Shown: positions 1 to 64,000 of the stretch, piece by piece | Position numbering within the stretch: the stretch's first letter is position 1 | How the letters are laid out: every line of letters starts with the position of its first letter | Origin: Paramacrobiotus metropolitanus | Taxonomy: Eukaryota > Tardigrada > Eutardigrada > Parachela > Macrobiotidae | Assembly: GCF_019649055.1 (NCBI RefSeq) | Contig: NW_026570250.1 | Coordinates: forward strand, 682,001-746,000 | DNA length: 64,000 bases | Direction: 5' to 3' | The notes under the pieces: generated by a model | Database searches by the model: none | Told to the model about the DNA's origin: nothing | The model's input: only the letters and a program-made list of their open reading frames with translations | Translations under genes and position numbers: made by a program

Positions 1-613
1 AAAACAATATGTATTTACGACACAAACAATACACTTAAAACGTTAATAATTATTAACGTAGGTGCTTTTCCGGTGGATCATGAAACATCGTATGCGATGT
101 TCAACGCGCGCCATTACAGTATATCATCAAAAATTTACTTACAACAACCGCACAATAATAATTACGAAATCGCATTATAAAAATGAAAAGGTCTAAAACG
201 AGACAAACTTGAATTATTCTACACCGGCGGAAACGAGCAAAGCGAAGGGACACAGTGTGTTCGATAAAGCACCCACGGCACTTTTGTTTATCTGCTGGAT
301 GGTATACCGTCATCTACACATGATTACAGCTGCGTTTCGAATGCATACTTTGGTAAACGCCAATAATCTGTAATCACAAATGCAGACTTGGACCGATAAA
401 ATATTGGTAACTACGCATTGTGGTACTCCGGTTCTTAACTTCCAAATGGTGAATTACCCGAAGTCTGGCTGTTGTTAAGGTTTACTGTTTCAGTACAAAA
501 CAAAGCCTCGTAAAGTTAAACTTGTAAATCTGAAGAAAAACGCTTCAAAAGCATAACCTGCTATCGCAGCCGTTCTTGTATGGAGTTCATTAATACTGAA
601 ATCATATGATAAT
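1..613. other. Non-coding 5' flank
   Basis: AT-rich sequence with no convincing ORF, RNA gene or repeat. It includes the presumed promoter and 5' UTR of the downstream sterol desaturase. I see no clear TATA box. Confidence 0.4.
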
Positions 614-2498
614 ATGGATATCATCCTAGATTTGACAGATGAAAGCATCTTAACACCTTATGTGTACCCCGAATCTTTGTCTCCGAAGAATATTTGGCGC
701 CAACTTTGCTCTCTTACAATATTGGTCATACTCGGAGGATACGCGTTGTACTTAATTACAGCCGCCGTGAACTATTATTTATTTTTCGACAAACGCCTGC
801 TGCAGCATCCTCAGTCTTTGAAGGTGGGTGAGCAGCATGTTTTTATTGGTTTTCTTAATAATACGGGGTGAATTTTATTTTAAGTTGCGCATTGCCATTT
901 CCCTTTTAAATGTCAGTGCGCAACTATATATCCAGCAAATTTTTAATAGACAAAAACTGACTACTGACTTATTCATAAAGTGTATTATATGTATGAAATT
1001 TTACTACCTAATTCAAAATACAGTTCTTTGGAGTCTTACCGTGTTATTACGCTTCTTTTAGTTAGTTAGGCATTTGTAAGGAATCTTGTAAAATCTTGTG
1101 AATGATAAAATGAAATGGACGAAATGCTGTGATTTGCTCAAACCATAATCACGCGATGTCGTTACTTTTACCGTCCACTGCATATTTATGAGCCGGTCAT
1201 TGGCTGTTATACGCTACCGATTAGCTTCCACTACAAAGTTTATGGTTCACCACTGGCAGAGCAAAGTTCAGTGGAAGTATGAAGTTTAATTTACAGTTAC
1301 GATCTACTTTTAGATTCTTTTGCTAATTAATAACAGCAAAATTTTGTAAAGGTTTTGTGCTTTTAATCTTGAGCAACACCAAAACTACAATAGCGGTTTA
1401 AAAAAAATAAACAAAATTAACTCAACAAGCATACTCATAATAATTACTGTACCTACAATACTTTTAGATATGAGAGTGTGCTTACTGCCTACGCCTGTAT
1501 AATGCGTACAACTTTGCAGTGTTGCAATTTTTGTTTGCTGTATACAGTTGCAGACATTCCGAAGATTGTGAAGAAAACTATTATTGCGCGTCACAGGTAA
1601 AATATTTTTTAAAGTGTTTCCCAAAATTGCATTGCAGGATCAAGTCAAACAGGAGATATCATGCTCAACGCGGGCAATTCCCCTCATGTCTTTTTTGTCG
1701 GTTCTGATGTTCCTGGCAGAAATCCGCGGCTACAGCAAACTGTTCGATAGTTTCGACGAGACCAGATTAGGTAATATATAATGACTCTTTAAGTCTTTAT
1801 CAAGGAAAATTCCTTAATTAATAATTTATGTTGTCATCCCAGTTTTCAAAAAGAAAGTGGCGGGAGATAAGCAGGCTGGAACTGATCATGAAGCGCAACA
1901 TCCGTATATGTACATGGTAATGATGATATTACCACAGCATTTCTGTTCTGCAGGCAAATGGAGTATACCACTCTACAGCGCTTCGTTTATTTTTTTTACC
2001 GACTCTTTAATCTACTGGATCCACCGTGGACTGCACTCGCGGTTTTTTTACAAAAACCTCCACAAACAACATCACAAATGGAAAGTGCCGACGCCGTTTG
2101 CCAGTCATGCATTTCACCCGATCGATGGCTTCGTACAATCGTTTCCTTATCATCTATACGTTTTCCTGTTTCCCATGCACAAGTGGACTTACCTGGCGTT
2201 GTTCGTTTTTGTTAACGTGTGGACCGTCTCAATACACGACGGTAATTACAAGGTTCCTATGCGTCTTAAAGAGATCATTAATGGCGCGGCGCATCATATG
2301 GATCATCATCTTTTCTACAATTACAATTATGGCCAGTTTTTCACCTTTTGGGATCGAGTAGGAGGGTAAGTTGTGCTGGATTTTGTCAAATCTCTGCTTT
2401 TCGTACAAAATATTTATTGCAGATCATATCGCAACCCAAGTTCATTTGAAGGAAACGGGCCACTAAAAGATATTGAAGAAAAGGAAAAGAGAACTTGA
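614..2498 (+). CDS. SC5D: Lathosterol oxidase / sterol C5-desaturase (fatty acid hydroxylase superfamily)
   Basis: ER-membrane di-iron enzyme of the sterol desaturase family, which in vertebrates introduces the C5 double bond of cholesterol precursors. Exons by splice-site reading: 614-823, 1638-1770, 1843-2365, 2423-2498, giving 313 residues (vertebrate SC5D is about 300). All three histidine clusters are present: HRGLH (HxxxH), HKQHH (HxxHH) and HHMDHH near the C-terminus. They are framed by family-typical stretches such as [14 protein letters not shown] and [11 protein letters not shown] hydrophobic segment at residues 24-48 and further membrane stretches fit an ER protein. An apparent 37-nt intron (1917-1953) inside exon 3 was rejected because removing it breaks the frame. 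Many ecdysozoans are sterol auxotrophs, so the substrate could be a dietary sterol; that is inference. The family call is firm and the exact substrate is not. Confidence 0.93.
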
Positions 2499-4359
2499 TA
2501 ACTTGAAAAACTATTTAGACTACCCGAGTTTGTGGTTGGTTACAAAGATTCATATAGTCGTGGTTTTCTAAGATTAACTAAATTTAATGTCTCTTCGATA
2601 TGCTCCACTAAATTTAATGTCTCTTCCTAATTGTTTTGCTTTATTATTACTGACTGGATGCACGTTTCGTGTATGTAGTTTTGTACGAGCTAATGAATGA
2701 AATCAAAGAATGTTAATGAATAATTTGGCATAGAGTATTTCTGTCACTGTTATACAGCAACTGAAATACCTTATATAGATATATGGCTCGTATAATAAAC
2801 AGCACACATGTACGTTCCCGTGCACGTAAAGGTCATACCTGGGAAGTGTCACGCTGTCGACTGGCAAGAGCGCAACTTCACAGGAGGTTAATAAATTTAA
2901 GAGTAGAATGTATACAGTGTGCCAAGTGTAAATGCAGTAGTAAACATATATAAAATAAGGACAATCCAGAGGAAGATCTGGGTTGACGAAACACTAAATT
3001 CTGATGCTTTTATGTTTGGATATGCACCAATATTAAAAGACCGAAACTTGGAACACTATTCAAAACCTATGAGCGCCTTTAAAACAAGCTTTAATTTGTC
3101 ATTGAACTTAGGAATACTAAGTCGAGCGTTGATTATTATAGGTAGCATCGCAGAAACGAAGGGTTTACATACTAAAAAAATTCCTAAAGAACGTTACATT
3201 TACGAACTGTGGCCGATACATGGCCATACTTACGTACAGATGTCAATACTGCAGCTGACCTATTGCAAAGGTTAAAAGACCAAAAGCTCCACTAATTAAG
3301 CACAGCCAATGATAAAATTTTGTCGCCAGAATGCGGTAATACGCCGAAAATTTCATTGCCGAAAAGGTGTAGCTTGACGTCGACGGATGTGCTGTCAAGG
3401 ATCCAATTTGCGCACTTACGTAGCCGCACCCAGTGCACAGATGCGCATACAGGAATCAAAAATCGCGCCATGTGCTAATTTTTACTCGGTAACACCCCGA
3501 GGATTTTCCTTTCCAAACAACGCATGCCTGCATCACAAAGTTTATAACGCAGGATAGAGAAAAATAATTCGGATAATGCATTGGTCAGTATTATTAATGG
3601 TCTCGAAGACAACTGGGGATATTATAAAACGTGACCTTTTCAGGTTTCAGGTATTTGTGAGTTCAAATATATTATATTTTATTAAAACTTTACCGGTCGC
3701 AATCAACCCAACCCAAACACAATATAATATGTGCCTGCTGACAAAAAGTTACAGATGAGCAATGCTGCTGTGATTATTATGCTACTCGGCCCGTAGAAGA
3801 AAGTAAACACACTTACAATTATTGCTATGAATCGTAAAAATAAAATAGTGACTTCAATATCATGAAGCTAGCTCTCAAATTAACGGATTGGCAAAAATGA
3901 ATGCAAGTTAGGTATTGTGTGATAAATACAATTATACATGCTACACTTTAGTAAGTAGTTGTTTAATACATACAGGGTACAATACTACGTAGCCAATTAT
4001 AGGGTAATTACGATACTTCTGCCTAAAGCAACTTGACGCAAGACTGGTTAGCAAGTATATAATAACGTATCCTTTGCAATAATGTCTTGATACGGTCTTC
4101 GAATTTTTATGTATGATGTTAATCTGCTGGAACCACTTCTGTAGCGCTCACAGTTAGTGATGTCCAATATCTAACGGTGTTGTTTTTTATCGTTAGCATA
4201 ATACTGCCCTTGCGCGGCGCAGCAGCAACCGGTATCCCTGCACGTTTGCTTCTGGTTAGTAAACACTGTTATACCACTAAAGTAGTCTCTTGATTGCGCT
4301 CTCATCCACAAAGGTTTATGAGTGCCCATTGTTCCATACGGATTAAAACGCATAAAAGG
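2499..4359. other. Intergenic, 3' flank of SC5D
   Basis: No gene I can support. A possible polyadenylation signal AATAAA lies at 2794-2799. A 19-bp sequence beginning CTAAATTTAATG is repeated twice at about 2577-2626. An open frame at 2919-3275 lacks an ATG start and any recognisable domain, and is treated as chance. Confidence 0.4.
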
Positions 4360-4839
4360 ATGGGGCGCTCAGGAGGATCTGTGATAAGCTCAGCTGCCCA
4401 CATACTATCAGTCGCACTATGTTTTTGCATTCACACTGAACTAGCAAATTGTGGAAGTTTGTTCGAGATGGAGCCCTCATGGAATTCGTTAAAGGTCACA
4501 GTTTTTCCTGGCCGACCACTGGAAGCCGTGGGGGTGCCCCATTACGTACATGACGATACGTACCTATTCCCAGAAATCACTCTGGCCAAAAGATACAGTT
4601 TTTCTCTGGGGTCCCAGATGTGGAGAGCGGCCAGGATTCCACAGTTGTATCAATCTGGACCGAAAAGACCCGTGATAGTGTCCCCGATAAATCGCCATAT
4701 TAGCCTGCAGTATCGCGAGCCAGATAAATCACCAGAGGCGACAACTGCTCGACCAACACCGGCTACTAAAACCAAACATCGCACGTCCTCTTTTGGCCGT
4801 CAATTTTTCATCTCGAAAAGCTGGATGCCGGGAACTTAA
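4360..4839 (+). CDS. Hypothetical secreted protein, single exon
   Basis: An uninterrupted frame of 159 codons starts at an ATG followed by a stretch that reads as a signal peptide: polar MGRSGGSVISS, hydrophobic ILSVALCFCI, then small residues before Cys. The remainder is basic and contains several Lys-Arg and Arg-rich sites, with a Pro/Thr-rich patch near residue 125. It is richer in G+C than its surroundings and has no visible introns. I recognise no family. It could be a propeptide or secreted effector, or an exon of a larger gene; in-frame sequence extends upstream to 4294 without a better start. Codon-like composition and the signal sequence are the only support. Confidence 0.4.
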   Translation: MGRSGGSVISSAAHILSVALCFCIHTELANCGSLFEMEPSWNSLKVTVFPGRPLEAVGVPHYVHDDTYLFPEITLAKRYSFSLGSQMWRAARIPQLYQSGPKRPVIVSPINRHISLQYREPDKSPEATTARPTPATKTKHRTSSFGRQFFISKSWMPGT

Positions 4840-5618
4840 CCACGTCCAAAAATGGTTAAGATGGTTATGCCTTGAACTTAACCACCCGTGGAAGTTCCTA
4901 TAATTAGAATTTTCACTCTTCCCGAATTTCATTCTTACCCAACTACAGTTTAAGATTGTTGAAATTCTGATTTAAATACTCTGTACATTATTTTGCAACA
5001 ACGCTATAAATTCGTTACAGTGTCATATTAAGTCGTTACTTTTGAAAAACAGTTACAAATGAAAGGCACGGAAGCTAATGTATTTCCAGATTAACCGAGC
5101 AAGTTCCTGTGCTTTTTGCAACAGAAAATTCGTGAGCAATAATGCCACATGTCATACGCCCAGTAGCCGTGTATAACTGTGGTGACCTTTACGGTATTTT
5201 AAACAACGAAAGAGATGGCTGTACAGTCCATACTCAAAGCTTTCGAAATTTCAAACATACTCTAATTTTTCGTACATTAATACTTTCTGCCGATATATGT
5301 GCACGTAGATGCTACCGAAAAAAAGCCGCCACTGAAAATCGGTCTAAATGCTCCAAAAAATTTACTATTCAACTACCAGTAAGTTGGTATCACGAAAAAG
5401 GTTAACGTTTGTCATACAACTGTAAGTGAAGCTAGCGCGAAGAGCTAGCGATGGTTAATTTATTAACGTATATAATTTCAAACTACTTCGTCTTCGCAAG
5501 CAATTTTTATTAACTCCATTTTCATTTTCTGCACTCCTTAAACGGGAAAGCGAATCGTGCACAATAACATTTCTACTGCTTTGTAAGTTAGTAGAAAGTA
5601 GATACGGCTCCATTATTT
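4840..5618. other. Intergenic
   Basis: AT-rich, with no domain-bearing ORF. It includes the 3' flank of the minus-strand acyltransferase gene that ends at 5619. Confidence 0.35.
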
Positions 5619-7457
5619 TCATAGATCTTGAATGTTGCCGTGTATGTTATTGTACCACACCATAAGGGGATCATTTTTATCCACATCATGAGGCTTGTAA
5701 AGCACATAAACCACTTTCCAATCCTCCTGCCGTTGTGCGCCTCCTCTGGACATGGCTTTTTTTGACGCTTCGTTCTCTTCCCAGATGAACATAAAGCTGG
5801 TTTCCTGTCCGATATTCTGCAAATCTTTCGCACTGTGCCACATTAATTTACTTGCCAAACCCTGACCACGAAACTCCGGTTTAACAAATCCCGCTGACAT
5901 GGCCATATCGGCACTGATTATTCCGAAACCTATGAGCTGCCCGTCTTTATATGTGCCAATCATTGGAAAATGGTGGTCGTGAAGGTGATAAAGATATTGC
6001 AGTGTTTCACCGGTGCCGGCACCGTAACGCCACAGTGTGCTCAGTGTCGGCATATCTTCGCGATCAGGCCGACGAAAGGTGATCCCGTCTGGTGATGCAG
6101 GCATCGGAATCCTACAGTCGACTACATAATCATCATGTGCATTTTAAAACCACAAACTATTTAGTCAAAATCGCATAAATTTGGCAAGTCTGTCGGTATC
6201 GTTTTCTTTTGCTGACTTTTTCGACATGCTGTGCCGCCCGCTTTAATTAGTAGCACATCTACATAATAGATTATATGTTGCTGCATTCTTTTATAAATTT
6301 TTCAAGTATCAGTCATTCATGCAGCTGTATTAAGAGATTGCTTGTATGTTTTGTTTACGCACTTGCTAACTTCCGCGGGAATAACAATCCAACCGGTAGC
6401 GGTGAAATCCGCATGTTGCTTTGGTCCTATAGCGGAACCGCGTTTGCTGCACACTTCTTCCAGCACCGGGAGAAGATTTTCTGGAATCGCTGCAATGCAT
6501 ATTAAAACGTAAGGTTATACGCAATTAAACTGCACATATTTACACGTGAAAAATGAACCAACATATGGATGACAGAGCTTTTACCTTGAAAGTAGCCGGC
6601 TGCTTTCCAGTTTATCGCATCCTGTTGGTCCAGTAATGTCCGGAAATTCTCCACGTCCGTGACAACCGCATTGTACATGTAGTAGCTTCGTCTGGGAACG
6701 TAATCCTGCAAACTGAGAAGTTTTAATGTGGGAGACACATTAAGACATGTCTGTGCTTCAAAGCGTACGTTTTGATAGTTAATTATCGGATATCAGTACA
6801 TTTACACTGGTTGACAAATAGCTCGGCATACCAGTTGCTAAAATAACTAACACAGCATTTATTGATTTTAACAGAAAGTTTATGCAAGCAATTATAGCTG
6901 TTTTAATCACGTACGTACTTCATGAAGCGGAAGCCGTTCTTGCTGCTCAGGGTTCTGTGATGGATGTTTTGGGCTTGGTCGGACTAAGCAAGCAGTAAAA
7001 TTTGGGAACCGGTCTGCAAATCATGCGCAACATATATCAAAAAGTTTTTAATTTGGCAGCCTAAAACAGGCTAATGTTTGCACATTGGTGACGCAACAAC
7101 AGGTTGCTGCGTACGCAATTTGCGCAGCCGTCATTATTTCGAACGTTTGCATTTGTTATTGTTCAAGTCAAAAAGTACCAAAATCTGACATTTTGTTTCA
7201 GTTTAAAGTTTTAAACAGGCACGGCAGTCATTACCGACCACAAAATCCAGCCCTGGCCATGCGAAAGAATTTCTCTTTAAATGGTTCTCAGCGAGTTTCA
7301 AAACCTGTATGGAAAACAGAAATTTAAAAGTGATGTGACGTCGTTGTAAAGTTGCTGCTTTAAAAATTAAAGGTTAACTCACAGGATACGACTGTGGCAG
7401 CAGACGTTTAAGCTCCGCAACAAACTCCGTCAACTGATCATCATTTATTATAACCAT
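5619..7457 (-). CDS. Glycine N-acyltransferase-like protein, copy A
   Basis: GNAT-fold acyltransferase of the GLYAT/GLYATL type, expected to transfer an acyl group from acyl-CoA to glycine or another amine. Exons read on the minus strand: 7383-7457 (start, MVIINDDQL), 7235-7304, a short exon I could not place, 6585-6705, 6363-6489 and 5619-6111. The N-terminal half carries the family pattern FAWPGLDFVV and YYMYNAVV...INWK. The last exon has the GNAT acyl-CoA loop in GFVKPEFRGQGLASKL (RxxGxA-like) and a C-terminal NDPLMVWYNN motif. It is paralogous, exon for exon, with the gene at 8181-9775: both have 75-nt first and 70-nt second exons. Substrate is unknown. The uncertain third exon is the weak point of the model. 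Confidence 0.75.
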
Positions 7458-8180
7458 TTTAACGAAATACTTGAAAAAATCTTACAATGGCAAACTCTGT
7501 ATTTGGTAAATTCGCCTCTTGCTACTACTCCAGCAAATGCAGAATATAAAATAAATAATAATGTATCTATATACAGTACTATATTTCAGCATTGCCGACA
7601 ATCGTGTATGAGAAGCCAATATCAGGCTGAAGCTTTCCTCGATAAAATTTGTCCTTGATTATCACGAAAAAATCTACGTGAACGAATGTACAATACATAC
7701 AGCAAAGAAAAGATTAGATATCTACATGTCGGTGACTCGGTATCATAAGACAATCGTGAATTTTATAAGTTCGTATAGCACTCAAAGACGGCCGGCAGGT
7801 GGAAACATATTTTGTTCCATACAAGCAGCGGCGTAGTACGTGCGACGCGACGCGATGATGAATGTCGTGGTAAAATGTACGTAGTAATTTTTCAATAAGT
7901 TATTCATCGTACTGTCGTATTTCGTTACTTATATTATAGCAGAGAATTACATTCTGTATGCAAAATCCAGCGTAAGGTATTCAAATAACTTTAATCGTTG
8001 TCTAATGACGCAACGTATTAAGCAAAATAAAATATCTCGTATTCTAGCGATATAAAGTTTATCACCACATGCTATCATTCAAACTGCATCGTATATAATT
8101 CTTCTCCGCCAGAATGTTTCAGAATACACTACTTAGAAAGTTAAAGCTGAAGGTGTTCGATGTGAATTTTAAAAACTTCA
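7458..8180. other. Spacer between the two acyltransferase genes
   Basis: AT-rich, holding the 5' flank of copy A and the 3' flank of copy B. I see no ORF or RNA gene. Confidence 0.35.
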
Positions 8181-9775
8181 TTAATCAGCAGATCTCCTTC
8201 CATAAATATTTCGGTACCACACAACCAGAGGATCATTCATATCGGGCTGAGCGGGCTCATAATGTAGGCTGGTCACTTTCCAATCCCTGATCTTTTCACC
8301 TCCGATTCTAACTACTGATTTCTCCGATGAGAGATTGTCCTCCGCCACGAAGAGCGGAATGACATCGTGTCCCAGAGCCTGCATCTTCTTGACGAGATCA
8401 GCCAGAATCAGAGTGAAATAACCGTGTCCGCGGTGTTCAGGTTTAACAAAACCGGCTACGATGCACATCTGGGCACTGCAGAATGCAAACCCAATCAGAT
8501 CGTTCTGTGGGGAGTACATGCCGGTCATGGGAAAATCACGGTCATGCAGGTAGCGCATGTATTCAACAGTGTCGCTTGTGCCGCCGCCGAAATGCCAGAG
8601 CTTGGCTACTGTTTCCACATCTTCGCGGGATATCTGGCGAACGCTGTATCCATCAGGGACAGAAAATGAAACACTACGACACAAAAACGGTTCTGGTTAG
8701 ATTTATGTAGCTGTTGTGGTCAACAACAACTAATCACCACTAACTTCAGTGAAGCATTTGCTGCTTTGACAAGCCATCCAGTAGATGCGAATTCTGGATG
8801 CGTTTCCGTGCCGATGACAATTCCGAACTTAGCCCCGACTTCTTTTATAGCGTTTACAAGGTTTTCAGGAACAGCTGTAAATTTGAAATTAAAACTAAAA
8901 CTCTCGAATAAAACAAAGGTAATTACCGTGCCGTGCCTAACATTTTTGTTAATGTTATTTTTTTGCATTATATCTATATCACGAGCTGCTGCAAAAACAC
9001 CGTAAAAGTTTATCAGGCACGTTGATTAATATTAATTCCCTACTTCAGATACAATAATTATAACAGAAATGTTATATGCACCTTGAAAGAAACACGAACG
9101 CGTCCAGTTGATAACTTCCGGTTGCTCTAACAAGTTCTTGAAACAACATTCATCGCTGGCAACGACGTTATACATGTAGTGATTCCGTCGAGGAATGTAA
9201 TCTGTCTATACCACACCGATTCCGGTTACTTAACAAAAAAGTGTTCTACTTCTAACCGTTACCGGCATCTACATCTCGTTGTGGATTTCGTTCTCACATT
9301 TTCTCCAGGTTTCGGCCGAACCACACAAGCGGTAAATTTGGGAAATCGGTCTGAAAGGCATAGGTAAAAATATTTGATAAGGCTTTATGTGCATTTTGGC
9401 ACTTCCTGCATACACAGCAAACTGTGATCGGCAGTGATCCCTAAAGATCGAAAAATCATAATAATTACCAACCACGAATTCAATCCCTGGCCATGCAAAC
9501 GCATTCTTTGACAAAAGATTTTCAGCCACCTTCAGAATCTGCAATAATAATTAACACGAATGTACCAATCCTTGCACTGCGGACCGTTACAGCCGAGAAC
9601 TACAATTTGATGCACCGTGCATACTCGTGTACGGTATTCATCACGACCCAAATCCAAAAAATGTTTTAGCAATATAAAAAAGCACGTCTCAAGCTCTCAC
9701 CGGAAATGATTGCGGGAGGAGGCACTTCAGCTCTTGAATGAGCCGCATTAACTGATGCTCCTGAATAACTAACAT
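8181..9775 (-). CDS. Glycine N-acyltransferase-like protein, copy B
   Basis: Tandem paralogue of the gene at 5619-7457, in the same orientation. Exons: 9701-9775 (start MLVIQEHQL, ending LLPQSFP), 9469-9538, an unresolved short exon, 9082-9205, 8745-8874 and 8181-8673. Shared landmarks with copy A are FAWPGIEFVV, HYMYNVV...VINW, ASTGWLV and GFVKPEHRGHGY, the last being the acyl-CoA-binding loop with His in place of Gln. The C-terminus carries NDPLVVWYRN. The two proteins are clearly diverged, so this is an old duplication. The exon-4 acceptor could be at 9205 (TAG/ACAGAT) or three bases further in; the first keeps phase with copy A. Function is inferred from family only. Confidence 0.75.
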
Positions 9776-10106
9776 GCTGGATGGATGATAGCTTTCGAAA
9801 TTCGAAGGCTTAAAATATATACTAAAATTCTCATGAATTAAAGTGAAATAATGATCGTCCGCAATATCACAAACAGAGAAGTTGCTTGCATTACCAAACC
9901 CTAAACAGAATGCAAATAGCTAGGCTGCCAGGATAATGTAACGTTAGTGCCCTTCGATAACACTCGCAGCTCGCAAGTCTCGCATTGATCTGCGGCCTCA
10001 GTAAAAGCCAGCCGTCTGCCAGCCGCCAGGAGAAACTTTCGGTCTTCCAGCTTCCAAGCACGGAGGCTGGAGCTCTGCTGACAGTGACACATGCCAATAT
10101 ATTACA
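9776..10106. other. Intergenic, 5' flank of acyltransferase copy B
   Basis: No coding signal that I trust. Two overlapping minus-strand frames (9891-10097) match no family. Confidence 0.35.
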
Positions 10107-10401
10107 GTACTTACCAGACCTGGGCAGTTATGGAAAATCGACCCACAGTTAGAGTTAAGAGTTACAGGGAGCGTGCGAGTTGCGCTAAGAGTTAAGTTAT
10201 TTATGCAGGGAAACCGAGTTTCGAGTTACACCGCGAGTTACGCTACCATAGACAATATATACTATTTTTATGAGAGTTAAGTTAGAGTTAAGTTTTCTTC
10301 TGAGCGAGTTACGCTAAAGAGTTAAGTTATAACTCAATAACTCGAAAATAACTCGCGTTAAGTTAAATAGTTAAAATTAACTGCCCAGGTCTGGTACTTA
10401 C
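10107..10401. mobile_element. hAT-type MITE with 16-bp perfect TIRs and 8-bp target-site duplication
   Basis: The element spans 10115-10393 (279 bp). The left terminus CAGACCTGGGCAGTTA is perfectly inverted at the right end, TAACTGCCCAGGTCTG. Both sides are flanked by the direct 8-bp repeat GTACTTAC (10107-10114 and 10394-10401). An 8-bp TSD and termini starting CAG are hallmarks of the hAT superfamily. The interior has no ORF and consists of degenerate GAGTTA/AGTTAA motifs. It is therefore a non-autonomous MITE needing a transposase in trans. Intact TSD and TIRs suggest a fairly recent insertion. A related terminus lies at 37388-37426. Confidence 0.9.
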
Positions 10402-11167
10402 ATTTCCGGCGCATGTGTTGGTAGTGGCGGGCCGGCGGTGTTGGTTGTGTATCGTGCCAACAATGACTTCACTGTTTATATTATTAATTTTTACACTTGC
10501 TTTAAATATTGTGCAATGTGCATACTTACTCGTACGATTTCTAGCTAAAAAATTAATTATTTAACTTAAATAGTGTATAAACGTAACTGTACTTCGTAAA
10601 AATCTCGTAAGTCATAATAATATGTATTGAAACCAAATTAATAGTGTCCTTATGAGGATTTCATTACTTACTTCACTGGCGCGGACTATTAAATACACTA
10701 CTTATTTTTTTCATGTTTTTTGATTCTTTACGTCTCAGAAATCTTTCTAATTTATTTTAGTCAGAAACTCAGCGTCCTTTAAAAACTTACGTGATAGGCT
10801 TTTATATCACGCTGCATAGTATGCCACACAAACCGCAAATTTGGGCAAATGAAAGCTGGAAGTTTGAAACATGATGGCATAAGCATTATAAAAATATACG
10901 AGGGGAAAAAGCAAATTATTTTTTTAGTCATCTTATAGACTCTTCGAAGTCTGAACTATTCTCTTGGATTTTAAGAGATGTTTCACAAGTTTATAAGTTA
11001 AAGTAATTTTCTGAGTGTTATAACATAAACGAGACGGATCCTACAGCTACAGGCTACACGCACTAATCGATACTAAAAAGCAGCAGTTCGCCAGTGCTTT
11101 ATTCGATTCGCATTCCACGATAAGGAATTCAATAACTGGATAAAACTCAAGTGAACAAAAAACCCCA
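10402..11167. other. Intergenic, with candidate polyA signal for eS25
   Basis: AT-rich and non-coding. On the minus strand a canonical AATAAA (plus-strand TTTATT at 11098-11103) sits about 65 nt past the eS25 stop codon and is a credible polyadenylation signal. Confidence 0.45.
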
Positions 11168-11750
11168 CTATTCTTCCGGTTCTTCAGGACCCTTGCCAGC
11201 ACGCGTGTAAATCAACTGTGCATTATGCCGAATGATCGGTCGGATTTTTCCTGCGAAACAAAACACAACAGATCAATTTCCTTAGTCTTCCTTTTCTTCA
11301 ACAAGCATTCGTTCGTTAGGTGTCAGTAACAGGAACATACCTTCTCTATGAAGGAGGTGGATCACTGCCCTTGCCAAGGATCCTCGGATTTTGAGACGCT
11401 CCGACAGAATGGCAGGAGTGATGAGTTTATAATTCACAACTTCTTTCCGTAGTTTATCTTCAGTTGCCTTATCCATTAGAACCATATTGTTCAGCTTATC
11501 GCGAGTTTTTCCTTTCGACCACTTCTACTCAATTAAAGAGGAAAACTGAGGATCCAGACTACCAATGCCAGCACCAAGAACCGAATGGGTTCTTACCTTC
11601 TTCTTGGCCTTTCCGCCGCCTCCTTCTTTCTTGGCCTTTGGCGCGGCCTTGGCCTTATCTGGCTTTGTTTCCTTCTTCACCTAGGTATCGCACAAAATAA
11701 ATTACTTGAAGAAACGGGAGAAAGGTGTGCTGCAATCATCTTCTTACCAT
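11168..11750 (-). CDS. RPS25: 40S ribosomal protein eS25 (RPS25)
   Basis: Small-subunit ribosomal protein at the head of the 40S subunit. Exons: 11748-11750 (the ATG alone), 11597-11680, 11341-11524 and 11168-11250, giving 117 residues. The N-terminus is the expected Lys/Ala-rich tail. It is followed by [45 protein letters not shown] and a C-terminal [11 protein letters not shown], all diagnostic. The start codon forms its own coding exon followed directly by GTAAGA, a common arrangement in ribosomal protein genes. The shorter reading frame visible at 11282-11485 is only the central exon running into its intron. Confidence 0.95.
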
Positions 11751-12886
11751 TTTTATCCGCTGCTCGCTTCACTTTTCACGGCGAACTACGGGAACTGACG
11801 AATGCAAAGTTTGAACGAAGACCGGATGGCAGATTACAGGCATACGTAAGTGTTGGCGCTACGAGTCAACCACGTACGTTCGCGTACGTGCCGCTAGACA
11901 TCGTACGTCGCAGACGGCGTAGCAGTTACGAGCGGCGCTAGGCGGTTTTGGAGGGGGTATGCAAAAGAAAAATTTTCCTGATAAAAATCGCAAGCAGCCC
12001 AAGTAGCAACTAGCAAGTTATACTAATGTCAAGTTGAGCTTAAACCTATTTATTACAAATTATTCAGTAGTGGATAGTGAATCGGAAATCGGTTACCAAA
12101 CGGGCAAAGCCTAAAGGGGTTCAAAAGTGCCAAGGGTTAATTTGGGATGCTAGTCGGCACGCTCGGTGCGGCGCAATGGTTTTGAGAGCCCTGTCTGCCG
12201 CGCCACCTGCACCACTGATATTAACGACAAAAATAACGAGTAGAATCAGAGCAGAATTTTGTTTCCATATTGCACAAGGTTTAAGAAATTTTTATTTGAC
12301 TAATTAATTTTTAGAATTTTTATTAATGTGGGGTCATGATTAAGTATTACGATTATCTGATTTATCTCGAACTTCGAAGCTAAACAACAACAAAAACAAG
12401 ATCAGGTATTTGGCGAATTTGGACTCGTTCAATGATTTCGAGTCCTAATCCGATTTCGATTACGACACCTTAATACGAGCTACTCTCCGTGCTCAAATGA
12501 AGATTCTCATCCGTCGTAAAATGCCGTGACAGAACCCTTTTGGGAGTCTATACGATTTCCAGCCGCCTTCCTTCTGTGGACTATAGCTGTTTATTGATGC
12601 TAATCTGTTTATTCGCATTCATAAATTCTTATTACGCAAGAAAGAACTTCTTATCTGCTTTCTGAAATTTTTGAAAGAGAACATTCTGGCCGACACAACC
12701 GTATGAAAGGGCTCCAGAAGCTCGTCCTTTCCGTGGCTTCGCTTATTGCTTGCATTTCCATGTTTTCCAGCCATTAGGATAGTTCCAGCGGAGAAACTAT
12801 CTGGTTCTCTGACTATAATAATACTAACTAGAGACTCCACTGAACAATCTGTGATCTTCCGTTGGAAATCGTAGTGAATCTTTGAA
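11751..12886. other. Divergent promoter region between eS25 and PP2A-A
   Basis: Holds the 5' flanks of eS25 (minus) and the PP2A scaffold gene (plus), which are transcribed away from each other. No additional gene is supported; an ORF at 12077-12307 has no recognisable feature. Confidence 0.4.
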
Positions 12887-17297
<4,411 letters not shown>

Positions 17298-18252
17298 GCT
17301 CGCTCTTTGTGAATTTGGCCAAGGGATTGTGGACGGCCGTTCTCTCGATGGGCGCAATCATATAGCGATGGTGTCTAAGCTGATACGGAACACACAAACA
17401 CGGATTATTTACGTTTTTGATGGGTTGTGTATTTTGGGGGACGTATATACGCGTTTGCACTGTAGTCGAAAAAAGCGTCTAATTTGATACTGTTGATCTT
17501 GTGCGCTGCGGCGGTCTGGGTTACATTTTTGAGTTGTGGGAATAATCATACATTTATTTTGAATTTAATTTTCATCTGCATGTCCAGACTGAACGTCTCG
17601 CGCACCAGACAGCGAGCGGAAGCCGGCGTCTGTGGTGTTTTTGTTTCGGTTATCATGTTAGTGTCTCATGACCGACGCTAAAGGTGTATACCAGCCCCAT
17701 TTAATGCAGTCATGTTTGTGGTTCTTTTGGAAACAAATTGAAAAGTTTTTCTTTCGTTCCATTTTTGATTTGCTCTGCTGTTTTGCTAGCGCGCCCAATG
17801 TGTGTCTACGTTTTTTTGATGCTTTGATGCATAGCTATGCATAATTTTGAAGAAACTGACACTTTTGCTGCAACAGTTTTTGGTATTTATTATTATGTAA
17901 TAGTTTTTCGGTATGGTGTTTATAAGTTTAATAAATGAATGTTTTTCCGTTTCGAAATGTACGCACTCCTATAAACTTGTTACAGCGATTGGCTTTATTG
18001 CGAGTATTATGATCCATTCATAAGGTCAAGATTATTGAGATCCAAGAACTAACAAGTCCAGAGTTGTGTAATAATAAAAAAATCGTATCGAAAATAAATA
18101 AATGTATTATAAAACGTGCCCAGCTTTGTAAGAGTTGCTGGCAGTGCTATAACCAACATGCCGGCACCGAAAGACATATTTAGATGCCACTGGGTTTCGC
18201 AAGAAAGTTGCACAAAAACGGTCCCTGCTTGATTTTTATTGACAGGCCGGTA
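17298..18252. other. Convergent 3' ends of PP2A-A and Smurf
   Basis: T-rich 3' UTR-like sequence. AATAAA at 17930-17935 is a candidate polyA signal for PP2A-A. On the minus strand, AATAAA (plus TTTATT at 18235-18240) lies only about 12 nt beyond the Smurf stop codon and could end that transcript. Confidence 0.45.
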
Positions 18253-21126
<2,874 letters not shown>

Positions 21127-21302
21127 TTACGTTTGTTTTCCACACATATCGCACCTATCCCTATAGTCTGTCGCATAGTATTCATTCAATTGATATTAGT
21201 CGCAAATTCGCCATTGATAAAAATGGTCGCGTGAGTGGATTAGTACGTTATCAAGTGCAAGTGACCTTCACACTTGCTGCTCGTAAAAAAATTTCGTCAT
21301 GT

Positions 21303-21392
21303 CTACGCGCGAGAATACTCCCGCGCTATGAGTTTTGGCTACGCGCGAGAGTATCTCGCGCTATGAGTTTTGGCTACGCGCGAGAGTTTTTC
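21303..21392. repeat. GC-rich short tandem repeat, about 2.5 units of 35-36 bp
   Basis: Units start CTACGCGCGAGA and end GAGTTTTGG, at 21303, 21339 and 21374 (last one truncated). The middle unit contains the near-palindrome CGCGAGAGTATCTCGCG, so each unit could form a small stem. It lies in the presumed Smurf intron. The remainder of 21087-21503 shows nothing else. Confidence 0.6.
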
Positions 21393-21503
21393 GGTGCCAC
21401 TATTTATGAATATAATCAATATATTTCGACATAAATTCAGCTCTGGAGTTGTTTATAGTGCATTATAGTTGTCGTATCAGTCAATCTGCATCAAGTTAGT
21501 TAG

Positions 21504-22854
21504 TTACACCGCAGTCGTTCGGAAACCGGTAGGCATTCCCAGCCGGCGAATTATAGGCAGTACATCAGCTGCCGTTACTACAGCGTTATTTTTGGTCACA
21601 GAAGTTTTCCTTCGGGCGTTTCTTCCTTGTACTCGTGGAGGAGGTGTCAGTGCTCCTGTCTGTATTATTTCTAAGAACCACTGTCGGAAATCCTCGTCCC
21701 GGGCGTAATTGGCGCTCTGGATCTGTTTCCCCAGCAGAAGGTCATACGCATACGCAAAAGCGTATACCAAGCAGTTGTTACTGCCGGGAGACTGGGCGTA
21801 CACAGGGACGTATTCGATGGCCACCTGGCCTTTGGTCTCGGGATAAGAGAAAAGGAAGTTGAGTTGCAGTTTCAAAGCATCGGTGGGCATTTGACCGGTG
21901 GAACAGTATATTCGCACCACGCCAGGGTTTTGAGAATTAAAGAAGGCGCAAACATAATGATTGTCACCATTGCACAGCGGCTGTACGATAATACCTCCTT
22001 GCATGCGGACATGGAAACGAACCCTAGCGTAACACTGGTCGTTATGCTGGCACAGAGCTAACTCTGCAGGAAGTTCTAGCCCGCCTCTTTGAGGAAATGC
22101 ATTGCGTAGCAGATAAACACCTGCGTTGAGTAATCTCAGCTCCAAATCCGAGCCGAACGTTTTCAAATTGTTGATGTCCTCGCGAAGCACCACTAATTCT
22201 TCCCCGAATCGGTGTACGACTTCATTTTGACCATCCGCATGTGCCTCAAGTATCCGAACCGCACGCAAAGCGGGCGTTTCTCCTGGACGCGGCGGACTGT
22301 GGGGTATCCTGGCCGACTTCCGCCGCGGCATGCCGATATCGTTCCTTCTTGCCGAAGGATTGTTCGAAGCAGCGGGAGCCGGTGTTTCGGCTGGCTGGGG
22401 TGTGGCTTGGACTGGCTGTGACGACAGTACGGCTGTCCGATTAAATCGCTGATGGCGCCTTCCTTCCGACGGCCGACCGCGGGGCTTAATGGTTCCGCGA
22501 GGTCTGACTTTAAACGTCGGAAAATCAGGAGCGACAGAGTTGCTGACGGCAGGAGGCTCTAGCTCTGGCAAATCGGCTTCTTCGGCGGCTTCTTCCGCGG
22601 CTTCGGGGATGTTTGGCCGCTTTGGTGATGTTTCAGGTATCTATTCCTTAGCCAACAAGTCAGGGTGACTAATTACCGGCACAGCTCCACTTCGCACTAT
22701 GTCCAGGTATTGCTGCAAAGCGGCTATGTGCACTTTAAACTCCACCGCTCCAAATTTTGCTAACTCAGTGGCGATCTCCTTGCAGTGCAACAGCAAAGTC
22801 GTGCAACCAATGTTTTAATCATAGATTAAACTAATCTACAGCAAGACTTTCCAT
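21504..22854 (-). CDS. Ulp1/C48-like cysteine protease domain protein, probably transposon-derived
   Basis: A long open frame (21504-22571 and a little upstream) encodes a Pro/Ala/Arg-rich N-terminal part and a C-terminal domain like the Ulp1-type proteases carried by some DNA transposons. The pattern is His in HYVCAFF, hydrophobic-Tyr in VRIYCS, then Gln and Cys in YAQSPGSNNCLVYAFAYAYD. The Asp normally following the Tyr is replaced by Cys. A coherent model is 22840-22854 (ATG), 22677-22778 and 21504-22640: 417 residues, introns of 61 and 36 nt, with a TATA-like TATATATAAAAAGG on the minus strand at 22911-22924, about 60 nt upstream of the ATG. The 36-nt intron is needed to skip an in-frame TAG. 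If it is not real, the gene is broken. It lies inside the Smurf gene on the same strand. A domesticated or inactive transposon gene is likely. Confidence 0.5.
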
Positions 22855-22970
22855 GAGCACAGGAAAAAGCGTCGGCAAAAGGAGTAATCAGAATATCAGT
22901 ACCAGGTCTTCCTTTTTATATATACACCGGCGCACCGCTTTTCCCGCGGTTATTATGATTCGCTGAGCCG

Positions 22971-25494
22971 CAGCGATGACGTCGATCGACAGGTACAAGC
23001 GTCGCGACAGAGAACTCATCTGTCAGTAATTACTGCTTACATCCTTAGTATCCTCACCGGTTTCCGCCGTCTTGCACCGACACTAAAGTGCATCCGGCAG
23101 CAGAAGAGCCTTTTCATTTATCTCCTTAGAATAGACTGCAATGGTACTCGGAAGACATGCGGGATATGAATACACGGAAGCCCGTCACGGTGTGCGTTGT
23201 TCACGTTTGCTCCAGGGTTGATGATCAGGGCAACATGTCAGATACCGAAACAGGTTCAGATCTTCTTCTCGGCGCACGTGGATTATATGCCGACAAAGCA
23301 GTCCGAACGAGCAGTTGATGTAACAGTTGCACACAAAACACCGGTTGGCTGATCAAGTCGCTCTAGCATTATTATAGCGCAGTGCGTCAAACCTCCCCGG
23401 TGTACTGCGCAGGAAGACGTCGATCGAAGTGGGTCCCACCCCGAGAAATCCATTGTCATCCGTGGCTTAAGGGATGAAACAAGGTTTCTTCCCCGTACCG
23501 ACCCAGCCTTAATACCGCATAATGATATTGTGCCGGTTGTAAAATCGTATTTATCACTACTCCGAATACCCGGAAACACCCATGACTGTAGAAACGGTCA
23601 TTTTCTATTTTGTATGCAAAAACCGCTATTTTCCCACCTAACCGTAATCCGGTTATAGAAGTACATTAGTTAATGCGCTTTTTGTGTTTAATTCATTTAT
23701 AACACGTCATTAACTGCGCATCATAAGAGAATGCGTGGATGCATTCAACACCTTAGCAGCACATGCAGTCATTTGAATTTATCAGCATGGTGTCAAACCA
23801 CAGGCGCATGATTTCCCATCACAACAGCGGGTGTATCTATTGGGCTTTGGAAAAACAATACGGGGAGTTCATGATCCTGCTTTATTAAGGATCGTCAGGA
23901 TAAGCATAAAATTCCGTGAACAGCCCACGCAACAATGTGTACCCATGTGGTCACACAAAGCCGATAGCGTTGCCACTATCTGGAAATGCACATGACACTG
24001 ATGATGACAACACAAGATTTGCGTATTTCAATAGGGAAATCTGAAGACCTCTAATTTATGAAAGAATATATTTATGAAATTCATATTCTATCCAGTTCGC
24101 ATTTTCTTATTTTTCCACAGAACCATAATGCACTGCGGTAAAAGAAACTGCTTTGTAGTGTTTAGCACAGCCCAGTAATTAGCGACGCTGACAGGATAGA
24201 CGAGGCCGCGCAATCTGATAAATATATACGTACAACTTTACAAGTTATACTGATCAATGCAAGTTACGATGGATGTTCGTGAATAGTCGTACTTGCTGTT
24301 TCGTTCCGTTTTAATTGAACAAAATTATTTAACTGATAGGCACATGATCCATCCCTACTGGCAATAATAATGGTCCACAGGTCAAAATGAACGTTCCATT
24401 TGGGATCGAGCGTTCCGGCGCACACTTCCGATGTGGATGTTTGCCCTTTCCATCCACGACGACAGTAACAAAGGGATCTGGGAATTCTACAATAAACACC
24501 AATCAAAACTATACTTCGGCCTCTGTGAGGCCACTTTGGATCATGACTATTTGCAGATGTGTATTTAACTTTAAAACGATAGTGCAAAACCATCGAAATC
24601 ATTAATACCTCTAATTTAATTAGTTTTGGTTGCGCAATTCTCGTTTGCTAAATCTATTTAGAAACGTGCACCATGTCATCGGAGCTGCTGTCGATTTCCG
24701 ATTCAATATATCTATATTTATATATATTTTTAAAAACAGGAGACGGTCTAAGAAATAACACCCTAGATTGGGTCTTATTATTGCATTATACAGTACAGAA
24801 ACCGAAGATCAAGGCCTCAGTAAAGAAATGTCAAGGTGCTATGCATGCCGGTGACACTTACATGAAAGTTTATACACTACTAGTACTTCTAGAGATACTT
24901 GTACTACGTTTACTGATTACTCGTAGGTGGTACTAGACTACTAGGTACTCAACTGCCGTAACACAGGCATAAAAGATTTTTTCACGATTCCAGCTATTAT
25001 ATTGTAAGAATAAAATATACCTTTAGTTAATTCTCGTTGCAACTATGCCAGCCGGAAAAATGTAGTACAAAGCAAGCATTCTAAACCGACACATTGTGCA
25101 GCTTTTATTCTGTGATTTATCGTCCGGGATTTGGACAGGCAGTCAGATAACACTTGTCAAATTAATTCTCAGTATTTAAGATCCAGACTTTGATAGTTGT
25201 GATTCTGGCGATACAGCCGAAGATTGAAGAGATGCCAATCTTAAACTGGAAACGCTTTGTATTCAGAAAATTTCTGGATACTTTCTACCTTGTAAGGTAA
25301 TTTGCAGCATATATTCGTACGTTCGTGTGCGTCATGAATATAGAATAAGTATAATTGCTTCCAAATCAGTGGAAATAATACTGAAAAACTCCTTCTTGAC
25401 CAGGTTTTTCGCACAAAGCACTAAAAAAAAGAAGAAAGGTTATTCCTTTGACCGTAAAGTTATCTGGAATAAGAACCATGCCGTTGACGTGTTG
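22971..25494. repeat. Tandem duplication, copy 1
   Basis: Matches 25495-28117 almost base for base apart from many 1-4-base gaps and one replaced segment (23224-23364 here, 25750-25974 in copy 2). Nearly all the small differences I noted are bases missing from copy 1. Examples: TTTGCCCTTTCC against TTTGCCCGCTTCC, GGTCCACAGG against GGTCCTTACAGG, and AATACTGAAA against AATACTTACTGAAA. Confidence 0.9.
24379..25420 (-). pseudogene. Damaged copy of two Smurf C2-domain exons
   Basis: Counterparts of the C2 exons at 26995-27103 and 28004-28042. Here the core exon (24379-24486) has lost one base in the codons after VVVDG, shifting the frame, and lost the GTAAG donor. The LCAKNLVKKEFF exon (about 25382-25420) has lost its donor and its CAG acceptor. 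This copy cannot be spliced as in copy 2. Either it is a decayed duplicate or the defects are sequencing or assembly errors; the second seems likelier. Confidence 0.7.
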
Positions 25495-28117
25495 CAGCGA
25501 TGACGTCGATCGACAGGTACAAGCGTCGCGACAGAGAACTCATCTGTCAGTAATTACTGCTTACATCCTTAGTATCCTCACAGTTTCCGCCGTCTTGCAC
25601 CGACACTAAAGTGCATCCCGGCAGCAAGAAGAGCCTTTTCATTTATCTCCTTAGAATAGACTGCAATTAGTACTCGGAAGACATGCGGGATATGAATACA
25701 CGGAAGCCCGTCACGGTGTGCGTTGTTCACGTTTGCTCCAGGGTTGATGTTTTTCGCAGTGAGATGTCAGTTCTGGAGACAAGGCATCCGATACGAAAAT
25801 TACCAACTACGTGATTTCCTGCACCATTAGCACAAAACCGGCGGCGAAGCCAAAGAAACTACCTGAATTTCCCGAGCACTCGCTACATCTAAGTGAAATC
25901 AACTAAGTATTGCACACCTAGAGAAATTAAGTTAGTTGTCAAGACGAAGTCCGGTTAGGAAATGCTGTTAGCGCAGCATTATTATAGCGCAGTGCGTCAA
26001 ACCTCCCCGGTGTACTGCGCAGGAAGACGTCGATCGAAGTGGGTCCCACCCCGAGAAATCCATTGTCATCCGTGGCTTAAGGGATGAAACAAGGTTTCTT
26101 CCCCGTACCGACCCAGCCTTAATACCGCATAATGATATTGTGCCGGTTGTAAAATCGTATTTATCACTACTCCGAATACCCGGAAACACCCATGACTGTA
26201 GAAACGGTCATTTTCTATTTTGTATGCAAAAACCGCTATTTTCCCACCTAACCGTAATCCGGTTATAGAAGTACATTAGTTAATGCGCTTTTTGTGTTTA
26301 ATTCATTTATAACACGTCATTAACTGCGCATCATAAGAGAGAATGCGTGGATGCATTCAACACCTTAGCAGCACATGCAGTCATTTGAATTTATCAGCAT
26401 GGTGTCAAACCACAGGCGCATGATTTCCCATCACAACAGCGGGTGTATCTATTGGGCTTTGGAAAAACAATACGGGGAGTTCATGATCCTGCTTTATTAA
26501 GGATCGTCAGGATAAGCATAAAATTCCGTGAACAGCCCACGCAACAATGTGTACCCATGTGGTCACACAAAGCCGATAGCGTTGCCACTATCTGGAAATG
26601 CACATGACACTGATGATGACAACACAAGATTTGCGTATTTCAATAGGGGAAATCTGAAGACCTCTAATTTATGAAAGAATATATTTATGAAATTCATATT
26701 CTATCCAGTTCGCATTTTCTTATTTTTCCACAGAACCATAATGCACTGCGGTAAAAGAAACTGCTTTGTAGTGTTTAGCACAGCCCAGTAATTAGCGACG
26801 CTGACAGGATAGACGAGGCCGCGCAATCTGATAAATATATACGTACAACTTTACAAGTTATACTGATCAATGCAAGTTACGATGGATGTTCGTGAATAGT
26901 CGTACTTGCTGTTTCGTTCCCGTTTTAATTGAACAAAATTATTTAACTGATAGGCACATGATCCATCCCTACTGGCAATAATAATGGTCCTTACAGGTCA
27001 AAATGAACGTTCCATTTGGGATCGAGCGTTCCGGCGCACACTTCCGATGTGGATGTTTGCCCGCTTCCATCCACGACGACAGTAACAAAGGGATCTGGGA
27101 ATTCTACAATAAACACCAATCAAAACTATACTTCGGCCTCTGTGAGGCCACTTTGGATACATGACTATTTGCAGATGTGTATTTAACTTTAAAACGATAG
27201 TGCAAAACCATCGAAATCATTAATACCTCTAATTTAATTAGTTTTGGTTGCGCAATTCTCGTTTGCTAAATCTATTTAGAAACGTGCACCATGTCATCGG
27301 AGCTGCTGTCGATTTCCGATTCAATATATCTATATTTATATATATTTTTAAAAACAGGAGACGGTCTAAGAAATAACACCCTAGATTGGGTCTTATTATT
27401 GCATTATACAGTACAGAAACCGAAGATCAAGGCCTCAGTAAAGAAATGTCAAGGTGCTATGCATGCCGGTGACACTTACATGAAAGTTTATACACTACTA
27501 GTACTTCTACAGATACTTGTACTACGTTTACTGATTACTCGTAGGTGGTACTAGACTACTAGGTACTCAACTGCCGTAACACAGGCATAAAAGATTTTTT
27601 CACGATTCCAGCTATTATATTGTAAGAATAAAATATACCTTTAGTTAATTCTCGTTGCAACTATGCCAGCCGGAAAAATGTAGTACAAAGCAAGCATTCT
27701 AAACCGACACATTGTGCAGCTTTTATTCTGTGATTTATCGTCCGGGATTTGGACAGGCAGTCAGATAACACTTGTCAAATTAATTCTCAGTATTTAAGAT
27801 CCAGACTTTGATAGTTGTGATTCTGGCGATACAGCCGAAGATTGAAGAGATGCCAATCTTAAACTGGAAACGCTTTGTATTCAGAAAATTTCTGGATACT
27901 TTCTACCTTGTAAGGTAATTTGCAGCATATATTCGTACGTTCGTGTGCGTCATGAATATAGAATAAGTATAATTGCTTCCAAATCAGTGGAAATAATACT
28001 TACTGAAAAACTCCTTCTTGACCAGGTTTTTCGCACAAAGCACTGCAAAAAAAGAAGAAAGGGTTATTCCTTTGACCGTAAAGTTATCTGGAATAAGAAC
28101 CATGCCGTTGACGTGTT
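25495..28117. repeat. Tandem duplication, copy 2
   Basis: The more complete copy; it holds splice-competent C2 exons of Smurf. It differs from copy 1 by a private 225-bp segment at 25750-25974. The junction with copy 1 is abrupt, passing from GACGTGTT to GCAGCGATGACG without filler. Confidence 0.9.
26995..28042 (-). CDS. Smurf: Smurf C2-domain exons (N-terminal part)
   Basis: Two exons in good splice context. 28004-28042 encodes LCAKNLVKKEFF, between a TTTTTTTGCAG acceptor and a GTAAGT donor. 26995-27103 encodes FPDPFVTVVVDGSGQTST and TLDPKWNVHFDL, between TTGTAG and GTAAGG. Phases join (A|AA). This is the first half of the Smurf C2 domain, used for membrane phospholipid binding and autoinhibition. 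Strand and order fit the WW/HECT exons at 18253-21086. The initiating exon (upstream of 28042) and the second half of C2 plus WW1 (between 21.1 and 27.0 kb) were not found, so the gene is incomplete as assembled here. Confidence 0.75.
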
Positions 28118-28615
28118 TTTCAGTAATTTCCTCATTTTGTACTGTGTGCTTGACTGCAGTGAAGAATGAAAAGCAAATCTTGTGCGAGTCCCGTTGAGCT
28201 GCATGGTTTCGTGTTATTGATTGCCCCACTTTTCGATATGAAAATCTCTCGTTCCTTGTCTAGGTATTTACTACCCAGTACCCACTGCGTAATAACCATC
28301 CACAAGCAATCAAGCCTTAGCAAAGGATTTAAATTCTTCCCGACGAGAACCGCCAGCATATTTCACAGTCTAATTACATATAAATCAGAGCGGCACAAGT
28401 AAGTCCTTTTTTACGGAGACTCGGTGCCGTGTATACGGCAAGCAAAGACGTCCGCTCTTTTGGATCCAGTTTACGCTGGTACTGGTGAGTAAGGCCAAGC
28501 GCACATTATTGCGTAAAATGCAAGCTGATACAGCATTATATATATATATATTTTTTTTTTTTTATTAGTTCCATATCAATCAGTACACTGATGTGCCGAT
28601 GTGCATGAAATTGTA

Positions 28616-28618
<3 letters not shown>
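28118..28618. other. Non-coding, expected site of the first Smurf exon
   Basis: No exon could be recognised. It ends in a T-rich and TA-rich low-complexity stretch. Confidence 0.3.

Positions 28619-28691
<73 letters not shown>
28619..28691. repeat. (AT)n microsatellite
   Basis: Uninterrupted alternating A and T over about 72 bp, preceded at about 28538-28563 by a shorter TA run and a T tract. Confidence 0.97.
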
Positions 28692-28699
<8 letters not shown>

Positions 28700-31550
28700 C
28701 AGCTCCAGTGACATTTTTCCGACAAATGCTTTCATTATTTATTTGAAATAGTGGTATCCCTGGATTTTACAGCAGGAAGTCAAGAGAGATACCGAAACGT
28801 GACAAATTTTTCAATGTTGTCACGATGGGGACTCTCGACCGGCTATCACATTTCGTTTACCTGCATCCCAGAAGCCAAGATATGGCTGTAAACTGTAACT
28901 TCCCTACAATCATTAAATCCATACAACCTTCCTTACAAGTAATGTTTGCACCGTTAATGAATGTAACCAAATGATCCAGGTACGTCGTGCGTAAGCCGTA
29001 AGACAAAAACGACCACTACACAATCATTTTCCTTGAATTTTGATAAAAGAGAGTCGTGCTTAACAAGCTGTTAGCCATATGTAGCTGTAGAAAAAGTAGC
29101 TGACTGTTTTTCACGTGAGCGCTGGGAAACGTCCTAGACTCCCTACAGTAATACATCGTATGCAAGTATAGAATGGTCTTTACATGTTTGTCACATGGAT
29201 TTGTCTTGCGCAAGACTTTCACGAGATGTAAATCGTCGATCGCTGCTATAATTATATGTTCAAAGTGTTCAGTAAATTAAATTGACTGTTCCAGAAGTTA
29301 TATATTCACTCTTAAAATTTATAGAAGTTTTTGACAACATGCTGCACAAAATGCAAAATGCCTCGACCCACACAGGTCCAAATGATTCAACTTCAGACTA
29401 AAGCTATCACGGTTAAACAAACACCTAATACTATACGTAGGAAATCATTAACGACTATTTCTTTCGTTGATCTACCTCTTCTAGCAAAGTGCAAGAAATA
29501 CACTGATTAAGTATGCTGCACATGCAGTTGACCATACGCATATTACAGTGCATTTCAGGTGTGCATTTTACCATCGTCATTGTTGACCACATAATTCTGT
29601 CTCAGCGGACGGTTGTCCTTAGACGACTTCGCATTGCGGGCATTTAAGGTGCTCTGGTCCAGTGCATTTGAAGTAACCTAATCACTGCTCGCACTTGTCA
29701 AACAGTCTACGCTTTCTTTCGGATTCGCAGGTTACTCGAGTGTGAGGATACTCTTGTAGCTACCGCAACGCTAACCGCATCACAACAACACTGACCAAAC
29801 ATCGTTACGAAACGTACAACGCCAGTCAAAATTAAGATTCTACTGCCTGTGTCCACTCTCTGTCACGGAAAACGCTCTTGACGATTACTGATCGCTTCCT
29901 TCTCTCTTGCAATGCTTGATTGATTATGCTGGACACTCGACAGCACAAGAAGACTGTCCGACAATAGAAGCTTCTTAGAATATTACCATAAATTATTCAG
30001 AATTATCAGCATTCAGTGATTAATAACGCAAGAATCAGTGCAGGAGCGCCAATTGCTCCACAGCAAATTACGTACTGCATCTCAGTACTCAGTGATTACT
30101 TAGTAAGGCAGCGCCACGTTCGAAATTTAAATCATTTTCAAACGAATTGAGTTCACTGGCGTCAAACATACGATAATTTTCACGCATTTCCAACGATCGT
30201 TTTCAATACATGCAGAACGAACTGGAATTAAATGTGCATTTCAACCGCAGCGTCCAAACTGGTTTCTTACATGAAAACATGTCACCGTGCGCTCGTAATA
30301 TTACAGTTAAATTAACTGGCCGGCAAATAGGGTTTGTGCTGCACTGTATCAACGGTTATCGACCTTGCGCTTTCGCTAACCTACATTCAAGCGAAATACC
30401 TTAGCTTGTCTAAAATAGAAGCTCATTATTCCTCTAATAAAAGACTTTCAAGTTTATTCCCTTAATTCCTAAGTATAATTTTTGAACCACTAGCCAAAAT
30501 TTTGTTGGCTGCATACTAAAGGTTAACCAAGAAGATTGTACAGTTTGCACTGAATTTGATATAAACGGTATATTACCGCTGGTACTGTATTCATTCGTCA
30601 ACGCAATACGAGTTCAACGAATTCTTATGTTTGAATAGAGATTTTCTTTGATAGTTTAAGAGTGACGTCAATGTGGCTTTCTCCCGGTATAATCGAATAT
30701 CGGATACAGTACGGCTTCTTCGGATCCAACCAATAATTCGATTTGTACTATTTTGAGCGCTCAGAACGTACTGATTTTAAAAATTTATTTTCTGACGGCT
30801 TCGTAAATTTCAAGATCTAACCACAGATTTGTTTCGAATAAATATACTACTGCAAAAATACCTACAGCACTTATGCAAAGTTACACACTGTCAATAATGC
30901 ATTGCTGACCACTGACTAGTGATAACGGGCAGTGCATCTATATATAATATTGTTATGGTATTAATCTTACATTCATGCGAGTAATAAAAGCCGGTGAATT
31001 TTTATCAGAATGGCGAGGCCTAATCCCTGAACAGGGGGAAGATGATCATCTTTCATGTAACAAATTACTGCGGGCAGCAAAATCCCCTTGAGAAATTGTC
31101 CTACCCTGCTGCGACGACAGCACTGCATGCTGCCATGTGAACCGAACTGCTAACTCAGCTGCACACTGACCCTGTTGACCGCCTACGGCTAGGTATGCAA
31201 GCACTGAGGCTAAACAAACTGATCTACCATGGCCAGGCTGGTAAATTGAGGAATTTTCTCCACTAAACTACCACTTCATGCAAGCTAGAAAGGTATCAAG
31301 TAAACGCGTTATCCCTTTTATGCTCCATGTGCATAATGGACTGATTACTTTAGACCCGTCTGATCGGGAGAATCAAATGTGCCCGGAATTTGTTGACTTG
31401 CACGTGTTTGCTGGACATCTCGTGTTATTAATATACTGGCAATCAATTATCAAAACCAGTACTATTAAAGCAATAATATAACTGATCACGCATACATGTA
31501 ATTATACAAAGTACGATTCTGCATGAATATAGTCAACCTTATTATTTTTC
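28692..31550. other. Gene-poor AT-rich region
   Basis: About 2.9 kb with no ORF carrying domain features. The small frames at 29016-29222 (-), 30210-30404 (+) and 31278-31481 (+) look random. Confidence 0.4.
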
Positions 31551-31599
31551 CCGCAGCGCCAGACTTTATGGCAACGAAACATAAAGTCTGGCGCTGCGG
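31551..31599. repeat. Perfect 20-bp hairpin with 9-nt loop
   Basis: 31551-31570 is the exact reverse complement of 31580-31599, with the loop GCAACGAAA between. The stem is GC-rich at its base (CCGCAGCGCC) in AT-rich surroundings. No homology extends past the stem. Confidence 0.9.
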
Positions 31600-31903
31600 A
31601 TCAATAAACGCAATACATATTAAAGTTTCATGTATTGGAAAAAGCCTTGGACATGGCAGAATATTGCAAACGGAAACGCTGCCACACCTCCTTGCTTTTG
31701 CGGAAATCCCTGCGCATAGCCGAAACAAAATAAATTCCGCGTGGAATATGGATGATCGTATTTCATTTTAAGCGCCTAATGCCGCACACATTACGCGCAA
31801 GGAAAGCTCGTTATAAATCAGCAACAATCAGCGTCCACGCTCTCTTAGAATACATGGTAATCATTGAACAAAAAATCCGCCTCCTCACCTGTTAATCTTA
31901 CAG

Positions 31904-32058
31904 CTTGGGATCCACCTGCAGAGTTAGTTCGTCGGGAACCGGATGCTGCTGCTGCTGCCGCCGCTGCGCAGGCCGGTATAGCCATACCCGATGACTTCGC
32001 CCACGAATTATCTAATCCTCTGGTTGTTGCCGGTCCTAGTGCTCACGCCAGCTTCTAA
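31904..32058 (+). CDS. Possible terminal exon of an unidentified gene
   Basis: A frame opening after the acceptor TTAATCTTACAG reads WDPPAELVRREPD, a run of eight Ala, then QAGIAIPDDFAHELSNP and ends ASF-stop. It is G+C-rich and codon-like, unlike the AT-rich flanks. No partner exons were identified and no family recognised. Chance cannot be excluded. Confidence 0.3.
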
Positions 32059-32297
32059 ACTTAGAACGTAGGGAAATTTGTGACAAAAACAATATCACAT
32101 ATATCACGGATAGGATTAGTGTGGGCCTTCCGTAGATAGAACTCTCAATCGAAAAATCGACCACGGAATCAATTCATGGAAACTGCACAGTGCACACTCC
32201 ACCGATCGGTGTGTCCACCGCAATATTTGGAGTGCATGATGCGGGCGCTGATCGGTAGACACTTGGCGATAGACACACTTCCGATCACTACAGCAGT

Positions 32298-32685
32298 ATG
32301 GGATATTTCTCATATAGCCAGCCGTGGCGAGTGATACGGCCAATGCCGCCTGACGGGGGGCGGAGCGGCCGTTTAGCGCTCGATAACCATTATGAGTATT
32401 TTCGACGTTTGTTTGGTTACAAATTCACAATCCGCAGATTACTTGAGGATAATATATTGTACAGTGTACTAATGCCGGTGCCGGCACTACCTAGCGAGTT
32501 TGAGTAAGCAAACGGATGTTTTGAAAGTGAGAGTGCCACCTTGGGAAAAATTGTTCAATAAATGTATCAGGGATCGAGAGAGCGAGGGAATTCCAATGCA
32601 GGCAGTGCTTGATGTCCTCGACAACCTGCAGCGGGTAACTCGTTATTTACCTGCGAACTCTAGCGGAAGTGGCGTTTACGTATAA
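32298..32685 (+). pseudogene. Two abutting coding-like frames offset by a frameshift
   Basis: Frame 1 (32298-32507) includes LDNHYEYFRRLFGYKFTIRR and ends PSEFE-stop. Frame 2 (32500-32685) continues KQTDVLKVRVPPWEKLFNKC and ends GVYV-stop. They overlap by 8 nt, and both read like real protein, so this may be one protein interrupted by an indel. I do not recognise it. A real gene with a sequencing error, a relic, or chance are all possible. Confidence 0.3.
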
Positions 32686-33929
32686 TACGGGGAAGTAAAT
32701 CAACCTGGCAGTGAACCTGCCATGGATGAGAACGGGAATTTTTCACACAAGTGACATTCACGATTTTGGCTTTCGCACTGCGTGTCATACATGTGATACA
32801 AGCTACAGCTTATTTTTTACATCGTTTTTTTCTTAATAAGTTTTGCCGATATAGGTAGGAGAAACTGGTGAAGAAGGAGAAATAATATGGTATACCCAAT
32901 AAATAAATTAGAGTTACTAGTCTTTGGTGAGCTAAGTATTTGTATTATCCTGGCTGGTAGCCATTTCCGCCGGCGACATACCACAACAGACTGTTTGTAC
33001 GATACTACCTATACTACCTATACTTCTATACCATAACTGGACGTTCAATACATACCACGAATGCGACGGGAGAAGTTGTATGTAAATCGTCTGATCTAAA
33101 GATGGTGTTTGCGGCCATTTGATTGCTATTATTTTACTTAAGAATAATATTCTATACACAAAAAGCTTATTTAAATTGTGGCTTGGTTTCGGAAGGTACA
33201 GTATATGTGTAATATTCTAAAGCTGACAAAAATAAACGCCGAAGTACCGGGAGGTGAAGTGGCACTAACCAGTAAGAACTGATTATAATTTTAATGTCAG
33301 CGTTAACTAACTTCGCTGTGAAGCTGGAAATGTGTATTTCACATATACCAAATTATGCTAAATTTATACAGCAATTTTTTGGGATAAACGCAGACTGAAT
33401 TAATTTTAAGAGCAACTATCTTTTTTGCTCATCATATCCACATTATACTGCCCGATTTATGTGCGCAAATTTTTCTATAGACATCCAGAAGTGTATGTAT
33501 GTATGCACATTATCTCTTTCCGGATGGCCAATAATTCAGCTGGCAGAAAGTCAGAAAAGCATATATATTAGAGTGTACATCGGTATATTTCTGCAAGTCC
33601 TTGTTTAACTACCAATTTCGACGTTTTCCTCGTGAGACCGACCTAAAAAATGTCGCAATTTTTGACCATATTGTGACCTTTGGCTGTCCTACCGGAGCGA
33701 TGTATTGGCGATAAGCTTTTAGTCATAACACTTCCAGTATTTTTCGAACTGCTACGAGAAGCTTTAACAACTGACATACAAAAGCCGATGCATGTTTACT
33801 TGTTTTCATAAATCAACGTACGGAAGTTTCAGGAAAACACTTCCTGTATCCGCGGTAGTTAATTTTCAATAATAGAATTTCAGTTACTGCAATATGCTCA
33901 TCTTTTGCCGACTTTAACGTGAAGAAGTT
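32686..33929. other. Intergenic, upstream of the Tyr-rich protein gene
   Basis: AT-rich, with no coding signal. It should contain the promoter of the downstream secreted protein. Confidence 0.35.
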
Positions 33930-36313
33930 ATGATGGCTCTGATCAAAATTAAAACATTTCCCTTATCCATTTTTGCGTTAGCGATTATTTTGAAATGGGC
34001 AGGTAAGCCATTGCAAACCATCATCAGTAAAGTACAGAAATATCGTATGTTTTTGGTGCTTATTCATTCCTTGTGCACGTGCAATTTTTCTACGGCAGTT
34101 AAAAGCATCGACAAGTGTACAAACCTTTAACGTCGTCACTATCTTACAAGACGCGAATTAAGGTTTTCGTGCCCATTCGATATAGATATGACATGTTTAA
34201 TCTGGAATGCTAAAAACGATATTGGATTTTATTTTTATGTAAACGACTTTTTTATTGCAGACTCGCAGCGACATTCCGACCGACATTTAGATGATGGCTA
34301 CGGCGTCACTCAGGATTACGGCAATACATACGCTATCAGCCAGGATCTATATAATCCTGACCAGTACAATAATTATCCCAATCTGCCCATTGGCGACCCA
34401 TCACCGACGCATGCCAGTAACCACGACCCTTATGCCGAACTGCAAGGTACGCGAGAGTCAGAGACGACAGGTGACCAGGATACGTGGGACGGATACGCCG
34501 GCGACCAGGCAGCCACAACGCCGGCCGCGGAACGCCAAACGGCCGGTTACGCGTCGTACGATCCGTACGGGGCGCGAGGATATTCTGGTAACTACGATCC
34601 CTACGGTGGGCGACGAAGCGAAGCAGAGCGCGGTGGGGACGACGGACAAACCGACACCCAGGAAGAGGTGACCACACAAAGCAGCGCTGGAAATGATCCG
34701 TACCAGACGCGGGATCCCTATGCGCAAGATCGCGAACGTAACCAAGCAGGTGGATCCGATTCTGATGCCGAAAGAAATGCAAACGTTAACAGGTGCATTC
34801 AATATGTGCAGTACAATTACTGTCAGTTAGAAAAACCACCAATAATTATGTTTGTAAGTTGCAACATTTGTTCAATAAAATTTCCCCGCTCAAGTAATAC
34901 AGCAAACAAGGATGATAGTATGTACGACATGTATACGTATCAGATAATTAAGTATATTACCGCGGACATTTATCTCATATAAAATATTATTGTTTTAGAC
35001 GTCATAAAGACAACAACGGTAGCGCACCAAATTTTTTCTAGTACGATACAAATACTTATACAAGTACCTATGAATCGAAAGTAAGTTAAGTCCCATAATA
35101 CCGTTAATGCATTCTAGATCATTAGACGTCTGTTATCATCTAAAAGAGAAAATAATGGTTACCCTACCCACTTCTGATGTCATGTAATTATATCCGCATA
35201 TTTATGATGTTCTACAGGGATAATTACAACACGGTGGATCCCTATGCGTATGCAACCACCACAGCGATTCCGTGGGTGGGCAATTACGGCGATCGCCACA
35301 CCCAAGACCAAAGCGTTTCCGGTGCCAGCGGATACAACCCATATGCAACCGGCAGGCAGGCGGCTTCCGGTAGCAGCAGTGGTAGCAGTTACGATCCGTA
35401 TAACCGAGATACCGTTGACCGGCAATCAGCGACACCGGAACCGTACCAGTACCCCGAAGCCACAACGTCCGGCTATGACCCGTACGGGTCAGTAGCAGCC
35501 ACTCCTTACGATCCCTACGCAAGCTATCGGACGAGTGCGTCGAACTACGATCACTACGAAACCACGACGCAGAATCCCTATGACAACAGTTACTACCAAA
35601 CACAAGCACCAAACGATAATTACGGCAGTCAGTACGGAAACAATTATGATCCCTACGCCCGCGCTTATGAAACCACGACGATAAATTACTGGAACACACC
35701 AAGCTACGCTGGACAGGATTCATATGCAGGACGGTATCAGACCACTACACAGGATTATTGGAGAAATCGCAATTACGGTGGCCAGGTAGAAGCGTCCACG
35801 CAGAGTCCATACCAATACGACCGGCAAACGACACAATCATATTACAGCGGCGGTTATAATTACGGCAACCAAGATGTATACGCAACTCCGAGTCCGTACA
35901 ATCACTACAGTACAGCTACTCCTTACAACGCGTACGGTAACCAGTATTACACAACGCCACGATACAATAGTCAAGGATATGGTAACGGTTACAACGGTGG
36001 CAGTTACAGCAATAATTATGGCAACGGTTATGGTCAAGGCAGCTACTCCAGTTCTAATTCGTATTCTTCGTACGGAAACGGCAATTATGCGGCGACGACC
36101 CCGGCACCCACTTGCATACAGTATAATCCCGTGAGTAATGGCAACGGTGGTAATGGTGGGCACAGCCCGCCAGCGTCCAACTCCGGGGAAAGCTGCTGTA
36201 CATTTTATAGAAATGGTATGACCTGCCAAGAATGTACCACAATACAGGGCAGTTTTTTCGCTCGCCGTACAACTTGTTCTGGATCGTCTTCCTGGTCGTT
36301 TGGAAAGAAGTGA
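33930..36313 (+). CDS. Secreted Tyr-rich [D/N]PY[A/G]-repeat protein with C-terminal Cys motif
   Basis: Exons 33930-34002, 34261-34792 and 35218-36313 join in frame to 566 residues. Exon 1 is a signal peptide (MMALIKIKTF, then hydrophobic IFALAIILKWA). The mature chain is highly biased to Tyr, Asn, Gly, Ser and Thr, with about two dozen [D/N]PY or similar motifs (DPYG, DPYA, NPYA, SPYQ), Thr clusters (ETTT) and a YGNGY/YGQGSY-type Gly-rich stretch towards the end. The C-terminus is a compact four-Cys block starting CCTFYRNGMTCQECTT, the only Cys-rich part. Composition resembles structural matrix, cuticle or eggshell proteins in which Tyr may be cross-linked; that is inference. The end motif recurs in the gene at 38564-38966. 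I know no named family for it. Confidence 0.8.
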
Positions 36314-36616
36314 TAAGACTTTGGAAAGAATCACAACCTGTATTTATGATGTTGCATATGTGCGAGCCACAGACTGGATTTGTGTTCATTACGAATCACT
36401 ACTCTGGTAGTAGACACTTGGTAGCCAATACAACAATGATTTGGTAAACAAAAAGTTTCTTTCTTTTTCTCTCTCTCTGCATTTGCTTTGTTAAAAGTAT
36501 TTTTAAGCACCTTCCAATGATTACAAATTAAAACGAACTAGCTAGAGAACAAGTTTATTTACCAATAGTCTTTTTCTGTAATTCTGCCACAAGAAGTCTT
36601 AACAGTTTTGGTGGAT
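36314..36616. other. 3' flank of the Tyr-rich gene
   Basis: Includes a CT-rich tract near 36457-36480. No gene. Confidence 0.35.
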
Positions 36617-36767
36617 ATGAATATGGAGACCACTTTGTCCTCCCAGGCCGCGGTAGCTGCGAAAATTAGCGACTATAAAAATCAGAAATATTATTTTAGC
36701 GACAATGTTTTCTGCCCCGATCTTGATTCTGAAAAAAATAGTCCTTCACTTGAAGTTGTTCATAATA
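36617..36767 (+). CDS. Possible orphan first coding exon
   Basis: An ATG opens 50 codons (MNMETTLSSQAAVAAKISD...) that end exactly at a good donor, A|GTAAGTT. No continuation exon or family was found. Weak support. Confidence 0.22.
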
Positions 36768-38432
36768 GTAAGTTACGCTGCTTTACTGTATATAAAATTT
36801 AAAAGTGTATAAAAACCTTCATACTCTTAATCTCGATTCATAATTGTCACGGCTTCAATCGACATTATACTGCTTCGAAGTTGTATGAAAACTAAAGATA
36901 GTATAATATTGGTAATCACTATAAAGGCAATAATAGTGTTACTGCATTTCTAAATTAGAGTACTCTGTACATTACTTATGGTTAGATAATCCCAAATTAA
37001 ACATCTTGTACAAAATAAGCGTCAGTCATGATCAAACCCGAAAAACTACCGCTAGTTAAACACCAAATCCGTTAGCGGTTCATAGTTCATAGCTTTTATG
37101 TTCAAGTTCAGCTAACATTTCCTGTACAAGCTGTTTTCTTCCTCGGAAGTCGGAACTGCAATACACTGCACCGCGATACTACAGATACACCGGTACATAA
37201 TGCTCTACATCCCTAATGTTTTTCCCTATAGCGGGAGAACATTCCTGCCCGCCATACTCCAAAACAAGACAAAGACCGACGATATTTGCCAGTGTTTTGG
37301 TTGGTTTTTCAATTTTGTTAGACTATTTGCACAAGGGTACGTTTCTTACAGCAACATAGGTGAAGAAATTAATGGTACTGTATGTAACAGACCTGTGCAG
37401 TTATGGAAATTCACCCACCGTTAGAGGGTTTGGTTTGGAATGTTACTTATTAATATCGAGAATCAGGATACACTGATCGGAACTGCATAACAGCAAACGA
37501 AGTTTCGTATCGGCAAAACATTGGTCTTACAAGCAGCAAGCAACACTGCATACGAACACAGTTTTTATCGCGAAAATCTGCCAAGGCTGGTCTATCAGCT
37601 ATAAGATCTCAGTAGCAACTAGCAAGTAAATTACACATATAACTTATCAAGATTAAAATTTGTTTTTATGCGGAACTTATTTTTGCGGCTAGTTAAGTTT
37701 GACTGTTTGATGCCTCATGGTCAGCAAGCACAACTACCACCGCTTCACTGGGTGTTACATTGCTTATTGTGCAAAATTTGTTCTGTGGGTTGATATTACG
37801 AGCCACGATCTTACCTGTATTTATAAAAAGTGTTACGCTGCAGAAATCAAACGTTCACTCGCATTATTTTGAATTTATGTTGGGATTGAGGCGTGTCATA
37901 TTCATTTACGAGTATGTACACACATCTTTTGCGCTCCTAACCATTGCAAATGTCGTACATTACATACACGGATACATTCAAACGGGTGCTCATATATATA
38001 AAATTAAATAATTAATGATTATATATACTGTCCTCGCCATTGCCCATTAGTATTATTTAGCAGGTGCACCGTGGGGCAGCACTTTTTCTCAATAAATTTA
38101 CTAACAGCATTAAACGTTACATTGGGGCTGGTGATAAACAATTTGCTAAAACGCCCATAACCATGAAACCGTATTGATTGAGATATTGTCGAAGGATTGC
38201 TTACGTAAATTATATATCTATATGTATTGAGCGCAATTAGAAACAACATTGTAGGACAACATTACGACATGGTGTTTTGCAAAACCAAAAGTTTTGGCTG
38301 CATTCAGTGCTGCCACTGTGTGTTCGACCGAGGGAGGCACTATGGAAAATTTTTATCCATCTGATCAGTATCAGAGGTCATGTTGTACAACTACTGTTCT
38401 TCCTTGCACGGCGAATGCAAAACTGAAAAGCG
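36768..38432. other. Intergenic, between the two Cys-motif genes
   Basis: AT-rich, with no gene apart from the MITE relic annotated at 37388-37426. Confidence 0.35.
37388..37426 (+). mobile_element. Relic terminus of the hAT MITE family
   Basis: Starts CAGACCTGTGCAGTTATGG and continues through CACCCACCGTTAGAG, matching the first 40 bp or so of the MITE at 10115 with few changes. No matching right end or TSD was seen, so it is a truncated or decayed copy. Confidence 0.65.
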
Positions 38433-38440
38433 TATAAATA
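38433..38440 (+). promoter_or_regulatory. TATA box for the small secreted protein gene
   Basis: TATAAATA lies 124 nt upstream of the start codon at 38564, which allows a 5' UTR of about 95 nt. The position fits but is unproven. Confidence 0.45.
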
Positions 38441-38563
38441 TTGTCAAGCAAACCCATGCTAGCTGTTGTATTTATATATTGTAGCCTTCTTTTACAGCTA
38501 GCTATTTAGGACACCTGAAAGGTCACATTTATCTCCATCGCATTTACAGTACCGGGAACCAAC

Positions 38564-38966
38564 ATGGTATCATTAAAACTTCTCATAGTTCTGACTGTTT
38601 GCATCACAGGACTTTGTGCACGTAAGTTGTGTATTTTTTGTCACTTTAATTGGCATGCCATGCTCATTGCTCCGATCCTATATTATGTCTGACATTATGG
38701 TCTGTGTGCGAGGTAACCCGAATCATATGGAAAGTTAATGTATATTGCTTTAACCCAACCTGTCTACAGACCCACTCGGAGAAACTGCGTATGCTGCGGA
38801 TGTGTCCAGCTATGCGGACCGTGGCTCCAGCTCTTCTATGAGCGGAGGAAGTCATAGCGACCCGCGTACGAACTGCCGCACATTTCGCAAAGAGGGCATG
38901 AACTGCGAAGAGTGCACTACGCTCGACGGAAACACAAGCAGGAAACACACAAAGTGCAAGTCATAA
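38564..38966 (+). CDS. Small secreted protein with four-Cys C-terminal motif
   Basis: Two exons, 38564-38621 and 38770-38966, give 84 residues. Residues 1-19 (MVSLKLLIVLTVCITGLCA) are a textbook signal peptide. A Ser/Gly-rich linker follows. The C-terminal block starts NCRTFRKEGMNCEECTT and ends KCKS. It aligns without gaps to the C-terminus of the Tyr-rich protein encoded about 2.2 kb upstream, with all four Cys and F, G, M, E, T, T conserved. An intron directly after the signal peptide, in the same phase (1), is shared by both genes and supports common descent. AATAAA at 39033-39038 gives a credible 3' end. Function unknown; it could be a partner or simplified paralogue of the larger protein. 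Confidence 0.8.
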
Positions 38967-39032
38967 TCTCGGCGGAGAATTCCATGCGTATTACTACTGA
39001 ACTACTTCTGTTCAGAAATTGATTGTCTGCGA

Positions 39033-39038
39033 AATAAA
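39033..39038 (+). terminator. Polyadenylation signal
   Basis: AATAAA, 67 nt past the stop codon of the small secreted protein gene. Confidence 0.55.
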
Positions 39039-39795
39039 TTTACCATTCAACTGCTGACTGGGTGTTTTTGCAAATAAAAACTTGTTTCTTATGATAGGTG
39101 GTTTTCTTGTGAAAGCTATTGATAAAGTTTCTGGCCTAGTTTTTTTCGGGTAAAGAAATTTTTAAAAAATTTCGCTGGATCGGTAAGCTTATTGCACATT
39201 ATAAAAAGTACTGTACCTTCCTGCGATTTCCTTGTATAAGTTATTGTTAGCTGCTATGTACTATAGTGCACCCTTGCCGATTGCGCGATTGCTGTTGCAA
39301 AGTAGATCATGAAATTAATTTACTCACAGGATACATCAGCTGTCATACTTTATCGGTGGACATAAATTCATTTCGAAAGAGAATGCGGTGCAGTGTGCTC
39401 GTGCAGTAAATGTAATTAAAAATTTAAGGTGCGTATTTCTTGACCGAAAAAAGAAATGTGCAATAGACAGCGGCCACAAGGGAAATGCACACCATACCGT
39501 AATTATAGTACTGTGGTTATCGGTGGTGCAGTGAGATGAAAAAAATGAATGAAGAAGCTGCATCACTGCGTTTTGACTACTGTACACGGTCGTGTCTCGC
39601 ACCGAATAAATAATTAAGAAAACTATGCCAATAATGGGATACATTGCGCAGAAATTTATATGTAAGCTAAAGAACGTCGTCTCGGGACGGATATTATGCG
39701 CATCGTTAGATCGTAGATCAGTTGCCGTCATCGATGAGGATCAGCCGCCTCCCTGTAGGCAAATTAGGAGCGTTAGAAGCGTCTGCCTCCATTAA
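39039..39795. other. Intergenic
   Basis: A minus-strand frame (39336-39731) includes one hydrophobic run but has no family signature. It may be the 3' UTR of the GPCR gene. Confidence 0.3.
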
Positions 39796-40404
39796 TTATT
39801 TAATCAAAAAGGAGCGCTCCTTGAAGGAACTGCTTTCGTCTCTCTCCTGCGGATGTCCAGAACTGGGAGCCCGGCGGAATGATGGAAATGTAAACCAGGA
39901 TTTCACGGAATGATGCGATGGGTGACAGTAACTCGCTTGCCGGCTATGAACAGCAAAATGATGTACATAACACTTTCGCAGTGCATTTATCAGCTGCATT
40001 CGAAAGGTCGGGCTGACAGCGCAATATAAGACGAAATTTAACGAATAATTAAGGTACAAACAGAAAAATTTTACTGAGTTGAAGTGGCCTTCATATGTAC
40101 GGGATTTTTGCTTGAAACATGCCATATCAAAAATTTCGAATATATTCAAAACAACCGCCGGAAGCTGTGAAATTAAGTAGAGCAGCACGCAGGCGGTTAG
40201 CAAAATCATTGCATTCTGCTCGGTTGAGATTTTGCAGTTCGGCTTGTAGTTATGAGATTGATGAGACAACTGCGGTCGCAAGGGTTCTCGCTTCCGTTTT
40301 CGGCAAATGAGAATCCGTCCCAAGGAGAAATTAAGGACAAGGACAATAAGGAACGTGGCGATGGGCTCATCAACATGCAGAATATGTAAAATATATGCAA
40401 TCAT
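39796..40404 (-). CDS. Rhodopsin-like GPCR, C-terminal exon (TM5-TM7 and tail)
   Basis: Frame of about 200 codons. A hydrophobic TM5-like segment (IATFLIVLVLNFSLGRIL) is followed by a basic third loop (CRKRKREPLRP). TM6 has the class-A Pro (LLTACVLLYLISQLPAVVLN). TM7 is LYLNYSLNFVLYCAVSPTFR, where NFVLYC stands in the place of NPxxY, as in several peptide (FMRFamide-like) receptors. The cytoplasmic tail is Ser/His-rich. The exon start is uncertain, since no clear acceptor was chosen. Probably the same gene as the exon at 41817-42076. TM2-TM4 exons between them were not identified, so the receptor may be incomplete. Confidence 0.6.
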   Translation of the reverse strand: MIAYILHILHVDEPIATFLIVLVLNFSLGRILICRKRKREPLRPQLSHQSHNYKPNCKISTEQNAMILLTACVLLYLISQLPAVVLNIFEIFDMACFKQKSRTYEGHFNSVKFFCLYLNYSLNFVLYCAVSPTFRMQLINALRKCYVHHFAVHSRQASYCHPSHHSVKSWFTFPSFRRAPSSGHPQERDESSSFKERSFLIK

Positions 40405-41816
40405 AAATGCATATGTGCAATCTTTTCATGAAAGTAATGTTTTCGTAATATTGACGTTTAATTTAGAATAATTCATGCAACACAGTAAAACGTACGCATC
40501 CATGCTCTACTGTGTACTTCGTTTCCGGTCGTTCAGTTTAGATCATAATTGAAGTTTCACTGTGTACCACTGCTAGCTGTCACCTAGGTACTTAACCCAC
40601 TCCATAATCTTAGCGCGCATTTTTGAATTAAAAGTCAGTTCTATCACAACAGTTCACTTCGGGAAAAAAAGATCAAATATAATTGCTAATTTTCATATGA
40701 ATTACAAAGCAATATACACAGGTTTAGTTCGTTTGAAAAAATTTTGCCGCCAACGTTGGGATATGCTGTTTTTCGATTGCAATAAACAGAAGTAGGAGGC
40801 CAGGGATATCCATTGTACTCATACATTCTGTTATGAATTACGAATAGAACCAAGGTATAAAGTAAGCTGCCCATTGTCGTGTGGCTGTCGCAGTACGTGG
40901 TAAATTAGGTTAACTCGATTTTGCACATAACAGGTATAATAGAATCCTTCACCATATTTTCTCAAGGTTATAAAACATTTTTAAACGGAGTCTAAATTCA
41001 CTTCGAGGGACACAATTCAATTGAAAGTGCAAGCTCGGTAACTTTGCATATCATCAAAAAAGTCGATCGGGGATCAATCGATAATTACAGTCAAAAGTGA
41101 ATAATGATTAGCCCGATGAATGTTACTGCGTCACTGCGTCTGGTGTTGGTCAAACAGAACACATCCGCGGAGCCGTGGCAGAATCATTACCAGTCGCCTT
41201 AGCGAGCGGAAGTCCTGTTCGGCTTTGTAATAAATCTTTCCACTCAAACTAACAAATAAAAAAAATCTGATAGATATGAAAAGGCTAGTGATATTGAAGA
41301 TCTTGTTTAAAAAGTGGTTCGCATTAAGTATCTGCAGGTCTCGTGTCTGTGCATCGGACACCAGCATCCGTATAAAATTGCTATTTCCGCTTCCATATTA
41401 TTACAGGCACAATATTTTTGTTTATGTATTATAGTGTTTTATGACAACTGTTTTAACGTTTAATCCAAACTTAATAACCGAGAATTCAACCACTCACCAA
41501 TCAGATGTACAGGCGCAGACTTCTTGCATGTACCACGAAAATCCGCGAAGGTTGCTATATATCTTTTTAAAAACATCACTCTGTTCTTCCGTCGATGTCT
41601 TCAGATATACAAGAAAACTCCCCCACCTGTATTTAGGCAGAACAAATATATAGATCTTTTTTTTCTCAACCATAATTATACCTACTCTAACACATGTTAC
41701 AGATATTAACATTAAAAGAGCGGTGAACACAGTACACACAGTACGTATGTATGTGCTGTGCACCTGTAAAAAATACTAATAAATAATAACAATAATTATA
41801 AATAACTGTCACCTAC
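40405..41816. other. Putative GPCR introns; middle exons not found
   Basis: Sequence between the two recognisable receptor exons. A minus-strand frame (41494-41763) ends at a good donor (TTG|GTGAGT) but lacks TM3 landmarks such as a DRY-type motif. I could not support any exon here. Confidence 0.3.
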
Positions 41817-42076
41817 ATGTAACCACAGTCCGCCGACGCCATGACCATAAGGTACACTCCTTTTGCAACTTTCGGTCGTTCTTTGGCGAACACAATAATA
41901 TTTAGCAAGCTTCCCACGGTGGCGATGCACAACAGAAAAGGATAAGTGGTGCTTTCCAAGGAGCATATTCCCGTATCACAATACACTTTCGGTTGTTTAG
42001 CCCAACCACACCGCGGGTCCAACGGTGAGGTCAGCTTCCATATTGCATTAAAATTTGTCAGGTTACTGGCGTTCAT
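41817..42076 (-). CDS. Rhodopsin-like GPCR, N-terminal exon (extracellular tail, TM1, start of TM2)
   Basis: Starts MNASNLTNF with two N-glycosylation sequons. It continues with a Cys-containing ectodomain, TM1 (FLLCIATVGSLLNIIVFAK with the conserved Asn), a short loop and the start of TM2 (VYLMVMASADCGY, carrying the class-A A-x-A-D motif). It ends at the donor AT|GTAGGT. Topology and motifs fit a peptide-type class-A receptor. Paired with the exon at 39796-40404 by strand and order only. Confidence 0.55.
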
Positions 42077-43976
42077 CGTTGTTACAGCTGTTTAATTACA
42101 TTCCACGGAATAACATTTCTGCAAATGCAGGACGGAAATGAACGTCAGGACGCGGCTGCACTAGCAGTACGGGGTTACGGGCGCCTTGAAACATGTACAC
42201 AAAGCAGTAGACTAGCTACCGATATTTCCGTACACTGCTACGGTGTTTATACGCTGAACGCGGAACAATGACGTTAGCGCGGCAACCGGCTTTGATTTTT
42301 ATCCCCGATTGCTCCCGCAGTCCCACTTTCGTCAAAGGTTAATGACGATACACAATGAATCATGGTATGATCCCTTATTAAGCCCACACGCGCAGCATGT
42401 TCAACTAACAAGTGGATTCAAAATTCATGTCACTTTTACTGCAGCCCATTAATTCATTAATAACGAGCCGGCATTTGAAGGCATCCTTATGCGTCAAATT
42501 AATTGCTTAACCAAACGTACATGCATGTGACAGTAAAGAGATTTTTAAATCCTCCAGAAACTGAAAATACCGCGAACGCTTTTGGATAATACAGCTTTGT
42601 TACAATAAGTACGCGCATATGGATTTGAACACTTTGTACTCGTACGGCTCAAGTGTTTGCGCGGATTTGCAGGCTGTTGCTACACCAGTGCACAATGCAG
42701 TGAACGTGACGAGTGAAAAGAAAACTTAAAAGCGCCTAATTTTCGAAAATGTTCTACTTTTCCGCCGTATAAAATTCTTATTAAGTAAATTTTAGTGTAA
42801 AATCTGTTGATACTAATCAGGTAAGAGAAACTGATTGCTTGTTATGGTATATTACTATGTTTGCTGTTATAAGACTAGGTTTGCTTTTTAATTAACTTTG
42901 GTTTTTGAAAAAGCATGCATGCAACCATATTTTACATATTATATTTCCTTCAGCAGCTATGAAATGACAAAATGCTGTCATTTTTATTATGGATTTTCAA
43001 GGCAGCTAGATCAGCAAGCGAGGAACAAACACAACTTCAACCTTTTATATGGTGCTACTGCTCATGATTTAGCACACACAGGAGTACAGGATTAACAGAT
43101 TGCTAAAATCACGATACTATACGATACCGACTGAAGACCAATCTAGATCCTCATGGGAACAAGTCTGCTATAAACTGTTCTGCTTGCACTGCAGCGCTAC
43201 AGATAATTATAACTAGCGCTTGATATGCCTAGACCCTCCCTGAAAACCCCGTTATCAAAAAACCAAATTGATCATATTGAACGTTAAAGGCAGACTACCG
43301 CACGTCTCAGACGACGAATAATGCGCCCTACGAGTTTGGACATGCGATACCGGCTATTCAGCGGTTTGGTCGGGACTTAGAAAAGATGCATTGTTCCTTG
43401 TGGTAACATCCGGCGATCAACAAACTTCGCCATGTAAACGCGATGCTCCAACACCGCTTGAACTGTCAAACAGATCACGCATGCCCGATTGATCTCCCTG
43501 TCAATTTATCAATGCCACCCAGTCACAGAAGGACGTTTGGGAAAGAAAGCGATGGTAAACTCGTGATCAGTAGCATCGCCGATGACGCAAAAAAGGTTTT
43601 TATCATAAGCAGTAACACAGGGTCCCATACTCTGTTCATTTCATAAGTCAGAATCTCTTGACCAGAGATCACACACAGAAAACAACATAATAATCAGACT
43701 CGATTTCAAATCGTTTACGTAAGTACAGTTATGCATGACCTTTCGAGAAATTGATAAAGAAAAGGGATTCCCTTTGGTACAGACTGTACAGCGATGATAA
43801 ACTATCCACCAAAGTCTCAAAACCAGCGCATCGTGCAGAAATCCGGGAAAAGCATTCCACGGAATACCATTTGCACAAATGCTCCACTGTTAATCGATTA
43901 TTCAAATTTACCCTTTCAGCGACAACTAGCAATATCTATCAAAAAGTTATGACGCAAAAAATCCCTATTTTACAAA
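42077..43976. other. Intergenic between the GPCR and UFD1
   Basis: No supported gene or repeat. It contains the 5' flank of the receptor and the 3' flank of UFD1. Confidence 0.4.
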
Positions 43977-45909
43977 TTACGCTTTTGAAGAGGACTTTTT
44001 CAAGGAAAATCCCGGACCAGAGAAGGCGGCAAACGGGTTAGCGGCGGCACGGTCCGACTCACTCACAGTGGGTTTCCGCAGGTTTCGCCTGAACACCAGT
44101 TTACCGGGCTTCCAATCATAATTCGGAATGCCTTTCTGAGCCAGAGTATTCACATCAATCCGCTTTTTAGTCAGTGGATCCTCCACGGGAAGAGGCTCTT
44201 CCTTCTGGGCTGCTTTTTTCTTATTACCCTTATTACCTCCCAAGCGTTGTCCGGAACCAGTAAACGCCGTGAACTTCTGCGCAGACGGTAACGCATCAGC
44301 ATCGATCATCATAGGCTCATCTTCCTGGGGAGCGGCTCGAGGAATTCGTTCTGGCTCCCGATATCCAACCGGGGCCGAAAATTCAACCTGTCATCAACAA
44401 TTATAACACAAATCAGTGAAAGCTTTCGAGTGATAAACGATAACTAGTGCGCAAACTGAAAATAAATACTGTTTCACAATTATTTTTTCACCGTGCGTGG
44501 TGAGCACTGCCACTGCCGAGCGCGCACCATGCGACACACACACAAACCGCAACAAAATTTTAAAAAAAGCGTCGAAAAAACAGTACATAAGCGCAGAAGT
44601 ACGCAGGTGGTGATAAGCGCGTGTTGGCCAGCTTGCGATCGCCATGATAGGATATGCATCTTTAAATAAATACGATAATCCATCTGGTTAATACGTAATT
44701 AAACTTGCTGCGTAGTAAGCTAACACGAGCTACGACTGCAAGAGGCCCATAATTACAGTCACGAGGATTGACTTTCAGTATTCAAAGAGTTTACTCTTCA
44801 AGCGCTTACGTCAGACATACAAAGGCAAAAGAAAAGGAAAAACAAAACCCCATAATCTTTCCATTCCAAGCTGAACAAATCTTCTAGATCCGAGGCAGAG
44901 ATTTTCGATAATTACTAATTTGCACGAAAATCGGACAATCCATGATCACACAAGCTGAATGGCACAACTGCCAAACGGGGCTGTTTTCTTGCAGGAAATG
45001 TAATGTTATTGCTCAGTAAAACTATTGAAACAGAAACTGCATACTTGTGCGTCTACAGACACTTCCATAAATAGCTTGTTATTTGCAAAACAATGTCAGT
45101 GTACCATTCATACCTGATTTAACCTTTCACTTCTACCACTGCAGCCATATAATCGACATTATTTTGTTCAGTTAAGCCGCAAAACTGAAGACAGTTAAAA
45201 AATAGCTAATGATTCATAATGCATACTTCTAATTACATGCATACTTCTTTTAAATTACGTGAATACTTCTAATTTTTAAATAAAATAAACAGCAGCAAAA
45301 TTATTTAAAATTCAGATTATTCTGGGATATAAACCCTGCCATTACCTGCATATCGCATTCGATAATGGAGACGGCACTGGCAGGTCGGGCTTCCTGCACC
45401 AGCAGCTCAAAGATCTTGGCGTTGTACTCAATGGCAATCACATCGCCCACCGTCAGACAGGCGAATCCGCGCAGCGCCCGCTCCAGCACGGCACGCGGAT
45501 CCGTAATGTCCAGGAAGTCGGTGGACTGCGGCTGGAATTTGGAATACGTGGCCACGGGCAGGGACACACTCTGCACCGACACAATATCGCCTTCGTCCAG
45601 CAGCAGATTGCGCATCATCCACGATGGAGCGTACACGAAACCCTCCTCGGCCACAAACTCCAGCACACCGCAGTGTGTGGCCCGATTGGCCGGACCGTTC
45701 TGCAGTTTGAAGAGCATGGGGAACTGCACGTTCATCCGTGATAACTGCTCCAGTGCGGACGGAGGCATGATGATCTTGCCGCCCTTCTCCACATCCGAAC
45801 GGTCTCCGTTAGGAAACATGATGGCGGAATAGATGCGGTATTCGCGACGGAATGTTCCGCCGGGGAACGGCTGGCCTAGGCCCCCGAAAAACTCCGCAAA
45901 CGGGAACAT
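43977..45909 (-). CDS. UFD1: Ubiquitin recognition factor in ER-associated degradation 1 (UFD1)
   Basis: Partner of NPL4 on the p97/VCP segregase, binding polyubiquitin and helping extract ERAD substrates. Two exons, 45346-45909 and 43977-44387, give 324 residues (human 307). The UT3 domain is nearly intact: [73 protein letters not shown]. The second exon continues [14 protein letters not shown], then [13 protein letters not shown] and [17 protein letters not shown], and ends [13 protein letters not shown], matching the p97/NPL4-binding tail. The intron is about 960 bp and the first exon starts at a clear ATG. No defects. Confidence 0.96.
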
Positions 45910-46782
45910 TTTTTGAAATGGGAATCGAAAAAGGGTCCCCGTGGGATTCTTTTGAAAATCCTACCCCAAGAAGAGTATGATCCAGTGACTTCCTGTTCAA
46001 AAAGGAGAAAAACCATAAAGAACCATTTACATGTTTCTTGAAGATGCTAATAATGCTACCACGAATACTTCACAGGCTTATCAACAGGTTCTGTTATCCA
46101 GAGCAGATGAGTGAAAACTAGGAAACACACTAAAGCGTAATCTGCGAGCTGCGTATACAAACATTACGAATTACGCATGCAAGTACCCGAATTAATTGTA
46201 AACAGTAAATCAGAGCTTTCGTCATCACTCACGTTCGTACAATTAACGCAAGTCACGGTTCCCTTATCCCTCCAAACGCTGCCAAACGAAACTGCCAACT
46301 TCCAAAAAAGTAACCCAATCCAAAAAGGAAAAATTAATCAAGCTACCAGAAAAAATTGTTATTAAAATCAGAAAACCTTATAACGTGAAAAGCTCATCGA
46401 TTCAAATTCCAAACCAGAACATTTTGTTACGACATCCATGTGAGGGATGACTGCGCAAAAAACAACCAAGCGAAGTGAACTGCACCCGAGGCGGCCGAGT
46501 TATCGCAAAGCATTTCTCTTACCGTTCGGCATTCCCGAATTTTTAGCCGAACCAACTCGCCAGAGTCCGGTCATAAACCGCTTTTCCATTTTTATGCATT
46601 ATTGTCAGAAACCGAATTTGCTTAAAACTATTTCTTTTCCGGTGTCTGTTTCTTTGCCATATCTACTTGTGGCTTTCACGGTCACCGCGAGCGGTGTGTT
46701 GTACAGTTTGTACTTGATGCCACTGACGGTGAGATATGGTCCGTCAGCTCGACGTTTCAGAATTTTATGACGGCATAATGTG
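45910..46782. other. Intergenic, 5' flank of UFD1 and 3' flank of the chitinase
   Basis: No supported gene. A plus-strand frame at 46447-46770 has no domain and is probably chance. Confidence 0.35.
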
Positions 46783-49700
46783 TTACGCCAAAATTGTTCT
46801 GTAATTGATACAACCACTACATTTACAAAAATCGTGCCCAGCTCCGCAATAGCCATAAGGACTACAACAATAAGCGTTTGGACTATAAGGATCACAAACT
46901 GCTTCCGATCCATTAATTTGTGGCGCATTTGGCCCGCATTTGCCGGCAAGGTCCGGCGAGTCGTCCCACGTCCACCACTGTTTCCCTAATATCTTTTTCT
47001 CTTTAAACCGGAAATCTGGCTTTTCTCGAAAATTTACACAACTTGGACAGTTGCATGCATCCGGTTGGTTGCCACAAATTCCCACAGCGGAGCAACAGTA
47101 TCCCAACGGGTCATCTGGATTACAAATGGGTATAATACTGCCATTTAACAACGGTGCACCGTATCCACACCGACCCCGCAACTCGGGTGAACTTTGATCC
47201 ATTGTAAACCAGAGGACTTCCTTCGTCGTCGGTTTAACCGACTTCTCCAAAATTTTCTCGGGAAACCTGGCATAGTTGGTACATTCAGGACAATCACAGA
47301 ACGCCGGTCCCGATCCGCAAAATCCCCATCGTCCGCAACAGGCATAATTGTCATCCCCCGGATCGCACACGGGATAATAACCGTTGATCAACGGCGCGGT
47401 TGGACCACACATTCCCGATTTTGCTGGTGTTTCGGTTGACCACCAGCGCGGTTCATAACAAAAGTAATTAGGAATCTCGAGCGGTTTATCTGATAATCGT
47501 GGAGCACAAATATCCCCATGGGTCACCGTTTGCAGCATTGTTAAATCACTGTCATCCTGATCGATAGCCCATATCATGACGCCACCAAGGCGCTTTTTGA
47601 TGGCGTATTCCACTTTCTTTTCTAAGCTCTCCGTGGACTCATAACCAAGGTATTTACGAGAATTTGCGTTCCATGCGTAAGACGCCTCCGCTTTACTGTT
47701 ATATCCGGGCATAAATCCTTTATCCAAATAGCTCTTCTTAATAGTGTAAAAGGGCACATCTGCGCCTTCCGGGCCAGTGGAGGTTCTCCACATAGGGTCA
47801 CCTTTATTGACAGGTTTATCCATAACATTACTCCATGTGCGTCCATAGAACGGAACACCCAGTGCAATTTTCTTAGGATCTTTAATGGCGCACATATAAT
47901 ACTCCATCGTCCAGTGGACATTTAATTTCCGAGAATAAGCCGGAATATGAGACGCGGCAAAAAACAACGGCGCAGGAGGCCCTGTGGCGTTCGACCATGG
48001 GCCGTAGTAATCATAAGTCATCACATTTACCCAGTCGACGGTATCACCTTCCAAGAGATTTTTTAAATCGTAGCCTTTACGGAGATCTTCCGAACCGGCA
48101 GCACCTGGCAAAAATGACACCCATGACGTCTACAGTAAAATAGTGTGTAGACAAGTGTACAAATACTTCTACTGTATTTGTTTTCTATGCCGCTTTACGG
48201 TTAATTTACACGGTACGATTGACGAAGTATAAAAGAGCCGCCCATCTGTTATATATTATGATCATTCTCTGCAAATATTTGATACGGCCGTACTACGATT
48301 AACATTTCAAAAATCACAAGAAACAATTAAATATTTAAATACTCATACTTTGTACTCGTATTTCAATAAGTATTTTCACCGTGTATGCAACGTCTGAGAA
48401 AGACGACTTAAGAGATTTCTTTCCACTCCGGAAATCAAAATTTTAAAATACCGATGCATATCGATAGTAGATAAGTGTAGCATAAGACTACGGTTTAAGA
48501 AATTGTTATGTAACAGCGGTCAATCGCTGAGCGTGACATTTCATTGATTCAGTAATTCTGGATCTCCTCAAAGTCTGCAAAACCGGCATTTACCAGATTA
48601 AAGTTGAAAAAAACTGATGACATGTTTACCTGCAAAGGTCAATAACAGCCGGGTTCTGTTGGCTGCTGACCTCCAAGAGTCGAGCTTTTTCCTTAACCGC
48701 CGCATAAACTTAACATACAGCGCCTTGTCGTCCGGTTTCGCTCCCGGATGCTCCCAATCGATATCCACTCCGTCCAGATTGAACTGCTCAATAAGGCTTT
48801 TCAGATTTAAGGTGAAGTTGTTGAATGCTTTGTCTAGGCGCACAATATCGTCGAAAAATTCCGCCTTTCCATAACCCCCAACCGATATAAGCACCTTGGG
48901 ATTCGGGCTGTTTCCACGCATTTTCATGAGATTCCGCAGGCGCAAGGTTGAATTGTCTGCTATCCAGAGTGTCCCGTTTGGACCCATATCCGGAAATGCG
49001 TAGTTCACATGGGTTAAGGACGACAGCATTTCCTTTGTCACTTCTTTGGCACCCCACGATGTGTAATAGCCCACAACCCGCAAATTACATCGTTCGACCG
49101 ATGTTCGATTAGAATAGCTGACCAGAAATTGGCGCGTTTTAGTTATTAATGCATCGGTGTCCGACAGCCCCAGGGCAAGATCGTTTACTGCCAACTGTAA
49201 ATCTTGTAACGTTGTCTTTCCCGATATTAACATTGATTTTAGTGTCCGGAAATATTCTTCGCTTTCATACAAATTTTGCAGGTCGAAATTACCCCAAAAT
49301 GTCTCGTTAAAGATGCTCCAAAATTCCGAACTTGTCGGCTCTGATCGATTCGTGTTCGGGCTGCAGGAATCGTTATTCGCCGCGGAGGAAACGGTTACGT
49401 TAATGGTCAGTTGGGGACTGATAAAGTATGTGACCGTTGACGAATAACCAGCTGCAAAAAACATTTTGTGAGAAATTTACGATATATATGTTGAGTATGA
49501 AAATACTTCAACGTGCGAGACGACAAGTGTCTCGCTTTTGCCTTACGGGTAGATGTTGGCGCTGCAACGTTCGGTTGTGTAATGGATCTGGATCCAGGAA
49601 ATGCGGTGTTAGTGTAGTTCTTCATTGGAAGGCTCGTCGTAAACTTAGAGGAAATCTTCGAAAAGTGGTCATCAGCTATGCGGGATAATTGTGCTGCATG

Positions 49701-49910
49701 TGATAATACTGTAGATAAAAACTCCAGACTCGTGTTCCCCTCAGGGAATTTCTGACTCTGTGCCGGATCCAGTGAATCAGATATCGGTTCGGAACCGGGT
49801 CCCAAAAAGTTTCTGTTGCTTGTATCAATAATGCCGGCATATGCTACACAAAACAATGCAACTCCACCATAAAACAAAACATGGAAAACAGATTGTCGTA
49901 CCCGAATCAT
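46783..49910 (-). CDS. Secreted GH18 chitinase with three hevein-like chitin-binding modules
   Basis: Exons 49547-49910, 48630-49451 and 46783-48104 join in frame to 835 residues. The start chosen is the ATG before a signal peptide (MIRVRQSVFHVLFYGGVALF, then CVAYA). A Ser/Thr/Asn-rich, N-glycosylatable extension of about 220 residues precedes the GH18 barrel. The barrel starts LRVVGYYTSWG and has KVLISVGGYG, the catalytic DGVDIDWE (near residue 350), VNVMTYDYYGPW, ALGVPFYGRTW and GGVMIWAIDQDD. Three tandem Cys-rich modules follow (about residues 630-830), each of the form CGPxAPLINGxxPVCDPxxxxYCCSxxGxCG, resembling ChtBD1/hevein domains. The catalytic Glu is present, so activity is expected, on cuticular or dietary chitin. 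A TATA-like box lies at 50123-50132. Confidence 0.92.
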
Positions 49911-50122
49911 TTCGGTAGCTGCTTTTACTTTGATTCGCCTATTAAGCAACCTCCAACATCGATGCTTGCGCAACGGCTTCCGCCAGCTGACTGGAATTTT
50001 GGGGCAAAATGCAAATTAAATCAACGGAATTCGACAACCATTCTACAATTTGTAAAATAAAACTGCATCCAGTGACTGTTCAGTTTCTAAACTGATGCGA
50101 ATAATAGCCGGATGTAATTCAT

Positions 50123-50132
50123 CTATTTATAG
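50123..50132 (-). promoter_or_regulatory. TATA-like box of the chitinase gene
   Basis: On the minus strand this reads CTATAAATAG, about 213 nt upstream of the chitinase ATG. It is a good consensus match, but no transcription start is known. Confidence 0.4.
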
Positions 50133-50808
50133 ACACAAAAAACCCCAGCGTAATCCCTAGAACTATCTCGAACCATAAACTGACAATGTCTGACCGGATA
50201 TGCGGGAGTGTCTGCCTTTCTGGGATGACTGGTACGACATTAACGCACCGTCGCAATTAACCGCATGAAACTGCAATAACCATGTCTTTTATTCAGGCCA
50301 CTTTTACTTTCTGATGATCGCACGAGAATAATGGCAGTAAATCAAGCGCATGGTGGGGTTACATCATTTTTTTCACGATTAATATGGATTGTGAGCTGCA
50401 AATTTGCGCTTAGCCGCGGGATATGCCGTTCATTTTGTGAACATAGTAGCAGAATATTTCTGCGAACATGTAATTAAAATATCGCGATCTACTGTCTGAC
50501 AAGGTCTGTCACAGCTATTTACATTTAACTACCGAGATCTGTCACATAAGCACGTGGGGCCGGATCCGGATTTCTGCAACATTTTCTGTTACGTTAATAA
50601 AAAGTTTTGCGATGGATCACCGGGTGCTCCATCCATAAGACTGACCTCCATCCCCATCCACTTTTTCCCGAATGCCAAGTACTGAACGGCTCGGACATAC
50701 AGAACGATTTTTCGAATAAAAATTGAATCAATGTACGAAAAATAAAATAAATAATGTCGAAAATAAATTTAATTCAAAACATTTATTAAAATGTTTTCAC
50801 TTCTATAG

Positions 50809-50837
50809 GTAGATGAAAAGGATATCTTTTCATCTAC
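50809..50837. repeat. Perfect 12-bp hairpin, 5-nt loop
   Basis: GTAGATGAAAAG and its exact reverse complement are separated by GATAT, about 440 bp upstream of the alpha-tubulin start codon. It could be a palindromic regulatory site; nothing else supports that. Confidence 0.7.
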
Positions 50838-51279
50838 CAGTGTAAGATCTTACACAGTACAGTACACTGACGAGTCGACGAGTGAGTACAGCAAGTAATT
50901 TTTGCCAGAAACTGGAGAACTGAGATTGTCTGCACCACAAGAAAGGGAACTACAGTGCCACTTGGAATTGGAAGCCAGCGCCTGCTCATGGAAATACCAA
51001 TATCAAACGCCTTGTGATTGGTGGATACCCGGTTAGTCATCACCGCTAAAAGCAGTTGGCAACGCCCTTGACCTTCTTCAAGCGTTATTGATTATTCCAG
51101 CGCGCCGACATAACGGCAGAGTTTGCGCGATCAGAGTTCAGACGTTATTTTTTCGTGCTGCAACCAAGTTCTCGAGCGCCAGCGAACAATTACCGTTTCT
51201 GACCTTTTAATTCCACGGCAAAATAGTTTTATCCACTTCCTGCTTATTTTCCTGAAAGTTATCACTCTATACCGGAACC

Positions 51280-53921
<2,642 letters not shown>

Positions 53922-55057
53922 ATTACAGTACGGAATTTAGCATTCTCCGATTCGCTCGTCATTCTTTTTCTCGGTTTATCTAGCCATTTTTTGGTCCTAC
54001 AGTTTTGCTGTAATCTCGCAAATCATTTCCACCTAAATCTCAGTTTGTATGTAGTAATATGTTCCTGGCTTTGTCTTCCCGTCGTTAGCGTGCTTTATGT
54101 TCGTCCTTTAGAATTCGAAATTATTTTGTGGACGTGTTGGTTTTGTACCGTACGAAATTAAGTTTTGGATGTATACAAATTTGGTGCTATGTACCGGGCC
54201 AAATCCCTTAGAGTGCAACTAAAATTTCGGACTGGTACCTAATATTGTATTAAATTTTAAAATTACCAGTGGATATCGTGACCGGTATTCGGAAGATTTA
54301 CACAGCTGCAAAGAGATAGTGCTAACTAAACTCTTATTTTTTTGTGATCATGTGCTGGTCGCCATTTGTTTGGCAAGGCCCGTCAGAGTGATTTATAACT
54401 GCCCAAATTGACGATCCAGCACAAACGGAAGCGTGCACATTATACGTTAGTTTAAATACTGTAGAGAGTCTACATGAAAGGTGGTGTTTGGATGCATACA
54501 AATGTTTCCATTTACCAATCGGAAGCTACGTACTGCTTCACCCGACAACTCTTTGAAAGCGATACGTATGAAGTATGAGCTATGAATCATAAAAATTTCG
54601 ATGATAATATAAATCTTCCAGATACTATACCGGTGTTCATTGATCATATAATATCGTACGTTGTATCTGTACCACAAAGGTTACTTGACCTCCATAGTCG
54701 ATATTGTTCAAAAATGCACCATTTCCCATAAATTTTTATTTGCTACTGGTCCGTCACTTACTGGCACGACGCTTATATATCTGTACCTCTTCCTGACAAG
54801 TGACATCAGCGATGCTTTCAGATAAATATTTAGCGATGATAACGTACCTATCAGTTTATGTAAGTTGTTGTCTCCCGTCCATGCTTATTCAGTCTTGCAG
54901 TTGCAACGCATTTATTGCTCCTGTTTACAAATCATCACAAGAAAGCTAGCTGGTAGCTGCATATTTTGCCGCACAAGATATTTCATTTTTGTTGATCTTG
55001 TTTTAGTTTAATTGAATACCTTTACTCGGTGACCGGAAGGGTCAAAGAAGCGACAAC
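53922..55057. other. Alpha-tubulin 3' region and SLC34 upstream region
   Basis: No gene. T-rich 3' UTR-like sequence runs on from the tubulin stop. Confidence 0.4.
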
Positions 55058-58000
55058 ATGCCTGACCATGATAATCCCGGCTTCGTGGCGGATGATGCCA
55101 TTCCTCCACACACTGATCTTGAATCGCACAAAAGGGAGCGTCCACCAGCGAGTCGAACAGCCAGTGGAGAATCCGCGCGTGTCCGCATCTCTGACACTTT
55201 GCAGCATACGTACACGCGATCAGAATCCTACGAAATGGAGTCCTACCCGGGTGACACTCACACTAATTGTAAGCCGCACAGCCGGATGTCCCAGTCCACT
55301 GTAGCAGCCAATGCTGCGGAGGAGTGCGTGGTCAGTGAAGTGGCGAAGGATCCGTGGGACATACCTGAACTGAAAGACAATGGCCCATTATGGTCAGGTA
55401 AATAAGCGAACGGTAATAGCATAGCGCTCGTAAGTGCGTAACTGACGTGATAAGAACCGATATAAATATGGGCGCAAATGTATTCGGCGGATCTTGGTGA
55501 TTACATGAGCGGTATGGCATAACTACTGCCATATTCTGAAAAGGTGTGATAACATTGTGTGCGTTGTGAATGGTATTACGTTTTGATTTCTTGTTATTGT
55601 TGCCGATGTAACGCACATTTTCTTATGCAAAACAGTTTTCTTCTGGAAAAATACATATTTAAGGTTTTGCTTAAAGCATATACATTATTGACAAAACCCT
55701 TATCAAATAAGAGTTAATAGAATTTAATAATAAAATAAATAGTTAATAACTTTATTAGCACCTATTTGGAACTGTAATCTGTACTCTATGAATATAAAAG
55801 AACATTATTGTATCGCCGTGTTCATTCTTCAGCTCATTCTAATCACATATTATTTCTGCAGAGCTTTCCGGTTCACAAAAGGTTGTACATGTCATAGCAG
55901 GATTTGCGAAAATAATTGGTGTACTCGTTCTTCTGTACATTTTCATCATCTCCCTTGATCTGCTCAGTTCGTCTTTTCGTCTCATTGGAGGTACAGACCG
56001 TAGAGTGATATGCTTTTTACGTGCTACATGAGCTACAATCTTGATTACCTGGATACGGTTACGTTCTGTATTTGGCGCAGGTCGAGTGGCCGGTCGCACA
56101 TTCCAGGAGAGCAAACTGTTATCCAATCCGGTGGTCGGTCTCATGATCGGTGTCCTGGTCACGGTGGTGGTGCAGAGCTCATCCACCAGCACGTCCATCA
56201 CGATCGCCATGGTGGCATCCGGTATGCTCGATGTCCAGCGGGCAGTCTTCATTATTATGGGTATGTATAAATAATTGCGACTTGCCAGTGGCTACATGGA
56301 ACGATCTAATTTACATCTGCATTTTTTTCTGTTTTCTTCTTTGATAAGAAAATTAGAAAGTCATATCAGCTCCGCTCCAGGTTTTGCGTAAAATAATTAA
56401 CGAATTTGACTGGCCAATGCATCGTTTCAAAATTGTACTTTGTATATTATACTGTTATCGTGTACATAAAGTATGCCTAATCGCTTTACCGGTGCAGTGT
56501 AAATATTTGTCGCGTTTTGTTTGTACGTATTTATGAGGGTTACCGCGAAATTCTTATGACATGTTTGTATAAACTGTTGATTAGAATGCTTTGATTTTTG
56601 TATTTTTGTGTGGTATTACGAATTTTAAAGCTGTACCTTGCAGGCGCAAATGTCGGAACCACCATTACAAATACGCTTGTCTCCTTGGCACAATCTGCGG
56701 ATCGAGATCAGTTTCGGCGGGCGTTCGCCGGCGCGACAATTCACGATATGTTCAACTGGTTAACCGTCGCCGTACTGCTGCCCTTGGAAGCAGCAACAGG
56801 TGTGTAGTGGAATTGAATCTCACCTGCATTAACATAGATATTCAACAAATTACGAAAGCTTCCGTGAGTTTCGAGTGTCGATCAAGCGGCACTACGACGA
56901 CATGGTGATCGGTTTTTTCAGGCTATCTTGTCCACTTGACTGGCGCGATTCTCTACAGCTGGGATCCACAGCGCAACGCTGGGAATAATGTTGAACTATT
57001 AACCGCCATCACCAAGCCTCTGACCCATTTATTTATTCAAGTGGGTACATTTTTACACTGGATTTTTGGCCATCATGAAACTTAGCATATAGCCAGATGA
57101 AAAATAGTGTAGTTTTACCTACCCAGTAGGTATACAGAGCCTTGCAAATGTATTGACTCTAATTTGGGCCACCAGGCTAAGGCGCTTTGCCTTCCGCATC
57201 AGTACGGGATTTTATTTCGACAAAAGTTTTGGAATACTTTAATCGTGAATATATTACTAGCAAAAGCGTATTGCAGAGATTAATTTAATGTCTTACAGTA
57301 CTGAGGTATAAGTAAATCTGCCGACTGCCGTATTGGCGTATGTGATGGCGAAATTAAAATTAATTTAATGAAGTACTTCTACTCGAATTTTACGATGCAA
57401 TTCGTAGAGGACAAAATAAATTAAGTTTCCTTTGATTATTTTCAGTTGAACAGCAAGGTGATCGAGGATATTGCAAAAAACGATCCCAATGCCTTCAACA
57501 AAAGCATGATTAAGGAGACATGCAGTACAAGAGCCAATCCGAATCAGACATGTACGTCTCATACCAGAAATCTATGTAATGCTGATGGTTCTTGTGCTGC
57601 ACTGTATCTGACGGTGAAGGGACACTAGAAATTTAAAAAAGAACCGACGTTACGTAAGAAATAATGTTTTAGGTAATTTCTTGTTCTACAATACCGGAAT
57701 GGGGGAAGTGAACACCGGCATTATTCTCCTGATCATCTCACTGGCGTTTCTCTGTGTTTCCCTCATTGGAATTGTTAAGATACTCAACTCAGTTCTCAGA
57801 GGCACCATGGCGAAGGCACTCCGAAAAGCCCTAAACACCGATTTCCCTGGTCGTTTGGCATTCCTGACGGGATACGTGGCTATGCTGATTGGGGCGGGCG
57901 TGACCTTTCTCATTCAGTCCAGTTCGGTCTTCACCAGCGCTCTGACACCGCTTGTGGGACTGGGCGTGGTATCCATTGATCGGATGTATCCTCTGACGCT

Positions 58001-58851
58001 AGGATCGAATATCGGAACTACGGGGACTGGACTGCTGGCCGCTATGGCGTCGGAACCCAGTTCCCTTAAACCGGTAATTACATGGAATGCAACACGGAAA
58101 TAAAGTAGCGATATGCATATTGTTATTGTACAGTAATTTACTTACATTGTTAAATTCAGCAAACAATATTGCCACCATAATAAACTCAAAATTAACACTT
58201 TTTTAATTGTTCTGGCTAAAGCGATAAATAATTGTGACATTAAATTCGGTAAAATTGTAAATTCCTTACCTAGCGGTATCAGGGGTTCCTACATAATGTA
58301 TATGTGTTCCCACATGTTGAGCGCATTAATTCTCCTGATTTCAAGCTGTCATAGTACTAAAGAGCAATATTCATTTGACTTCTGCAATTATGTAGGCGCT
58401 ACAAGTAGCACTGTGCCACTTGTTCTTCAATGTAACTGGTATACTTATCTGGTATCCGGTTCCCTTCATGCGCAGCTTGCCGGTGGAACTGTCCAAAATG
58501 CTGGGCAATGTTACGGCGCATTATCGATGGTTCGCCATTATGTACATTATCCTTGTCTTTCTTATAATTCCCGCTGCTATTATTGGTTTAACATTGGGTG
58601 GTCCAGAAGTTCTAATGGGAGTAGGAATACCTTTAGTGACCTTGCTGGCCTTTATAATTCTTGTCAACGTACTCCAAAAGAAATATCCCAGTGTTTTACC
58701 AAGAAAACTGCGTACATGGAATTTCTTGCCGCACTGGATGCACAGCTTGGAACCGTATGATACTTGCGTGAAAAGTTTATTTAGATGTCGAATCTGTTGC
58801 GGATCTCCAAAAATCGACGCTTATGGTGATGATAACACCAAGGCTGCGTGA
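55058..58851 (+). CDS. SLC34: SLC34-type sodium-dependent phosphate cotransporter
   Basis: Type II Na+/Pi cotransporter of the plasma membrane. Exons 55058-55397, 55862-55990, 56081-56260, 56644-56799, 56922-57040, 57446-57587, 57673-58073 and 58396-58851 sum to 640 residues. After a polar N-terminus come the family's inverted repeats, each with its QSSS signature: QSSSTSTS (exon 3) and QSSSVFTS (exon 7). Also seen are [31 protein letters not shown], a Cys-containing extracellular loop (exon 6, sequons and paired Cys), [14 protein letters not shown] and [14 protein letters not shown]. The C-terminus is [18 protein letters not shown] with a short Cys-rich tail. The donor ending exon 6 (GATG|GTTCTT) was picked because it restores phase and is not certain. 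It converges with the mannosidase gene. Confidence 0.93.
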
Positions 58852-59165
58852 TTACTTGAACGGTCGCCGTTATGTACATATTTCTGTAACTCTTGGTCAT
58901 TGTCTAGAACAGTAATGTTTTTGTTTCGAACCTTTCGTGCTGAAAGATTTGACATTTTGGTAAAGTCAAAAACACATACATAAAAACACGAAAATAATTG
59001 TAAACCGATTGTTCTCTGCGCCAAGAACTGCACCGGCATCGCGCCCTTTAGCGAATGTCTGCCGTTTTGCAAGATTTAATAAAATTATTATCACATAGCG
59101 GAGTAAAAATAGAAATTTAAAAAAAAGTTAACAAACACACAAACTGCAATAAAACTACGATCAAC
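58852..59165. other. Convergent 3' ends of SLC34 and the mannosidase
   Basis: AATAAA at 59078-59083 is a candidate SLC34 polyA signal. The two stop codons are only about 314 bp apart, so the 3' UTRs may overlap. Confidence 0.45.
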
Positions 59166-62042
59166 TCATCCTTTCCTTATCGGTAAAGGATGCGCTTCCG
59201 TATTGAAGACATATTCATCAAGAGGCAGTTGAGTCTGATCAGTTCCCAGTAACAAGTACAAATACTTAAAAGTCTCCCCCAACAAAAAACTTTCCATGTG
59301 ATCCCTATGTTCCACGTTGTCCGCTTTGCGGACGTCTTGTATGGATGCATATCCACCGGTCTTTATCTTTGCATGCTTTTCAATAGCATTAAAAACGTCC
59401 CATCCCCAATCCTGGTAGGTAGTGTTTTTCGTGATGCGGAACAAATAAAACAAACTTTCAATGAATTCGGGTCGCAGTAGCGCATGCGCATCATTGTCGC
59501 GAACATGCAGATCCACTGTATCCGGTGGCACTTCAAGTCCGCCTTCCACCTTGAAATAGGTGATCTCAGGAGCAAGATGCGTCGGCATTCTTACATACAT
59601 TTCGTGACAGGTGTTGGCAATCTGTTCAGCCAGCGTTAATAACTCAGTCGGAAGACCATTCATATAAGCTAGTGCCAGAGTACCAGGAAAAAAGCAGGCC
59701 AAGGCATCCATCTTCGGACTAAATCGCTCACCAAGAAGCTCTCCAATGAAGACCAGTTTATTTGGCACCGACGTTCGGACAATATGCTTCTGAGCTCCGG
59801 TGACTGCATCCAAAAAGTCCGCTCGTAACCAATCGGTTCGTTTCCCATCTTGAATCCACTGTTTGAGCAAATATTCATAATACGAGTCGCCGCGCGCTCC
59901 AAAGGTGATTGTGGAAGCGGCTCGGAACTGACCCGTGACAGCGTTAATAAAGATGGGAATTAGTCCGTCTTTCTTCTCCAGTTTGTGAAAATGCTCGGAT
60001 ACCCGGAAAGCAAATTTCTAAGATACAGAGCAAAATGTCAAATACACCGTTTCTTGTTTGAAGTTCACATGGGAAAGTGCGCAGCAAAATATATCTCGAC
60101 AAACAAAATACAGATCAAACATGAGAGCAAGCAGGCCGTACCAAAACAAATCATAGAAGCCGATAAAAAACATCTAGCAAATTTTCATTGGACTAAATTA
60201 TGTGCATATGATTGCAGAAACACTGATGCGTTATATTATTTGCCGCATTAACATTTTACCTATGTATTATATTAAACAGCTTGTTTAAAGCCAAAAAAAC
60301 CGAGATGGAAATAAAATACCACTTTTGACGTTCAATACCTCATATTTGGGATCATTGGATACGTAGCTCAGATCACGAAATTCCAGCTGAATCGTTGTAA
60401 CTTCGGCCGATGAACTATCCGGACCCCATTTGGGGGCATGTGCTTTGCGTGTCTTGATATTGACATCGGAATACGGTACTCCTGAGTCGGTACCAAAAGC
60501 CGCCGTTAATCGATCCCCCAGATCCAGTGCTTTCTGCCTGAAGACATCTTCGCCGGATAAATGATAAGCACTCAATAATCCTCCCAATGCGCGAATAGTA
60601 ATTTCAAACAAATTCACATCCACGTCTTTTTCAAACGTTAAACTTTCACTAATCCACTTCTTGGCCTCTTCAAATTCTGCAAACACAGCATGTAAACTTG
60701 ATCGAGACGATGTTCAAATAGGTGCCAGACCAGCGTAGAAAACGGTTATAAATTGTTCAAATTAGCTACTGAAAAACCGCGATTCTAGCGGAATAAGCAA
60801 ATAGAAGAGAGAGAAACAGCTGATCACAGAACCGGAAACCTGGAGTGTGGAACTGCTAAAATCGATTTTCTATACTGTAACCGCGAAGATGAGTAAATTT
60901 TACGAAAAACAAATGACGTCTTTCATGCGCAACGGATAAAAATTGATGATTATACCGGAAAAAGCAGAAGTAAAGCTAAAACGAAAACTACGGTAACACA
61001 AAAAACAAAAATTCGAAATTCTTTTCATTTCAGTTCCAAAACAAGTTACCGTAAACAACAATGCAAAAATTTGGTTAATTCAAAAGCCGTTACAGACTTG
61101 TATTTTATAAAAAATCCAATAAAAATTTCGATAAGTTTTATCATTCTAAGTGTTAAATACTGAAGCTGTCGAAAAAATCCACCCGAATTGTCATAAATCG
61201 CAAAACGCAATGCAGGCCAGAAAGAAAAGCGTAGGTTAAGATTTGAGAGAGCTAAAAATAAAATAAGTGTAAATTAATCTACCTTTTGTAAGCCCCATGA
61301 TGTACATTGTATCCAGTGCATCGATGAGCGTCAATCCGATATGGAACCACTCTTTAAAAGTCCTGGAAATTGGCTTCAGTTCATCATGGCCCCACGCATA
61401 CCGTTTGTACGCATCCCATGCATGGATAAACGCTTCCACTACCTTCTTCTGCCTGTCATTATCCGATCCTGCAAATATCTTCGGTCGAGGCATCACCATA
61501 CCCTCCTGTATCCTTTCCAGGGGGTCCACCTTCTCCTGTTTGCCCTCCTTTTCCGCATCACCATGCTTCCCCCGAGCATGTTTTGTGTCGTGATCAGGAA
61601 CCTTGTTATCACCCTCGCCGTCGCCCCCCAACCCACCCCCCACGGAATCATTGCCTAATTCCTCATCGGGACTGCCCTCCACGTCGGGCGATATGTAGCG
61701 TCCTCCTTTCTCATTTTTCGCCGCTTTCTCTTCACCGAGCACAATTTCCTCCGGGTTGATATGCTGACTGTCTGCATTGTTGGCGACATGCCTCCGCGGG
61801 TTAGGTGCAAAGCCCTCGGCATTCTCCGCTGAGGTATCGGTGGATTGGAGTTTAATTAAAATAAGAAAAACAATAAAGAGAAGAAAACAGATTATCAGAT
61901 AGCGCTGGAGCTTTGAAAGACGATTCCATGAGCGTCCCAGGGCAAAGCGCCGTCGCTGCTTGTTGGCGCCATACGGACTGGAATACTGCAGATCTGCACG
62001 GGATGATGCATCCACGGGAATTGCTATTCCACCGGACTTCAT
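59166..62042 (-). CDS. MAN1B1: ER mannosyl-oligosaccharide 1,2-alpha-mannosidase (GH47, class I)
   Basis: Type II membrane enzyme that trims Man9GlcNAc2 in the early secretory pathway and marks misfolded glycoproteins for ERAD. Exons 61283-62042, 60339-60676 and 59166-60017 join in frame to 649 residues (human about 699). The short basic cytosolic tail leads to a membrane anchor ([18 protein letters not shown]) and an acidic, Gly-rich, low-complexity stem. The GH47 domain starts [20 protein letters not shown]. It includes [83 protein letters not shown] and the terminal [11 protein letters not shown], with the Thr that coordinates calcium. The catalytic acidic residues lie in these blocks. ER as opposed to Golgi type rests on overall similarity, so that part is less certain. 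Confidence 0.92.
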
Positions 62043-62301
62043 GCTGCAACACTCGTTGTTATGTGCAACAAATTACAATAACTCCCACTTTCTAACAATC
62101 ATTATGGGTTCTGCAGTCGCATGCAAGATAATGAGGCCCGATGACCAGAAGGCAAAATTAGCTGCTGCTAATTTTTTTGTCTTCGATAAATTTAAAACGT
62201 AAATCGTGGTGAAGTGGCAAGCAGCAATAAAACGCCAGGAAGCCTTTCTATCAGGCTGCACTTATTAGTGGTTAGCTGACATGGCTTTATATTGGACTAT
62301 G

Positions 62302-62420
62302 TGCGAAAACAAGCTGCCAGCCGTGCCGAATTGAAGCTGCCTGGCGAAAATCTTTCGATTGGGCGGTTTATTTAATTTCTAAATAAACCGCCCAATCACG
62401 GCTGGCAGCTTGTTTTCGCA
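62302..62420. repeat. Nested fold-back (two concentric inverted repeats)
   Basis: The outer arms, about 22 bp each (62302-62323 and 62399-62420), share GCGAAAACAAGCTGCCAGCC. The inner arms, GATTGGGCGGTTTATTTA and its reverse complement, enclose the loop ATTTC. The left side alone carries an extra 30 bp or so between outer and inner arms. There is no ORF. It may be a degenerate MITE or cruciform element; no clear target duplication was seen. Confidence 0.75.
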
Positions 62421-62759
62421 ATCGCGTCATTATCGTCATAACTATGGACGTTTTCATCAGACTGCCTTTCCATGGAAGTTTCGTTTCCGTAGATTCGTTT
62501 CGGCTTTTAGAAGTTCTTTTTAGTTTTTACATTTCTGACCGTTCGTTAATACGGCTAGCTTACAAGTTAAATTGATTTTGAGATCGGCTTGTATTAATTT
62601 TAAAACTTCTAAAACTTTCTTCGATATTAAAGTAACTTAACTTTCTTTAATCCCCTGCGAAATTAAAATTATACCTCTCTGATTAGCTTTTCATAAAATA
62701 ATATCAAAATTTCTTCTTATTAAGGCTATCATAAAAAAATTGCTGCAACTCCCCTGCAT
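62421..62759. other. Intergenic, AT-rich
   Basis: Nothing recognised. Confidence 0.35.
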
Positions 62760-63409
62760 ATATGGCGTACCAAACGGGCCACAGTTTTTACGGACAAATG
62801 CTAATGACAAATGCTTTTTAGTTTTCAATCAAATGTTACTGACAAATGTTTTTTGCTACCAGGCAAATGTTTTTTTTAAAATTTTACAGACAAATGTTTC
62901 TGACAAATGTTTTTTACTCTCAGACTAATGTTTTTAAAAAAAATTGTACAGTCAAATGTTTCTGACAAATGTCAGAAACTTTCTGACAAATGCTTCTGAC
63001 AAATGTCAGAAACTTTCTGACAAATGCTTCTCACAAATGTAAGAAGCATTTGACTAGTGATCTCCAATAATTTCCCTGTACTGGAAGAGTGGAATTGAAA
63101 TTCTACTAAAAAATGAAAATTTTCGAAGTCCCCACTCAGATTTGCGATGGTAGGCTAATTCTGACATTTGTCAGTAACATTTGTCTGAAAGTTTCTAACA
63201 TTTGTCAAAAACATTTGTCTGTAAAATTTTTTTAAAAAACATGAGTCTGAGAGTAAAAACATTTGTCAGAAACATTTGTCAGCAAATTTTTTGAAAAAAC
63301 ATTTGTCTGGTAGCAAAAAACATTTGTCAGTAACATTTGATTGAAAACTAAAAAGCATTTGTCATTAGCATTTGTCCGTAAAAACTCTGGCCCGTTTGGT
63401 ACGCCATAT
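62760..63409. mobile_element. 650-bp fold-back element built of CAAATG-type repeats
   Basis: Ends ATATGGCGTACCAAACGGG and the inverted CCCGTTTGGTACGCCATAT. The arms continue inverted for about 150-180 bp with few mismatches, each arm made of short variants of ACAAATGTTTCTG / TTACTGACAAATG. The centre (about 63050-63170) is unique. Both sides are flanked by GCAT (62756-62759 and 63410-63413), a possible 4-bp TSD. There is no transposase ORF, and the apparent ORFs here are just repeat translations. It is a non-autonomous Foldback/MITE-like element. Confidence 0.8.
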
Positions 63410-64000
63410 GCATACTTTATGCGTAGAATGTTGCGCGTGCAAAACAAATCCGCCGTAATTTCCCAGAAGTCTTAAATTATCTACCTAGGGAAAATAACGT
63501 ATAATTCGTTTGCCCATTTTTACTTGGATAAATTAGAAGCGGCAGTCAAAGTTTCTTGCAGGATTCCGTGGTCGATTACAAAGTTGCCGGCACAGCCGTT
63601 GCTTTCTTACAAAGGAGCAGTAGTAGTCGTGTTCCAAAACTCGAATAATAACTTTCTTTTCTCTAGACAGACTTTGTCTAGAGCTCTTGGTTTTTCCTGC
63701 GATTTTAGTGTTTTTTGGTCAACATTTTTGATAAATTAAGAAGCCCTGCCATTTCTGGTTCGAACCAGATTGGCAGGGACAAACAATTTGACGGAGTTGA
63801 TCGCACGTCTCATCGCTACTCAAGCGCGCATTCATTACCACTGCATCGCTGCTTCACCCTGTCCCCCCCTGAGTGCATTTCTCTCATTTTCTTGATACTC
63901 TGAAGCCCATAACTGTTATCATATGTCGCCCTGTCTTCCTGTCTGGGGTATGGAGCCTTGCTGGGGCCGGAGTTTGGGCTGCGGGAAGAAGTTCGCTTGT
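63410..64000. other. Terminal region with a small palindrome
   Basis: No gene. At about 63744-63779 CCCTGCCA and TGGCAGGG flank the palindrome CTGGTTCGAACCAG. It resembles a tRNA T-loop motif, but no tRNA can be built around it. Confidence 0.4.

Follow-up and report, generated by a model that had tools for sequence, protein, structure and literature searches.

The pharyngeal cuticle of nematodes is built by secreted low-complexity proteins, and those of the APPG and IDP families of C. elegans combine a signal peptide with a compositionally biased, disordered chain, some families being Cys-rich (PMC9629831). Trematode eggshells contain Tyr-rich vitelline proteins that are likewise secreted, in most trematodes lack Cys and consist of about 12-15% Tyr (PMC11727788). 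Among small extracellular folds, the N-terminal part of the VWC domain and the pacifastin module have three short antiparallel strands and a few disulfides.

Two adjacent genes of the tardigrade Paramacrobiotus metropolitanus, here called A and B, invite comparison with all three. They lie in a window of 64,000 nucleotides, the whole stretch of DNA that was analysed, and a literature search found no description of the two proteins. Like the APPG and IDP proteins, their products begin with a putative signal peptide, and that of A includes a biased, apparently disordered chain. The nematode families, however, are multi-gene and come with expression and localisation data, whereas A and B are only two genes; no match at sequence level is claimed, and A and B differ further in having a chain rich in Tyr and nearly all of their Cys within a C-terminal block. 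The chain of A, at 14.7% Tyr, is close to the trematode vitelline proteins in composition, but these belong to a different phylum and a Pfam scan of A and B returned no trematode eggshell domain; the likeness is one of analogy, not of homology. The block, in turn, is predicted to share the three short antiparallel strands of the VWC and pacifastin folds, from which it differs in the number and spacing of its Cys residues (C-x8-C-x2-C-x13-C) and in giving no profile match.

Two adjacent genes and a Tyr-rich chain

Gene A (33930-36313) has three exons separated by GT-AG introns and encodes 566 amino acids, and gene B (38564-38966) has two exons and encodes 84 (Table 1). Both N-termini are hydrophobic and signal-peptide-like in shape (FPLSIFALAIIL in A, LLIVLTVCITGL in B), as the original prediction had it, and in both genes a phase-1 intron does fall just after this sequence, splitting the codons G|AC in A and C|AC in B. 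In secreted proteins of animals generally, phase-1 introns are over-represented where the signal peptide is cleaved (PMC1626468), and this common feature therefore says little about a common origin.

Table 1. Features of genes A and B (positions in the window)
Feature	Position	Strand	Description
Gene A exon 1	33930..34002	+	Signal-peptide-like N-terminus MMALIKIKTFPLSIFALAIILKWA; phase-1 donor at end
Gene A intron 1	34003..34260	+	Phase 1, GT-AG, 258 bp
Gene A exon 2	34261..34792	+	First half of chain: acidic, rich in Tyr/Gly/Ser/Thr/Asn
Gene A intron 2	34793..35217	+	Phase 2, GT-AG, 425 bp
Gene A exon 3	35218..36313	+	Remaining Tyr-rich chain, C-terminal Cys block, stop codon
Gene A Cys block CCTFYRNGMTCQECTTIQGSFFARRTTC	36194..36277	+	Strict motif; predicted three-stranded beta meander
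Possible TATA box TATAAA	38433..38438	+	Start codon of gene B lies 131 bp downstream; matches the consensus only
Gene B exon 1	38564..38621	+	Signal-peptide-like MVSLKLLIVLTVCITGLCA; phase-1 donor at end
Gene B intron	38622..38769	+	Phase 1, GT-AG, 148 bp
Gene B exon 2	38770..38966	+	Ser/Gly linker, Cys block, stop codon
Gene B Cys block CRTFRKEGMNCEECTTLDGNTSRKHTKC	38874..38957	+	Strict motif; predicted three-stranded beta meander
Possible polyadenylation signal AATAAA, gene B	39033..39038	+	Second at 39073; consensus matches only

Of the codons in the gene A reading frame, 72 specify Tyr (TAC/TAT) and none is TAA or TAG, the sole stop being the terminal TGA; at the base composition of exon 3, the probability of a 364-codon open frame is near 10^-7. 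Most of the protein is an acidic chain (residues 25-500, net charge -31), interrupted by the phase-2 intron and containing 12 [D/N]PY motifs at irregular spacing and 17 PY. It had been described as a 500-residue [D/N]PY-rich part of a repeat protein; the richness in Tyr and in the motif stands, while the length comes to some 476 residues and the chain is compositionally biased, not a regular repeat. A genome search with the chain returned only the chain itself, and in character it also resembles phase-separating low-complexity chains with other roles. Two extra Cys residues, C501 and C529, occur in A. The protein ends in SFGKK before the stop (window 36284-36310), a sequence that would read as an amidation signal once its basic residues were trimmed, though possibly by coincidence. 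The gene B protein lacks the Tyr-rich part, and thus a matrix role common to A and B is not required.

Other loci of the window have features of their own. A GH18 chitinase (46783-50015, minus strand) carries Cys-rich repeats at its C-terminus, one of which scores as Chitin_bind_1 (hevein-type, PF00187) with an E of 2.2e-8, a domain that is associated with plants and fungi. A 378-residue ORF (21504-22640, minus strand) containing SPGSNNCLVYAFAYAYDLLLGKQ recalls the Ulp1/C48-type proteases of mobile elements and gives no Pfam match at E 0.001, and a pair of neighbouring ORFs (5619-6143 and 8181-8696, minus strand), which encode GNAT-type acetyltransferases similar to each other, is probably a tandem duplicate.

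The C-terminal Cys block

The two C-termini share a block of 28 residues that aligns without gaps, with 13 of the 28 identical and four Cys in the block of gene B, and conforms in both proteins to the pattern originally proposed, C-x-T-F-x3-G-M-x-C-x-E-C-T-T-x2-G-x8-C, which occurs exactly twice in the six frames of the window. The best ungapped score between the blocks is 84, compared with a mean of 26 and a maximum of 55 among 2000 shuffles (Gumbel p ~6e-8). When the Cys residues are held fixed, nine non-Cys identities remain against 2.2 expected, a number equalled in 5 of 200,000 shuffles. Six-frame searches of the whole genome (169.8 Mb, 533 contigs) with block A found only block A and block B (E 8e-4), and those with block B likewise found only the pair, whose members lie 2.6 kb apart. 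Both blocks are cationic, with net charges of +4 and +3.

Seven of the 13 conserved residues are encoded by different synonymous codons in A and B, indicating that neither gene is a recent copy of the other. The linkers give no convincing alignment and the middles of the two proteins are divergent, which, together with the synonymous divergence, would fit purifying selection acting on the block. Judged by these comparisons, the block is a homologous unit in two secreted-type proteins and not a chance likeness, and A and B are most simply read as products of an old tandem duplication in which the block stayed under selection.

The original prediction envisaged a multi-gene family. Genome-wide, the same spacing and intron phase were found only in the adjacent pair: block, full-protein and pattern searches of the genome gave no convincing third copy, nor did a scan of 224 kb comprising the window and 160 kb of flanks. 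These genome searches were six-frame, exon-by-exon and pattern-based, and strongly diverged members could escape them. The pattern GM.C.ECT gave four matches, namely the pair and two short frames broken by stops. F...GM.C..C gave 22, compared with 11 in a reversed control, and 19 of the 20 matches outside the pair were discarded. The remaining match, a single-exon ORF at C147:49582-49779 (minus strand) with a signal-like start (MFSFAVFLFIFTTCSLDSVVNEDQNDLLCLRTFMPFGMRCCSC) and no intron seen, carries CLRTFMPFGMRCCSC / CLRTFMPFGMRCCSCIRPPHKNQC, a loose lookalike of the form C-x2-TF-x3-GM-x-C-x2-C that differs from the block in its spacing and in lacking CTT. TF...GM.C matched 18 times against 19 in the control, with none convincing among those inspected, and C.TF...G..C matched 48 times against 62, where, of the 19 matches read, none went on to C-x2-C, while one resembles a Kazal-type domain. 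F...G..C.ECT and GM.C..CTT returned unrelated frames only, one resembling a GPCR N-terminus, and a weak match of gene B to C43:838570 was mainly through the Ser-rich linker. A and B are a small orphan gene pair, and a wider family is unsupported within this genome.

Predicted fold and domain comparisons

AlphaFold2, run with a two-row alignment, predicts the same three strands in a beta meander from either query, at moderate confidence (block pLDDT about 75-85, pTM 0.41). The strands are modelled at residues 32-40, 43-52 and 55-63 of gene B and at 30-37, 40-49 and 52-60 of the gene A tail, with the conserved G-M at the first turn and the conserved G at the second. As read from the strand ends of the models, the hairpin register would set C35 across from C48 and C45 across from C62 in gene B, and C32 across from C45 and C42 across from C59 in the tail of A. 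This regularity, in which the first Cys faces the third and the second faces the fourth, supports a putative disulfide mini-domain. The suggestion that the block is a folding unit thus gains from the model, which predicts that the disordered chain ends in a compact fold compatible with disulfides.

The view that no named domain has this pattern was borne out by the Pfam check it had called for and by the PDB. Among Pfam-A profiles, neither the full proteins nor the blocks scored above gathering threshold; a CEBP_ZZ hit (E 0.056, 14.1 bits against a cutoff of 29.8) was dismissed as chance, as was the only PDB sequence match, a fibronectin at E 1.3. Structural comparison of the predicted three-stranded sheet yielded a best E of 0.41 with Foldseek and a best Z of 3.5 with VIA, both non-significant, and the lists held generic beta sheets only, topped by porphobilinogen deaminase and a viral DNA-binding scaffold. 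For a sheet so small, the absence of a significant PDB fold match says nothing about novelty.

Alternative readings and proposed role

The reading preferred here, to which a probability of about one half is given, is that A and B go back to an old tandem duplication and that the block would form a stapled beta mini-domain, which would end a Tyr-rich matrix chain in A and a short linker in B. That the blocks represent a chance or convergent likeness of two unrelated secreted proteins is hardly credible: the lack of a convincing alignment outside the block and the generic nature of a signal peptide with a phase-1 intron (PMC1626468) would suit such an origin, but the shuffle statistics with and without fixed Cys residues speak against it, as do the adjacency of the two blocks and their being the only two matches in 170 Mb. 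Chance, with no homologues elsewhere, had been put forward as one outcome that would overturn the shared motif, and the same figures speak against chance. It is doubtful, too, that the block derives, through divergence and the loss of Cys pairs, from a small Cys-rich extracellular domain already known, such as VWC with its three-stranded N-terminal part or a pacifastin-like module, an origin that would make the pair an ordinary lineage-specific derivative. The predicted three-stranded sheet with C..C in its central strand fits this idea, and VWC and pacifastin-like domains also show C-x-x-C followed by Gly. Against it, no Pfam profile of such families matches up to E 10, and the PDB comparisons gave the chance fibronectin match and no significant fold. 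Membership of the VWC or pacifastin type would call for six or more Cys in the family spacing, and the block of gene B has four.

The small size of B and its net positive, four-Cys C-terminus raise a further reading, in which B would be the precursor of a small cationic peptide for defence or signalling and A a mucin-like or processed precursor with the same active module, the block being the active peptide and the linkers pro-regions. In A, the dibasic ARR of the block and a C-terminal end that could be trimmed and amidated agree with this, and a peptide hormone or an antimicrobial would also be compatible with the Gly-Lys-Lys end and the cationic blocks. Yet B has no dibasic site ahead of its block, that of A sits inside the region predicted to be closed by disulfides, and a long Tyr-rich chain makes an unlikely pro-region; this reading is accordingly regarded as improbable.

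Under the preferred reading of a tandem pair with a stapled module, the block would be a three-stranded antiparallel meander of ~30 residues, predicted to be held by Cys1-Cys3 and Cys2-Cys4 bonds. In A, the module would terminate an acidic, disordered chain of which about 15% is Tyr. Within an extracellular layer, for example the cuticle or eggshell, this chain may cohere, or its tyrosines may be cross-linked (dityrosine or DOPA), and the cationic module may dock or cap it. B would be a short version comprising signal peptide, linker and module, and could bind the same partner and regulate or cap assembly. By analogy with the nematode and trematode systems, gene A probably encodes an extracellular structural protein, a secreted, cross-linkable matrix role in cuticle or eggshell is plausible, and the block may serve as the folding or docking end of A, with gene B supplying the same end in a short, free form. 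A more specific proposal is a long shot: that the block is an undescribed, tardigrade-specific disulfide mini-domain with this strand order and Cys pairing, which would act as the assembly terminus of a Tyr-rich, cross-linkable extracellular polymer, with the short paralogue as chain terminator or assembly regulator.

Orphan pairs of this kind, here secreted proteins that carry an unassigned Cys block, are a type of finding common to any animal genome. A literature search found no description of the molecular makeup of the tardigrade cuticle and ornamented eggshells. Adjacent genes with a common module, carried by a Tyr-rich chain in one and free in the other, would, if the reading is true, offer a simple, testable pair for extracellular assembly.
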